Source: Chlorobiota bacterium
Lineage (GTDB): Bacteria > Bacteroidota > Bacteroidia > Bacteroidales > VadinHA17
Length of the DNA: 50,966 bases
Assembly (NCBI GenBank): GCA_013152085.1
Contig: JAADHC010000067.1
Coordinates: 1-50,966 of the forward strand
Reading direction: 5' to 3'
Shown: positions 1-50,966 of the stretch, piece after piece
Layout of the letters: each line of letters starts with the position of its first letter
Position numbering within the stretch: the stretch's first letter is position 1
The notes under the pieces: model-generated
The model's input: only the letters and a program-made list of their open reading frames with translations
Databases searched by the model: none
Told to the model about the DNA's origin: nothing
Made by a program: the position numbers and the translations under genes

Positions 1-463
1 GAATTCCTCAATGCCATGCCCTGAAAGGGCCGAACTTGAATCACCCTGCTGAGAAGACTTAGTCTTGTCAGCAGGGTTCAGCCTCACACGGTCTACACAT
101 CCCCGACAGGGGGTGAACAGATCTGTTATGTGACTTTTTAATCCGGATTGTGAAACAGGGATTTTGAAAAAGCTCTATTGCGAAATTTGTGATTGACCCC
201 CTTCGGGGATCAGAGTCGATCAGTACTTCTTACCGTCCCGAAAACCGGGACGGTTATTCAACTTTAGCCACTTCGTGGCATTATTTGGAACCGGTAAAAA
301 GTATTCACGAAGAAAAAACTTATAATAATTAATCATAGTTGCTGCCTCCGGCAGCCATGGCTTTTTCTTTTTCTTCGGCTTCTTCTTGCAATTACAATAC
401 CTATAAAAGCTTTGCATATATCCCCCTCCGGAGGGGGTGCCCGAAGGGCGGGGAAGGAAAATG

Positions 464-510
464 GGGAGATTACGGCCTCTCTGCGTTCGGCCGTGTTCTC
501 CGGGTGGGGT
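464..510. repeat. 47-bp direct repeat, copy 1 (hairpin-forming)
   Basis: This copy is identical to 587-633 except for one base (T at 497, A at 620). Within the unit, GGAGATTACGGCC and GGCCGTGTTCTCC are near-complementary, so each copy can fold into a hairpin of about 13 bp with a loop of about 10 nt. The family is not recognised. It resembles a REP/MITE-like intergenic palindrome rather than a gene. Confidence 0.8.
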
Positions 511-586
511 GACCCAAACACAAAAAAACTGCTGCCTCCGGCAGCTATGTCATTCCTTATCTGAACAACCGAAAGGAGTCCCCCAA

Positions 587-633
587 GGGAGATTACGGCC
601 TCTCTGCGTTCGGCCGTGATCTCCGGGTGGGGT
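587..633. repeat. 47-bp direct repeat, copy 2 (hairpin-forming)
   Basis: This is the second copy of the 464-510 unit. Here the stem GGAGATTACGGCC/GGCCGTGATCTCC pairs with only a G:T wobble. It ends five bases before the outer arm of the branched palindrome that starts at 639. Confidence 0.8.
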
Positions 634-638
634 ATACC

Positions 639-770
639 AAAAGAAGCATAAGACAGAAGCTTCGCTTCTTCTCTTTTTGTTTTTCATTGCCTTACAGCTG
701 CAAGCAGCTGACGTCTCTGAAAAACAAAAAGACCGTCTTGCCTGCGGCAAAACGGTCTTATGCTTCTTTT
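639..770. repeat. Branched (cloverleaf-like) palindromic element beside tRNA-Pro
   Basis: A perfect 16-bp inverted repeat (AAAAGAAGCATAAGAC at 639-654, its complement at 755-770) encloses three further hairpins. These are AGAAGC/GCTTCT (655-660/664-669), a perfect 15-bp stem 672-686/718-732 capped by CAGCTG/CAGCTG (695-700/705-710), and 734-742/746-754. The result is a four-way-junction fold of 132 nt. It lies directly 3' of tRNA-Pro on the minus strand and includes that tRNA's likely terminator. It shows no coding potential. It could be a small structured RNA, a MITE-like element or a protein-recruiting palindrome. Confidence 0.8.
717..759 (-). terminator. Likely rho-independent terminator of tRNA-Pro
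   Basis: On the minus strand, AAGACCGT and ACGGTCTT flank a GC-rich inner stem (TTGCC/GGCAA), and a T-rich tract TTTTTGTTTTT follows. It lies 12 nt past the tRNA 3' end. It is part of the larger branched palindrome 639-770. Confidence 0.65.
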
Positions 771-771
771 G

Positions 772-846
772 TCGGGGTGGGGAGATTCGAACTCCCGACC
801 TCGTCGTCCCGAACGACGCGCGCTAACCGGGCTGCGCTACACCCCG
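772..846 (-). tRNA. tRNA-Pro (anticodon CGG)
   Basis: The minus strand folds as a complete tRNA: acceptor CGGGGTG/CACCCCG with discriminator A, D-arm beginning TAGCGCAGCCCGG, anticodon stem CGTCG/CGACG with loop TTCGGGA (anticodon CGG), and T-arm GGGAG-TTCGAAT-CTCCC. CCA is not encoded. The 5' half of the gene and its 5' flank are duplicated upstream (887-1025), where the copy is interrupted. Confidence 0.95.
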
Positions 847-886
847 AAAATAACAAAGAACCTCATGATCATCTACAAATTATATA

Positions 887-1025
887 GACGCGCGCTAATC
901 CCGAAAAATTGCAAATCTTTGATTTGCTTATTTTTTCGAGGATCCTCGATTTTGCTACCAAATCACAGATTTGGGCAAAATCGGGACCGGGCTGCGCTAC
1001 ACCCCGAAAATAACAAAGAACCTCA
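887..1025 (-). pseudogene. Partial tRNA-Pro duplicate split by a palindromic insert
   Basis: Bases 986-1025 are identical to 826-865 (40 nt: the tRNA 5' end plus its promoter-proximal flank). Bases 887-897 match 815-825 (11 nt: the D-arm to anticodon-stem part). Between them lie 88 extra bases. On the minus strand this reads as a tRNA-Pro 5' half interrupted in the D-loop between GG and TTA. The 3' half of the tRNA is absent, so the copy cannot make a tRNA. It precedes the intact gene in the same orientation and keeps the same upstream flank, so it may be transcribed. Confidence 0.85.
899..986. mobile_element. 88-bp palindromic insert with cloverleaf symmetry
   Basis: The ends are TCCCGA (899-904) and TCGGGA (981-986). 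Inside are three hairpins in order: GCAAATC/GATTTGC (911-917/921-927), the perfect palindrome TCGAGGATCCTCGA (936-949), and CCAAATC/GATTTGG (958-964/968-974). The two halves are imperfect inverted copies of each other, with 20 of 28 outer positions matching. At most one base could be a target-site duplication. There is no coding capacity, so any mobility would have to be provided in trans. Calling it mobile is inference from its clean insertion into a tRNA copy. Confidence 0.5.
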
Positions 1026-1169
1026 AACATTTTCTTCTACAGCATAAGTACACGCCAATCCCGCCCTGATTTCCGGAATTTTAACGGAGGAGGTGGCGAA
1101 GGCAGAAATTTCAATCTCTTTCAATAAACGGAGTGCAAAAATAATCATTCCAAGCATTATCCGGAAATA

Positions 1170-2234
1170 TCAGGCAGAAATTTCAGGAATTTTCAATGCC
1201 AGGATCTTTGCATAAACCATCTCCGGTGTAATCCGGGCCATACAGGCATGATCTCCGCGACGACATGTCCCTTTGCCATAAACCGTACACGGCCGGCAGT
1301 CAAGTTTTTCACGGGAGATCTGTACAAACCCCTTTTCATGATTCCCCACAGGAACAAAACCCGCATACGGATGGGTTGCACCCCAGATCACTACCAGCGG
1401 AATGCCGGCAAGCGCTGCCAGATGCATGTTGGCAGAATCCATAGATATCATCAGTTTCATCTTGCCCATCATCATCAACTGCGCTGATAAAGACAAATCC
1501 GGAACCTCATGAGAGGTCTCCGGAACAGCTTCTGCAATCTTTGTAAGCCTCTCTGCTTCATCCTTCCCTCCAAAAAGATAAAAACGGACCCTGAGGTTTT
1601 TCCGGAGCAGATACATCAGAGCAATTATCTTATCAACAGGCCATTCTTTCAACGGGTGCTTTGCACACGGAGCAATGCCGATACGGATAATTTTATCCGG
1701 TTTCCCCTCCTCCCTTTTTTGTTCGGCCGGGAAGTGAAAAAAAGAGGCGGAACCCAATTTTGCAGCAAATCCCGCTTTCTCAAATACCGAAAAATACCTG
1801 TCAACGGTTTTTACCAGCGGAATAACGTTTTTCCCATGGATCAAATCCCGCTTTTCTTTGCGTCCTTTGTCTATCCGGTAAACCTTTAACCCTTTCATCC
1901 TGAACAAAAAATCCAGCACTTTTGTCCTGAGGACATCATGCAGGTCAATCACAGCAGTGAAGGTACGTCCCTGCCGGTTTTCCCTGAAAAACGTGAATAA
2001 GCCGGTCAAACCTCTGTGTTTCCCCGAAAAGTCAGCCGGGATAACTTCCAGCCGCTGAATACCGGAAAATAAGGGAACAAAGGTTTTCCTGGTGATCAGG
2101 GTAATCTGTAATTCCGGGTACTGTTCCAATACCGATTTCAGGACGGGCACCGTTAGGGCCACATCCCCCATGGCAGAAAACCGGAAAACCAGCAGATGAC
2201 TCAATTTAATAGGGTTTGTATGATTTTTCTTCAA
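1170..2234 (-). CDS. Glycosyltransferase family 9 (heptosyltransferase-like)
   Basis: The 354-aa protein has the GT9 layout. The N-terminal Rossmann half opens with VFRFSAMGDVALTVPVL. A linker leads to the C-terminal donor-binding half, with GIAPCAKHPLKEWP, a FYLFGG strand, and SMDSANMHLAALAGIP followed by VVIWGATHP. Such enzymes add heptose or related sugars to lipopolysaccharide on the cytoplasmic face of the inner membrane; the actual sugar cannot be read from sequence. The start is uncertain. TTG at 2234 gives 29 bp of overlap with the upstream gene, whereas TTG at 2204 sits just after that gene's stop and would give the usual short GT9 N-terminus. The two are probably co-transcribed. Confidence 0.85.
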   Translation of the reverse strand: MKKNHTNPIKLSHLLVFRFSAMGDVALTVPVLKSVLEQYPELQITLITRKTFVPLFSGIQRLEVIPADFSGKHRGLTGLFTFFRENRQGRTFTAVIDLHDVLRTKVLDFLFRMKGLKVYRIDKGRKEKRDLIHGKNVIPLVKTVDRYFSVFEKAGFAAKLGSASFFHFPAEQKREEGKPDKIIRIGIAPCAKHPLKEWPVDKIIALMYLLRKNLRVRFYLFGGKDEAERLTKIAEAVPETSHEVPDLSLSAQLMMMGKMKLMISMDSANMHLAALAGIPLVVIWGATHPYAGFVPVGNHEKGFVQISREKLDCRPCTVYGKGTCRRGDHACMARITPEMVYAKILALKIPEISA

Positions 2235-2580
2235 TCAGCCCCGAACCGGTAATTTCGTTAATCTCCCGTTTCAGTGCGGCACGACGGTCATTTTCATGAT
2301 ATACCGACCGTGCTGTCTCGACAAATGCCGGACCGAAAACCTTCCGTCTCTCCAATTCACGGATCATATCTTCAATATTCCACAATTGTCGGTTTACTTC
2401 AAGCAGTGCCTGGTAAAGCCGGTGAGTCCGCGGAAGGATTCCTTTTGCGGCTTCTACCAGAATTTCATACTCTTTCTCCAGGTTCTTACGCTTGGCCGGA
2501 TCGGAAATCTTTTCAAGCTTTATCTCAATAATGGTTAATTTATCAAGAATTTCACCGTTTGAAACTTCAATCTTCATCAT
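2206..2580 (-). CDS. DUF6165-like small protein of unknown function
   Basis: About 124 aa, predicted to be almost wholly helical, opening MKIEVSNGEILDKLTIIEIK and continuing as charged amphipathic helices with Glu/Lys/Arg-rich heptads. I recognise it as the short family filed as DUF6165, often found beside LPS sugar-transfer genes; I rate that match as likely, not certain. I placed the start at the MM pair (ATG at 2580 or 2577), because the 14 residues upstream look unlike the family and include a Cys/Trp/Tyr-rich stretch. It sits immediately upstream of the GT9 gene and overlaps it or abuts it. No catalytic motif is visible. Confidence 0.65.
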   Translation of the reverse strand: MMKIEVSNGEILDKLTIIEIKLEKISDPAKRKNLEKEYEILVEAAKGILPRTHRLYQALLEVNRQLWNIEDMIRELERRKVFGPAFVETARSVYHENDRRAALKREINEITGSGLIEEKSYKPY

Positions 2581-2655
2581 GCACCAAAGATAATAAATAT
2601 CATTGTGTCTCCCTGAAAGCAAACAGGAAGTTCATCCAGATAACATTGACAATTT

Positions 2656-2698
2656 GAAAAATCCTTTCCCGGCGATAAGCCGGGAGGTATTAAGGATT
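2656..2698 (-). terminator. Hairpin terminator after priA
   Basis: On the minus strand a nested hairpin (AATCCTT/AAGGATT outside, CCCGGC/GCCGGG inside, loop TTATC) is followed by TTTTTC. It lies between the priA stop and the DUF6165-like gene. A second inverted repeat, CACTACG/CGTAGTG, lies between this hairpin and priA. Confidence 0.55.
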
Positions 2699-2761
2699 AT
2701 TTTCACTACGTAACGACTATCTTCCGGTCTTCTTTTGCAGCAAGCTGCGTAGTGTTTTTAA

Positions 2762-5230
2762 TCATACGGGATCCACATCATACATGATGCGTATACTTCT
2801 AAAAGATTTATCCTTCCTCAGCCAATCTCCCGTACCGGTAATTTGTTGTTTGATTTCCCGGAGATTTGCTTCCCGGTTTATTTTCAGCAATATCTGTTTT
2901 TCCCAGTAGTTTCTGATCCGAGGTATCACCGGTGATTCAGGTCCCAGTACCCGTCCCGGAAAATGATGTTTAAGCTCCCCTGCAAAAAGGGTAGCTCCCC
3001 GGTTAACAATATCGGGTTTGCGATGTTTCAGAAGAATACGGATCAGGCGGAAATAAGGGGGATAACCGAATATCTTTCGCTCCTGAAGCTGTGTCTTATA
3101 CATGTGAAAATAATTGTAGGTGATGATATCCTGAAGGACAGGATGTTCCGGATCCCATGTCTGAATGTAAACTTCTCCCTGTTTGTCCATTCGCCCGGCT
3201 CTTCCGCTTACCTGGGTCATTAACTGGAAACTGCGTTCCCATGCCCTGAAATCAGGAAAATGCAGCAGGTTATCCGCATTGAGTATCCCTACTACCTGCA
3301 CATGTTGGAAATCGAGGCCCTTGGTGATCATCTGTGTTCCGATGAGAATGTCTGACTGACGTTCCTCAAAACGCCGGATGATTTTTTCATAATTCGTTTT
3401 CGTTCGGGCCGTGTCCAGATCAAGACGTGAAAGACGGGCATCAGGAAAAAGAAGTTTGATCTCATCCTCCACCTTTTCAGTACCAAATCCACGGGTCCGT
3501 ATATCCGTGCTGTGACAGCGGGAACATTCCTTTGGCAGCGAGGTTGTATATCCGCAGTAATGACACTCCAGCCGGTTGTCATGATGATGGTATGTCATAC
3601 GCACATCACAATTCCTGCAATAGGGTATCCATCCGCATTGGTTACACTGGACAAAAGGGGAAAATCCACGCCGGTTCTGAAACAAAATAACCTGTTCCCC
3701 TTCTTTCAGGGCATCTTCCATGGCTGTGTGTAATGGCTCGGAAAGATGTCCCCTGGTTTCGTGGCGCCGCCATGATTTCTTCATATCAACAATGCGAATC
3801 AGCGGCAGGGCAACTTTTGTAAATCGTTCATTCAACCCGACAAGTCCATATTTCCCGGTACGGGCATTGTAATAGGTTTCTATCGAAGGAGTGGCCGTTC
3901 CGAGCAACACCTTTGCCCTGTGAATCTGCGCCAGTACCACGGCCATATCACGGGCATGATACCGTGGCGAAGGGTTCTGCTGTTTATAGGTTGTCTCATG
4001 TTCTTCATCAATAATGATCAGTCCCAGATCCCGGAATGGAAGGAAAACGGCCGAACGTACGCCCAAAACAATATGTATGGAACTGTCTTTCCCCCGTTTG
4101 GCAATCTCCAGCCATGTTTCGACCCGCTCATTCTCCGAATACCGGGAATGATAAATGGCAGCATGAGAGCCGAATACCTGTTTAAGGCGGCGAATCATCT
4201 GTGTGGTAATCGCTATCTCCGGAAGCAGGTAAAGTACCTGCCTCCCCTGTTCCAGTACTTTTGTTATCAGGTGAAAATAGAGTTCTGTCTTTCCGGATGA
4301 AGTAATGCCATGAAGGAGGACAACGTCCTTTGCTGCAAACTGCTTTTCGATTTGTGTGAGGGCTTTTTTCTGTACACGGTTAAGTTTGTACAATCCTTCA
4401 ACAGGGTCTGTCACCGCACCCAGCCTGCTGACCTGTTTTTGCGACTCCACAAGAATCCCCTTTTGCACCAGGGCTTTAACCGCACCCGGCGATGGGTACA
4501 ATTTGATTATATAAGACTTTTCAAACGGCACCGGAGCCTGCCCCGGACTCCAGTGTTCAATAAAAAACAGCAGTACCTCTTTCTGACGGGAGGCTCTGGA
4601 AAGATGATCCAGGGATTCATGCAGCCGGGTTTCATCGGCAATATCGGGAGAAAGAGACAGAAAACTTATGCGTTTCGGTTTATATTTTTCTTCAAGATAT
4701 TCCTCGGATGAGATATATCCCTTTTCTATAAGTCCGGGAAGGATTCTGATATCCTTTTTTGATTTTATATGCCGGGAAAGTTCTTCAACGTTACATGGCC
4801 CCGTTTCACGGAGCAGGTTAATCAGTTTTATTTCTTCTTCTGTAAATTGATTCCCTGTTCCTTCGATCCCGGAGATCACAGACAGCCGTTGCCTGAATTC
4901 GGGTTTTAACCCTCCCGGGATGGCCGCATCCATAACTTCTCCTTCCGTACAGAGATAATAATCGGCAATCCACTTCCAGAAACGGAATTGTATGTCTGTA
5001 ACCAGCGGCTGGTTATCAAGAACAGCCAGGACATCTTTGGTTTCCATCCCCTCCGGATGGCCATCCCTGACACCGGTCACAATCCCGGTACAGGTTCTTT
5101 TCTTACCAAAAGGGACCACAACCCTAATTCCGGGAACAATCCTGAACTTCCCTTCTTCCGTTATGCGATAAAGAAAGGTTCCGGGTACCGGAACCGGCAG
5201 CAAAACATCAACATACGTTCCGGAATACAT
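2762..5230 (-). CDS. priA: Primosomal protein N' / replication restart helicase PriA
   Basis: The 822-aa protein is a superfamily 2 3'-5' DNA helicase that reloads the replisome at stalled forks. The N-terminal DNA-binding domain (about 1-110) is followed by the helicase core. Walker A GITSSGKTE is at 308-316, the DEEH box at 408-411, and the motif V/VI region GTQMITKGLDF and QVSGRAGR lies further on. Between the helicase lobes are the eight zinc-binding cysteines typical of PriA (C529, C532, C538, C541, C556, C559, C569, C572). Length is normal for Bacteroidota. It lies 55 bp downstream of pfkA on the same strand, with a hairpin terminator following. All key motifs are intact. Confidence 0.97.
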   Translation of the reverse strand: MYSGTYVDVLLPVPVPGTFLYRITEEGKFRIVPGIRVVVPFGKKRTCTGIVTGVRDGHPEGMETKDVLAVLDNQPLVTDIQFRFWKWIADYYLCTEGEVMDAAIPGGLKPEFRQRLSVISGIEGTGNQFTEEEIKLINLLRETGPCNVEELSRHIKSKKDIRILPGLIEKGYISSEEYLEEKYKPKRISFLSLSPDIADETRLHESLDHLSRASRQKEVLLFFIEHWSPGQAPVPFEKSYIIKLYPSPGAVKALVQKGILVESQKQVSRLGAVTDPVEGLYKLNRVQKKALTQIEKQFAAKDVVLLHGITSSGKTELYFHLITKVLEQGRQVLYLLPEIAITTQMIRRLKQVFGSHAAIYHSRYSENERVETWLEIAKRGKDSSIHIVLGVRSAVFLPFRDLGLIIIDEEHETTYKQQNPSPRYHARDMAVVLAQIHRAKVLLGTATPSIETYYNARTGKYGLVGLNERFTKVALPLIRIVDMKKSWRRHETRGHLSEPLHTAMEDALKEGEQVILFQNRRGFSPFVQCNQCGWIPYCRNCDVRMTYHHHDNRLECHYCGYTTSLPKECSRCHSTDIRTRGFGTEKVEDEIKLLFPDARLSRLDLDTARTKTNYEKIIRRFEERQSDILIGTQMITKGLDFQHVQVVGILNADNLLHFPDFRAWERSFQLMTQVSGRAGRMDKQGEVYIQTWDPEHPVLQDIITYNYFHMYKTQLQERKIFGYPPYFRLIRILLKHRKPDIVNRGATLFAGELKHHFPGRVLGPESPVIPRIRNYWEKQILLKINREANLREIKQQITGTGDWLRKDKSFRSIRIMYDVDPV

Positions 5231-5285
5231 GATGGCAACATTTAACCGTTAAAAAAGGGGCATAAACCTTTCTCCGGTATATAAC

Positions 5286-6266
5286 TCAGACAGACAGAAT
5301 ATTGGCAATTTCCAGCAATTCCCAGTTAACCTCTTTATGGAGTTTTACAGCTTTACGGAACGGAACCAGGACTACTTCATTATTCTGAAGGCCAACCATA
5401 GCGCTTTTCTGGTCATCCATCAGGGCTTCGACAGCGGCATAACCCAGTCTGCTGGCCGTAACCCTGTCATATACCGAAGGTGAACCACCCCGCTGAATAT
5501 GCCCCAGGACGGTAACACGCACAGAATAATCCTGGAAATCTTTTTTAGCTTTTTTAGCCACACCGAAAGCCCCGCCTTCATCCGCTCCTTCGGCAACGAT
5601 AATGATATTGCTCGATTTCTTCCGTTTGAAACCTTCTTCCAAAAAACTACGTAATTTTTTTACCTGGTTTTTAATTTCAGGAATGATAATGGCTTCTGCG
5701 CCACAGGCAAGACCACTGCGAATAGCGATAAAACCGGCTTCTGCACCCATAACTTCAATAAAAAAGAGCCGGTTATGGGCACTGGCGGTATCCCTGATTT
5801 TATCCACCGCCTCAATAACCGTGTTGAGTGCCGTATCATATCCGATCGTATAATCGGTTCCGTAAATATCGTTATCAATAGTCCCCGGGATACCGATAAA
5901 CGGAATGTCATACTCTTCGTTGAAAATACGCGCTCCGGTAAACGACCCGTCACCACCGATAACCACAACACCATCCAACCTACGGTCTTTCAGATTATTA
6001 TATGCTTTCTTACGACCTTCCGGGGTTTTGAATTCTTCGCATCTTGCCGTCTTAAGTATGGTCCCTCCTCTCTGAATAATATCACTGACATTAAAGGTTT
6101 TCAGGAGCTTAAAATATCCGTTGATCATACCCTGATATCCGTGACGGATTCCAATCACTTCAATTCCATTATAAATAGCAGTCCGGGTTACGGCACGTAT
6201 TGCGGCATTCATCCCCGGAGCATCTCCTCCGGAAGAGAGAACGCCTATGCGTTTTATTTTAGCCAT
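5286..6266 (-). CDS. pfkA: ATP-dependent 6-phosphofructokinase
   Basis: The 326-aa enzyme phosphorylates fructose 6-phosphate at the committed step of glycolysis in the cytoplasm. It opens with the nucleotide-binding GVLSSGGDAPGMNAAIR. GGDGS at 104-108 has Gly where pyrophosphate-dependent enzymes carry Asp, so ATP is the expected donor. The catalytic TIDND is at 129-133, followed by the substrate loop MGAEAGFIA and GHIQRGGSP near the C-terminus. The length fits the short, bacterial allosteric PfkA type. It is downstream of ispH (64-bp gap) and upstream of priA. No oddities seen. Confidence 0.97.
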   Translation of the reverse strand: MAKIKRIGVLSSGGDAPGMNAAIRAVTRTAIYNGIEVIGIRHGYQGMINGYFKLLKTFNVSDIIQRGGTILKTARCEEFKTPEGRKKAYNNLKDRRLDGVVVIGGDGSFTGARIFNEEYDIPFIGIPGTIDNDIYGTDYTIGYDTALNTVIEAVDKIRDTASAHNRLFFIEVMGAEAGFIAIRSGLACGAEAIIIPEIKNQVKKLRSFLEEGFKRKKSSNIIIVAEGADEGGAFGVAKKAKKDFQDYSVRVTVLGHIQRGGSPSVYDRVTASRLGYAAVEALMDDQKSAMVGLQNNEVVLVPFRKAVKLHKEVNWELLEIANILSV

Positions 6267-6330
6267 TTTTTAAAAGATTTATTGTATTTAAAGGTTACGG
6301 AAAGAAACGATTTCTTTTGTTTAAAGATAA

Positions 6331-7218
6331 TCAATGTGTGTAAAACTGTCTGATTTTATCTGCGATATTTTTCATCAACCATAACGGTGTGGATGTTGCT
6401 CCGCTAATACCGATATTTACAGGATCCCCTGGCAAGGGCAGCGGAACTTCTTCAGGATGGGAAACCATGATACTGGCAGGGTTGCCGCTCCGGCAAACTT
6501 CAAACAGTTGCTTCCCGTTCGAACTGTTTTTCCCGCTGACAAAAACCATAAAATCGTGATTCCCGGCAAATTGTTCCAACCCTTTCTCCCGGCCGGAAAC
6601 ATGATGGCAAATAGTATCATGAGATATGACCCGGATGTGCCGGTTATCATCCTTCCTGTTAAGCCTTTTTTCGATCTCTGTTCTGATCTTTTGATATTCC
6701 TCGAGGCTGCGCGTTGTCTGGGCATAAAGATATACCGGACGCGAAAAGTCTATTTTTTCAATGTCTGCAAGACTATTGATTACCACGGCATGATTTCCTG
6801 CCTGGCCTTTAAGCCCCACCACTTCAGCATGGTCCGGTTTACCAAAGATTACGATCTGCCCATTCTCATCGCTGATCTCGTCGTAACAGGTTCGTATTTT
6901 TTTCTGCAGGTGGCTGACAATGGGGCAGGTAGCATCAATAAGCTCAATATGATTCTCTTGGGCAATCCGGTAAGTTTCCGGGGGTTCTCCATGTGCCCGG
7001 ATCAGGACTCGAACATTTTTCAGATTCCGGAAGGTCTGGAAATCAACCGTAACCATACCCTTTTTCTCCAGGCGTTCGGTTTCCATCCGGTTGTGAACAA
7101 TTTCCCCAAGACAATAAATACATTCGTATTTTTCAAGAGCTTCCTCGGCAATTTTGACTGCATTGATCACACCAAAACAAAAGCCGGCCTGTTTATCTAT
7201 TTCAACGTTGACTTGCAT
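6331..7218 (-). CDS. ispH: 4-hydroxy-3-methylbut-2-enyl diphosphate reductase
   Basis: The 295-aa iron-sulfur enzyme makes IPP and DMAPP in the last step of the MEP isoprenoid pathway. The three cluster-binding cysteines are present: C14 in AGFCFGV, C98 in DATCP and C204 in DTICHH. GKNSSN and GATSTP, which contact the diphosphate, are also visible. It starts 12 bp downstream of cmk, so the two are very likely one transcript, an arrangement common in bacteria. It implies that this organism makes isoprenoids, including menaquinone tails, by the MEP route. Confidence 0.97.
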   Translation of the reverse strand: MQVNVEIDKQAGFCFGVINAVKIAEEALEKYECIYCLGEIVHNRMETERLEKKGMVTVDFQTFRNLKNVRVLIRAHGEPPETYRIAQENHIELIDATCPIVSHLQKKIRTCYDEISDENGQIVIFGKPDHAEVVGLKGQAGNHAVVINSLADIEKIDFSRPVYLYAQTTRSLEEYQKIRTEIEKRLNRKDDNRHIRVISHDTICHHVSGREKGLEQFAGNHDFMVFVSGKNSSNGKQLFEVCRSGNPASIMVSHPEEVPLPLPGDPVNIGISGATSTPLWLMKNIADKIRQFYTH

Positions 7219-7230
7219 AGGTTTTTCCGT

Positions 7231-7935
7231 TCAGATGATAATATTCCACTTCCCCCTGATCAAATCCCTGAACCATACCATCTGGTCTGCAACCGACATA
7301 TGACTATTATCGAGAAGAACAGCATCATCAGCCATTTTCAGTGGACTGATCGCCCTGCCGGAGTCAATACGGTCACGTTCACGGATATTATTTAAGACCT
7401 CTTCCAAAGATACTTCAATGCCCTTTTCCTGAAGTTCCTTCAATCTTCGCCGGGCACGTATTTCCGGAGTGGCGGTCATAAAGATCTTCAGGTCGGCATC
7501 AGGGAAAACCACGGTACCGATATCCCGGCCATCCATAACCACACCGTTTTTACCGGCCAGTTTTCGCTGCTGTTTAACCAGATGTTCACGTACCTCCTTA
7601 ATCGTACTGATTTCGCTCACCCGTTCAGAAACCGCCATACTTCGGATTTCTTCTTCAATATCCTGTCCGTTAAGTAAGGTTATAAAAGTTCCGGCAGTAT
7701 TATCCTTACGGATGTCAACTATCAATCCCGGAAGCCGGTTTAAAAGTTTTTCCCTGTTGATCCCTTTTTCTCCGAATATTCCGTTCCGGAGCGCATCCCA
7801 CGTAACAGCACGGTACATGGCCCCACTGTCTATATAAACATAATCGAGAAGTTCGGCAATGGCTTTGGCAAAAGTGCTTTTCCCGCACGAAGAATGACCG
7901 TCAACAGCAATAACCAGTGGGCCGGATCTATCCAT
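7231..7935 (-). CDS. cmk: Cytidylate kinase
   Basis: The 234-aa P-loop kinase converts CMP and dCMP to their diphosphates. Walker A GHSSCGKST is at 13-21. YIDSGAMYRAVTW forms the substrate-binding region, DGRDIGTVVFPDA is the signature, and an Arg-rich lid segment (RARRRLKELQ) follows. Length is normal. It is 50 bp from porQ upstream and 12 bp from ispH downstream, all on the minus strand. Confidence 0.97.
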   Translation of the reverse strand: MDRSGPLVIAVDGHSSCGKSTFAKAIAELLDYVYIDSGAMYRAVTWDALRNGIFGEKGINREKLLNRLPGLIVDIRKDNTAGTFITLLNGQDIEEEIRSMAVSERVSEISTIKEVREHLVKQQRKLAGKNGVVMDGRDIGTVVFPDADLKIFMTATPEIRARRRLKELQEKGIEVSLEEVLNNIRERDRIDSGRAISPLKMADDAVLLDNSHMSVADQMVWFRDLIRGKWNIII

Positions 7936-7985
7936 ATCAACTTTATTTTAAAGGGATAAAGATACGTAAAAAGGATTATGCGATT

Positions 7986-9077
7986 CTATAAGCCTCCGGG
8001 AAAAAACCGGCTTATACCCGTACTGACAGAGAATTGATTGGATGCTCCGGCCAGGTGATACGTTGCCCTGCCATAGCTAACGGTAAATTTCGATATGTGC
8101 AGCCGGAATCCCCAGGAAAAGCCAACCATTCCTACGCGTGAGGCTGTTTGCAGCTCTTTTCTTCGCTGGTAATTGTAACCGAAACTAAAAGACATATTTT
8201 GCATAGGTAAAAATTCTATGCCGGCAATAATATGCCGCATAAAGTTTTCGGTCACCCTGCCAAAACCTTCCGGAACAGAACCTGTTTGCATACCTGTAGG
8301 ATTATATTCCGAGACAGCAACACCGGATGTTTTATAGATCAGATTCGGACGTTGCAGTTGTCTGGCTGTCAGCACAAAACGAAAAGGGGCATATTGCAGT
8401 TTTTGCGAAAAACCGGCAAGGATCTCTGCAGGAACAGGCTCACGATGTCCCGGAACATAAGATGTTAGTTGAACCCCAAGGTTCCTTATCAGTATGCCTG
8501 CTGTGGAAAGCCCGCTGCGGGAGTGCCATGAAGCACCAATATCTATAGAAATGCCAAACGAGTGATATTGCTCCAGAGATGAAAAAACAGGCCGGATCGT
8601 TACACCGGCGGAAAACAAAGAATCAATGGTTCTGGCATAGCTTAGAGGCAGGGAATATTCAGCCGCCCTGAAAGTTCCTGTGATCATCCCGTTTTCGTCG
8701 GCGGCCGTAAATTCGCCATAGCGTATAAAAGTAACCCCTGCAGCAAAGGTCCCGGGAACTGGCAATCTGAAAGAAGTTATGGCCGAACCGAATCCAATGC
8801 CTGCAAAATAGGAAGTGTAATTGACAGACAAATTACCCGGCATGCCTGCATTTAACAGGGAAGGATTGCTTAAAACATTATTGATACTCGTATCCGGAAG
8901 AGAGACAACGGTCCCTCCAAGTGCTGCCGCACGCGGATACCAGGGCAGCTCGAGAAAACGATATACCCCATATCCTCCGGTCTGGGAAATAACCGGCCGG
9001 GGCATTAAAAAAAGGAATAACAACATTCCCGAAATGATGCTATTCCTGACGATTATTTGTATAGGTCGAATGCTCAT
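7986..9077 (-). CDS. porQ: Type IX secretion system protein PorQ
   Basis: The 363-aa protein has an N-terminal hydrophobic signal segment ending near VISQT, then a domain rich in alternating beta strands with aromatic girdles. It has the PorV/PorQ/FadL-like opening in which a first helix region reads RFLELPWYPRAAALGG, and the body is full of Gly/Ser/Tyr strands ending in Phe-rich termini. PorQ is an outer-membrane beta-barrel that works with PorZ at the attachment stage of type IX secretion. Its position next to cmk agrees with other Bacteroidota genomes as I recall them. The other T9SS genes are not in this window. Confidence 0.85.
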   Translation of the reverse strand: MSIRPIQIIVRNSIISGMLLFLFLMPRPVISQTGGYGVYRFLELPWYPRAAALGGTVVSLPDTSINNVLSNPSLLNAGMPGNLSVNYTSYFAGIGFGSAITSFRLPVPGTFAAGVTFIRYGEFTAADENGMITGTFRAAEYSLPLSYARTIDSLFSAGVTIRPVFSSLEQYHSFGISIDIGASWHSRSGLSTAGILIRNLGVQLTSYVPGHREPVPAEILAGFSQKLQYAPFRFVLTARQLQRPNLIYKTSGVAVSEYNPTGMQTGSVPEGFGRVTENFMRHIIAGIEFLPMQNMSFSFGYNYQRRKELQTASRVGMVGFSWGFRLHISKFTVSYGRATYHLAGASNQFSVSTGISRFFPGGL

Positions 9078-9140
9078 GCCTGGTTTAAAACGGGGAAAAA
9101 CAAATAAACGTATTTCGAAGCCAGGAGCTGTATCAATTAT

Positions 9141-9776
9141 TTAATCTGAGTGATCCTTTATCCAGTCGGCTACTTCAATATGTCCGTTCTTCCGGGCAAA
9201 AGATTCTGCCGTATCACCGTCAACATCCGTTACAGAGGCAACAGCCCCCCGTTTCAACAAAAGTCTGACCACATCCAGGTGCCCTTCGGCCGCAGCATAC
9301 ATCAAAGCCGTCCATTTCTCATCCTGGTCAACCGTATTCGGATCGGCACCATGATTCAGGAGATACTTTACCGTGGCAGTGAAAGGGCCGGAAGCTGCAT
9401 ACATCAACGGTGTCCTTCCTCCGGCATCCCTGTCATTTATCCCAGCTCCTTTTTTCAGGCACAGACGAACCAAATCAAGATGACCGTTATAGGCAGCCAT
9501 CATCAGTGCCGACTGTCCATTCCGGTTAACCTGGTTTATATCCATCCCCTGATCCAGGAAAGACAAGACTTTGTCAGCATCTCCCCGATAAGCGGCATAC
9601 AGATAGGATTGTATCTGCTGCGGATCATTGCGTTCATCCGCAGACAGCATTGTTTTTGTTTCTGCCTGTGTTTCATGTTTATTATCTGTTTTATTCCGGC
9701 ATCCGGACATCACAGAAGTAATAAAAGCCGGGAGCAAAACAATAAGCATTAAACGATGTATAAAAAGTCTTTTCAT
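9141..9776 (-). CDS. Ankyrin-repeat lipoprotein
   Basis: The 211-aa protein begins with a lipoprotein-type signal ending in a cysteine (VMSGC). A short polar linker follows, then about five ankyrin repeats from residue 55 to the end. The repeats are easily seen from the phases ALMMAAYNGHLDLVRLCLKKG, PLMYAASGPF, ALMYAAAEGHLDVVRLLLKRG and SFARKNGHIEVADW. Ankyrin repeats bind protein partners, and the partner is unknown. It is 6 bp downstream of the AI-2E permease gene and appears to belong to the same run as the cytochrome b operon. Confidence 0.85.
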   Translation of the reverse strand: MKRLFIHRLMLIVLLPAFITSVMSGCRNKTDNKHETQAETKTMLSADERNDPQQIQSYLYAAYRGDADKVLSFLDQGMDINQVNRNGQSALMMAAYNGHLDLVRLCLKKGAGINDRDAGGRTPLMYAASGPFTATVKYLLNHGADPNTVDQDEKWTALMYAAAEGHLDVVRLLLKRGAVASVTDVDGDTAESFARKNGHIEVADWIKDHSD

Positions 9777-9782
9777 AAAAGA

Positions 9783-10865
9783 TCAGGAATTTGAAACGTT
9801 TGTTTTTCTGTGTGGTGTTCCTCCGAGGAGTACACCGATCCATCTTGTCTCCGGTTGAGATTCAAGAAAGATTTTAACTACAATGGTGAGCGGAATAGAA
9901 AGAAACATTCCCACAGGGCCAAGGATCCAACCCCAGAAAACAAGGGAAATGAAAACCACCAGCACGGAAAGGCCAAGCCCTTTGCCCATAATCCGGGGCT
10001 CAATAATACTTCCCAGCAAGATATTCACCGAAATAAAAATAATGGCCACAAAAATGGATGCCGGAATACCAAGTTGAACAAGAGATAATAAAATAGGAGG
10101 AATGGCAGCTATAAGCGAACCGATACTGGGTATAAAATTCAACAGGAAAGCAACCAGGCCCCACAGCACAGGAAAATCGACACCCATGATCGCAAGGGCT
10201 GCAGTAATCAGCCCCCCCGTGATCAGCGAAACAATGGTTTTGATCATCATGTAGCGATTCAGTTTATCGTCGATCTGTTTGAAATTTTCAAGCCGTTCCT
10301 TATCCTTGATTATGATCCTGATTTTGTAAGCAAAAGCACTGGATTCAATAAAGATCAATATAACCGTAAAAAGGATCATAAAGCCATTGGAAAGCAAGTC
10401 GCTCAGGTTCTTCAGGGCACCTGCGGCAAATTTCATCACCTTTCCGGGATCAAAGAAACTGTCCAGAAGTTCATTTTTAACCGGGATACTGTATTTTTCG
10501 CTTATCCTTAGAATATCCTGTTGATAAACCGTAAGACGTTCCGTATAATAGGGTATCTTCTGGGAAAAATTCTGCACCGAAAGGGTCAGGAGTGTTGCCA
10601 TCAGCATGGTGAAAAAGAGTATCAGCAGAATAACCAGGGTCAGGGCAAGCCAGTTGGGTACACCTTTGCGTCGCAGGGCCGTAGCAAACGGGCGAAAGAT
10701 GATAAAGATAAAAACCGCAAGCAGGAAGGGAACAATAATCGGTGCGGCAACCTTTAGCCCGGCCAGTATAATCACCAACGAAGCCAGTATCCCGAGAAAG
10801 GATACCGAACGTGAACCCCGCACTTTTTCTTTTCGTTCCGCATGGACTGAACCCGGCAATGTCAT
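9783..10865 (-). CDS. AI-2E family transporter (PerM/YdiK-type permease)
   Basis: The 360-aa inner-membrane protein has hydrophobic segments clustered at the N-terminus (two or three), an amphipathic central region (about 95-160), and five or more segments in the C-terminal half. The C-terminal half contains the conserved LWGLVAFLLNFIPSIGS and PRIMGKGLGLSVL regions. Characterised members export autoinducer-2 or exchange ions such as Na+/H+, so the substrate here is open. It starts 13 bp after the octaheme cytochrome gene. Length is usual for the family. Confidence 0.88.
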   Translation of the reverse strand: MTLPGSVHAERKEKVRGSRSVSFLGILASLVIILAGLKVAAPIIVPFLLAVFIFIIFRPFATALRRKGVPNWLALTLVILLILFFTMLMATLLTLSVQNFSQKIPYYTERLTVYQQDILRISEKYSIPVKNELLDSFFDPGKVMKFAAGALKNLSDLLSNGFMILFTVILIFIESSAFAYKIRIIIKDKERLENFKQIDDKLNRYMMIKTIVSLITGGLITAALAIMGVDFPVLWGLVAFLLNFIPSIGSLIAAIPPILLSLVQLGIPASIFVAIIFISVNILLGSIIEPRIMGKGLGLSVLVVFISLVFWGWILGPVGMFLSIPLTIVVKIFLESQPETRWIGVLLGGTPHRKTNVSNS

Positions 10866-10878
10866 CTTCTGTAATTCT

Positions 10879-13236
10879 TTATTTTTCCTGCAAAGCTTTC
10901 AGCAAGTTGTCAGCTGCCGGATACTGTGGATATAATTTCTTCATCTTCGTCGCAAGCTGTCGGGCTTTTTCATAATCCCGCTGATTCAGGTAAAATACTG
11001 CCGCGGCATAAAGATAATCATAATTTTCCGGCTCCACGGACAGGCATTCCTTAAGATTCTGTTCAGCCTTTTCAGGCATAAGCAATTGCTGGTATAACAA
11101 TGCCAGATTGTAGTAAATACGTGTGTTTCCCGGCATTTTATGTGCTGCCTGATTCAGAAATACCAGTGATTGCCGATAATCTTTCTTCTCTGCCAAAAGC
11201 AGACCGAGATAATAATACGTTTCTCCCTGTTCAGGGTGTAAGGCAAGGACCTCACGCAACAATTTTTCCGCTTCGTCATTTCGTCCCTGTTGATTATAGA
11301 GCAGGGCCAGATTTATTTTCGCCGGATAAAACAGGTTATCTATTCGCAATGCTTCTTTATAGTTGGATATTGCAGCATTCATGTTTCCGGTATTCCCGTA
11401 CACAACACCCAGATTATGCCTGCTTGAAGGGAAGTCTCCCATATACTCCATTGAGGTACGGTATTCATCCAGTGCTTTGTTAAACCGGTCTGACAATTTA
11501 TCAGATTGCAACTGTTTTTTCAAAGGGCTTAAACGGAAGGCCGCCCTGGCCCGGACGGCTTTTACCGGATCCTGTAACACAGGGCCAAGATCCCGGATAA
11601 ACCGGTCGGCATCCGTTGCGGGAAGAATATCAACAGCAGTAAGCCGGATCAGGGATTCGGGATCACTTAGCGCCTGCCTGATGGCATCGGTACTCTCCGG
11701 ACCGGGAAAGTTTTGCAACAGATATACTGCAGCAGCTCTGACCGTTACGGGATATAACTCATTTGTCGTAAGGGAAATCAGGTCTGTTTTTGCACCGGTA
11801 TCCTGTTCGGTTGCAGCAAGGAAAACCTCACTGAAATGATGTTTACGGTTTTTTCCGTACCATTGATTTATATAATTATTTGCCCACGACGGGTTGCGGT
11901 CAGTATGACATTCGTTACACGCATTGGGGGTTCCGAATTTTATACTCAGATCCGGACGTGGCACCCTGAAACTATGATCCCTGCGGAAATCCACCCCCAT
12001 ATAATACCGGCCCGGCATGTGACAGTTGATACACAAAGCCCCTTCCCCCACATTCACGGTTGTCTTCCCCTGCCACGGCTTTTTAAGATGTAGGGATTTC
12101 CCCGGTTCACCGGTCTTTTTATGGAAATAATGTCTATAAGTATCATATTCTTCAGCCCGGTGACATTGCAGGCAGAGTTGATTATCCTCAACCGGTTTAA
12201 CAAATGCCAGACTGTGAACATTATGACAATCCTTGCATGATACATCCTGATAATACATATAACTCTGCGTGAAAGACGCATATACATAATCCTCATCCAG
12301 GATCTGGCCATCTGGAAAATATACGGGTTCGACAGGCAATTGTGGTATCATATAATTGAGCATATCCCGGTGGTATGACAAAGGGTCAAAATCTCCCTGT
12401 ACCGACCTGCGCGAATGACAACGGGCACATTGACTCACAACTTCCTGTGATGAAATATTCCCGGTTTGAACGACCAATCCATAATCTCCTTCCGGCCGTG
12501 TCATTACGGGGAGATTTGCCCATTCAATATGTTTAGAACCGGGACCGTGGCAGGCTTCACAATTTACATCAATATCACTCCATGTGGTATGAAAAGTATG
12601 TTTTACCGGATCATATCCCTTTTGCAGGTTTGTGGAATGACAATCGGCACACATTCCATTCCAGTTCTGCCCGTTATTGGTCCAGTAAAGCCAGTTGCCG
12701 GGGGATAAATTTTCATTCCGGTACATCGAATCAGCAAGACTGAACCATGTCTTTCTTTCGGTATCCCATGCTATGGGCAGACACTGCAGCCTCCCACTTT
12801 CAAAAGGGATCAGGTACTGCTGTAACGGTTTCACACCAAACGTATGAGTAATATTAAACTCCTTAACTTTTCCCCCCGGTCCCGGAGTTTCAACATAATA
12901 TTTATGATCACGGGTATAAAAACGGCTCACCGTGCCATCAAGGGCTTTAAAGACCGCATGGTTAAAATTACCGCGAACACTTTCAGGACGAGCCACATCC
13001 ATGGCATTGTCATGATCCGATCCTTTCCATTCGTTGTATTCTTTCAGGTGGCAATCGATACATTGATCGCCACCGGTATATGTAGCGACCCTTTCCCTGT
13101 TAGCAGCATCATGGTGTTTGATCCATATTGCATGCCGGATCAAATAAGCCGGGAATGAAAGCATCAGCACCAGCGTGGCTATGAAACCAGCCCGTTTCCA
13201 GTGATCCAAAGGCTTATTTGATTTTTTAATATTCAT
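10879..13236 (-). CDS. Octaheme c-type cytochrome with HEAT and TPR repeats
   Basis: 785 aa. A single N-terminal hydrophobic segment (about 15-35) is an export signal or membrane anchor. Eight CXXCH haem sites follow, starting at C59, C196, C226, C270, C334, C355, C402 and C440. A helical HEAT-like stretch lies at about 500-575, and four to five TPR units run from about 590 to the end (RHNLGVVYGNTGNMNAAISN and successors). It overlaps the Rieske gene by ATGA, so translation is probably coupled. The periplasmic haem domain could take electrons from the bc-type complex and pass them to further carriers, with the TPR part docking partners. This is inference; I do not recognise a characterised member. 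Confidence 0.88.
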   Translation of the reverse strand: MNIKKSNKPLDHWKRAGFIATLVLMLSFPAYLIRHAIWIKHHDAANRERVATYTGGDQCIDCHLKEYNEWKGSDHDNAMDVARPESVRGNFNHAVFKALDGTVSRFYTRDHKYYVETPGPGGKVKEFNITHTFGVKPLQQYLIPFESGRLQCLPIAWDTERKTWFSLADSMYRNENLSPGNWLYWTNNGQNWNGMCADCHSTNLQKGYDPVKHTFHTTWSDIDVNCEACHGPGSKHIEWANLPVMTRPEGDYGLVVQTGNISSQEVVSQCARCHSRRSVQGDFDPLSYHRDMLNYMIPQLPVEPVYFPDGQILDEDYVYASFTQSYMYYQDVSCKDCHNVHSLAFVKPVEDNQLCLQCHRAEEYDTYRHYFHKKTGEPGKSLHLKKPWQGKTTVNVGEGALCINCHMPGRYYMGVDFRRDHSFRVPRPDLSIKFGTPNACNECHTDRNPSWANNYINQWYGKNRKHHFSEVFLAATEQDTGAKTDLISLTTNELYPVTVRAAAVYLLQNFPGPESTDAIRQALSDPESLIRLTAVDILPATDADRFIRDLGPVLQDPVKAVRARAAFRLSPLKKQLQSDKLSDRFNKALDEYRTSMEYMGDFPSSRHNLGVVYGNTGNMNAAISNYKEALRIDNLFYPAKINLALLYNQQGRNDEAEKLLREVLALHPEQGETYYYLGLLLAEKKDYRQSLVFLNQAAHKMPGNTRIYYNLALLYQQLLMPEKAEQNLKECLSVEPENYDYLYAAAVFYLNQRDYEKARQLATKMKKLYPQYPAADNLLKALQEK

Positions 13237-13760
13237 GCTTTTGTTTCCTGTCCGGGGTTAAATGATTTTCTGGGTGCAGGATGAGCCAGATCAACCATGA
13301 TCATACCATTGTCAATCTTCAGCGGATAAATGTCCAGTGGACGTGTTGCCGGGGGATTCAACACCGTCCCGGTTATGCTGAATCGCGAAGCATGACAGGG
13401 ACAACGAAATTCTTCCTGATCTTTATCCCAGCCTATAGAACATCCAAGATGTGTGCACCGCAGCGATAAAGCCAGAAAACCTCCGTCTTTAAGGTGGCAG
13501 AGATATAACCGTCCGGCACGGTAAGGGAAAACGGAATTCTCCGGAATGTCTTCAGCCCTGGCAATCTCTGTATAAGATGTTTCAGAACTTTCCTTTTTCT
13601 TTTTCCCTCCATTCAGAAATGTCAGGGATACCCAGGTCATTTCCAGGCCTGCAATCAGACCAATCCAACCCCAGAATTTCCTGATAAAATTCCGGCGACC
13701 CCCTGGGGATTCAACTCCCGGAGCTTGTTCATTCACTTCTTTATGTGTCTCTTCTTTCAT
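13233..13760 (-). CDS. Rieske [2Fe-2S] protein of a bc-type quinol complex
   Basis: 175 aa. A twin-arginine-like start (GRRNFIRKFW) leads into one membrane anchor (about 28-50). The Rieske fold follows, with both ligand boxes intact: CTHLGC (C102, H104, C107) and CPCH (C120, C122, H123). The cluster carries electrons out of the quinol-oxidising site on the periplasmic side. It lies between the cytochrome b gene (6-bp gap) and the octaheme gene (4-bp overlap), which fixes its role in this complex. The C-terminal PLDIYPLKIDNGMIMV resembles the end of the standard Rieske domain. Confidence 0.95.
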   Translation of the reverse strand: MKEETHKEVNEQAPGVESPGGRRNFIRKFWGWIGLIAGLEMTWVSLTFLNGGKKKKESSETSYTEIARAEDIPENSVFPYRAGRLYLCHLKDGGFLALSLRCTHLGCSIGWDKDQEEFRCPCHASRFSITGTVLNPPATRPLDIYPLKIDNGMIMVDLAHPAPRKSFNPGQETKA

Positions 13761-13766
13761 TTTTTA

Positions 13767-15050
13767 TCATGATATTTTCCATGGCCACATCAAAGCCATT
13801 CCGGGTCCGCGAAAAAAAATCGCCGTTATGGATAGTACGGTATAGGTTACAAGGAAGTAAACAAAAACAGCCTGTACGATTTCGTTACTGAGCGGTTTAT
13901 ATCTCCGGATAATATAAAAGAGGTATAAAAGAAAAATGATGCTGTAAAGGATCAGTGGAAAAAGGCCCCCGGAAATAACCGGCAGGAGTGAAGGAAACCA
14001 TGTGTTAAAATGGATCAGATATTCACTGGCAACGATAAGGATAGGATGAATAACCAGGGCAAGAAGTGCAGAAATCAGGGCCATTTTTCTGCCTTTTGAC
14101 GAAGAGAACCATATTCCGGTATTTCTAATCCTGAAGGGAAAACAGGGAAGATAAAACAATAATGTAAATAGCGTAACGGGAATAATAACCACCCCGATAA
14201 AAGGATGAAAATGCATGATCAGTTCCTGAATACCCAGGAAATACCACGGGGCTTTGGCCGGGTTCGGGCTATATGCGGGATTGGCACGTTCACGCAACGG
14301 AGCATCAATAAATACAGCCAGTAAGAAAATAACAGCCAGCAGGATCAGGCCTGTTACCAGTTCTCTTACTACCAGTTCCGGGACCACCGGTATTATCCCT
14401 TTTCCGTTATGGTTCCGGTTCCGGGGCACAACCACTCCTCCGGCCTGCCGTACTTTCCAGAAATGAAAAAGCAACAGGATGATTAAAGCAAAAGGAAGTA
14501 CAGCAGTATGAAAATTAAAAAAAGTCAAAAGTGTAGCGGCTCCAACTTCTTTTCCTCCCCGTACAAAGGATGTAAGTTCCGGTCCGACAACCGGTATATA
14601 ACTCAGCATTTGTGTAACTACCGTAACCGCCCAATAGGACAACTGATCCCATGGGAGCAGGTATCCGGTAAAATTTGAAAAAAGAATAATGATAAAAATA
14701 ACCACCCCAATGATCCAGTTACTGCTGCGGGGGCCATAAAAGGCTTCGGTAAAAAACACCCTGAGCAAATGAAAAAGAGCTACAAAAATCAGCAATGTGC
14801 CACTCAGGTGATGAATATTACGAATATAATGACCGAAAAGCAGATGGTTTTGCATGAAAAGAATGGAATCATAAGCCTTGTCCGGAGTTGGTTCATAAAC
14901 GAATTTGAGCAGGATACCGGTCACAATTTGTAAAAGGAACAACACAAGTGCCATCCCACCCAGACCGAAGGTATGCGTAAACCGGATGGTCGAAGCGGGT
15001 ACCTTTTCCGGATGGATATGATAGATAAAGTTGGTTTGTTTGTTCGCCAC
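13767..15050 (-). CDS. Cytochrome b, full-length (b6 plus subunit IV) quinol oxidoreductase subunit
   Basis: About 427 aa with roughly eight to ten membrane segments. The two haem-binding helices are visible (IHHLSGTLLIFVALFHLLR and FNFHTAVLPFALIILLLFHF), as is the Qo-side GYLLPWDQLSYWA. The C-terminal part carries KAPWYFLGIQE at the place of the PEWY motif, so its Glu is replaced. I moved the start to GTG at 15050. The ATG at 15101 lies upstream of a good -7 box (15073-15080), and the extra 17 residues are not family-like. The gene heads an operon with Rieske and octaheme genes. The quinol is probably menaquinol, inferred from phylum. Confidence 0.93.
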   Translation of the reverse strand: MANKQTNFIYHIHPEKVPASTIRFTHTFGLGGMALVLFLLQIVTGILLKFVYEPTPDKAYDSILFMQNHLLFGHYIRNIHHLSGTLLIFVALFHLLRVFFTEAFYGPRSSNWIIGVVIFIIILFSNFTGYLLPWDQLSYWAVTVVTQMLSYIPVVGPELTSFVRGGKEVGAATLLTFFNFHTAVLPFALIILLLFHFWKVRQAGGVVVPRNRNHNGKGIIPVVPELVVRELVTGLILLAVIFLLAVFIDAPLRERANPAYSPNPAKAPWYFLGIQELIMHFHPFIGVVIIPVTLFTLLFYLPCFPFRIRNTGIWFSSSKGRKMALISALLALVIHPILIVASEYLIHFNTWFPSLLPVISGGLFPLILYSIIFLLYLFYIIRRYKPLSNEIVQAVFVYFLVTYTVLSITAIFFRGPGMALMWPWKIS

Positions 15051-15072
15051 CGTAACGGATATTACTGATGAA

Positions 15073-15080
15073 CAAAAGTA
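15073..15080 (-). promoter_or_regulatory. Bacteroidota -7 promoter element for the cytochrome b operon
   Basis: TACTTTTG on the minus strand matches TAnnTTTG. It lies 22 bp before the GTG at 15050 and inside the longer possible reading frame, which argues that the ATG at 15101 is not the true start. I find no convincing -33 TTTG at the usual spacing. Confidence 0.55.
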
Positions 15081-15215
15081 AAACAAAATATGATTTTTCA
15101 TCTCCGGGATAACCCGATAACAATCCTTCCCGATCTCACATTAACAAATCTTTAAAACGTATATTTATAACATTCCGGCAAAATGTTGTTACTTTGCAGC
15201 CCGTAAATAACCCAC

Positions 15216-16160
15216 ATGAAAACAATCCGGACAATCACCTTTTTTATTAACCCCATGGCCGGCAGGGGAAACTGGGTACGGGCAAAAAAGGTCATTGACA
15301 GATACTGCCTCAGCAAGGGATATGAACCGGAATATTTTTTTACCGGCGATACGGATAAAATCAAACTCATTCTCGAAGAAAAAGAACGCCAGGGGGTTCC
15401 GTTTGTATTCGTGGTAGGGGGTGACGGAACCATTAATGAGCTGGCAAGACATATGATCGGCAGAAAAATGGCCCTCGGTATTCTCCCCATGGGATCTGGA
15501 AACGGACTTGCCGGACACCTGGGGATTTCCACCAGGATTTCCCGGTCTGTCAGACTTATCGGACAACATAATAGCCTTGTCATAAACTATGCCCGGATCA
15601 ATGATGCTGCCTTTTTCACAATCGCGGGAATCGGTTTTGATGCCGAGGTAAGTCAACAATTCAGTACCGCCCCGCAGCGGGGTTTTTCAGGATACATACA
15701 ATCTTTTTTTAAAGTAATCGGTCGTTATAAACCCATTGAATTTACTATTAAAACCAATGGAAATGAAAAAAAATATCAAGCGTTTGTACTCGCATTTGCC
15801 AACGCTTCACAATACGGTAATTCTGCATATATTGCACCGATGGCATGCATTACAGACGGCTGGTGCGATATGGTAATCGTACGTCCTTTTTCTTTGTTTG
15901 CAACACCTTTTTTAGTCATTCGGCTCTTTACCAAGACCCTTCATAAGAGCAAATACGTGGATACGGTCAGATGCCACGAAGCTATGGTGGAAAGTCCCCG
16001 GCCAGGTTATCTTCATTTTGACGGGGAAGTAGGAAGTCACAACGGGAAAATCCATGTAAAAATCGGCGATGAAAAACTAAAAGTTCTCGTACCTCTTCGT
16101 TTTCAGGGAAATACCGTAAAAATCAGAGCCCGAGAAAATAGTCATATGTCAACTGCCTGA
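15216..16160 (+). CDS. Diacylglycerol kinase family lipid kinase (YegS/DgkB-like)
   Basis: The 314-aa protein shows the DAGK catalytic fold: FFINPMAGRG at the N-terminus, the nucleotide loop VVGGDGTINE (GGDGT at 68-72) and GILPMGSGNGLAGHLG (91-97). A beta-rich C-terminal domain ends with the FDGE motif. Such soluble enzymes phosphorylate diacylglycerol or sphingoid bases at the membrane surface. The exact lipid cannot be told; Bacteroidota make sphingolipids, so both are possible. The start ATG follows a partial -7 element (TTACTTTGCAG near 15190). Its last 38 bp overlap the convergent sulfatase gene tail to tail. Confidence 0.9.
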   Translation: MKTIRTITFFINPMAGRGNWVRAKKVIDRYCLSKGYEPEYFFTGDTDKIKLILEEKERQGVPFVFVVGGDGTINELARHMIGRKMALGILPMGSGNGLAGHLGISTRISRSVRLIGQHNSLVINYARINDAAFFTIAGIGFDAEVSQQFSTAPQRGFSGYIQSFFKVIGRYKPIEFTIKTNGNEKKYQAFVLAFANASQYGNSAYIAPMACITDGWCDMVIVRPFSLFATPFLVIRLFTKTLHKSKYVDTVRCHEAMVESPRPGYLHFDGEVGSHNGKIHVKIGDEKLKVLVPLRFQGNTVKIRARENSHMSTA

Positions 16161-17958
16161 GCGCCTCTCCTCTGTTCAACAGATCATCCGTAATATTTCC
16201 CTGGGTATGTAATATTTTCCCGGACACATTGTCCATTACAAACGCTGCAGTATCGGTTACAAAACCGAAACCATTATTAAAAGCAAACCAGGCAAATGAA
16301 TGGCTGTTATACGAAAAAATATTTTTCCCGAAAGGACAGTCAGGCCAATGTACAGACATCTGTCCGGCAAGGGTAGGAAAGATATCCGTCTGTGAAGCTG
16401 TTTTAGTTATGATCGTATCTTTAACGGAAAGAACACCTCCAAGCCAGATCATCGGGATCTTAAATTTTTCAATGGCCTCATTTGGGGTATTCCCGGGTAA
16501 GCGGACGCCATGATCAGCCACAAGGATCACGAGAGTACTGTCCCACCATGGTTGCGCCATTGCCCTGTCAACAAACCTGCCCAGTATACTGTCGGTATAA
16601 TAGAGTGAATTCAGAAAAAGCGTTTCTTCATCTTTTCCCGGGAAAACCGGTTGCATCGGAACATCATAGGGTTCATGACTGCTGAGCGTAAGCATAACCT
16701 TAAAAAAGGGAGCCGGAGTCCGGTCAATATCATTAAAAAGACTGTCAAAAGTAATTCCGTCATGAACACCCCATTTTGATGTCCGGTCGGATTTTGGGAA
16801 GTCTTCAATATCCATGATCCGGTCAAATTTCATACTCACCAGATAAGAACGCAGCCCGGCAAAATCGATCGTCCCTCCATAATAGAATGCCGTATGATAA
16901 CCTTCCGTTTGCAAACGTGCCGGCAGTGAAGGAAGGTGTTCGGCCTTTCCTGATATTTTGGTTACCGATTGGTCAGGCATGGCAGGAAAAGCACTGAGAA
17001 TAGCAGGCAAAGCTTTATCCGTTCGGTCACCCGAAGCAAAAAAATGGCTGAAGAGGATACCCTGCCGGGCAAACCGGGTCATATTCGGGGTCACGCCTTC
17101 CAGCCCGCCAAGGGGTTCAATAACTTTGGCAGTAAAGCTTTCGAGCACAATAACGATGATATTGGGACGGGAAGATTGCCATACGTGAACAGTACCGCTT
17201 TGACCATCAGGAAAAAGGTCTTTATAATACGCCTTTGCCTCAGTTTCAGGAAACCGGACAAAAGGGTTCTTTTCAGGCTGGTTGTTGACCAATGATTCAG
17301 CCAGGTGAAAAGGCATGTTCAATGCTGCATGATTGGCGAAAGGGTGGGATGAAAACCAGACAAATCCGCTATTCATCGGGGCAACACCCAAACCACCACG
17401 TATGGGGATTAAACTGAAAGCCAGCAGGAAAACAAAAACGGGTACAACTTTCCAGTTACTCCGGCCTTTCCCCGGAAGAACTGTCGTTATAATTTTCAGG
17501 TAAACAAATCCCGACAGTAAAAACAACCCTGCTGCAATCAGCAGTTGGCGGACAATAACCCAGGCATGTACCGATGCCAGCATGACCCGGGGAGAATCCA
17601 GATATTTTAAAGGCGTTTTATCAAGCCTGAAATTCCAATAATGATATAATTCCAGGTCTGCAACGAAAAGAAGTGAGATCACGCTAAGGAAAACAACCGT
17701 GTAAACATCAATAACCGGGCGAAGAATTTTCCAGGAAATAACCGGCGAAAGAATGATCATTAAAGTCGGAAAAATCAACGCATAGAAAGCCGCTGACAGA
17801 TCCATACTGAAACCATGATAGAAAATCAGCGGTATCTCCTTCCATGGCAGGCTTAAAGTCAGCTTTACATTAAAAAGAAGAAAAATAACCTTTAATAACA
17901 GAAAATACCCTATCCAGAATGCCGGATATTTTAAATAAAATAAGATTGTTTTCTTCAT
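16123..17958 (-). CDS. LTA synthase-like membrane sulfatase (phospho-lipid headgroup transferase)
   Basis: 611 aa: about five N-terminal membrane segments (1-190), then an extracytoplasmic alkaline-phosphatase-fold domain. The metal-site residue E273 lies in VIVLESF and the likely Thr nucleophile T313 in GDRTDKALPAI. SSHEPYD and LVADHG complete the site. Homologues transfer phosphoglycerol or phosphoethanolamine from lipids onto glycans or lipids in the envelope. A Gram-negative member most probably decorates periplasmic or outer-membrane lipid or glycan. Its 3' end overlaps the lipid-kinase gene by 38 bp in the opposite direction. Substrate and acceptor are unknown. Confidence 0.88.
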   Translation of the reverse strand: MKKTILFYLKYPAFWIGYFLLLKVIFLLFNVKLTLSLPWKEIPLIFYHGFSMDLSAAFYALIFPTLMIILSPVISWKILRPVIDVYTVVFLSVISLLFVADLELYHYWNFRLDKTPLKYLDSPRVMLASVHAWVIVRQLLIAAGLFLLSGFVYLKIITTVLPGKGRSNWKVVPVFVFLLAFSLIPIRGGLGVAPMNSGFVWFSSHPFANHAALNMPFHLAESLVNNQPEKNPFVRFPETEAKAYYKDLFPDGQSGTVHVWQSSRPNIIVIVLESFTAKVIEPLGGLEGVTPNMTRFARQGILFSHFFASGDRTDKALPAILSAFPAMPDQSVTKISGKAEHLPSLPARLQTEGYHTAFYYGGTIDFAGLRSYLVSMKFDRIMDIEDFPKSDRTSKWGVHDGITFDSLFNDIDRTPAPFFKVMLTLSSHEPYDVPMQPVFPGKDEETLFLNSLYYTDSILGRFVDRAMAQPWWDSTLVILVADHGVRLPGNTPNEAIEKFKIPMIWLGGVLSVKDTIITKTASQTDIFPTLAGQMSVHWPDCPFGKNIFSYNSHSFAWFAFNNGFGFVTDTAAFVMDNVSGKILHTQGNITDDLLNRGEALRQLTYDYFLGL

Positions 17959-17974
17959 AATCGATCTTTTTAGT

Positions 17975-18922
17975 TCACGATGTACGATCCTGAATCTTTA
18001 TATGATAACGCCTGGTAAATCCGTTTGTCAGAAAAGGATTATTGATTTGTGATAAAAACAATCCGGCAATAACCACAACGATACCGAATATTTTCTGAAA
18101 AGTAAGCGCTTCACCCAGAAGGATAAAAGCAAATATGGCCGTAACTACAGGCATAATATTTGAAAAAACATTGGTTTTTGCAGCGCCCAGGTTTTTAACC
18201 CCAACGGCATAAAACACAAAAGCCAGTGACGAAGCAAAAACAGCCAGCGCTATTACAGGCCATAAATTATTCAAAGAGAACATGTCAAATCTCAGTTTCC
18301 TGCCATCAAGTATAAGGAAAACCGGTAAAAACAGCAAAGCACCGAGAAAATTCTGCCAGCTGATCAGTGTCAGTGCATTATAACGAAATGATAATTTTTT
18401 TAACATTACCGTATAAATTACGGCACATAAAACAGCAAACAACAGCAAGGCAACGCCCTGCCAGGAAAATTCTCCCGTGTTTTTTACAAGTAAGATGAAG
18501 ACAACGCCGGTAAAGGAAACAATGATGCCCAGCCAGTTCATCAGAGAAAGTCGTTCTTTCAGGAAAAAATGTGCAGCAAAAGGGGTAAACAAAGGAATGA
18601 GAGAAATGATCACAGATCCAATGGAAGAACTCACAAATGTCAGTCCGAAACTTTCTCCGAAAAAATAGAAAAACGGATTAAACAAGGTAAGTACGAAAAT
18701 ATGGCGCCAATCGCTTTTCTTTATGGGCTGCCGTGTTCCGGTAAATTTTGTGAACAACCAAAGCAAACCTGCAGAAATCAACAATCTGAAAAAGACAATG
18801 GTAACCGGTGCAAAAACCTTATTGGCCATTTTAAACCATATAAAGGAAAATGCCCAGAAAAACATGGCCAGTACAACCATAATGTAAAGTCCCACCAGCT
18901 TTTTCTTCATGCCAGAATACAT
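17975..18922 (-). CDS. EamA/DMT family transporter
   Basis: The 315-aa protein has ten predicted membrane segments in two EamA repeats of five (about 10-150 and 160-300). Each has the Pro/Gly-rich pattern of the family, for example SLIPLFTPFAAHFFLKERLS and NIMPVVTAIFAFILLGEALT. DMT exporters move small metabolites or amino acids, and specificity cannot be read here. ATG at 18922 or 18910 could be the start. It is 16 bp upstream of the LTA-synthase-like gene on the same strand. Confidence 0.9.
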   Translation of the reverse strand: MYSGMKKKLVGLYIMVVLAMFFWAFSFIWFKMANKVFAPVTIVFFRLLISAGLLWLFTKFTGTRQPIKKSDWRHIFVLTLFNPFFYFFGESFGLTFVSSSIGSVIISLIPLFTPFAAHFFLKERLSLMNWLGIIVSFTGVVFILLVKNTGEFSWQGVALLLFAVLCAVIYTVMLKKLSFRYNALTLISWQNFLGALLFLPVFLILDGRKLRFDMFSLNNLWPVIALAVFASSLAFVFYAVGVKNLGAAKTNVFSNIMPVVTAIFAFILLGEALTFQKIFGIVVVIAGLFLSQINNPFLTNGFTRRYHIKIQDRTS

Positions 18923-19078
18923 TTACCTGCCGAATTTACCCTAACCCATACATTTTTCCAACCGGACAGGCACCAAAGATATTTATTGTTAACCAGTCTT
19001 ATCATATAATTATGTATTTTATTATGTATTATATTGGCTATGTACTAATTCATACGGCATTGATTAATCGTAAATAAA

Positions 19079-19108
19079 AAAGCTGTTTTTCTTACGAAAA
19101 ACAGCTTT
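19079..19108 (-). terminator. Rho-independent terminator of tRNA-His
   Basis: On the minus strand AAAGCTGTTTTTC and GAAAAACAGCTTT pair perfectly around GTAA and run into TTTATTT. It begins 7 bp past the 3' end of tRNA-His. Confidence 0.85.
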
Positions 19109-19115
19109 GGGGACG

Positions 19116-19190
19116 GGTGGAAGATGGGACTTGAACCCACGACCCCTGGAACCACAATCCAGTGCTCTAACCAACTGAGCTACATCCACC
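19116..19190 (-). tRNA. tRNA-His (anticodon GTG)
   Basis: The minus strand folds as tRNA-His. It has acceptor GTGGATG/CTTCCAC with the extra G-1 facing C73, a D-arm beginning TAGCTCAGTTGGTTAGAGC, anticodon stem CTGGA/TCCAG with loop TTGTGGT, and T-arm GTGGG-TTCAAGT-CCCAT. CCA is not encoded. One T:T mismatch lies at pair 6-67 of the acceptor stem. Confidence 0.95.
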
Positions 19191-19398
19191 ATTTAGAAAA
19201 AGAACATGATCCCCCTTTAAAATCCGTTACTTATCCCGGATCATGCTTTTATGGGTGTGCAAAGATAAGGATAATTCATTTTTTTAAACAATCAGCCTGT
19301 TAAAATTTTCCATTCCGGTAAAATAATCTGCCAGTAAGTGTGTAATATTGCCGGGAAATAGCCATTTTTGCTTTTTAACCATCGATGAACCCGGGCCT

Positions 19399-20742
19399 TT
19401 GAAGTTTCCGAAACTACTTAATAATATCTCCGGTCTGCAGCTATACCAGTTGATGAGGTTTACCACCTTTCTGCTGATCAGTATCATTTTCACCAAAATC
19501 AACCTGAGCCCCCATGACATCGGGGAATTCGAGGTGTTCCTTTTTATTGCCAGCCTGATCAGTTTCTTCTGGGTTTCCGGATTAATACAATCTTTCCTGC
19601 CACTCTATCATCAAAACCATACATTCAAAACCTACGGAAAAAGAGAAGCGGGAAAGTCCCCGGAGATATTTAATGCGGCCATCCTTCTCACCCTTTTTTC
19701 TTTCCTGGCACTGATCCTGGGCATCAGTATGAAATATCACTTTTCTGTTTTTCAACTCAGTGGGGACGTCCCGTTCATAAATCTGCTGTTAGCCTATCTG
19801 TTTTTAAGTAACCCTCCCGTATTGATCGAATATATTTACCTTTTACAAAATAAACCGGAATATATTTTCAGATACGGACTGCTCACTTATATTATCCAGT
19901 TAATGCTGGTAATTGCACCTCTTATTTTCGGATATCCGATCATTTGGGCAATATGGGGATTACTGATTATATCGGCACTACGTTTTGTATGGCTGATCGT
20001 CCTGTTGTTCCGGTATGCTGAATTCAGGATTTCTTTTCCGTTTATTAAAGAACATCTCTATCTCGGAGCACCGTTAATCTTAAGTTCACTACTCAGCGGT
20101 TCAGCTCAGTACATTGACGGGTTGATTGTCACCAATCGTTTTGATGCTGCAACTTTTGCCATCTTCCGGTATGGTGCCAAAGAACTTCCCTTCACGATTC
20201 TCCTGGCCAACGGACTGAGTAACGCCATGTTACCGGAATTTTCAAAGAAGGGAACTTTTGCTGCCAACCTTTCCACATTACGGACAAAGTCATTGCGCCT
20301 GATACATGTTCTCTATCCCCTGTCCATTGTTATCCTCTTCTTTGCACGATGGCTGTACCCACGTCTGTTTAACCCCAATTTCCTGCGTAGTGCCGATGTT
20401 TTCATGGTCTATCTCCTGTTGATCATCCCACGGCTGGTTTTCCCCCAAACCATTCTCATCGGTTTGAAAAAGACCCGTGTTGTACTCATATCCGCCTTTA
20501 TCGAGATTGTCCTCAATGTTGCACTGAGTTTGTACCTGGTGCAGTATTATAATGTTGTGGGTATTGCCCTGGCGACGGTCATTGTTTTTATTCTTGAAAA
20601 AGCCATATTGATTGCATATCTGTGGATTAAAATGGGAATTCATCCCAAGACATACATGCCGGTAAAAACAGTGGCCATTTATGCTACTGTTATTATTATC
20701 CTGTTTGTTTTAATCGACCACCGGATTATTAACATCATCTAA
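19399..20742 (+). CDS. Oligosaccharide flippase family protein (Wzx/MATE-like)
   Basis: About 447 aa with 12 or more predicted membrane segments and few charged residues between them, as in the polysaccharide-transport (MOP) superfamily. FAIFRYGAKELPFTILLANGLSNAMLPEFSK is the recognisable central loop, and the end is NVVGIALATVIVFILEKAIL. Such proteins flip lipid-linked glycans across the inner membrane. The open frame extends to TTG 19348, but TTG 19399 gives a start MKFPKLLNNISGLQLYQ that looks more like the family; ATG 19453 is a third choice. No glycosyltransferases are adjacent, so the cargo is unknown. Confidence 0.82.
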   Translation: MKFPKLLNNISGLQLYQLMRFTTFLLISIIFTKINLSPHDIGEFEVFLFIASLISFFWVSGLIQSFLPLYHQNHTFKTYGKREAGKSPEIFNAAILLTLFSFLALILGISMKYHFSVFQLSGDVPFINLLLAYLFLSNPPVLIEYIYLLQNKPEYIFRYGLLTYIIQLMLVIAPLIFGYPIIWAIWGLLIISALRFVWLIVLLFRYAEFRISFPFIKEHLYLGAPLILSSLLSGSAQYIDGLIVTNRFDAATFAIFRYGAKELPFTILLANGLSNAMLPEFSKKGTFAANLSTLRTKSLRLIHVLYPLSIVILFFARWLYPRLFNPNFLRSADVFMVYLLLIIPRLVFPQTILIGLKKTRVVLISAFIEIVLNVALSLYLVQYYNVVGIALATVIVFILEKAILIAYLWIKMGIHPKTYMPVKTVAIYATVIIILFVLIDHRIINII

Positions 20743-20811
20743 CCCTGTAAACTGCAGGAATTTCACACAGGCAATCGCCTGTGTATACGGAATGGATATA
20801 ATAAAAAGAAT

Positions 20812-20819
20812 TATCTTTG
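20812..20819 (+). promoter_or_regulatory. Bacteroidota -7 promoter element for the BI-1 gene
   Basis: TATCTTTG followed by CA matches the TAnnTTTG consensus and lies 25 bp before the ATG at 20844. It implies a very short leader. Confidence 0.6.
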
Positions 20820-20843
20820 CACACAACACCAAATGACTAAGAA

Positions 20844-21608
20844 ATGTTCAGAAGGAATACAGGGAATCCGGTACTGAGTGAAAAAGTTTTTCAACGTGAT
20901 ATCGCTGAGGGTACCGGATATATGACATTACAGGGAACGATTAACAAAACCATGCTTTTGTTTCTTCTCCTGCTGCTTGCAGCCAGTTACAGCTGGAGTA
21001 AATTTGTTCCTGCAGGGGATGGAACCATATCTGCAGGAGGAACTTCCTTGATGTTGGTGGGAGTTATCGGTGGTTTTATCCTTGCTTTGATTACTGTTTT
21101 CCGGCCGCGATTATCAGGATATACAGCACCGCTTTATGCCGTTTTCGAAGGCCTGTTTTTAGGGGGTATTTCGGCTCTCCTTGAAACGCGGTTTGCCGGA
21201 CAGAATCTGGTAATCCGTGCAGTAGCACTTACCCTGGGTGTTTTCTTTGCTATGTTATTCTTTTACCGGACAGGGATAATTCGGGTAACCAACAAGTTCA
21301 GACTGGGCGTTGTTGCCGCTACCGCCGGAATTGCCTTGGTCTATTTCTTCTCATTTATCCTGAGCCTGTTTGGTGTAGGAACATCATTTCTTTACGGAAC
21401 ATCATCCCTGGCTATCGGAATAAGTCTCTTTATAATAGCCATAGCCGCACTTAACCTCGTCCTCGATTTCGACTTTATTGAAAGGGCTGTAAAAAGCGGG
21501 GCCCCAAAATATATGGAATGGTATGGTGGATTTGGGCTTATGGTTACTTTGGTCTGGCTCTATATCGAGATTTTACGTTTACTGGCACGATTTGCCGGCC
21601 GGGATTAA
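20844..21608 (+). CDS. Bax inhibitor-1/YccA family membrane protein
   Basis: The 254-aa protein has a polar N-terminus of about 30 residues, then seven hydrophobic segments with the BI-1 pattern. Landmarks are APLYAVFEGLFLGGISALLE after helix 2, and a C-terminal NLVLDFDFIERAVKSGAPKYMEWYGGFGLMVTLVWLYIEILRL. The acidic pair in the penultimate region corresponds to the pH/calcium switch described for BI-1 proteins. Its bacterial role (ion leak, membrane-protease partner) is not settled. A good -7 box sits 25 bp upstream. The SufS-like gene follows after 9 bp. Confidence 0.9.
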   Translation: MFRRNTGNPVLSEKVFQRDIAEGTGYMTLQGTINKTMLLFLLLLLAASYSWSKFVPAGDGTISAGGTSLMLVGVIGGFILALITVFRPRLSGYTAPLYAVFEGLFLGGISALLETRFAGQNLVIRAVALTLGVFFAMLFFYRTGIIRVTNKFRLGVVAATAGIALVYFFSFILSLFGVGTSFLYGTSSLAIGISLFIIAIAALNLVLDFDFIERAVKSGAPKYMEWYGGFGLMVTLVWLYIEILRLLARFAGRD

Positions 21609-21617
21609 TTCATAACT

Positions 21618-23084
21618 ATGGATTTAGAAAAACATTTTGACACCTTCCGTAATCATATTATAGGATACAACCAGGTATATCATACTCCTTATGGCGAAAA
21701 AAAACTGCGTTATCACGACTGGGTTGCCAGCGGACGGCTGTACAGGCCGATAGAAGATAAGATCGCCAATACTTTCGGACCGTTTGTGGCCAATACACAT
21801 ACGGAAACCAGCGAGACAGGCAAGCTGATGACTTTTGCCTATCACCGGGCACATCAGCTGATCAAGGATCATGTACATGCCGGACCCGACGATGTTATCA
21901 TTACACCCGGTTTCGGTATGACAGCTGCGGTAAATAAACTGCAGCGTATCCTGGGGTTAAAGGGATGCGGTCTGAACCAACGGGGTAAGTGCATTCAGAA
22001 AACCGAAAAGCCGGTAGTTTTTATTACTCACATGGAACATCATTCCAACCACACTTCATGGTATGAAACAAATGCCGAAGTGGTGGTTATCCCTCCGGGA
22101 AAAGATTTGCTGGTCGATCCGGAGGAACTGCGTAAGCTAATTCAGAAATATAAAGACCGGCCTTTCAAAATAGGAGCTTTTACAGCCTGCTCAAATGTAA
22201 CAGGAATAGAGCCGCCGTATTACGAACTTGCAACCATCATGCATGAATATAACGGGGTTTGCTTCGTCGACTTTGCAGCTTCGGCTCCCTATACCGATAT
22301 CGATATGCACCCTGCAGATCCCATGCAGAAACTGGATGCGATCTATTTTTCTCCCCATAAATTTCTGGGGGGACCCGGATCTTCCGGTGTGCTGGTATTT
22401 GATTCCGGCCTGTACCATAATCCTGTGCCTGATAATCCCGGCGGAGGCACGGTGGACTGGACCAATCCCTGGGGAGAATATAAATACATGGATGATATTG
22501 AACTGCGTGAGGATGGCGGTACTCCCGGCTTTTTACAGGCATTCCGTACAGCACTGACTATCGAAGTAAAAAATCAGATGAACACCGGAAAAATGCGTAA
22601 ACGTGAAAAAGAGCTGGTAGCTAAAGCATTTGAAGAAATGCGCCAAATACCGGGAATAAAGATACTGGCAGAGGATATGGAATCACGATTGGGCATTATT
22701 TCATTTTACCATGAAAAAATCCACTATAACCTGATTGTCAGGCTACTCAGCGACCGTTTCGGTATCCAGGTGCGCGGTGGTTGTGCCTGTGCCGGAACTT
22801 ATGGACATTATTTACTCGAAGTAAGTCATGAAGATTCCAGAAAAATTACTGCATTAATCAATTCCGGTGATCTTTCACTCAAACCCGGCTGGGTTCGCTG
22901 GTCTCTCCACCCTACAATAACAGACGAAGATCTTTATCATTTTACCGATGCGCTAAGGAAAATTGTCAGTCATGCTTCAGTATGGGAAAAAGATTACCGA
23001 TACGATAAACATACCAACGAATTTATACATCATTCTGACAATGGCCAGATGAAAAATCTGGTCAGGAAATGGTTTAACGTATAG
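21618..23084 (+). CDS. Class V aminotransferase / cysteine desulfurase-like PLP enzyme
   Basis: 488 aa, longer than the usual 400 of SufS. The PLP-binding lysine K248 lies in SPHKFLGGPGSSG, the cofactor pocket includes THMEHHSNHTSW and VDFAASAPYTD, and a Cys-rich loop RGGCACAG (C389, C391) sits where the desulfurase catalytic cysteine is found. A cysteine desulfurase or lyase of group II is therefore plausible, but no SufE, SufU or iron-sulfur scaffold gene is adjacent. The following GNAT-like gene starts 9 bp later and the BI-1 gene ends 9 bp before, so all three may share a transcript. Confidence 0.88.
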   Translation: MDLEKHFDTFRNHIIGYNQVYHTPYGEKKLRYHDWVASGRLYRPIEDKIANTFGPFVANTHTETSETGKLMTFAYHRAHQLIKDHVHAGPDDVIITPGFGMTAAVNKLQRILGLKGCGLNQRGKCIQKTEKPVVFITHMEHHSNHTSWYETNAEVVVIPPGKDLLVDPEELRKLIQKYKDRPFKIGAFTACSNVTGIEPPYYELATIMHEYNGVCFVDFAASAPYTDIDMHPADPMQKLDAIYFSPHKFLGGPGSSGVLVFDSGLYHNPVPDNPGGGTVDWTNPWGEYKYMDDIELREDGGTPGFLQAFRTALTIEVKNQMNTGKMRKREKELVAKAFEEMRQIPGIKILAEDMESRLGIISFYHEKIHYNLIVRLLSDRFGIQVRGGCACAGTYGHYLLEVSHEDSRKITALINSGDLSLKPGWVRWSLHPTITDEDLYHFTDALRKIVSHASVWEKDYRYDKHTNEFIHHSDNGQMKNLVRKWFNV

Positions 23085-23093
23085 TTTTGCATT

Positions 23094-24299
23094 ATGAAAA
23101 TCATTCAGGTTAGTAACCATGCTCAAAAAAAAGCCTTTCATAAAGTTCCCAGGCTGTTATATACAAAACCCGAAGCCTGGGTTTGTCCGCTGGACAGTGA
23201 GATGGAGTCTGTTTTTGACCCGAAAAAGAATATTGCATTTCAGCATGGCGAGGCTGTCCGCTGGCTGATGACAGATGATCAGGGAAAACTTACAGGCAGA
23301 GTGTCTGCATTTTATCAGGAGGGGAAAACCGATCTCGAAAATCGCCCGGTTGGAGGCATGGGTTTTTTCGAATGTATCGAAGATAAAGATGCTGCTTTTC
23401 TTCTTTTTGATACGGCCAAAGCATGGCTGGAAGAAAAAGGAATGAAAGCTATGGACGGTCCTGTAAACTTCGGGGAAAATGACAGCAACTGGGGCCTGTT
23501 GGTAGATGGTTTTACACATCCGGGATTTGGAATGCCCTATAATAAACCATATTATCGAAAATTCTTTGAAGATTACGGGTTTCAGAACTATTTTAATCAA
23601 TACAGCTACCATTTGGATCTGACAAAAGTAACCCGTTTCCCCGAGAGATTTGAAAAAATTGCACAGTGGGTTTCCAAAAAACCGGGTTATTCATTTCGTC
23701 ATTTTTCTTTCAGGGAAACGAATAAGTTTGTCGCCGACATGGTGGAAGTCTACAACGAAACCTGGGCTGTATTTAAAAAGGATTTTATACCGCTTGATCA
23801 TGACAGGTTATATGCATCCATGAGACAGGCAAAACCCATTATTGATGAAGAACTGGCCTGGTTTGCTTATCATGATGACGAACCTGTTGCCTTTTTTATA
23901 ATTTTACCTGATTTTAACCAGATACTCCGGCATCTCAACGGGAAACTGAATCTCCTCGGAATATTAAAATTCCTCTGGTATAAAAATACCGGTGCGATGA
24001 CCCGCATGCGCGCTGTTGTCGCCGGGATTAAACCCAGGTTTCAAAATACAGGAATTGAAACGGTCATCTTTCACAAGCTTTTTAAGGTATTCCGGAAAAA
24101 ACCTTTTTACAAGGAACTGGAACTCTCTTGGGTCGGAGATTTTAACCCGAAAATGCGATCGATGTACGAGGCTATCGGTTCAGAACAGGCCAAAACACAT
24201 ATTACGTATCGCTTCTATTTTGAACCGGGGATCCAGGTCGTAAGGTATAAGGATGAAAGAGCCATACGTGATAAAGCAGCCCAGGAAGAAGCCAAATAA
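23094..24299 (+). CDS. GNAT-like N-acetyltransferase domain protein
   Basis: 401 aa, soluble. It is recognised as a conserved large GNAT-like family by DGPVNFGENDSNWGLLVDGF and by MPYNKPYYRKFFEDYGFQ. An N-terminal strand set contains GRVSAFYQEGK, and a C-terminal half ends in ELSWVGDFNPKMRSMYEAIG. The reaction is unknown. The canonical acetyl-CoA loop (Q/RxxGxG/A) is not obvious in the N-terminal half. It lies 9 bp downstream of the class V aminotransferase. Confidence 0.75.
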   Translation: MKIIQVSNHAQKKAFHKVPRLLYTKPEAWVCPLDSEMESVFDPKKNIAFQHGEAVRWLMTDDQGKLTGRVSAFYQEGKTDLENRPVGGMGFFECIEDKDAAFLLFDTAKAWLEEKGMKAMDGPVNFGENDSNWGLLVDGFTHPGFGMPYNKPYYRKFFEDYGFQNYFNQYSYHLDLTKVTRFPERFEKIAQWVSKKPGYSFRHFSFRETNKFVADMVEVYNETWAVFKKDFIPLDHDRLYASMRQAKPIIDEELAWFAYHDDEPVAFFIILPDFNQILRHLNGKLNLLGILKFLWYKNTGAMTRMRAVVAGIKPRFQNTGIETVIFHKLFKVFRKKPFYKELELSWVGDFNPKMRSMYEAIGSEQAKTHITYRFYFEPGIQVVRYKDERAIRDKAAQEEAK

Positions 24300-24334
24300 A
24301 AAAAAATGAAAAAGCTTTGTATTTTATTTTTTTA

Positions 24335-24342
24335 TATCTTTG
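24335..24342 (+). promoter_or_regulatory. Bacteroidota -7 promoter element for rpmE2
   Basis: TATCTTTG followed by CA matches TAnnTTTG and sits in an AT-rich tract 37 bp before the ATG at 24379. A TTTG lies 15 bp upstream, closer than the usual 19 or so. Confidence 0.65.
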
Positions 24343-24378
24343 CAACCCCAATTATTGAATGGTTTAATTTACCGTAAG

Positions 24379-24642
24379 ATGAAAGAAGGAATACATCCTA
24401 AAAATTACCGGCTTGTTGTCTTCAAGGATATGTCAAACGGACATATGTTTATCACCCGTTCCACGGCCGCTTCGAAAGAAACCGTTAAAATGGATGACGG
24501 AAAGGAATACCCGCTGATCAAACTTGAAATTTCGAATACATCCCACCCCTTTTATACGGGTAAGATGAAGCTCGTGGATACTGCAGGCCGTGTGGACAAA
24601 TACATGAACCGGTATAAAAAACATATTGAGAAAAACAAATAG
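24379..24642 (+). CDS. rpmE2: 50S ribosomal protein L31 type B
   Basis: The 87-aa protein starts [19 protein letters not shown] and ends with a Lys-rich tail. [15 protein letters not shown] is the L31 signature. There is no CxxC pair, so this is the zinc-independent (C-) form. The start is the ATG at 24379, not the upstream in-frame codon at 24340, because the -7 box overlaps that position. A hairpin terminator follows, so it is probably monocistronic. Confidence 0.95.
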
Positions 24643-24666
24643 TTTTTCCTGCTACTTTAATTACGG

Positions 24667-24696
24667 AAAAGGCTGTCCACCAGGAACAGCCTTTTG
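24667..24696 (+). terminator. Rho-independent terminator after rpmE2
   Basis: AAAAGGCTGT (24667-24676) and ACAGCCTTTT (24686-24695) pair perfectly around a 9-nt loop, followed by GCTGTTTTG. It lies 24 bp past the rpmE2 stop. Confidence 0.85.
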
Positions 24697-24891
24697 CTGT
24701 TTTGGAACTTCAGGATCACTTTGACAGGTAGGGGATTCTGTTCCCCCCGGCTGGCATAGTGTCAGAAATTATGAAAAATCACTTATCCGAATCAGATTGG
24801 TATAACAATTGTTAAAGAATATGATACCGAAAAAACCGTTATTTTTACATCAGAATCCGGGAGATAGAAATATAGAAGAGGAGACAATAAG

Positions 24892-27339
24892 GTGAAGTCG
24901 AATAAAAAAAATCAACTTGGGGAAATCATCATTACTTCTTCCTTGGAAGAAGAGGAAGGTGGCATTATACAGCTTATTTCTGATGAGGATGAAGATCCGG
25001 ACCAGGAAGTGAAATTTCCGGATCCCTTGCCAATCCTCCCTTTACGAAATACCGTATTGTTTCCCGGGGTGGTAATCCCCATCAGTGTCGGCAGGGATAA
25101 AAGCCTTGCGCTTGTCCGTGATGTTTACAAAAAAGACAAAACCATCGGAGCCCTTTCTCAGGTTGACCCGGCTATAGAAAATCCTGAATTCTCCGATCTG
25201 CATAAAATAGGCACTATAGCCCAAATCATTAAGATCCTGGAGATGCCTGACGGCAGCACTTCAGCTATTATTCAGGGAAAAGCCCGTTTCCAAACGGACA
25301 AACTGGTTACTGATGATCCATATCTGATGACCAGTGTACACCTGCTTTCGGACATTTATCCTAAAGAAGGTGATCAGGAATTCGAAGCCCTGGTACAATC
25401 GCTCAAAGAGCTTTCCCTGAAAATCATAGACCTTTCATCCAACATCCCCCAGGAAACATCTTTTGCGGTAAAAAATATTGAAAGCCCCAAGTTTCTTATC
25501 AATTTTATCAGTGCCAATGCCAATGTTAACAACAAGGACAAACAACGGCTGCTGGACATCAATGACCTGAAAAAAAGGGGCATTCTCCTGCTCGAATTCC
25601 TGACAAAGGAAGTCCAGATGCTTGAACTCAAAAAAGATATACAGACAAAAGTAAAAGTTGACCTCGAACAACAGCAACGGGAGTATCTGTTACACCAGCA
25701 GATGAAAACCATACAGGATGAGTTGGGAGGAAGTCCGGTAGAGCAGGAAATTGAGGAAATGCGGAGTAAGGCTGCAGCTAAGAAATGGCGCAAAGAAGTA
25801 AAGCAGACCTTCGAAAAAGAACTGGATAAACTGCAGCGTATGAATCCCGCTGCCGGTGAATATTCTGTTCAGGCCAACTATTTACAAACACTACTCGATC
25901 TTCCCTGGGCGGAATATACCAAAGATAATTTCGATCTGCAAAGAGCAAAAAAGATTCTCGACCGTGATCATTTTGGCCTCGGTGAAGTAAAAGAACGTAT
26001 TCTTGAACATCTGGCTGTATTAAAGCTTAAGGGAGATATGAAATCTCCGATTATCTGCCTGTACGGCCCTCCCGGCGTAGGAAAAACTTCATTGGGGAAA
26101 TCCGTTGCAGAAGCGCTGGGGAGAAATTATGTCCGTATGTCCCTGGGTGGGTTGCACGATGAAGCGGAAATCCGCGGCCACCGTAAAACCTATATCGGGG
26201 CTATGCCGGGAAGGATTGTCCAGAATCTGAAAAAAGCAAAGTCTTCCAATCCCGTTTTTATCCTGGATGAAATCGATAAAGTAGGTTCCGATTTCAAAGG
26301 AGATCCTTCCTTTGCCTTGCTTGAAGTTCTGGATCCTGAGCAAAATAACTCATTTTTCGACAATTACCTTGAGCTGGAATACGACCTTTCCCGGGTACTC
26401 TTCATTGCTACTGCCAATACAACCAACACCATCAGCCCGCCACTGCGCGACCGAATGGAAATGATCGAAATTACCGGGTATATCGTTGAGGAAAAAATTG
26501 AAATTGCCCGCAGGCACCTGGTACCTAAACAGCTTCAGGCTCACGGCCTGAAAAAAAATGATCTCTTCTTCCCCAAAAAGACACTGGAAGAAATTATCGT
26601 AAACTATACCCGCGAATCCGGGGTACGTGAACTGGACAAAAAGATCGCCCAGATCTCCCGGCGTGTAGCCAAGAAAATCGCTTTTGGGACACATCCTTCG
26701 AGAACCATTACCCGTGAAAACCTTCTTGAATATTTAGGCCCGCCAATGTTTTTCAGGGACAAGTATGAAGGGAATGAATTGTCCGGCGTTGCTACCGGCC
26801 TTGCCTGGACTCCTGTAGGTGGCGAGATACTTTTTGTTGAGACAAGTCTCAGTAAAGGAAAAGGGAAACTTACTCTCACCGGTAACCTCGGGGATGTTAT
26901 GAAGGAAAGTGCCGTGATCGCACTGGAATATCTGAAATCACATGCTGATGTTCTGAATCTGGATGATGAGTTTTCAGCCAATAATGACTTTCATATCCAT
27001 GTCCCCGAAGGGGCAATCCCCAAGGATGGGCCTTCGGCAGGCATCACCATGATCACTTCACTGGCCTCGGCACTGACACAACGAAAAGTCCGTAAAGGTC
27101 TTGCCATGACCGGTGAGATTACCCTGCGCGGAAAAGTGCTGCCGGTAGGAGGAATAAAAGAGAAAATCCTCGCAGCGCGCAGGGCAAACCTGAATGAAAT
27201 TATTCTTTCAAAAGAAAATGAAAAAGATATCTCCAGAATTCAGGATGTTTACCTTAAAAACCTTAAATTCCATTATATCGAAAACATTCTGGAAGTACTG
27301 GATTATGCCTTGCTGAAATCAAAAGCCAGGAAGGGGTAA
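24892..27339 (+). CDS. lon: ATP-dependent protease Lon
   Basis: 815 aa starting at GTG. It has an acidic N-terminal extension (about 1-40, rich in Glu/Asp), then the Lon substrate-binding domain starting [15 protein letters not shown] and a coiled-coil linker. The AAA+ module has Walker A GPPGVGKT near 390 and Walker [10 protein letters not shown]. The C-terminal protease domain has the Ser-Lys dyad S715 (DGPSAG) and K756 (GGIKEK). It degrades misfolded and regulatory proteins in the cytoplasm. It stands alone between the rpmE2 terminator and the LiaF-like gene. Every catalytic residue is intact. Confidence 0.97.
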
Positions 27340-27367
27340 TGCCGGCTTTATCACTAAAAAGCAAACT

Positions 27368-27895
27368 ATGGAATGGACACTATTCTGGGTCATCTTTTTA
27401 TTCCTGTCAGGCCTTGGTCTCATTGTCCAGGGGGTGTTCGGGATTAAAGGTTCCGCAGGCAGGTGGATGCTTGCCATGTTCCTGATCCTCCTCGGGCTGA
27501 AACTCCTGATCCAACATTTGCCTGCATCAGACCGGCCTGTGCATATCCTTGAACGGTTCCCTGAAGATACACTGATGCTCAGGACGTTTTCCGGAGATGA
27601 AATCGACGTTATCTTTAACTCAAAAGTATTGATCGTTGCGCCATCGCTAACAGACACGACATACGGCACACTGGATATCAGTACGGTTTTCGGAACCACA
27701 CGCCTGGTTATCCCCGACTCACTGAATGTCGAAATTCTGGTCGATGCTGTATTTTCGGCCTGTAAACTGCCGGATGGCAGTACCGTTCATTTCGGATCAG
27801 CAAATTTCTCCCATGGGAAAACCTCAGATACAGAACCTTTGCGTATCCGCGCCGATGTTATTTTTGGCACGATGGATGTCATGCTTGTCCGTTGA
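27368..27895 (+). CDS. LiaF-like (DUF2154 type) membrane protein
   Basis: 175 aa: two N-terminal membrane segments (about 5-25 and 33-50), then a beta-rich domain. The FSGDEIDVIFNSKV and DISTVFGTTRLVIP repeats and a final ADVIFGTMDVMLVR resemble the C-terminal domain of LiaF-like cell-wall stress proteins, where a strand-rich solenoid follows the membrane anchor. The function here is unknown. No two-component genes are adjacent. It follows lon by 28 bp. Confidence 0.6.
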   Translation: MEWTLFWVIFLFLSGLGLIVQGVFGIKGSAGRWMLAMFLILLGLKLLIQHLPASDRPVHILERFPEDTLMLRTFSGDEIDVIFNSKVLIVAPSLTDTTYGTLDISTVFGTTRLVIPDSLNVEILVDAVFSACKLPDGSTVHFGSANFSHGKTSDTEPLRIRADVIFGTMDVMLVR

Positions 27896-27938
27896 CGGAC
27901 TTCCTCCCTTTTAATATACCACGTTTACAGGATAATTG

Positions 27939-27946
27939 TATCTTTG
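27939..27946 (+). promoter_or_regulatory. Possible -7 promoter element upstream of coaD
   Basis: TATCTTTG matches TAnnTTTG. It lies 138 bp before the coaD ATG, giving a rather long leader, so confidence is limited. Confidence 0.35.
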
Positions 27947-28083
27947 GGTAGCCTATTTATTTTTATAAACCAGATTTGCCATCAAGAAAAAAATCCGTTA
28001 AGTCCAAACCGATATATTGTCATGAAACGTGCATGTACTGAGCGTAGCGATCTCATGAATAAAATGAATAAAATTTTAAACGT

Positions 28084-28551
28084 ATGAAACGGGTGGCTGT
28101 TTTTCCGGGATCATTTGACCCTTTCACCGTGGGACATGAATCTATTGTTCACCGGGCCAGGAAACTATTTGACGAAATCATAATCGCCATTGGCACCAAT
28201 ACGGGAAAGGAAGCTTACTTCCCGTTAGAGAAACGTATAAAATGGATCCGGGCGGTTTTTAAAGACGATCCTGCCATACATGTGATGTCATACGAGGGGC
28301 TGACCGTGGATTTTTGTATGAAGCAGAAGGCAGGATTTTTGCTCCGGGGACTTCGTACTGCTTCTGATTTTGAGTATGAACGTGCCATTGCTCAATTGAA
28401 CCGGGCTATGGAAAAAAATATTGAAGTGGTTTTTATGTTAACGCTTCCCGAGCATACATTCATAAATTCCACGCTGGTCAGAGAAGTGATCAGATATGGA
28501 GGAGATGCTTCAAAGTTCCTGCCGGCTGCTATTAATCTCACAGAGAATTAA
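28084..28551 (+). CDS. coaD: Phosphopantetheine adenylyltransferase
   Basis: The 155-aa nucleotidyltransferase carries out the fourth step of coenzyme A synthesis. VFPGSFDPFTVGHESI contains the T/HxGH motif (16-19). The substrate contact GLRTASDFEYE and the C-terminal STLVRE with the ISSS-like signature are present. The next gene starts 13 bp later. Confidence 0.96.
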   Translation: MKRVAVFPGSFDPFTVGHESIVHRARKLFDEIIIAIGTNTGKEAYFPLEKRIKWIRAVFKDDPAIHVMSYEGLTVDFCMKQKAGFLLRGLRTASDFEYERAIAQLNRAMEKNIEVVFMLTLPEHTFINSTLVREVIRYGGDASKFLPAAINLTEN

Positions 28552-28564
28552 TCTTCTTCCAGAG

Positions 28565-29983
28565 ATGAAACTGTTCCGGCTGGCAGGATTTTGGATGTTG
28601 TGGTTGTTATCCGGTGTTTGCGTATTTCCGGCTTCACCGGTCACTGTTCACGGAGATGCACCGCAATACCGCGGGGACACGCTTCAGTTTTTTATTTATG
28701 ATGACCTCCTCTCTTATACACCGCTCACCCTGGCCAGAATCCCGGTTTTGCCTGACGGTTCATTTCAGGGTAAGTTCCAGATCTCCGAAACCATGGAGAT
28801 TTTTGTCGACCTCGGAATATACCGGGCTTTTTTTTACGCCGAACCGGGCCATACTTATGATATTATTTTACCTCCGAGGAAAGAAAAACAGATCAAAGAT
28901 GTTCTGAATCCTTATTTTAAACCGGAACCGGTGCATCTGGGCATCAGGGGAACAGATGCCGGTAACCTGAATATATTGATCGACCGTTTTGACAGGGTGT
29001 ATCATCCGTTTTTTTACTCACATGCCAGAAGTGTTTTCACGGAAACACGGAATAAACACCTGCAGGAATTTATCGATTCCGTACGAAATACTTTTTCCGG
29101 CGCCGGGAATGCGTTTTTTAACGACTACATGGAAGCCCGTCTGGTGACCCTTGAAGTGATGATCCTCTCCGACCGTGCGAGGGTATTGGATAAATATACC
29201 GGGTTTGCCCGGAATATCCGATACCGGAACCCCGGCTACATGGAACTTTTTAATCAGGTATTTAACCGGTATTTCAGTTATCTGAAACGCGGGGTTTTTT
29301 CTGATAAACTGGCTGCTGCCATAATACGATACAACGATCCGGACAGCCTGGCTAATGTTATTGACGCAAGCCTGGGCGGGCACTATCCGCAATTTACCGA
29401 ACTCGTAATGATTAAAGGAATCTATGACGCCATTTATGACGGTTCATTCCCGAAAGATAAGCTGATGAACCTGATGGAAAAGATCAACGAAGTCACTCTT
29501 TTCCCCGAGCACCATAAAATGATCAGTAATCTTATTCGAAAGGTACGATTTCTTGAACCGGGAAGTGATGCCCCGGATTTTACCCTGCCCGATGTATACG
29601 GGCACCTGGTCAGTTTATCCGATTTCCGCGGGAAATACGTATATCTCAACTTTTCGAGCCGTCTCAGCTATAGTTCGTTACGTCAATTCCCGCTCCTTGA
29701 ACAACTTTTTGAGGAATTTGCTGATCAGCTTGTCATTGTTACCGTCGCACCCGAAGATGATCCTGAAGCCCTGAAATACCTGCGTGAAAGCCGGAAATAT
29801 TCATGGATTTTCCTTGTATGTTCCCCCTCGTGTACGACGCCCGGGGATTATGGCATCAGGGTTTTCCCCTCCTATTATCTTATCTCGCCGGATGGAAAAG
29901 TTGTATTGTCACCGGCGCCTCCTCCGACAGAGAATTTTGAATCGGTATTTTTGAAAATCCTGAAAAAATCAGAAACGGAATAG
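28565..29983 (+). CDS. TlpA-like thioredoxin-fold protein lacking the CxxC active site
   Basis: About 472 aa, with an N-terminal signal peptide. An N-terminal domain resembles the DUF4369-type domain that precedes TlpA modules in Bacteroidota. A helical middle part follows, and a C-terminal thioredoxin fold starts PGSDAPDFTLPDVYGHLVSL. Where a WCxxC centre should follow KYVYLNFSS there is RLSYSSLRQF, so the redox pair is gone. Later cysteines (VCSPSCTTPG) do not replace it. It was probably exported to the periplasm as a non-redox binding protein. ATG at 28565 is preferred over the frame's extension into coaD. Its end overlaps the convergent NUDIX gene by 15 bp. Confidence 0.78.
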   Translation: MKLFRLAGFWMLWLLSGVCVFPASPVTVHGDAPQYRGDTLQFFIYDDLLSYTPLTLARIPVLPDGSFQGKFQISETMEIFVDLGIYRAFFYAEPGHTYDIILPPRKEKQIKDVLNPYFKPEPVHLGIRGTDAGNLNILIDRFDRVYHPFFYSHARSVFTETRNKHLQEFIDSVRNTFSGAGNAFFNDYMEARLVTLEVMILSDRARVLDKYTGFARNIRYRNPGYMELFNQVFNRYFSYLKRGVFSDKLAAAIIRYNDPDSLANVIDASLGGHYPQFTELVMIKGIYDAIYDGSFPKDKLMNLMEKINEVTLFPEHHKMISNLIRKVRFLEPGSDAPDFTLPDVYGHLVSLSDFRGKYVYLNFSSRLSYSSLRQFPLLEQLFEEFADQLVIVTVAPEDDPEALKYLRESRKYSWIFLVCSPSCTTPGDYGIRVFPSYYLISPDGKVVLSPAPPPTENFESVFLKILKKSETE

Positions 29984-30592
29984 CCCGGCTTCCCGCAATA
30001 CGTCTATAATAGACAACCATGTGTTACCAAGGATCATCCCCAGTTCTTCGGGTGGGAGCCACAGAATCTCGGTGATATCTTCGGTTGTTTGCGGAACCAC
30101 AGCATTCTCATCACCTTTGTATCGAACATCAAACCAGGTGGTTTGTTTTAATACCGGCTGATTGTCCAACATATAGGTATGAATGGTTTTGGTTATTTCC
30201 CTACCGGGAACAAGATCATCGATTCCACACTCCTCACGGATCTCCCGCAGTGCGGTTACGGGAGCATCTTCTCCGGGATCTATTTTCCCTTTGGGAAGAT
30301 CCCATTTCCCCCGGCGGTTAAAAACAAGGACTTTCCCGGTATTGCTTCTAACCACACCTCCTGCAGCGGGAAGCAATCTAAATAAAGAAATAAACTCTCT
30401 GAAAAGATGGTCTAAATCATTGTAAAAAATATATAGTTTTTTGATTCTTGTCAAAAATCCGAACAGACGAAGCAACTCCTGCAATTCATGGCGATCAAAA
30501 TATTTATAAAACAACCCGTAATTGTGACGGAAGGCTTCTGCAAAGTCCTCCGTAAGAAAAACGATCCTGTCCTGATAAAAAATTTTATACAT
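29969..30592 (-). CDS. NUDIX hydrolase
   Basis: About 207 aa. The Nudix box GKIDPGEDAPVTALREIREECGI fits GX5EX7REUXEEXGU exactly, and the preceding strand reads FNRRGKWDLPKG. An N-terminal extension of about 80 residues precedes the box. The substrate (a nucleoside-diphosphate derivative) is not identifiable. The start is ATG at 30592 or GTG at 30598. The gene is divergent from pyrE, with only 1 to 7 bp between start codons, so its promoter must lie within the pyrE coding region or the transcript is leaderless. Confidence 0.9.
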   Translation of the reverse strand: MYKIFYQDRIVFLTEDFAEAFRHNYGLFYKYFDRHELQELLRLFGFLTRIKKLYIFYNDLDHLFREFISLFRLLPAAGGVVRSNTGKVLVFNRRGKWDLPKGKIDPGEDAPVTALREIREECGIDDLVPGREITKTIHTYMLDNQPVLKQTTWFDVRYKGDENAVVPQTTEDITEILWLPPEELGMILGNTWLSIIDVLREAGLFRF

Positions 30593-30599
30593 TCGCACT

Positions 30600-31229
30600 A
30601 TGAATTATCAAACAAAACTCACAGAATACCTGTTACAAATTAAAGCAATTAAATTAGATATAACAAACCCGTTTACCTGGGCTTCCGGCTGGAAATCTCC
30701 GATATACTGCGATAACCGGAAGACCCTTTCTTACCCGGTTATCCGCACTTATATCCGTGACGCATTTGTTGAAATCATCCGTGATAAGTTCCCCCGGACA
30801 GAAGGTATTGCCGGAGTAGCTACAGGTGCTATCGGGATCGGTACCCTGGTGGCAGATGTGCTCAACCTTCCCTTTGTTTATGTGCGCTCCAAACCTAAAG
30901 ATCACGGCCTGGCAAATATGATCGAAGGCGAAGTTGTTCCAAACCAAAAGATGGTCGTGGTAGAAGACCTGGTTTCCACCGGTAAAAGTAGCCTTAATGC
31001 GGTTAAAGCATTGCGGGAAACCGGTATAAATGTTTTGGGTATGACTGCCATTTTCACTTACGATTTTCAAGTGGCCAAAGACAGATTCCTGGAAGAAGAT
31101 GTCCTGCTTTATACCCTTACCGATTATTCCCACCTTATTGATATTGCCGTTCATACCGGATATGTGTTACCCGAACATCTTGATTCGTTAAAAGAATGGC
31201 GCCTTAATCCCGAACAATGGAAAAAATGA
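30600..31229 (+). CDS. pyrE: Orotate phosphoribosyltransferase
   Basis: The 209-aa cytoplasmic enzyme joins orotate to PRPP in pyrimidine synthesis. The PRPP-binding motif VVVEDLVSTGKSS lies mid-protein and the flexible loop VRSKPKDHG precedes it. An N-terminal region, TWASGWKSPIYCDNRKTLSYP, binds orotate. The start codon is nearly back to back with the NUDIX gene. The SRPBCC gene follows after 6 bp. Confidence 0.96.
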   Translation: MNYQTKLTEYLLQIKAIKLDITNPFTWASGWKSPIYCDNRKTLSYPVIRTYIRDAFVEIIRDKFPRTEGIAGVATGAIGIGTLVADVLNLPFVYVRSKPKDHGLANMIEGEVVPNQKMVVVEDLVSTGKSSLNAVKALRETGINVLGMTAIFTYDFQVAKDRFLEEDVLLYTLTDYSHLIDIAVHTGYVLPEHLDSLKEWRLNPEQWKK

Positions 31230-31235
31230 ACCACT

Positions 31236-31658
31236 TTGGAACAGAAATATGAAAGCCGCATAGGTAAAGTGCCCCACGCACAGGAAAAAGTATATGCCTT
31301 TTTGTCCGATTTCAGGCATTTTGAACATCTGATTCCTGCCGGCCAGGTGGATCACTGGCAGGCAGACAATAATACGTGCCGTTTTTCGGTTACCGGTGTC
31401 GGTGAAATCGGTCTGAAAATGATCGAAAAAAAACCCAACGATCTTTTGAAGATAAGTGGTGACAGCCTGGCAAATATTGACTTTACGTTATGGGTTCAGA
31501 TCAGGGAGGTTTCGCCGGGGGATACCCGGGTGAAGCTTACCCTGAAAGCAGATCTCAATCCGATGTTACGGGTGATAACCGCCAAACCGTTACAACAGTT
31601 CCTGGAAATACTTATCAAACAAATCGAATCATTTGATTTTTCCGGACAGGCTACGTAA
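31236..31658 (+). CDS. SRPBCC (START/polyketide-cyclase fold) protein
   Basis: The 140-aa protein shows the helix-grip fold: a first strand with YESRIGKVPHAQEKVYAFLSD, a Gly-rich strand set (FSVTGVGEIGLKM), and a long C-terminal helix KPLQQFLEILIKQIESF. The family binds hydrophobic ligands, and the ligand is unknown. It starts at TTG 31236, the only usable start in frame, 6 bp after pyrE. Its 3' end overlaps birA, on the other strand, by 8 bp. Confidence 0.85.
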   Translation: MEQKYESRIGKVPHAQEKVYAFLSDFRHFEHLIPAGQVDHWQADNNTCRFSVTGVGEIGLKMIEKKPNDLLKISGDSLANIDFTLWVQIREVSPGDTRVKLTLKADLNPMLRVITAKPLQQFLEILIKQIESFDFSGQAT

Positions 31659-32400
31659 CAAAACCCTGCCATGTCAACTCATCCATGCTCCCTGTCAGCT
31701 CACTGCCGTCGGGAAGGATCAGAATGATATGTCCAAAATCATTAATTCCTTTTACCCTTGCCCGGATGATCATATCCTCTTTTTCAAAAACGCTCTCCCT
31801 GCCGGAAAAACAGAGCCTGGCCTCATAAACACTCTTCATTTCTTCAAACCGACTTTGTCTTAACCGGTTATAATTTGCCAGGAACTTTAGCAAAATCCTT
31901 TGAAGCAAATCCCCGGTTGAAAAAGTTTTCCCTGTTGCCTGTTTCAACGAAACAGCTCCCAGTCCGGAAGGCATGGGTGATTCATTCACATTTATTCCGA
32001 TACCCAGAATCGAACTGCCTAAATGATTTCCATAAAGGATATTTTCTATCAGAATTCCTGCTACTTTGTCATTGTCAAGGTAAATATCATTGGGCCACTT
32101 CACAGATATCCCCTCGACTATTTCATCCAGCATTTCCACGACGGAAAGGGCAGCGGCTACCGAGAGATAAAATTGTTTTCCGGCCTCAAGGAATCCCGGA
32201 TAAAGGATGATGGAAAATGTCAGGTTTTTACCCGGTTCACTATGCCATTCCCTTTGCCGGCGCCCTTTACCGGAGGTCTGATTCCCGGTTACGATGGTGG
32301 TCCCTTCGGGAGGATGTTGTTCGTTGAGTAATGCCGCAGCATACTCGTTGGTGGATCCCACCTCGTCCAGGTACAATATCTTAAAGAAATTATCCGGCAT
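31651..32400 (-). CDS. birA: Biotin--[acetyl-CoA-carboxylase] ligase
   Basis: 249 aa, without the N-terminal winged helix of E. coli BirA, so a ligase only. The biotinyl-AMP loop appears as GKGRRQREWHSE, the KWPNDIYLDNDKVAGILIE core is intact, and GIGINVNE follows. A C-terminal SH3-like domain follows from about residue 200. It activates biotin and attaches it to the carboxylase carrier protein. It is divergent from rsfS, with 131 bp between. Confidence 0.95.
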   Translation of the reverse strand: MPDNFFKILYLDEVGSTNEYAAALLNEQHPPEGTTIVTGNQTSGKGRRQREWHSEPGKNLTFSIILYPGFLEAGKQFYLSVAAALSVVEMLDEIVEGISVKWPNDIYLDNDKVAGILIENILYGNHLGSSILGIGINVNESPMPSGLGAVSLKQATGKTFSTGDLLQRILLKFLANYNRLRQSRFEEMKSVYEARLCFSGRESVFEKEDMIIRARVKGINDFGHIILILPDGSELTGSMDELTWQGFVT

Positions 32401-32510
32401 CTTAAATGATCATACATTTATTCATGGCACCGATATTGCAATAGTTTGTTGAATGTTAAATTTACAAAGTTTACTGTAGTATGCAACAAACTGGTTAACT
32501 AATTTTTAAT

Positions 32511-32518
32511 TACTTTTG
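32511..32518 (+). promoter_or_regulatory. Bacteroidota -7 promoter element for rsfS-ftsH
   Basis: TACTTTTG matches TAnnTTTG and lies 14 bp before the rsfS ATG. It gives a very short or no leader for the rsfS-ftsH-DUF2007-cdsA-psd run. Confidence 0.55.
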
Positions 32519-32531
32519 TAGAAATTTATTC

Positions 32532-32924
32532 ATGCAAAATACGGAAGATATCGAAACAGAAAAACTTAAAGAAGCAGTAATACAAGGTATTCTGAAAAAG
32601 AAGGGAAAGGAAATTGTTATTCTCGATCTGCTAAAAATTAACAATGCGGTGTGCCGCTATTTTATTCTTTGTCATGGTGATTCCAATATTCAGGTCGGAG
32701 CAATTACCGAATCGGTGGAAAAAGTTGTCAGGGAAAAGACTCATGAAAAAGTTTGGCATCGCGAAGGACTGCAACTTGCGCAATGGGTATTGTTGGACTA
32801 TGGCGACATCGTGGTTCATGTTTTCCAAAAACCTTTTCGTGAGTTTTATAATCTGGAAGAGCTTTGGGCTGATGCCGCCCGCGAAGAGATCGGGGAAGCG
32901 CTGAACATTAATGAAAGAATTTAA
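32532..32924 (+). CDS. rsfS: Ribosomal silencing factor RsfS
   Basis: The 130-aa protein of the Iojap family binds L14 on the 50S subunit and blocks subunit joining in poor growth. Visible are YFILCHGDSNIQVGAI, HEKVWHREGLQLAQWVLLDYGDIVVHVF and the terminal YNLEELWADA motif. It heads a cluster typical of Bacteroidota, and ftsH starts at or just after its stop. Confidence 0.95.
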   Translation: MQNTEDIETEKLKEAVIQGILKKKGKEIVILDLLKINNAVCRYFILCHGDSNIQVGAITESVEKVVREKTHEKVWHREGLQLAQWVLLDYGDIVVHVFQKPFREFYNLEELWADAAREEIGEALNINERI

Positions 32925-32925
32925 A

Positions 32926-35037
32926 ATGGCTGAATCAAAACAAAATAAAAATATCAAACCCAGGTCTAATCCAAACCCTGGTCCGAATCGTGGACCGAAT
33001 TCAAAACCAGGGCCCAGAAAAGACATGAATAATAAACCGAAATTCAGTATGTACTGGATTTACGGGATCATTGCCCTTGGATTTATTCTTGTACAATTTC
33101 TATATAAAGGATCAACTTCAAAAGAAGTTGACTGGAATAAGGTAAAATCCAAAATGATCAGCAACAGGGATGTTAAGGAAATTGTAATCATCAATAAAGA
33201 AATTGCTGAAGTTTACCTGAAACCCGAGGCGATCAAATCAGACCGCTATGAAGATCTGAAACCCGAATCGGGCATTGGTCCTGCCGGGCCGCAATATCAT
33301 TTCACCATTGGTTCTGTTGAAACTTTTGAGTCGAAACTCGAAGAAGCCGAAAAGCAGTTTAACTATTCCGACGCTGAAAGCATACCGGTCAGGTATAAAA
33401 CAAAATCAGATATTTTAGGGGGGTTGATGAGCTGGTTTCTGCCCCTGATCATCCTGATTGTTATCTGGATCATCATTTTCCGGCGTATGGGTCCCGGAGC
33501 CGGAGGAGGTGCCGGAAATATTTTTTCGGTCGGCAAGTCCAAAGCCAAGATATTTGATAAGGATACGCATGTAAAGGTCGACTTCAAAGATGTTGCCGGT
33601 TTGGAAGAAGCCAAAGTGGAAATAAAGGAAATTGTTGATTTCCTCAAGAATCCGAAGAAATACACCGACCTCGGGGGGCAAATCCCCAAAGGGGCTCTGC
33701 TGGTAGGACCTCCCGGAACGGGAAAAACGCTTCTGGCAAAAGCCGTTGCCGGTGAAGCCAATGTGCCGTTCTTTTCCATTTCGGGATCTGATTTTGTGGA
33801 GATGTTTGTCGGTGTAGGTGCTTCCAGAGTCAGGGACCTGTTTAAACAGGCCAAGGAAAAAGCCCCCTGCATCGTTTTTATTGATGAAATTGATGCGGTT
33901 GGAAGAGCCCGGGGAAGAAATCCTAATTTCGGAGCCAACGACGAACGGGAAAATACACTGAACCAGCTTCTTACAGAAATGGATGGTTTTGCCAGCAATG
34001 CAGGAGTGATCATCCTGGCAGCAACTAACCGTGCCGATATCCTGGATAAAGCACTGCTCAGGGCCGGACGGTTCGACCGTCAGATCCATGTAGAATTGCC
34101 CGACCTGAATGAACGGAGGGAGATCTTCAAGGTACACATGAAACCCCTGAAACTCGATAAAACAATCAATCATGAATTCCTGTCCAAACAGACCCCCGGA
34201 TTTTCAGGCGCAGATATTGCAAACATCTGCAACGAAGCAGCATTAATCGCTGCACGTAAAGGTAAGAAAAGTGTCCAGATGCAGGATTTTATGGATGCTA
34301 TTGACAGGATTGTCGGCGGTCTTGAACGAAAAAATAAAATTATCACTCCGATGGAGAAAAAAACCATCGCTTATCACGAGGCCGGCCATGCCACGGTAAG
34401 CTGGCTGTTGGAATATGCCAACCCTCTTGTAAAGGTAACCATTATTCCCCGCGGCAGGGCACTCGGTGCTGCCTGGTACCTGCCCGAAGAAAGACAGATC
34501 ACCACTACCGAGCAGCTCTTTGATGAAATGGCTGCAGCCCTGGGAGGACGTGCTGCCGAAGAAATTACGTTTGGAAGAATTTCCACAGGTGCACTCAATG
34601 ACCTTGAAAAAGTTACCAAACAGGCGTATGCCATGATCACTTATTTTGGCATGAGCGAGCAAATCGGAAATCTCAGCTTTTATGATTCATCCGGTCAGAA
34701 TGAATTTAGCTTCGTCAAACCTTATAGTGATAAAACCGCCGAATTGATTGATCAGGAAGTAAAAGACCTGGTAGAAAGAGCTTACAAAAAAGCCAGGGAA
34801 GTTCTTATCAGTTATAAGGAAGGACATCAAAAACTGGCCGAACTGCTTCTCGAGAAAGAGGTGATCTTTGCCGAGGATATGGAGAAGATTTTCGGACCAC
34901 GCCCGGTAACAGAAGAAGAACCTGTTTTGAAGAACGAAAAACAGAAGAAAACAGCGAACAAATCCACTTCGCAAAAAACACGATCCAAAACCCCGAAGCC
35001 AGTACGAAAAACTGCCGGTAAAAAAGAAACCTCCTGA
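32926..35037 (+). CDS. ftsH: ATP-dependent zinc metalloprotease FtsH
   Basis: About 703 aa. Two membrane segments (about 40-60 and 170-190) flank a periplasmic domain. The AAA+ module has Walker A GPPGTGKT, Walker [10 protein letters not shown] and the arginine-finger helix. The protease domain has HEAGH, at residues 489-493 if counted from the upstream ATG at 32911. The C-terminus is Lys/Thr-rich and disordered. It degrades membrane and regulatory proteins at the inner membrane. ATG 32926 starts one base after the rsfS stop; ATG 32911 would overlap it by 14 bp. The N-terminus has a Pro/Asn-rich stretch ([20 protein letters not shown]) before the first helix. Confidence 0.96.
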
Positions 35038-35040
35038 TGT

Positions 35041-35247
35041 ATGGAAAAAGACTGGATACTCGTTTTTTCAACCGGACAGCCCTATCAGGCAGAACTGGCA
35101 AGACAGGTGCTTGAAGAAAATAATATTCAGGCTGTGGTAATCAATAAAAAAGATTCTTCTTATCTTGCTTTCGGGGAAACAGAGGTTTATGTCCGTCTTG
35201 ATGATATCATCAGGGCTAAAAACCTGGTTAAAACACTTGAGCCTTGA
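35041..35247 (+). CDS. DUF2007 family small protein
   Basis: The 68-aa protein has the DUF2007 pattern: LVFSTGQPYQAELARQVLEENNIQAVV, followed by a short EVYVRLDDIIRAKNLV helix. The fold is a PII-like/ferredoxin-type small domain of unknown signal. It starts 3 bp after the ftsH stop, and its own stop overlaps the TTG start of cdsA, so translation is probably coupled. Confidence 0.85.
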   Translation: MEKDWILVFSTGQPYQAELARQVLEENNIQAVVINKKDSSYLAFGETEVYVRLDDIIRAKNLVKTLEP

Positions 35248-36134
35248 GTAATCTGTTGAAAAGAAGCATTACCGGCATAATTATCGTTGTTGCCATTACG
35301 CTGGGTCTTTTGATTAACAGCCTGGTATTCTTCCTGGTGTTTTTCGTGATCATGACTCTTGTATTATGGGAGTTTTATCATCTTATGCACATGGTAAAGA
35401 TCCGACCGCAATATAAATACGGACTTGCCATGGCATCCCTGATGTTTGTCCTCAACTTTTTTATTGCCGCCGGTATTCTGGACATCCACTATCTTGCCCT
35501 TTTGCTCGCACTTTCCGTATTTATCTATATTAATGAGTTGTTTCTGCAGCATAACCGGCCTTTTCATAATATTGCCTATACCTTTTTAGGAATTATTTAC
35601 ATTGCTTTACCCTTTAGCCTGTTCCCTTTTTTTGTACTTTCTGTTTCCGGTAAGGTTGCCGGACCGGTTCCCCTGGAAGGTAGTGAAGATATCCTGAATT
35701 ATCTGATCCAGCCATCCCATCTTATTCATTATTCACCCTTTATTCTGCTTGGGATTTTCATCCTCCACTGGATGTATGATACCGGCGCTTATCTTTCTGG
35801 CCGGTGGTTTGGTAAACGAAAATTATTCCGGCGTATCTCCCCGAAGAAAACATGGGAAGGCGTTTTAGGCGGGTCTCTTCTGGCCATAGTAACAGCGGTT
35901 GCATTGTCCCGTTTTTTTGATCAGGCAGGTGTGCTTACCTGGATAACAATCTCCCTGTTAATCATATTCTTCGGCACGCTGGGAGACCTGACGGAATCCA
36001 TGCTTAAACGTAAAATAGGGGTAAAAGACTCCGGAAAGTTACTCCCGGGGCACGGCGGATTTCTGGACCGGTTTGACGGAATATTACTAAGCATACCGGT
36101 CGTTTTTGCATGGCTGCAATTTATGATGCGATAA
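35244..36134 (+). CDS. cdsA: Phosphatidate cytidylyltransferase
   Basis: The 296-aa integral inner-membrane enzyme makes CDP-diacylglycerol. Seven or more hydrophobic segments are predicted, with the CdsA signature SPKKTWEG-near-GDLTESMLKRKIGVKDSGKLLPGHGG. It starts at TTG 35244 in a TTGA overlap with the DUF2007 gene. The neighbouring psd gene supplies phosphatidylethanolamine synthesis. Confidence 0.95.
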   Translation: MSNLLKRSITGIIIVVAITLGLLINSLVFFLVFFVIMTLVLWEFYHLMHMVKIRPQYKYGLAMASLMFVLNFFIAAGILDIHYLALLLALSVFIYINELFLQHNRPFHNIAYTFLGIIYIALPFSLFPFFVLSVSGKVAGPVPLEGSEDILNYLIQPSHLIHYSPFILLGIFILHWMYDTGAYLSGRWFGKRKLFRRISPKKTWEGVLGGSLLAIVTAVALSRFFDQAGVLTWITISLLIIFFGTLGDLTESMLKRKIGVKDSGKLLPGHGGFLDRFDGILLSIPVVFAWLQFMMR

Positions 36135-36136
36135 TC

Positions 36137-36808
36137 ATGGCAAAAACAACCATACATCGGGAAGGTTATCCGGCGATCCTTGTCTCCGGATTGTTTCTTA
36201 TCCTTCTGAATACTGCCCTGTTTTTGTTTTCCGGCCACTCCGAATGGAAATGGATCATACTTGCCGGAAGTATTTTTACCCTTCTATGGATTTGTCTCTT
36301 CTTCCGTAACCCCGAGAGAAAAATTATCCCTGCGAAAGATATTATTTATGCTCCTGCTGACGGTACCATTGTTGCCATAGAAAAAACGGTCGAAGCGGAA
36401 TATTTTGGAAAAGAGATGTTACAGATCTCTATTTTTATGTCAGCTTTCGATATTCATGTTAACCGTTATCCCATCGATGGAATTGTAAAATTTTCAAACT
36501 ATTCCCCGGGCCGTCACTTTATGGCTTTCAATCCCAAATCATCCGGTAATAATGAAAGACACTCTGTGGCTATCCTTCATTCATCGGGACAGGAGATTAT
36601 GGTCAGGCAAATCGCCGGAGCCATTGCCCGCAGAATTGTTAATTATGCTCATAAAAATAGCCGTGTTTCCCAGGGAAATGAATTGGGCTTTATTAAATTC
36701 GGCTCACGGGTTGATCTGTTCCTGCCTACGGATTGCCTTGTCGAGGTTGAACTGAACCGGAAAGTCTATGGAAATAAAACAGTTATTGCCAGATTTATCC
36801 ATTCCTGA
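36137..36808 (+). CDS. psd: Phosphatidylserine decarboxylase family protein
   Basis: About 223 aa (short, group-II-like form). Two membrane helices lie near the N-terminus (about 15-55). The catalytic fold follows, with APADGTI, ISIFMSAFDIHVNRYP and the processing site GFIKFGSRVDLF near the C-terminus. Cleavage at Gly-Ser (FGS) would create the pyruvoyl cofactor. I chose ATG 36137, just after the cdsA stop, over the earlier ATG inside cdsA. It completes a cdsA-psd phospholipid pair. Confidence 0.92.
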   Translation: MAKTTIHREGYPAILVSGLFLILLNTALFLFSGHSEWKWIILAGSIFTLLWICLFFRNPERKIIPAKDIIYAPADGTIVAIEKTVEAEYFGKEMLQISIFMSAFDIHVNRYPIDGIVKFSNYSPGRHFMAFNPKSSGNNERHSVAILHSSGQEIMVRQIAGAIARRIVNYAHKNSRVSQGNELGFIKFGSRVDLFLPTDCLVEVELNRKVYGNKTVIARFIHS

Positions 36809-36967
36809 TTCGCGGGCATATAAAATTATTCTCAAATAGATGATACGTCTTATCGTCTGGCTATTTGTCTGTTACACTTATCTTTCTAATTATATTACCA
36901 ACTTCTGCCTGATTTTTATCGCATTTATTCCGTATATTGCAAATTAAATCTAAAAAACCATATCATT

Positions 36968-37291
36968 ATGAAAAAAGTATTAGCAATAGCATTATTCAGT
37001 TTGTTTGCCATGGCATTGGTGGTTCCGGCTCAGGCGGTAACCGTAAAAAAAGTTGTAACGGTTGTGAACCAGCAAGATCCTCCCAAGAAAGCCAAAAAGA
37101 AAACCGAATGTAACAAAGCCACTAAGGCAGAAGCCAAGGCCGAATGCGACAAAGCAAAGGAAGCCAAGGCATCATGCTGCAGCAAATCAAAATCCGAAGC
37201 AACAGCAAAAAAAGCCGAATGCAAAAAGGAAAAAGCTGCCGCAACAAAAGCTACAGGAACCGAAAAAAAGGAACCTTCAAAACAAAAGTAA
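36968..37291 (+). CDS. Small secreted Lys/Ala/Cys-rich protein
   Basis: The 107-aa protein starts with a clear signal peptide (MKKVLAIALFSLFAMALVVP, cleavage after AQA). The mature part is composed mainly of Lys, Ala, Glu and Thr, with five cysteines in short clusters (TECNK, AECDK, ASCCSK, AECKK). It lacks any known domain and looks extended or helical and strongly basic. A TATATTGC sequence near 36933 may be the promoter, and a strong terminator follows at 37312, so it is likely its own unit. Metal binding or polyanion binding are both possible from composition alone; neither is shown. Confidence 0.75.
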   Translation: MKKVLAIALFSLFAMALVVPAQAVTVKKVVTVVNQQDPPKKAKKKTECNKATKAEAKAECDKAKEAKASCCSKSKSEATAKKAECKKEKAAATKATGTEKKEPSKQK

Positions 37292-37311
37292 AAAATGCCG
37301 TAACAGCAAAA

Positions 37312-37343
37312 AAAGTGCTCCGGGAGACTGAAGCACTTTTTTT
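37312..37343 (+). terminator. Rho-independent terminator
   Basis: AAAGTGCT (37312-37319) pairs with AGCACTTT around a 12-nt loop and is followed by a run of T residues. It ends the transcript of the small Lys/Cys-rich protein. Confidence 0.88.
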
Positions 37344-37351
37344 ATGCTCAT

Positions 37352-37960
37352 TCATTTGCCTATCTCAGCATCAATTTCTCTTATTACATCGTTGTATGAA
37401 TCAATAAGCAGCTTTTCTTTTTTGATAATATCTTCTATGGTAAGCATAATAATCAAAAATTCTTTCTTTGTCTCCTTTGGTTCAAAAATATCCTTAGTGT
37501 AAATATTTCCCTTTAATTCTTTGAGCACGTCGTTGATTGACTCTTGAATAAAAATCATTTTGGTAATTTCCGATAACAACCGGAATGGGAATTCTTTAAC
37601 TATTCCGGAGTATTTTGCAGTCTCCCATGTCACTGTTGTTATCGGGGGCATAACCAGTTTGAACTCTGCTTTTTTGAACATATCTGCAAACCCTAACTTA
37701 ATATCTGTAAAATCAAATTTCGATGAATAATAAGTTCCGAGGGTATCTAAAAGACGTTCATGTGCCTGAACAGATAAAGAAAGGCTATCACGGTTTCTGG
37801 TGATCTCTGTCTTAATATTTTTAATTACACCGATCATTTCATGTTTTGTCTGAACCTTGTCGTGATAATCTTTGGCAAAAAGTGCAAGGAGGACTGCAAA
37901 TATTACTGAAAACATTTCAATAATAATTGAAGTAATGGTTTTATTCCCTGAAAGATTCAT
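37352..37960 (-). CDS. Hypothetical protein with one N-terminal membrane segment
   Basis: 202 aa. One hydrophobic segment (about 12-30, IIIEMFSVIFAVLLALFAK) is followed by a mostly helical, Lys/Glu-rich domain of about 165 residues. There are no cysteines, and I can see no catalytic motif and no family I recognise with confidence. The pattern of a short anchor followed by a helical soluble part resembles several Bacteroidota DUF families. It stands alone between two terminators and could be a single-gene unit. Confidence 0.6.
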   Translation of the reverse strand: MNLSGNKTITSIIIEMFSVIFAVLLALFAKDYHDKVQTKHEMIGVIKNIKTEITRNRDSLSLSVQAHERLLDTLGTYYSSKFDFTDIKLGFADMFKKAEFKLVMPPITTVTWETAKYSGIVKEFPFRLLSEITKMIFIQESINDVLKELKGNIYTKDIFEPKETKKEFLIIMLTIEDIIKKEKLLIDSYNDVIREIDAEIGK

Positions 37961-38123
37961 GGTTGAGATATTAATGAGTAAAGGGAAACATCTGTTTGTG
38001 AAAGAATTCGTTGATTAAATAGCGGTAAAACAAATTTAATAAGACCATTAAACTTTACCAAAATATACAGTTATTCACTGAAAAATATCAACATTATGTT
38101 AATCGGGACAGGATTAAAAGGTA

Positions 38124-38161
38124 ACAATAAAAAATAAGTGCTTTCGTTGCCAGAAGCACTA
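38124..38161 (-). terminator. Rho-independent terminator of the metal-efflux operon
   Basis: On the minus strand AGTGCTT and AAGCACT pair around GAAA-containing loop sequence and are followed by TATTTTTTATT. It lies 42 bp past the DUF302 stop and ends the operon that starts with arsR at 47395. Confidence 0.75.
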
Positions 38162-38202
38162 TTCTGAAGGTTTTGTTCCGCAAGGAAACAATTTTTCTAC
38201 AT

Positions 38203-38598
38203 TTACAGGTTTTCAATTACTCTTTTCAGTTTTACGCTGATCTCTTCAGCAACTTCATTCAGCTTTTCATTTTTAACCGGCTCCATGGCTACGACGGGGT
38301 TAATGGCAGCAACCCGTGTTGAACCATCTTCGCTGCTGTACACGATAACGTTACAAGGCAGCATCAGGCCGATCTCCTCCTCTGCCTGCAGGGCCCGCAA
38401 GGCATTGGGAGGATTACAGGCACCTAAAATACGGTAGGGCCTGTGTTCAATACCCAGTTTGTCTTTCAGCGTGGCAGCCATATCAATATCGGCAACTACA
38501 CCGAAACCTTCCTTACTTAACGCTTCTCTTACTTTTTCCAAAGCTTTTTCATATGACAGTGAAAGCTTTTTGGTAAAACCATAATTTATTTGTTCCAT
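38203..38598 (-). CDS. DUF302 domain protein
   Basis: The 131-aa protein has the DUF302 pattern: SLSYEKALEKVREALSKEGFGVVADIDMAATLKDKLG, then YRILGACNPPNALRALQAEEEIGLMLPCNVIVY. Two cysteines, C61 in GACNP and C82 in LPCN, are conserved in this family and might bind metal or react; the role is unknown. It is the last gene of the metal operon, 58 bp downstream of the P1B ATPase. Confidence 0.9.
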   Translation of the reverse strand: MEQINYGFTKKLSLSYEKALEKVREALSKEGFGVVADIDMAATLKDKLGIEHRPYRILGACNPPNALRALQAEEEIGLMLPCNVIVYSSEDGSTRVAAINPVVAMEPVKNEKLNEVAEEISVKLKRVIENL

Positions 38599-38655
38599 TA
38601 TATTTAATTTTTCTTTCCGGTTAAAATTATTAAAATTCTCCTTTGAATTTCCCGA

Positions 38656-40533
38656 CTATACCATGTTTGCCCTCAGCCCATTTCCAACAGCAAGCAATTC
38701 GGAAACCTCATGTATAACCACAGCTGAGGCAATGGTCAGCAATCCGGACAATGCCGAAGGGATCATCGCTGCCAGTATCAGTATGGAAAAAATGATATTT
38801 TGTTTGCTTATTTTTCCTACCTGACGTCCCATTACAAGTGCATAGACAATCCCATCAAGACGATCACCCATCAGGGCAATATCGGCTGTTTCGATGGCCG
38901 CATCGGTACCGGCAACCCCCATGGCAATTCCGACTGTGGCACTGGCCAGCGCAGGTATATCGTTGATCCCGTCACCTACCATGGCTACATTTCCGTATTG
39001 CTTTTCAAGTTCCTTTACCACTGCCACTTTATCTTCAGGCTTCATTCCTGCGCGGAAATCATCAATATTCAGCTTCCCGGCAATAGCCTGTGCTGTTTCC
39101 GGGTTATCCCCTGTAATCATGATAACACGAACACCCATCCGGTGCAGGTTTTGTACAAGTTCTCGTGCTTCATCGCGTATCTGGTCCTGCAGTCCGATAA
39201 TCCCGTATATTTCATCTTTTGTCCCGGTAAAAATCACCGTTTTGCCTTCACTTGTCAGCTTCCGAACCTGTTCCATTATTTTTAAGGAAACCGCTTTCTC
39301 ATCAAACAATACCTTTTTCCCGCAACGGATTTCCTGATCTCCCACCTGGGCTATAACACCTGCTCCCGGAATATTGTTAAATCCCGAAATCTCTTTTGTA
39401 ACGATTCCCTGTTCTTCAGCTTTCCCGACCACTGCCTTCGCAAGCGGATGTTCTGACAAATGTTCTGCCTGAAAGGCCATCTCAAGAACCTCCTTTTCGG
39501 TATGGTTAAAACCGGTAATATCGGTAATCACCGGCTTTCCTGTAGTCAGCGTTCCGGTTTTATCCAGCGCCACGGCTTTTATCTTTTTCAGATTTTCCAG
39601 GTGCATTCCTCCTTTAATCAGGATCCCATTTCTCCCGGCTTTTCCGATACCTGCAGCTACGGCAACCGGCATAGACATCACCAGGGCACAGGGTGCGGCT
39701 GCCACCAGCAGTATAATGGCTTTATTTGCCCAGAAAACCATATCCCCTCCAAAAACCAGGGGAAAAAGGAATAACAGCAGGGAAAAAACCAGCACCAATG
39801 GGGTATAAATCCTTCCGAAACGGCTGATAAATGTCTGTGCTTTCCCTTTCTGTTCCTGTGCTTCCTCGACCAGATGAATCATCTTTGACAAGGTATTATC
39901 CTCAAACGCCTTGGTTACCTTTATTTTCAGGGCTCCGTTCAGGTTAATGGTTCCGGCAAAAACGAGCATCCCGTCTTTCTTGTATACCGGAACAGATTCA
40001 CCGGTCACCGGCGCTTCATCCACTTCAGATTCTCCTTCGTTGACAACTCCGTCGGTAGGAACAGATTCTCCCGGACGTACCAGGAAAATATCTCCCGGCT
40101 TTAACGATTCTGCCGGTAATACAATTTCAGTATCATCCCTGATGACACAAGCTTCTTTAGGCGCCAGGTCAAGCAATGCCCGGATGGATTGGCGCGTTCT
40201 GGTATAGGCATAGGATTCAAACCCTTCGGCAAGAGCATACAATACTACCAGGAAGGCAGCTTCATCCCACATTCCTAAAACTGCCGCCCCTGTCGTAGCC
40301 GCCAGCATAAGAATTTCAATATCGATCTTCCCTTCCTTAAATAAATCCTCTATCCCTTCCCTGATCCAGAAATAGCCGCCTGTAAACATTGCTGCCAGAT
40401 ATCCGGTAATGCGGACAGCCGGTGGCAATGTGATTACCCGTTCAAGAACAAAGATCACACTTGCAATCAAGGCTGCGATCAGCGCATTGCGTATCGCCGG
40501 GTAAGTAAACCATTTAAATGTTTTATATTCCAT
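38656..40533 (-). CDS. P1B-type heavy-metal ATPase with atypical APC membrane motif
   Basis: 625 aa. There is no N-terminal heavy-metal domain; about six to eight membrane segments are predicted. The actuator TGES lies near 178, the phosphorylation site DKTGT at D324, and GDGIND near the C-terminus. The transmembrane metal site reads A280-P281-C282, where Cu/Zn pumps have CPC and Co/Fe-type (P1B-4) pumps have SPC. A histidine-glutamate pair (H608, E609) in the last helix resembles the P1B-4 HEGGT position but reads HEVSE. The cargo metal is uncertain. It lies 14 bp after the PII gene in the metal operon. Confidence 0.9.
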   Translation of the reverse strand: MEYKTFKWFTYPAIRNALIAALIASVIFVLERVITLPPAVRITGYLAAMFTGGYFWIREGIEDLFKEGKIDIEILMLAATTGAAVLGMWDEAAFLVVLYALAEGFESYAYTRTRQSIRALLDLAPKEACVIRDDTEIVLPAESLKPGDIFLVRPGESVPTDGVVNEGESEVDEAPVTGESVPVYKKDGMLVFAGTINLNGALKIKVTKAFEDNTLSKMIHLVEEAQEQKGKAQTFISRFGRIYTPLVLVFSLLLFLFPLVFGGDMVFWANKAIILLVAAAPCALVMSMPVAVAAGIGKAGRNGILIKGGMHLENLKKIKAVALDKTGTLTTGKPVITDITGFNHTEKEVLEMAFQAEHLSEHPLAKAVVGKAEEQGIVTKEISGFNNIPGAGVIAQVGDQEIRCGKKVLFDEKAVSLKIMEQVRKLTSEGKTVIFTGTKDEIYGIIGLQDQIRDEARELVQNLHRMGVRVIMITGDNPETAQAIAGKLNIDDFRAGMKPEDKVAVVKELEKQYGNVAMVGDGINDIPALASATVGIAMGVAGTDAAIETADIALMGDRLDGIVYALVMGRQVGKISKQNIIFSILILAAMIPSALSGLLTIASAVVIHEVSELLAVGNGLRANMV

Positions 40534-40547
40534 TGTTCCAGATTCAG

Positions 40548-40889
40548 TTAAACAGCATTTATACCATGTTCCCCTGTTGCAATCCTGACCGCATCACTAA
40601 CTTCCAGCACATAAATTTTCCCGTCTCCTTTCAATCCTGTATGTGCCGTTTTTTCGATAATATCCATGATTTCATCTACCTTATCGTGTGTACAGAATAT
40701 CTCAATTTTGGTACAGGGGATATAATCCACAAGATCCTCAACGATCCGGTGAGGGGCATTTTTTGCTTTTCCCCTTCCAAATCCCCGTACGTCACTGACA
40801 CTCATTCCAGTCATCCCTTCTACATGATGAAGGGCCATTGTTACCGGTGCCAGTTTGTGCGGTTTGATATAAGCGATTATCATTTTCAT
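40548..40889 (-). CDS. PII-family signal protein in a metal-efflux operon
   Basis: The 113-aa GlnB-like protein starts MKMIIAYIKPHKLAPV. It keeps the B-loop end (TGLKGDGKIYVLEV), but its T-loop region (GKAKNAPHRIVEDLVDYIPC) has no tyrosine at the apex, so uridylylation in the GlnB manner is not expected. PII variants next to RND metal-efflux genes are a known group (PII-NG). Cysteines in IPCTKIEIFCTH are candidate metal-sensing residues, by inference only. It lies 25 bp downstream of the pump gene and 14 bp upstream of the ATPase gene. Confidence 0.88.
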   Translation of the reverse strand: MKMIIAYIKPHKLAPVTMALHHVEGMTGMSVSDVRGFGRGKAKNAPHRIVEDLVDYIPCTKIEIFCTHDKVDEIMDIIEKTAHTGLKGDGKIYVLEVSDAVRIATGEHGINAV

Positions 40890-40914
40890 TTTATCTCTGT
40901 TTTTAAATTAGTTA

Positions 40915-43900
40915 TCATTTTTCTTCGGATTTTATAGCATAATTTACGTTGATGGCAAACCATTTATATATTGAGGGTATTACAAGCAATGTCAGCAAAG
41001 TGGATGTAACCAAACCTCCTGTAACCACCGTTGCCAGCGGTCGCTGGACTTCACTGCCCGTACCTGTGGCCATAAGCAGGGGAATAAGTCCGAGCGCGGT
41101 TGTAAGGGCAGTCATCAGTACCGGACGCAGGCGCAGGGAAGCTCCTTTTACCGAAGCTGCGTCAACCGGCATACCATCTCGTACCAATTGGTTTATGTAT
41201 GTTACCATGACCATCCCGTTTTCAAGGGCAATACCAAACAGGGCAATGAAACCGACAGACGAGGGAACCGAAAGATTCTGGTTTGTCAGCCACAGGGCTA
41301 CAATCCCGCCGACAAGTGCCAGTGGTATGTTTAACAGAATCAGTAGTGTGTTCTTCAGGGATGAAAAACTGGAATAAAGCAATAAAAAGATCACCAGCAG
41401 GGTAACAGGGATAACCACCCCCAACCGTTTGTTGGCTTGCTGTTGCAGACGGAACTGTCCTCCCCAGGTAACAAAATACCCTGTGGGCAAATTGACATTC
41501 TGCTCAATAGCCTGTTGGCCACCGGCAACAAACGATCCGATATCCCGGCCTTCGACATTACACTGAATGGTAATAAACCGCTGGCTGTTTTCACGGGTGA
41601 TCTGGCGGGGACCAACCAGCTCACGGATTTCGGCCAGTTGCTCAAGCGGTATGCGCGTTCCGTTAGGCGCTTCAATGAGGATACGTCGAATCTGCGTAAT
41701 ATCTTTCCTGTCTTCCTCGCCATACCGCACCAGGATATCAAACCGCTTAACTCCCTCGAAAAGTTGTCCCGCCGTTTCACCACCGACGGCTGCACGGATT
41801 ACCTCCTGAACATCCTCGATGTTCACGCCATACAGGGCTATTGCCTGGCGGTTCACCTGAATCAGCAACTGTGGCGTTCCGCTGACCTGATCGGTCTGTA
41901 CATCCGTTGCCCCGGGAACCTTCCTGATCACATTGGCAATCTGATCTGCCGTTTCCTTGAGCCGGTCGAGGTCATCTCCGTAAAGCTTTATGGCCAGTTC
42001 GGCACGTACCCCTTCCAGCAATTCATCTACCGTCATCTGAATCGGTTGGGTAAAATTGGAAAGAACCCCCGGAATTTCACCCACCTCCCGGCGAATTACT
42101 TTTTCTATATCCTCCTGTGTTTCCGCATGCCTCCACTCATCCACGGGTTTAAGCAGAATATACATCTCCGCACTATTGACCGGATCGGTATGCGCTCCTA
42201 CCTCTCCACGCCCGATCCGCGTTACAACATGTTCCACTTCCGGGACCTTCATGACACGCCGCTCCACAATTTGTGTTATCCGGGTACTCTCATTCAGCGA
42301 AATGGACGGAGCCATGGTCAGGCGCAAAACGATTGTTCCTTCCTGTAAGGTAGGCGTGAACTCCGATCCGAGGCGGGGATAAACAAAAGCCCCTCCCCCG
42401 AGCAGGACTACCCCCAGAATAATCGCAACAATCCTGTGTTTCACAAAATACCGGATCACCGGCAGATAAAGAATATTCAGAAAACGGACAATGAAATTTT
42501 CCCGTGATTGTTCCGGTTCTGCCACCTTCCTTTTTTTCACGGAAGGCCTTTTCATAATCAAGAACGAAAAAAGCGGCGCCAGGATCACGGCAAAGATCAG
42601 GGAACCCAGCATGGCCATGGAGACGGTATAGGCAAGCGGTCTGAAAGTCTTTCCTTCAACACCACGGAGGGTGAAAAGAGGCAGAAAGACCACAATAATA
42701 ATTACGATGGCAAAAACAACCGGACGTACCACCTCTTTCCCCGCACGCGCCACAACATGAATACGCGGTTCATCCTTTGGTGCCGCCCGTAACAACCGGT
42801 CAATATTTTCCACCACCACAATGGTTCCGTCAACCATCATCCCGATGGCAATGGCCAGCCCGCCAAAAGACATCAGGTTTACCGAAATGTTAAACATGTA
42901 CATGCCGATCAGGGCAAAAAGAATGGAAAAGGGCAATGAAATAATGACCACGATGCTGGGACGCAGGGACCCCATGAACAGTATCAGAATAATGGTTACC
43001 AGAATGATACCCTGGATCAATGCCCGGATTACAGTGTTTACAGCAGCCTCAACGAGTTCTTTCTGCTGGTAATACGGAACGATTCGCACACCTTCGGGCA
43101 ATGCTTTGTTTATTTCAGCCATTTTCTCCTCGACATGTCCGATTACGGTAGAGGAGTTGCTGCCATAAAGTTTTACGACCATCCCCGAAACAACCTCTTC
43201 AATGCCGTCACGTGTCTGAACACCCCGGCGCACAGCTCCTCCAACTTTAACATCAGCCAGTTGTTTCAGGAAGACCGGAGTGCCGTCTTTCGTCTTGATC
43301 ACAATATTTTCAATATCCGAAATGTTGGTCACCAGACCCACTGACCGGACAATAAATTCCTCCGAATTCCTTTCAATAAACTGGGCACCGACATTCAGGT
43401 TGTTCGCTTTGATCTTTTCAATGACATTCTGTATGGTTACATCATAACGCAACAGGGCATCAGGATTGATCATCACCTGAAACTGTTTTTCCCATCCACC
43501 GATACCCAATACTTCCGTAACCCCGGGAACGGTTTGTAACTGATATTTTATCAGCCAGTCCTGGATAGTACGTAACTCTGTCAACGAGTACTGACCTGTC
43601 GTATCCTCAAGATAATAAAACAGGATCAGTCCCATGCCGGTAGATATCGGACCCATTTTCGGGTCACCGAAACCTTCAGGAATCTGCTCCCGGGCCTCCT
43701 GGAGCCTTTCATTAACAAGTTGCCGCGCAAAATAGATATCCGTCCCGTCTTTAAAATAAATATTGACAACAGACAATCCGAAATTGGATACTGACCTGAT
43801 TAACTCGACATCCGGCAGTCCGTTCATGGAGGTTTCAACGGGAAAAGTAATGTACTTCTCAATCTCTTCCGGAGCAAGACCTTCCGTTTCGGTAAATACC

Positions 43901-44040
43901 TGAACCAGCGAAGGGGATACATCAGGAAAAGCATCAATGGGTAATTTGGTATAACTCATATATCCCGCAGCCATTACCAGTACAGCCAGTGTCGCCGCCA
44001 GTAATCTGTTCTTCAGTGAAAAATCAATCCATTTGTTCAT
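40915..44040 (-). CDS. CusA/CzcA family heavy-metal RND efflux pump
   Basis: The 1041-aa inner-membrane pump has the usual 12 membrane segments and two large periplasmic loops. It opens NKWIDFSLKNRLLAATLAVL, and the characteristic IDAFPDVSPSLVQV follows. The proton-relay helix reads GGLAIAIGMMVDGTIVVVEN. It lacks the DFGxxxDG form of Zn/Co/Ni exporters, so it looks more like the HME4/HME5-type pumps; I give this from family memory. The neighbouring repressor is CadC-like. It starts 31 bp after the adaptor gene. Confidence 0.95.
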   Translation of the reverse strand: MNKWIDFSLKNRLLAATLAVLVMAAGYMSYTKLPIDAFPDVSPSLVQVFTETEGLAPEEIEKYITFPVETSMNGLPDVELIRSVSNFGLSVVNIYFKDGTDIYFARQLVNERLQEAREQIPEGFGDPKMGPISTGMGLILFYYLEDTTGQYSLTELRTIQDWLIKYQLQTVPGVTEVLGIGGWEKQFQVMINPDALLRYDVTIQNVIEKIKANNLNVGAQFIERNSEEFIVRSVGLVTNISDIENIVIKTKDGTPVFLKQLADVKVGGAVRRGVQTRDGIEEVVSGMVVKLYGSNSSTVIGHVEEKMAEINKALPEGVRIVPYYQQKELVEAAVNTVIRALIQGIILVTIILILFMGSLRPSIVVIISLPFSILFALIGMYMFNISVNLMSFGGLAIAIGMMVDGTIVVVENIDRLLRAAPKDEPRIHVVARAGKEVVRPVVFAIVIIIVVFLPLFTLRGVEGKTFRPLAYTVSMAMLGSLIFAVILAPLFSFLIMKRPSVKKRKVAEPEQSRENFIVRFLNILYLPVIRYFVKHRIVAIILGVVLLGGGAFVYPRLGSEFTPTLQEGTIVLRLTMAPSISLNESTRITQIVERRVMKVPEVEHVVTRIGRGEVGAHTDPVNSAEMYILLKPVDEWRHAETQEDIEKVIRREVGEIPGVLSNFTQPIQMTVDELLEGVRAELAIKLYGDDLDRLKETADQIANVIRKVPGATDVQTDQVSGTPQLLIQVNRQAIALYGVNIEDVQEVIRAAVGGETAGQLFEGVKRFDILVRYGEEDRKDITQIRRILIEAPNGTRIPLEQLAEIRELVGPRQITRENSQRFITIQCNVEGRDIGSFVAGGQQAIEQNVNLPTGYFVTWGGQFRLQQQANKRLGVVIPVTLLVIFLLLYSSFSSLKNTLLILLNIPLALVGGIVALWLTNQNLSVPSSVGFIALFGIALENGMVMVTYINQLVRDGMPVDAASVKGASLRLRPVLMTALTTALGLIPLLMATGTGSEVQRPLATVVTGGLVTSTLLTLLVIPSIYKWFAINVNYAIKSEEK

Positions 44041-44071
44041 GATATCTTCAATTTAAATGGTTAAACCGGTT

Positions 44072-45058
44072 TTAATGTCCGTGACCTTCACCGAATTCTC
44101 TTTTCTGCAGTTCGGCTTTGAGTGTAAAGGCATGTCTGGCAGCATATACCTGTCCTTCTTTCAGACCGTCAAGTACTTCAACAAACTCATTATTTTCCTT
44201 TCCCGTAACGATCTTTGACGGATAAAACCGCTCCCCTTTACGGATAAAAACCACCGGTTTATCATCCAGCATCTCTATTGCTGTTTTCGGGATCAAAATC
44301 TTCACGTACGATCCGGATACGGTTACTTTCCCGGTAATAAACATTCCGGGTTTCCACTGATATCCGCTGTTGCGAAGAACTACCCTTGCCGTGGCCGTAC
44401 GTGTTTCTTCATTAATGATCGGAGAGATATAATCAATAGTCCCTTTTACCTTCGGAGAGCCGGTTTCTGCAATTATCATCACCGGCTGTCCGGGATGAAT
44501 GGACGGAAGATCTTTCCTGTAGATCTGGAGATATGCCCACACCGTACTTAAATCTGCAATCACAAAGCCATGTATATTATCATCGACCATTTCACCACGT
44601 GTAATATGCATCTCCGTAATGATTCCGTCTATCTGTGATTTTAAAACATAATCGGATAGACTCTGGTTACTTTCAATTACGGCAAGCACCTCGCCGGCTT
44701 TTACCGCATCGCCGGTTTGCTTTTTTACCTCCTTTACCACGCCCGGAAACCTGGGGTGAACATGTGCCAGGTTAGCAGGGGGAATAACAATTTCACCCGG
44801 AAGTTGTATATAGATGTCCAGGTTGCCAGCAGCTGCCCGGGCTGTTTCAATGTTAAATTCTTTCATAACTTTGTCACTCATGATGACAACCTGTTCCTCT
44901 GCCTGTTCCCCGGAAGTATGGTTGTCTTCTTCAATATGGACGGCATTCTGATCACTTCCGGTATTGGAGCACTGCCAACTGCCGGAAGTGATAAAGAAAA
45001 GGATGAGGATAAACCATATCCTTGAACCTGAAAATCCGGATTTGATCTTTTGTTTCAT
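44072..45058 (-). CDS. RND efflux periplasmic adaptor (CusB/CzcB-like)
   Basis: 328 aa with an N-terminal signal followed by a Cys (SWQC), possibly a lipid-anchored form. The fold is the membrane-fusion type: a barrel-sandwich part (AHVHPRFPGVVKEVKKQTG) joined directly to its second half (LKSQIDGIITEMHITRGEMV), then a beta-barrel domain with GTIDYISPIINEETRTATARVV. The lipoyl hairpin is very short and lacks long coiled coils, as in CusB-like adaptors. The C-terminal GHGH tail is His-rich. It bridges the RND pump and the outer-membrane channel. Confidence 0.92.
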   Translation of the reverse strand: MKQKIKSGFSGSRIWFILILFFITSGSWQCSNTGSDQNAVHIEEDNHTSGEQAEEQVVIMSDKVMKEFNIETARAAAGNLDIYIQLPGEIVIPPANLAHVHPRFPGVVKEVKKQTGDAVKAGEVLAVIESNQSLSDYVLKSQIDGIITEMHITRGEMVDDNIHGFVIADLSTVWAYLQIYRKDLPSIHPGQPVMIIAETGSPKVKGTIDYISPIINEETRTATARVVLRNSGYQWKPGMFITGKVTVSGSYVKILIPKTAIEMLDDKPVVFIRKGERFYPSKIVTGKENNEFVEVLDGLKEGQVYAARHAFTLKAELQKREFGEGHGH

Positions 45059-45092
45059 TTTTTTATGTATTTATTAGGATTCGTTTTCGATT

Positions 45093-46454
45093 TTATTGAT
45101 TGTTTCCGGCAACGGTTGTGAGACTTTGGCCTGTCAGACGTTCTATTGACGATACCGTATCCCGGTATTCGGACTGTATTTGCAGATACCGGGTATAGGC
45201 TGCAAATAAACTGCGCTGCGCATCCAGCACTTCCAGGAAAGAATATTTTCCCTCCCGGTATCCCTGCCGGAGGATATCCAAAGATCCCTCTGCCTGCGGA
45301 ATAATCTTGTCATGCAGATTATGTGCCTGGGATTGCAGATCCTTTAACCGCTGATACAAGAGTGTCAGCCTGTTGGAAAGAGTAATCTGCAACGCTTGTT
45401 TTTCAGCCTCAGTCTGTTGATAAAAGATCTGCGCTTTTTTGATATTCCCCTGGTTCCGGTCAAAGTAAGGTATGGGAATGGAAACGCCGGCCACAAAAGC
45501 ATTGGTTGATATTTCATTCAGCCTGCGGTAACCGAAACTGATTACCGGATCGGGTACACCCAGGGCTTTTTGCAGGGCAATATCCGCTTCCCGCTTTTTT
45601 CTCACTGCTTCCATCCGTTTAAGATCCGGATTCTGTACCAGTAAAAGTTTCAGTGACCCAAGGTCTGGCAATTGATCAGGAATGGAAATAGATCCTTTTG
45701 CTGCCCTGAAAGTAGCAATATCATCTCCCCAGGTAGCTGCCAAAGCGGCATGTGCTGCCTTAAGCTGATACCGGATGCTTTCCACTGTCATTGCCGCCCG
45801 TTCCACTTCAATTTTCGCTCTTGCCTGTTCTGCCGGTGAAGAAGCACCGGCCAGAACCCGTTTTTCAATGGAAAGGCTGAGTTCTTCGGCCAGCTGAAGC
45901 AGTCGCCTGCTTTGCGCCAGCTGCTCCTGTAATGCCAATATATTATAAAAGGTCTTCAAAACGCGGGTATAAACATCCAGCTTTTTTGATTCGTAGTCCC
46001 AGGCGGCCAGATTACCTGACAGGGCAGCTACCCTTGTCCTCTTTTCCCGCTTTTTCCCCAGCTCAATCAATTGCCCTACAGACAACGTAATCTCCGAGGC
46101 TCCGGCTCCACGGTAATCCTTACCCCCTGCGATGTTCTCAAGTTCAAGACCGGCTTCCGGATTGGGAAGCAGGGATTGTTGTAAAATCTCAGCATCCCAC
46201 GCACGCAGGTTATATGAATAGACTTTCAGTTCGGGGCTGTGCAACAAGGCCAGTTTTATGGCCTGTGGCAGGGTTATGGTATCCGGCTGCAGGGATACGG
46301 TATCACCGGAAACCGTATCTTTCTGAAATTCCTCATATTTCTGCAAAACCGGGACCTGAACGGGTTTTTCTGTCATTACCGTTTGTTCCGGGATCGAACA
46401 TCCCGTGATGATCACTGTAATAAACGGGACAATGATAAGGTGCTTTCGGTTCAT
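45093..46454 (-). CDS. TolC family outer-membrane channel (CusC/CzcC-like)
   Basis: 453 aa with a lipoprotein signal (IIVPFITVIITGC). It has two OEP repeats of alpha-helical hairpins: long Gln/Ala/Leu helices with ASPAEQARAKIEVERAAMTV near the middle and KYSFLEVLDAQRSLFAAYTRYLQ near the end. It completes the tripartite efflux system with the adaptor and pump genes 3' of it. A structured 148-bp gap separates it from the preceding small gene. Confidence 0.92.
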   Translation of the reverse strand: MNRKHLIIVPFITVIITGCSIPEQTVMTEKPVQVPVLQKYEEFQKDTVSGDTVSLQPDTITLPQAIKLALLHSPELKVYSYNLRAWDAEILQQSLLPNPEAGLELENIAGGKDYRGAGASEITLSVGQLIELGKKREKRTRVAALSGNLAAWDYESKKLDVYTRVLKTFYNILALQEQLAQSRRLLQLAEELSLSIEKRVLAGASSPAEQARAKIEVERAAMTVESIRYQLKAAHAALAATWGDDIATFRAAKGSISIPDQLPDLGSLKLLLVQNPDLKRMEAVRKKREADIALQKALGVPDPVISFGYRRLNEISTNAFVAGVSIPIPYFDRNQGNIKKAQIFYQQTEAEKQALQITLSNRLTLLYQRLKDLQSQAHNLHDKIIPQAEGSLDILRQGYREGKYSFLEVLDAQRSLFAAYTRYLQIQSEYRDTVSSIERLTGQSLTTVAGNNQ

Positions 46455-46569
46455 AGTCGTTCTTAAAATGATTTGTAAATTATTTTTAGTTTCTTTTCAA
46501 TTTGATTACCGGCAAGCGCTTTTACCGGTATATAAAAATTCCAGCCGGAAAATCTCCGGTCGAAAAAAC

Positions 46570-46587
46570 GGGGATTCAGGAATCCCG
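46570..46587 (-). promoter_or_regulatory. Hairpin between the small exported protein gene and the TolC gene
   Basis: GGGATTC (46571-46577) and GAATCCC (46580-46586) form a 7-bp stem with a 2-nt spacer and no T-run, in a 148-bp gap of the operon rich in other small CCGG palindromes. It could be an RNA-processing or attenuator site; this is weak evidence. Confidence 0.3.
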
Positions 46588-46602
46588 CAGAAATGGTAAT
46601 AA

Positions 46603-47052
46603 TCAGAGCAGGAGCGACATACTCTCTTCGGGGTATCGCCGCTCGGGAAAACAGGTTATTAAAAAACCTGAGCCGGAAATCACATTATTACCGGTATCCC
46701 GGACAACATCCTGATTTTCGTAAGCCGTTAAGGAATAAGAAAGACGGATTGCCGATTTAACGGAAAGGGTCTTATCTGTTTTTAAAACCCGTGTGAATAA
46801 AGGAATATCCGTACAGTCCTGATTCTTCCGGTTTTCAGGCTGGTAAAAGGTTGCCGGATAATACGGATTTGAAATCTTATAGGTAATCTGAGCATTATGT
46901 GCAGGATTTCCGGGAGACTCCACAGCAATGTGATCTTCTGCAATACAAAGCACCTCTGTATCATCAGGCAACAGGAAAACGAAAGACTGTGTCAGGAAGA
47001 TCCCTGCCAGAAAAATAGCGGCAATATGTCCGAATCCCTCTTTACGTCTCAT
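46603..47052 (-). CDS. Small exported protein of unknown function in the metal operon
   Basis: About 149 aa, with an N-terminal signal or anchor (HIAAIFLAGIFLTQSFVFLLP). The exported part is strand-rich with three cysteines (about 36, 80 and 134) and no domain I recognise. ATG 47052 overlaps the arsR stop by 11 bp, so translation is probably coupled and the protein belongs to the operon. It lies between the repressor and the outer-membrane channel, a position that suggests a periplasmic helper; this is inference. The last four residues (SLLL) give no clue. Confidence 0.7.
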   Translation of the reverse strand: MRRKEGFGHIAAIFLAGIFLTQSFVFLLPDDTEVLCIAEDHIAVESPGNPAHNAQITYKISNPYYPATFYQPENRKNQDCTDIPLFTRVLKTDKTLSVKSAIRLSYSLTAYENQDVVRDTGNNVISGSGFLITCFPERRYPEESMSLLL

Positions 47053-47395
47053 CAAGATGTTCCTTAACCGTATTCAGAATAGTGCTGATGTGTTCATCCC
47101 TGAGGGAATAGTAAACCTTTCTTCCTGTTTTTCGTTTATGTACCACACTCAGGTTTCGCAAGTATCGTAACTGGTGGGATACTGCTGATATGGAAACGCC
47201 GGCTACAGTAGCAAGATCGCAAACACACAGCTCTTCAACGGTCAGTGCCATAATGATCTGCAACCGTGTTGTATCGGAAAACGCTTTGTAAAACTCCGCC
47301 ATCTTCTCAATGTCGACTTTTTCCAGCTCTTCCCTTGCATGGTTCACCTTCGCTTTGTCCACTACCAGAACTTCGCATGTTTCATCATCTTTCAT
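47042..47395 (-). CDS. ArsR/SmtB-family metal repressor, CadC-like
   Basis: 117-aa winged-helix protein. Metal ligands of two known sites are visible. Part of the alpha-3 site is C7 in the N-terminal arm plus ELCVCD (C57, C59), but the second arm cysteine of CadC is Val11. The alpha-5 site has D100, H102, H113 and E116 with the same spacing as CadC. Binding of Cd, Pb or Zn and derepression are therefore plausible. It heads the operon for the efflux pump, PII and ATPase. A palindrome overlapping a promoter lies 24 bp upstream. Confidence 0.93.
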   Translation of the reverse strand: MKDDETCEVLVVDKAKVNHAREELEKVDIEKMAEFYKAFSDTTRLQIIMALTVEELCVCDLATVAGVSISAVSHQLRYLRNLSVVHKRKTGRKVYYSLRDEHISTILNTVKEHLDET

Positions 47396-47418
47396 GTATC
47401 GATACTTGAATGATTGCG

Positions 47419-47438
47419 CAAATATAACATATATTTTG
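47419..47438 (-). promoter_or_regulatory. Candidate operator overlapping the arsR promoter
   Basis: CAAATATAACATATATTTTG is an imperfect palindrome (CAAATA/TATTTTG halves) close to the CadC type of operator (CAAATA-N-TATTTG). On the minus strand its end reads TATATTTG, which matches the -7 element TAnnTTTG, so the site covers the promoter. It lies 24 bp before the arsR ATG, where a repressor would block transcription. Autoregulation is inferred. Confidence 0.6.
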
Positions 47439-47499
47439 TTTTCAGCAATTATATTCCAATAATTTTTTTACCTTTTATAATCTTCAGGCATTCAACATT

Positions 47500-47557
47500 G
47501 CGTGTACGTACACGCAAAAGGTTGTATTACAGGCAATATTCGCGTGTACGTACACGC
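47500..47557. promoter_or_regulatory. Twin perfect 16-bp palindromes, 42 bp apart
   Basis: GCGTGTACGTACACGC occurs at 47500-47515 and again at 47542-47557, with no mismatch. The centre-to-centre spacing is 42 bp, almost exactly four helical turns, so a protein could bind both on the same face and loop or pair. It lies in the 322-bp gap between arsR (minus strand) and mntP (plus strand), about 105 bp from the arsR start and 160 bp from mntP. The regulator is not identified. The rest of the gap is AT-rich with no gene seen. Confidence 0.65.
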
Positions 47558-47717
47558 ATTTCCTGTTTCTTCAATGGAAGTATTCAACTCAGGTAAGATT
47601 TAATATGTAGAGCATGAACATTCTCAGGAAAGATTTTGAACATTATCACAATTCATTTTCCTTTACATGAAAAAGAAACGTATTGCCGGTAATTGGAATA
47701 TCTGAGAAACCTTTACT

Positions 47718-48278
47718 ATGGATTTTGTTTCAATAATACTCATTGCTATTGGCTTGTCTATGGATTCATTTGTGGTATCCTTAACAAATGGATTGACAAT
47801 CTATAACATAAATACTACTAAAATTATTGCAATATCTTTTTCTCTTGCATTTTTTCAGGCGACCATGCCGCTGATCGGGTGGTTTGCAGGTATGGGAATC
47901 GAAAAATACATTACAGCAATTGATCATTGGGTTGCATTTTTACTTCTGGCATTTATTGGTATCAGAATGATCTATGAAGGCGTGAACAGAAAAGACCTGA
48001 ATTATCATACAGAGTTGAATTTGTTAACGTTGTTGGGTCAATCTGTTGCAACAAGTATTGACGCTCTGGTTGTCGGAATAAGCTTTGCTATTTTGAATTT
48101 TTCGATATGGATTCCGGTTTTAATAATAGGATTCGTTACTTTTGGATTTGCATTGACCGGCTTATATCTGGGAAAGTATTTCGGGAAGAAAACCGGACGA
48201 TTCGTTTCGGTCATCGGAGGGTTGGTGATCATCGGAATCGGAATTAAAATTCTTATTGAACATCTGTATTTTAATTGA
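47718..48278 (+). CDS. mntP: MntP-family manganese efflux pump
   Basis: 186 aa with six membrane segments. The two conserved aspartate motifs of the family are present: GLSMDSFVVSL near residue 16 and ATSIDALVVGI near 117. An N-terminal repeat resembles the C-terminal repeat (SFSLAFFQATMPLIGWFAG / GFVTFGFALTGLYLGKYFG). The protein should export Mn2+ through the inner membrane. I did not find a yybP-ykoY riboswitch upstream. It is the first plus-strand gene after the metal operon. Confidence 0.92.
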   Translation: MDFVSIILIAIGLSMDSFVVSLTNGLTIYNINTTKIIAISFSLAFFQATMPLIGWFAGMGIEKYITAIDHWVAFLLLAFIGIRMIYEGVNRKDLNYHTELNLLTLLGQSVATSIDALVVGISFAILNFSIWIPVLIIGFVTFGFALTGLYLGKYFGKKTGRFVSVIGGLVIIGIGIKILIEHLYFN

Positions 48279-48310
48279 TCATTTCTGTTTATGCATTTAA
48301 AACTTGAAAA

Positions 48311-48739
48311 ATGAAAATTACGGCCAATCAAATTCACCGGATTGCTCAGGAGCTTGATATGGGATTAGATGTATATATCAATCGGGAAACCGGAGAAGTC
48401 AGATCTATCCTTGACCCGGAAGATCTTTTTAGTGAAGGTGAGATATGGGAAGAGGAAATTAAAAAAATTGAAAAAGAGTGGGATGATTATGTGGTGCTGA
48501 AGAAGATGGATTCATTTGAAGCCTTCGGGATTATGGAGGCTTTTGTTCACGAAGTGGATGACGAAAGACTGCAGGACAAACTGGTTGATATCCTGGAACG
48601 CAGAAGACCTTTTTCCAATTTCAGGGCTGCAATTGACGACTCACTTTACCGTGAGCGATGGTTTGCTTTCAAGGACGGAAAATATCAGGAGTATGTCAGA
48701 AAACTGCTGGAAACCGAAGGAATTGAATTTGAATCATGA
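48311..48739 (+). CDS. UPF0158 family protein
   Basis: The 142-aa acidic protein has the UPF0158 layout: a short N-terminal strand set (GLDVYINRETGEVRSILD) and a helical core ending RRPFSNFRAAIDDSLYRERWFAFKDGKYQEYVRK. The function is unknown. It starts 32 bp after mntP and may share its transcript. Confidence 0.9.
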   Translation: MKITANQIHRIAQELDMGLDVYINRETGEVRSILDPEDLFSEGEIWEEEIKKIEKEWDDYVVLKKMDSFEAFGIMEAFVHEVDDERLQDKLVDILERRRPFSNFRAAIDDSLYRERWFAFKDGKYQEYVRKLLETEGIEFES

Positions 48740-48776
48740 ATCGGGCTTTAAGGTTACCCTTTAAAATCAGGCTTAA

Positions 48777-48798
48777 AATTGTAAGTAAAGTTACAATT
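48777..48798. other. Perfect inverted repeat in the gap after UPF0158
   Basis: AATTGTAA (48777-48784) and TTACAATT (48791-48798) pair over a 6-nt spacer, with no T-run, between the UPF0158 gene and the convergent merA 3' end. The 232-bp gap also holds the commonly seen CCACGAATGCACGAAT sequence near 48884; I see nothing else in it. Confidence 0.3.
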
Positions 48799-48971
48799 AC
48801 AGGCCTAATACTGTAACATAATCTGCAGGATTCGGCTTATAATCACCTTCTTTGCTACCAGCTTAGTGAGTTTTTTAAATAGCCACGAATGCACGAATTT
48901 TAAATGATTCTTCGCCGGTGTTTCCTGTCTGCGTTTTGATCATCTGTTCTTACCTTCTACCTTAAGATCTC

Positions 48972-50645
48972 TCACACCGCACAACAACTCAATGTCTTCA
49001 CATCCCTGCCAAAACCGATGGCGGCCAGTTTGACGGCTTCGGAAAGGGTGAGATAGGCATGAAAGGAAGCTGCAAGTTCTGAAACCGGGATTCCGTATTT
49101 TATGGCCAGGCTCAGCTCCATGGTCAGTTCGCTTCCGCCCGGTGCGACGATACGCGCTCCCAGCAGCAGGTCATTTTCGGGGTTACGTATCAGTTTTACA
49201 AATCCGCGTGTATCCAGCGCTGCCAGGCTGCGGGGCACATCGCTCAGGTCCACACGGCTCACTTCGTAGGGTATTCCCTTAGATTCAGCTTCTTTCTCAT
49301 CCATTCCAACCCCGGCCACTTCCGGATCGGTGAAGACCACCCAGGGCATCCCCGTATAACCGGCTTCCCTGCCGGCACCGGTAAAGGCATTCTCAACAGC
49401 CAGCTTTCCTTCGTACGCTGCCGTATAAACGTATGCGGGGGTATCTATGCAGTCGCCCGCCGCAAAAATATGGGAGATATTTGTTTCCAGGTGTTTATTG
49501 ACACGTATATGCCCGGTGCCGGTAAGTTCAAGACCAATCCGCTCTGTACCCAGGCGATCTGTATTGGGCCGGATACCGGTGGATACCAGCAGTTGTTCCG
49601 CCTCGAAAGTCAGCGTTTTACCATTCCGTACAACCGTAACTGCCTTTTTGTTTCCCTTTTCAGTGACCTGCCTGAATTCAAGGGCAGTATGTATTTCAAC
49701 ACCTTCATCCCGCAGATGTTTCGTAATTTCTTCCGCCACATCTGCCGTCTGGCGGGATAAAACATGCGCAGACCGTTGCAGCAGGGTTACCTTTGTTCCC
49801 AGGCGTTGCCAGGCCTGGGCAATCTCCAGGGCAATATAGCCCCCGCCCAGTACGATCAGACTTTCCGGCTGGATTTCCAACTCAAAAAGTGAACGATTGG
49901 TCAGATAGCGAATCCTTTCGAGGCCGCTAACGGGAGGAATCTGTGTGGATGCGCCGGTAGCGATCAGAAATTTGAGGCCTTTATAGGTTTGGCTTCCATC
50001 TGTAATGATAGTATGTTCATCCGTAAATTCCGCAAATCCCCTGACAAAGGTTACATTTTCCAGTCCTTCAAGGATATCCTTATATTTTTTCTGTCTGAGC
50101 GTTCCCACCAATTCTCTTTTCTGGCTGATAATTTCTTTATAGTCAAGATCCGCTCCCCGTGGATGAACGCCACGAAAAGGGGAGATGGCAGCTTTGTGCA
50201 GGCTTTCGGCGGCACGGATAAGATTTTTCGAAGGTACACAACCTACATTTACACAGGTTCCGCCCACAGGCAGCATGTCATTGACCATTAGTGTAGATAA
50301 GCCCAGCTCTTCAGCCCGGATGGCTGCGGCAAAAGCTGCCGATCCCCCTCCGATGATGATCAGGTCATACTGTTTTGAATCACCTTCCGGGTTATCCGTA
50401 ATTTCTCCGGCCACTTTATAATGCCCGGTGGCATTAATGGCTGCAATAATCTTTTCTTTGGTCATTTTTCCCGGGTCAAAGGTAAATTCACCGGTTTTAT
50501 CCTTATAGCTCACTTTCCCTTCGACAAGGCCTTCTTTTCCCCGTACACTTTTTTCTACGGTACGTGCACAGTTGTCACAGGTCATCCCGCTTATCTGAAA
50601 TTTTACTGTTTCTGTTTTCATGATTTTTTCCCTTGATTTTTTCAT
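48972..50645 (-). CDS. merA: Mercuric reductase
   Basis: The 557-aa FAD-dependent cytoplasmic flavoprotein reduces Hg2+ to Hg0. An N-terminal HMA domain has GMTCDNC (C23, C26). The FAD-binding GGGSAAFAAA follows, then the redox disulfide GGTCVNVGCVPSK (C131, C136). A dimerisation domain carries the C-terminal vicinal cysteine pair C554-C555 of TLSCCAV, which hands mercury to the active site. ATG 50645 overlaps the merTP stop (ATGA); ATG 50621 is an alternative start. No merB (organomercurial lyase) lies 3' of it in the window. Confidence 0.96.
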   Translation of the reverse strand: MKKSREKIMKTETVKFQISGMTCDNCARTVEKSVRGKEGLVEGKVSYKDKTGEFTFDPGKMTKEKIIAAINATGHYKVAGEITDNPEGDSKQYDLIIIGGGSAAFAAAIRAEELGLSTLMVNDMLPVGGTCVNVGCVPSKNLIRAAESLHKAAISPFRGVHPRGADLDYKEIISQKRELVGTLRQKKYKDILEGLENVTFVRGFAEFTDEHTIITDGSQTYKGLKFLIATGASTQIPPVSGLERIRYLTNRSLFELEIQPESLIVLGGGYIALEIAQAWQRLGTKVTLLQRSAHVLSRQTADVAEEITKHLRDEGVEIHTALEFRQVTEKGNKKAVTVVRNGKTLTFEAEQLLVSTGIRPNTDRLGTERIGLELTGTGHIRVNKHLETNISHIFAAGDCIDTPAYVYTAAYEGKLAVENAFTGAGREAGYTGMPWVVFTDPEVAGVGMDEKEAESKGIPYEVSRVDLSDVPRSLAALDTRGFVKLIRNPENDLLLGARIVAPGGSELTMELSLAIKYGIPVSELAASFHAYLTLSEAVKLAAIGFGRDVKTLSCCAV

Positions 50646-50966
50646 TTTTCCTCTTCTACGGACACAACTTTATAGCCCGTTTTATCAATAGCCTTGATAA
50701 TATCTTCAGACGTTGCTTTTCCGGCATCGAATGTAACGGTAGCTTTTCCGGTGGTGAAATCCGCATCAGCCTTAACAAAGCCGGGAACAGTGGAAGCGGC
50801 ATATTCGATATGTTCCTCACATCCCGAACAGGTCATTCCGCTGATGTTAAGATCAACCGTTTTAATCCGGTTTAACGATGTGATTTCCGTACCTGCTTTG
50901 GCCCGGGGGTAAAATATCCCTGAATATTTCGGGAAGGCCATCATGGCAATGGCAAAAACCGTTACG
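50642..50966 (-). CDS. MerTP mercuric transport protein (partial, runs off the right edge)
   Basis: The open frame continues to the window edge with no start codon needed: VTVFAIAMMAFPKYSG is the end of a MerT-type membrane helix. It is fused to a MerP-like heavy-metal domain with GMTCSGCEEHIE and a terminal KTGYKV. About 108 codons are visible, and the true start lies outside. Such fusions carry Hg2+ across the inner membrane to MerA. Its stop overlaps the merA start by ATGA, so the two form one operon. A merR regulator is not inside this window. Confidence 0.88.
   Translation of the reverse strand, partial: VTVFAIAMMAFPKYSGIFYPRAKAGTEITSLNRIKTVDLNISGMTCSGCEEHIEYAASTVPGFVKADADFTTGKATVTFDAGKATSEDIIKAIDKTGYKVVSVEEEK

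Follow-up and report, generated by a model that had tools for sequence, protein, structure and literature searches.

The 50,966-nt stretch of DNA analysed here, hereafter the window, is the complete contig C56 of a 3.38-Mb draft genome (75 contigs). Near its start a tRNA-Pro gene has a long palindromic sequence on either side, which raises the question of whether the two belong to one class of structured element. The original prediction, based on the sequence, was that they do not align with each other, which proved correct, and that both nevertheless feature an outer inverted repeat enclosing three hairpins, defining a single class recognised by shape. Our analysis indicates instead that the two sequences, termed E1 and E2, represent genuine families which are unrelated to each other and share a link to tRNA genes. 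The features of the locus are the following:

464..518, minus strand: second copy of the GGAGATCAC..GTAATCTCC hairpin, 93% identical (repeat family D2)
587..641, minus strand: hairpin GGAGATCAC..GTAATCTCC following E1, identified by sequence, the same tail being found after many E1 copies
638..771, minus strand: E1, a cloverleaf with a 17-bp outer stem (repeat 638-654/755-771) and three hairpins, beginning at the tRNA-Pro 3' end (model R1 at 642-767, 50.4 bits; folding z-scores given below)
655..669, minus strand: E1 hairpin 3 (sequence, fold)
672..732, minus strand: E1 hairpin 2, with A/U-rich arms at 672-686 and 718-732 and an inner stem capped by CUUG (sequence repeats, fold)
730..760, minus strand: E1 hairpin 1, followed by a U-rich tract on the minus strand; read as the putative intrinsic terminator of tRNA-Pro (sequence, fold, analogy with genome G012)
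771..846, minus strand: intact tRNA-Pro(CGG) (ARAGORN; Rfam RF00005, 64.3 bits)
887..898, minus strand: nt 21-32 of a truncated tRNA-Pro copy, on the inner side of E2 (identical to 815-826)
899..986, no strand assigned: E2, a double-hairpin element occupying the D-loop of the truncated copy of tRNA-Pro (fold; model R2, 99.7 bits on the minus strand; tRNA junction)
987..1006, minus strand: nt 1-20 of the truncated tRNA-Pro copy (identical to 827-846)
1007..1025, minus strand: leader ahead of the truncated copy, repeated at 847-865 ahead of the intact tRNA

As originally described, E1 directly abuts the 3' end of the tRNA-Pro gene and E2 is contained within a partial copy of it. E2 lies 52 nt ahead of the 5' end of the intact gene. 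The leader is duplicated along with the truncated tRNA-Pro, 826-865 and 986-1025 being identical in 40 of 40 nt. The hairpin at 587..641 may represent what is left of a tRNA-Pro T-arm whose loop holds a palindrome. Rfam analysis of the window returned only two tRNAs above the curated score, and E1 and E2 match no family at threshold, the best sub-threshold match on E2 being RAGATH-25 (22.0 of 49 bits, E 0.011). A 65-aa lysine-rich ORF, broken up by several small hairpins, lies on the minus strand at 220-417, downstream of the tRNA-Pro collar. The first ~90 bases of the window (1-90) coincide with the end of contig C22 of the same genome (L189, after tRNA-Val CAC), which makes it probable that, immediately outside the window at this end, there is a tRNA-Val bearing an E1 of its own.

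Both elements fold far better than dinucleotide-shuffled sequences. For E1, minimum free energies of -59.0 and -64.6 kcal/mol were calculated for the plus and minus strand (z -8.3 and -8.6), and none of 200 shuffles folded as well on either strand. The outer repeat and the three enclosed hairpins are present as predicted, the repeat being a perfect one of 17 nt, not of 16. E2 features z-scores of -6.7 and -7.4; the 6-nt TCCCGA/TCGGGA repeat and the three short palindromes from which a cloverleaf had been proposed are found in its sequence, but the minimum free energy structure consists of two adjacent hairpins, each half being closed on itself. E2 measures about 88 nt and contains two inverted hairpins of about 44 nt, each closed by TCC/GGA and carrying one bulged base.

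In 28 diverse E2 copies, 96.2% of cells are paired in the two-hairpin fold and 26 of 37 pairs show double-sided changes; double changes number 180, as opposed to 46 in shuffles, and covariation is 0.485, as opposed to 0.125. The extra helices of the cloverleaf proposed for E2 (six outer and five middle pairs) show double-sided changes in none of their 11 pairs, three of which are broken in 5, 7 and 9 of the 28 copies, respectively. The second closing pair is altered to TGC..GCA in three copies and to TTC..GAA in two, both partners lying within one half: the proposed outer stem is thus broken in those five copies, and the shared cloverleaf does not exist. Pair counts across E2 copies therefore rule out one cloverleaf class for the two elements, which differ in fold, in conserved features and in position relative to the tRNA. 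The alternatives initially put forward, MITE-like sequences or structured elements linked to tRNA loci, each fit one of the two, E2 being MITE-like and E1 a structured element at tRNA loci.

For both families, further copies exist in related genomes and are found beside other tRNA genes. No second place similar to E1 at the DNA level was found in the genome of the window. A strict cloverleaf test, in contrast, selected 13 of its 38 tRNA 3' flanks (Phe, Val three times, Gly, Asp, Pro three times, Ser three times and Cys), versus 6 of 190 shuffles and 17 of 300 random windows, the latter being drawn from tRNA loci and possibly including real E1 copies; E1 is also located at the tmRNA gene. The 32 of 106 obtained by an earlier, looser test are not used as evidence, since shuffles pass it at a mean of 6.0 out of 38 and random windows in 84 of 400 cases. 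The CUUG loop of the middle hairpin is found in 12 of the 13 copies. In these copies hairpin 1, as seen by eye, is a GC-rich stem followed by a U-run and placed directly after the gene, and reads as a putative intrinsic terminator of the tRNA.

Model R1, built from three E1 copies, matches 22 of 24 genomes of the same family, the present one included, and 2 of 16 others. We inspected 52 matches, corresponding to 30 returned loci and 22 rows, in 20 places, picked from a longer list: in 44 the start is no more than 9 nt from a tRNA 3' end, in 5 it is equally close to a tmRNA 3' end, two are second copies located 174-185 nt further on, and one has neither. Within the family, E1 is about 110-135 nt long. 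When 72 distinct copies are aligned, 95.2% of cells pair (58.0% after shuffling) and all 45 pairs feature double changes, the alignment being fitted to the structure and hence favouring it. At the E1 of six further loci Rfam recognised only tmRNAs, and no E1 family at curated score; E1 could, in addition, represent a novel family of RNAs. Tandem second E1-like copies are observed after tmRNA or tRNA genes at L388 (contig C39 of the present genome, 829-946), L392 and L403.

The E2 region matched 30 of 60 genomes, some of them via its tRNA part alone. Model R2 matches 17 of 40 genomes, and the genome of the window contributes 43 matches, both strands included. Here, 12 of the 17 listed E2 places lie in tRNA fragments and five elsewhere (twice in C7, and in C38, C4 and C11), four of these five within GGTTC-type repeats; the places in C71 and C10, each at the end of a contig, possibly represent a single locus. 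A pattern scan using no tRNA letters yielded at least 117 stretches, nearly all from Bacteroidota; a few records are named as Marinamargulisbacteria, Chlorobiota or Patescibacteria groups, possibly through wrong binning. Among the unique E2 copies listed, one of which is an artefact of negative length, 34 of 123 are inside tRNA fragments, in the D-loop or sometimes the T-loop (30 at nt 12-22, three at nt 54 and one at nt 66), and 89 outside, often in short repeats. A separate set of 55 copies, of which 30 lie in tRNA fragments, was for the most part obtained with a query containing tRNA sequence, and 34 of 123 among the copies listed is thus the fairer estimate. The exact E2 pattern, taken without its variants, has no match in viral contigs.

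Many E2 copies are embedded in short degenerate tandem repeats featuring words like GGTTCTT, GTTCGTG and CAGTAAC (L410 and L409 in the present genome; L293, L297, L298 and L335), which resemble T- and D-loop words. At L287, 3' of a tRNA-Phe, an inverted copy of part of the tRNA is found, along with two E2 insertions (at nt 54 and 66) in a 3' fragment, an arrangement that hints at template switching.

The architecture of E2 at tRNA genes was analysed in 40 cases located upstream of an intact tRNA, namely those accepted by one script, with one E2 counted twice (L083, Gly and Thr). E2 follows tRNA nt 15, 19 or 20 in 32 of the 40 cases (11, 11 and 10, respectively) and other positions in 8; a median of 12 tRNA nt is found after it. 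The median distance from E2 to the start of the intact tRNA is 51.5 nt, 21 of the 40 falling between 46 and 54 nt; five distances are of 255-272 nt, and three of these five loci contain a GIY-YIG ORF. Small GIY-YIG ORFs of about 80-130 aa are also seen, more generally, with an intact tRNA on one side and a truncated half, 5' or 3', on the other (L204 in C59 of the present genome, L065, L068, L073, L081, L143, L144, L157 and L165).

The word TAnnTTTG, a Bacteroidota promoter element, precedes the truncated half in 19 of 40 cases (mean of 2.0 in shuffles), while it is found in only 3 of 32 spacers ahead of the intact tRNA; the figure for other tRNAs is 102 of 186. Its position ahead of the truncated half and its rarity in the spacer suggest that transcription of the intact tRNA probably passes through E2. 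Relatives were compared at one E2 locus, a tRNA-Arg(TCT) of another genus (G025 was left out). In G035 and G006 a promoter, a short leader and the tRNA follow one another without E2, as in an empty site; in G017 and G031, of the same genus, tRNA nt 1-19 and E2 are followed by a complete tRNA with a different leader. The 61 nt ahead of E2, 19 of which are tRNA, match G035 at 79% and G006 at 77%, which indicates that the truncated, promoter-proximal half stands in the place of the old gene.

In the genome of the window, the scan for truncated copies covered 30 tRNA loci, to which L204 was added from the remaining ones. Truncated 5' copies carrying E2 are found for Pro (three), Gly, Val (two), Met (two), Arg and Ala, and for a Phe cut by a contig end; those of Asn (in the anticodon arm, with the D-loop intact) and Ser contain smaller palindromes. 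Among the other carriers is Draconibacterium orientale FH5T, where a truncated tRNA-Ala containing E2 adjoins the intact gene (L230). At loci chosen for E2, the D-loop region is uninterrupted in 6 contexts and occupied by E2 in 40. Two genomes with no R2 match still feature partial tRNA copies at 7 of 35 tRNAs, so that the duplication does not require E2 as such; in four of the seven copies other palindromes lie at the anticodon arm, three with the TCCCG/CGGGA ends also found in E2. At L441, L435, L437 and L431, in genomes lacking R2 matches, a palindrome stands in place of the anticodon arm of the tRNA copy.

A simple tandem duplication does not fit all cases, because the leader ahead of the truncated half is clearly repeated ahead of the intact tRNA in only 5 of 30 loci. 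The distance from E2 to the tRNA is less variable than its two parts (r -0.59 between parts, n 30). A ruler of about 50 nt is judged on this full set alone, since the tight subset of 23 loci (49.9 +/- 3.6 nt) was selected on that very distance. The truncated 5' copy may once have extended to the T-loop, as is clear in a few loci, but spacers match their own T-arm at p <=0.05 in only 6 of 30 cases. GTTCTTT leaders, which might derive from T-loops, number 9 of 30 versus 16 of 186 control leaders.

At the other end of the gene, many E1 copies are followed by a tail with a hairpin GGGATCAC..GTAATCCC, a possible T-arm remnant. The last 14-16 nt of the tRNA are repeated after E1, at >=96% identity, in 10 of 70 E1-like contexts, and many E1 copies have no such repeat. 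Relatives were compared at one E1 locus, a tRNA-Ser(TGA) (G022 was left out). In G012 the repeat continues through a plain terminator, 39 of 39 nt coinciding with the start of E1, and the 3' arm of E1 is the complement of that local flank; the same tRNA features plain terminators only in G029 and G034, of the same genus. E1 was therefore probably gained in G012, together with a duplication of the tRNA end and terminator.

On these grounds we consider it rather probable that the tRNA genes of these Bacteroidales harbour miniature palindromic insertions from two distinct families, with duplication of the disturbed end of the tRNA. Counting against this reading are the E2 copies outside tRNA fragments (89 of 123, and 5 of the 17 listed in the present genome), the truncated tRNA copies in genomes with no R2 match, the low share of repeated leaders and the 6 contexts uninterrupted through the D-loop. 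tRNA genes are essential, and an insertion is tolerated only if the gene is restored. Each insertion would be accompanied by a short duplication of the disturbed end, the 5' end for E2 and the 3' end for E1, by which one complete tRNA would survive; we infer that this tRNA would be transcribed from the old promoter upstream of E2, through the element, and its transcript would end at the terminator hairpin inside E1. More tentatively, selfish palindromes might prefer tRNA loops and GGTTC/CAGT-like words, and their insertion might be mechanistically coupled to duplication of the broken end, each hit leaving a working tRNA transcribed through the element; successive rounds could then surround tRNA and tmRNA genes of Bacteroidota with nested collars composed of a truncated half, a palindrome, the intact tRNA, a cloverleaf and a T-arm remnant.

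Selection on RNA function is a serious rival to this account, above all for E1. The E2-bearing half and E1 would be the structured leader and trailer of a tRNA precursor, steering its processing or termination, and the ~50-nt distance and the CUUG hairpin would be kept because they work. The constancy of the CUUG loop (12 of 13 copies in this genome), the double changes in all 45 E1 pairs of the 72-copy, structure-fitted alignment, the E2-tRNA distance that varies less than its parts (r -0.59, n 30) and the start of E1 exactly at tRNA and tmRNA 3' ends are consistent with such a role, and the conservation of the sequence around the CUUG core may itself mean selection rather than insertion. E1 is missing, however, from 25 of 38 tRNAs of the genome and from the same tRNA in genomes of the same genus, and E2 is found far from tRNAs too, which makes a functional origin rather unlikely in our opinion. 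It is also conceivable, if on the whole doubtful, that E1 is neither mobile nor a regulatory RNA, but simply a strong terminator acting in both directions, which arose when the terminator of the tRNA was copied locally in inverted orientation. Hairpin 1 and its U-tract are terminator-like on the tRNA strand, as are hairpin 3 and the opposite tract on the other, and in the G012 tRNA-Ser the first 39 nt coincide with the nearby plain terminator, while the 3' arm complements the local flank. Local copying offers no explanation, however, for the CUUG core and the GGGATCAC..GTAATCCC tail, as both recur at unrelated tRNAs.

For E2, two protein-driven explanations were weighed. Small GIY-YIG endonucleases might cut tRNA genes, the truncated halves being homing scars and E2 and the other palindromes merely filling dead halves. 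A tRNA lies within ~260 nt at 12 of 18 small-ORF loci (among 30 loci returned), the ORF is placed between truncated half and intact tRNA in L065, L068, L073 and L081, with the domain confirmed by Pfam, and at the tRNA-Ala of the present genome an ORF of this type precedes a palindrome-containing 3' half. These associations are suggestive of a causal role, which we nonetheless regard as unlikely: at 30 of 40 E2 loci less than 75 nt separate E2 from the tRNA, leaving no room for such an ORF, and E2-free genomes have these ORFs too. Much less credible is a REPIN-like nature of E2, with mobilisation by a transposase of the Y1 (RAYT) type. E2 does consist of two small hairpins in inverted arrangement, each half carrying a bulge, Y1_Tnp genes are found in 27 of 36 genomes, and a weak Y1 match (C11 of the present genome, 47064-47315, E 1.8e-4) lies about 1.2 kb from the E2 at 45736-45843, another, in G010 C84, about 2.7 kb from an E2 match. 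Yet none of 20 Y1 loci contains E2, none of 22 (those 20 and two of the present genome) contains a half-E2, and G018, with 61 E2 matches though 89% complete, and G004, with 14, show no Y1_Tnp match; mobilisation by Y1/RAYT is thus unsupported.

Two separate insertion families with duplication of the tRNA end, the reading we favour, recall several known systems. Rickettsia palindromic elements are inserted in genes, tRNA genes included, and the host gene stays in use, whereas here a second, intact tRNA is present. The E. coli rtT repeats after tyrT (Rfam RtT) are tandem repeats each containing a tRNA 3' end, for which we know of no cloverleaf or T-loop palindrome; they are resembled by the tRNA-Lys of the present genome (L184, C69), where two tandem copies of the tRNA-Lys 3' end and a long palindrome follow the intact gene. 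Closer to E2 are the mitochondrial double-hairpin or repetitive hairpin-forming elements of Allomyces, sponges and yeast, short enzyme-less palindromes with single or double hairpins and variable stems, thought to be mobile (PMC2800124). E2 shares with them two adjacent hairpins, the lack of coding capacity and a presence differing among close relatives; it differs in residing in bacterial chromosomes and in inserting in tRNA loops with the intact tRNA kept alongside, a tRNA duplication which the account of the mitochondrial elements in PMC2800124, where it deals with them, does not describe. E2 works like a mitochondrial double-hairpin element, and common descent is not claimed.

REPINs or BIMEs, REP doublets associated with RAYT, are inverted doublets of small imperfect hairpins present in many copies per genome (PMC3733652). 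E2 is likewise an inverted doublet of short imperfect hairpins, but it carries no GTAG or CGTC tag, ending in TCCCG/CGGGA in aligned copies, with AG or GG as the word mostly found ahead; at the Y1 loci examined no E2 copy lies beside a RAYT gene, and tRNA loops are a frequent E2 site. Integrative elements at tRNA genes, such as phages, ICEs and islands, are framed by a partial and a complete tRNA copy (PMC9897764). A whole and a partial tRNA may likewise be kept with E1 and E2, which in contrast measure about 90-170 nt, with no integrase or coding room within either; moreover, E2 truncates the 5' half, that is, the promoter side. No description of these elements was found in the open-access literature searched.

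In many genomes, minute gene-less elements occupy tRNA loops, with a working copy kept beside them, and the surviving tRNA seems to depend on read-through. If this is true, several questions become testable: by what means sequences of less than 100 nt spread, whether short duplications are triggered by hairpins, and how, among species of a single genus, the leaders and trailers of essential tRNAs change. The two covariance models, R1 and R2, are made available by this analysis, and partial tRNA calls next to tRNA genes would find an explanation.
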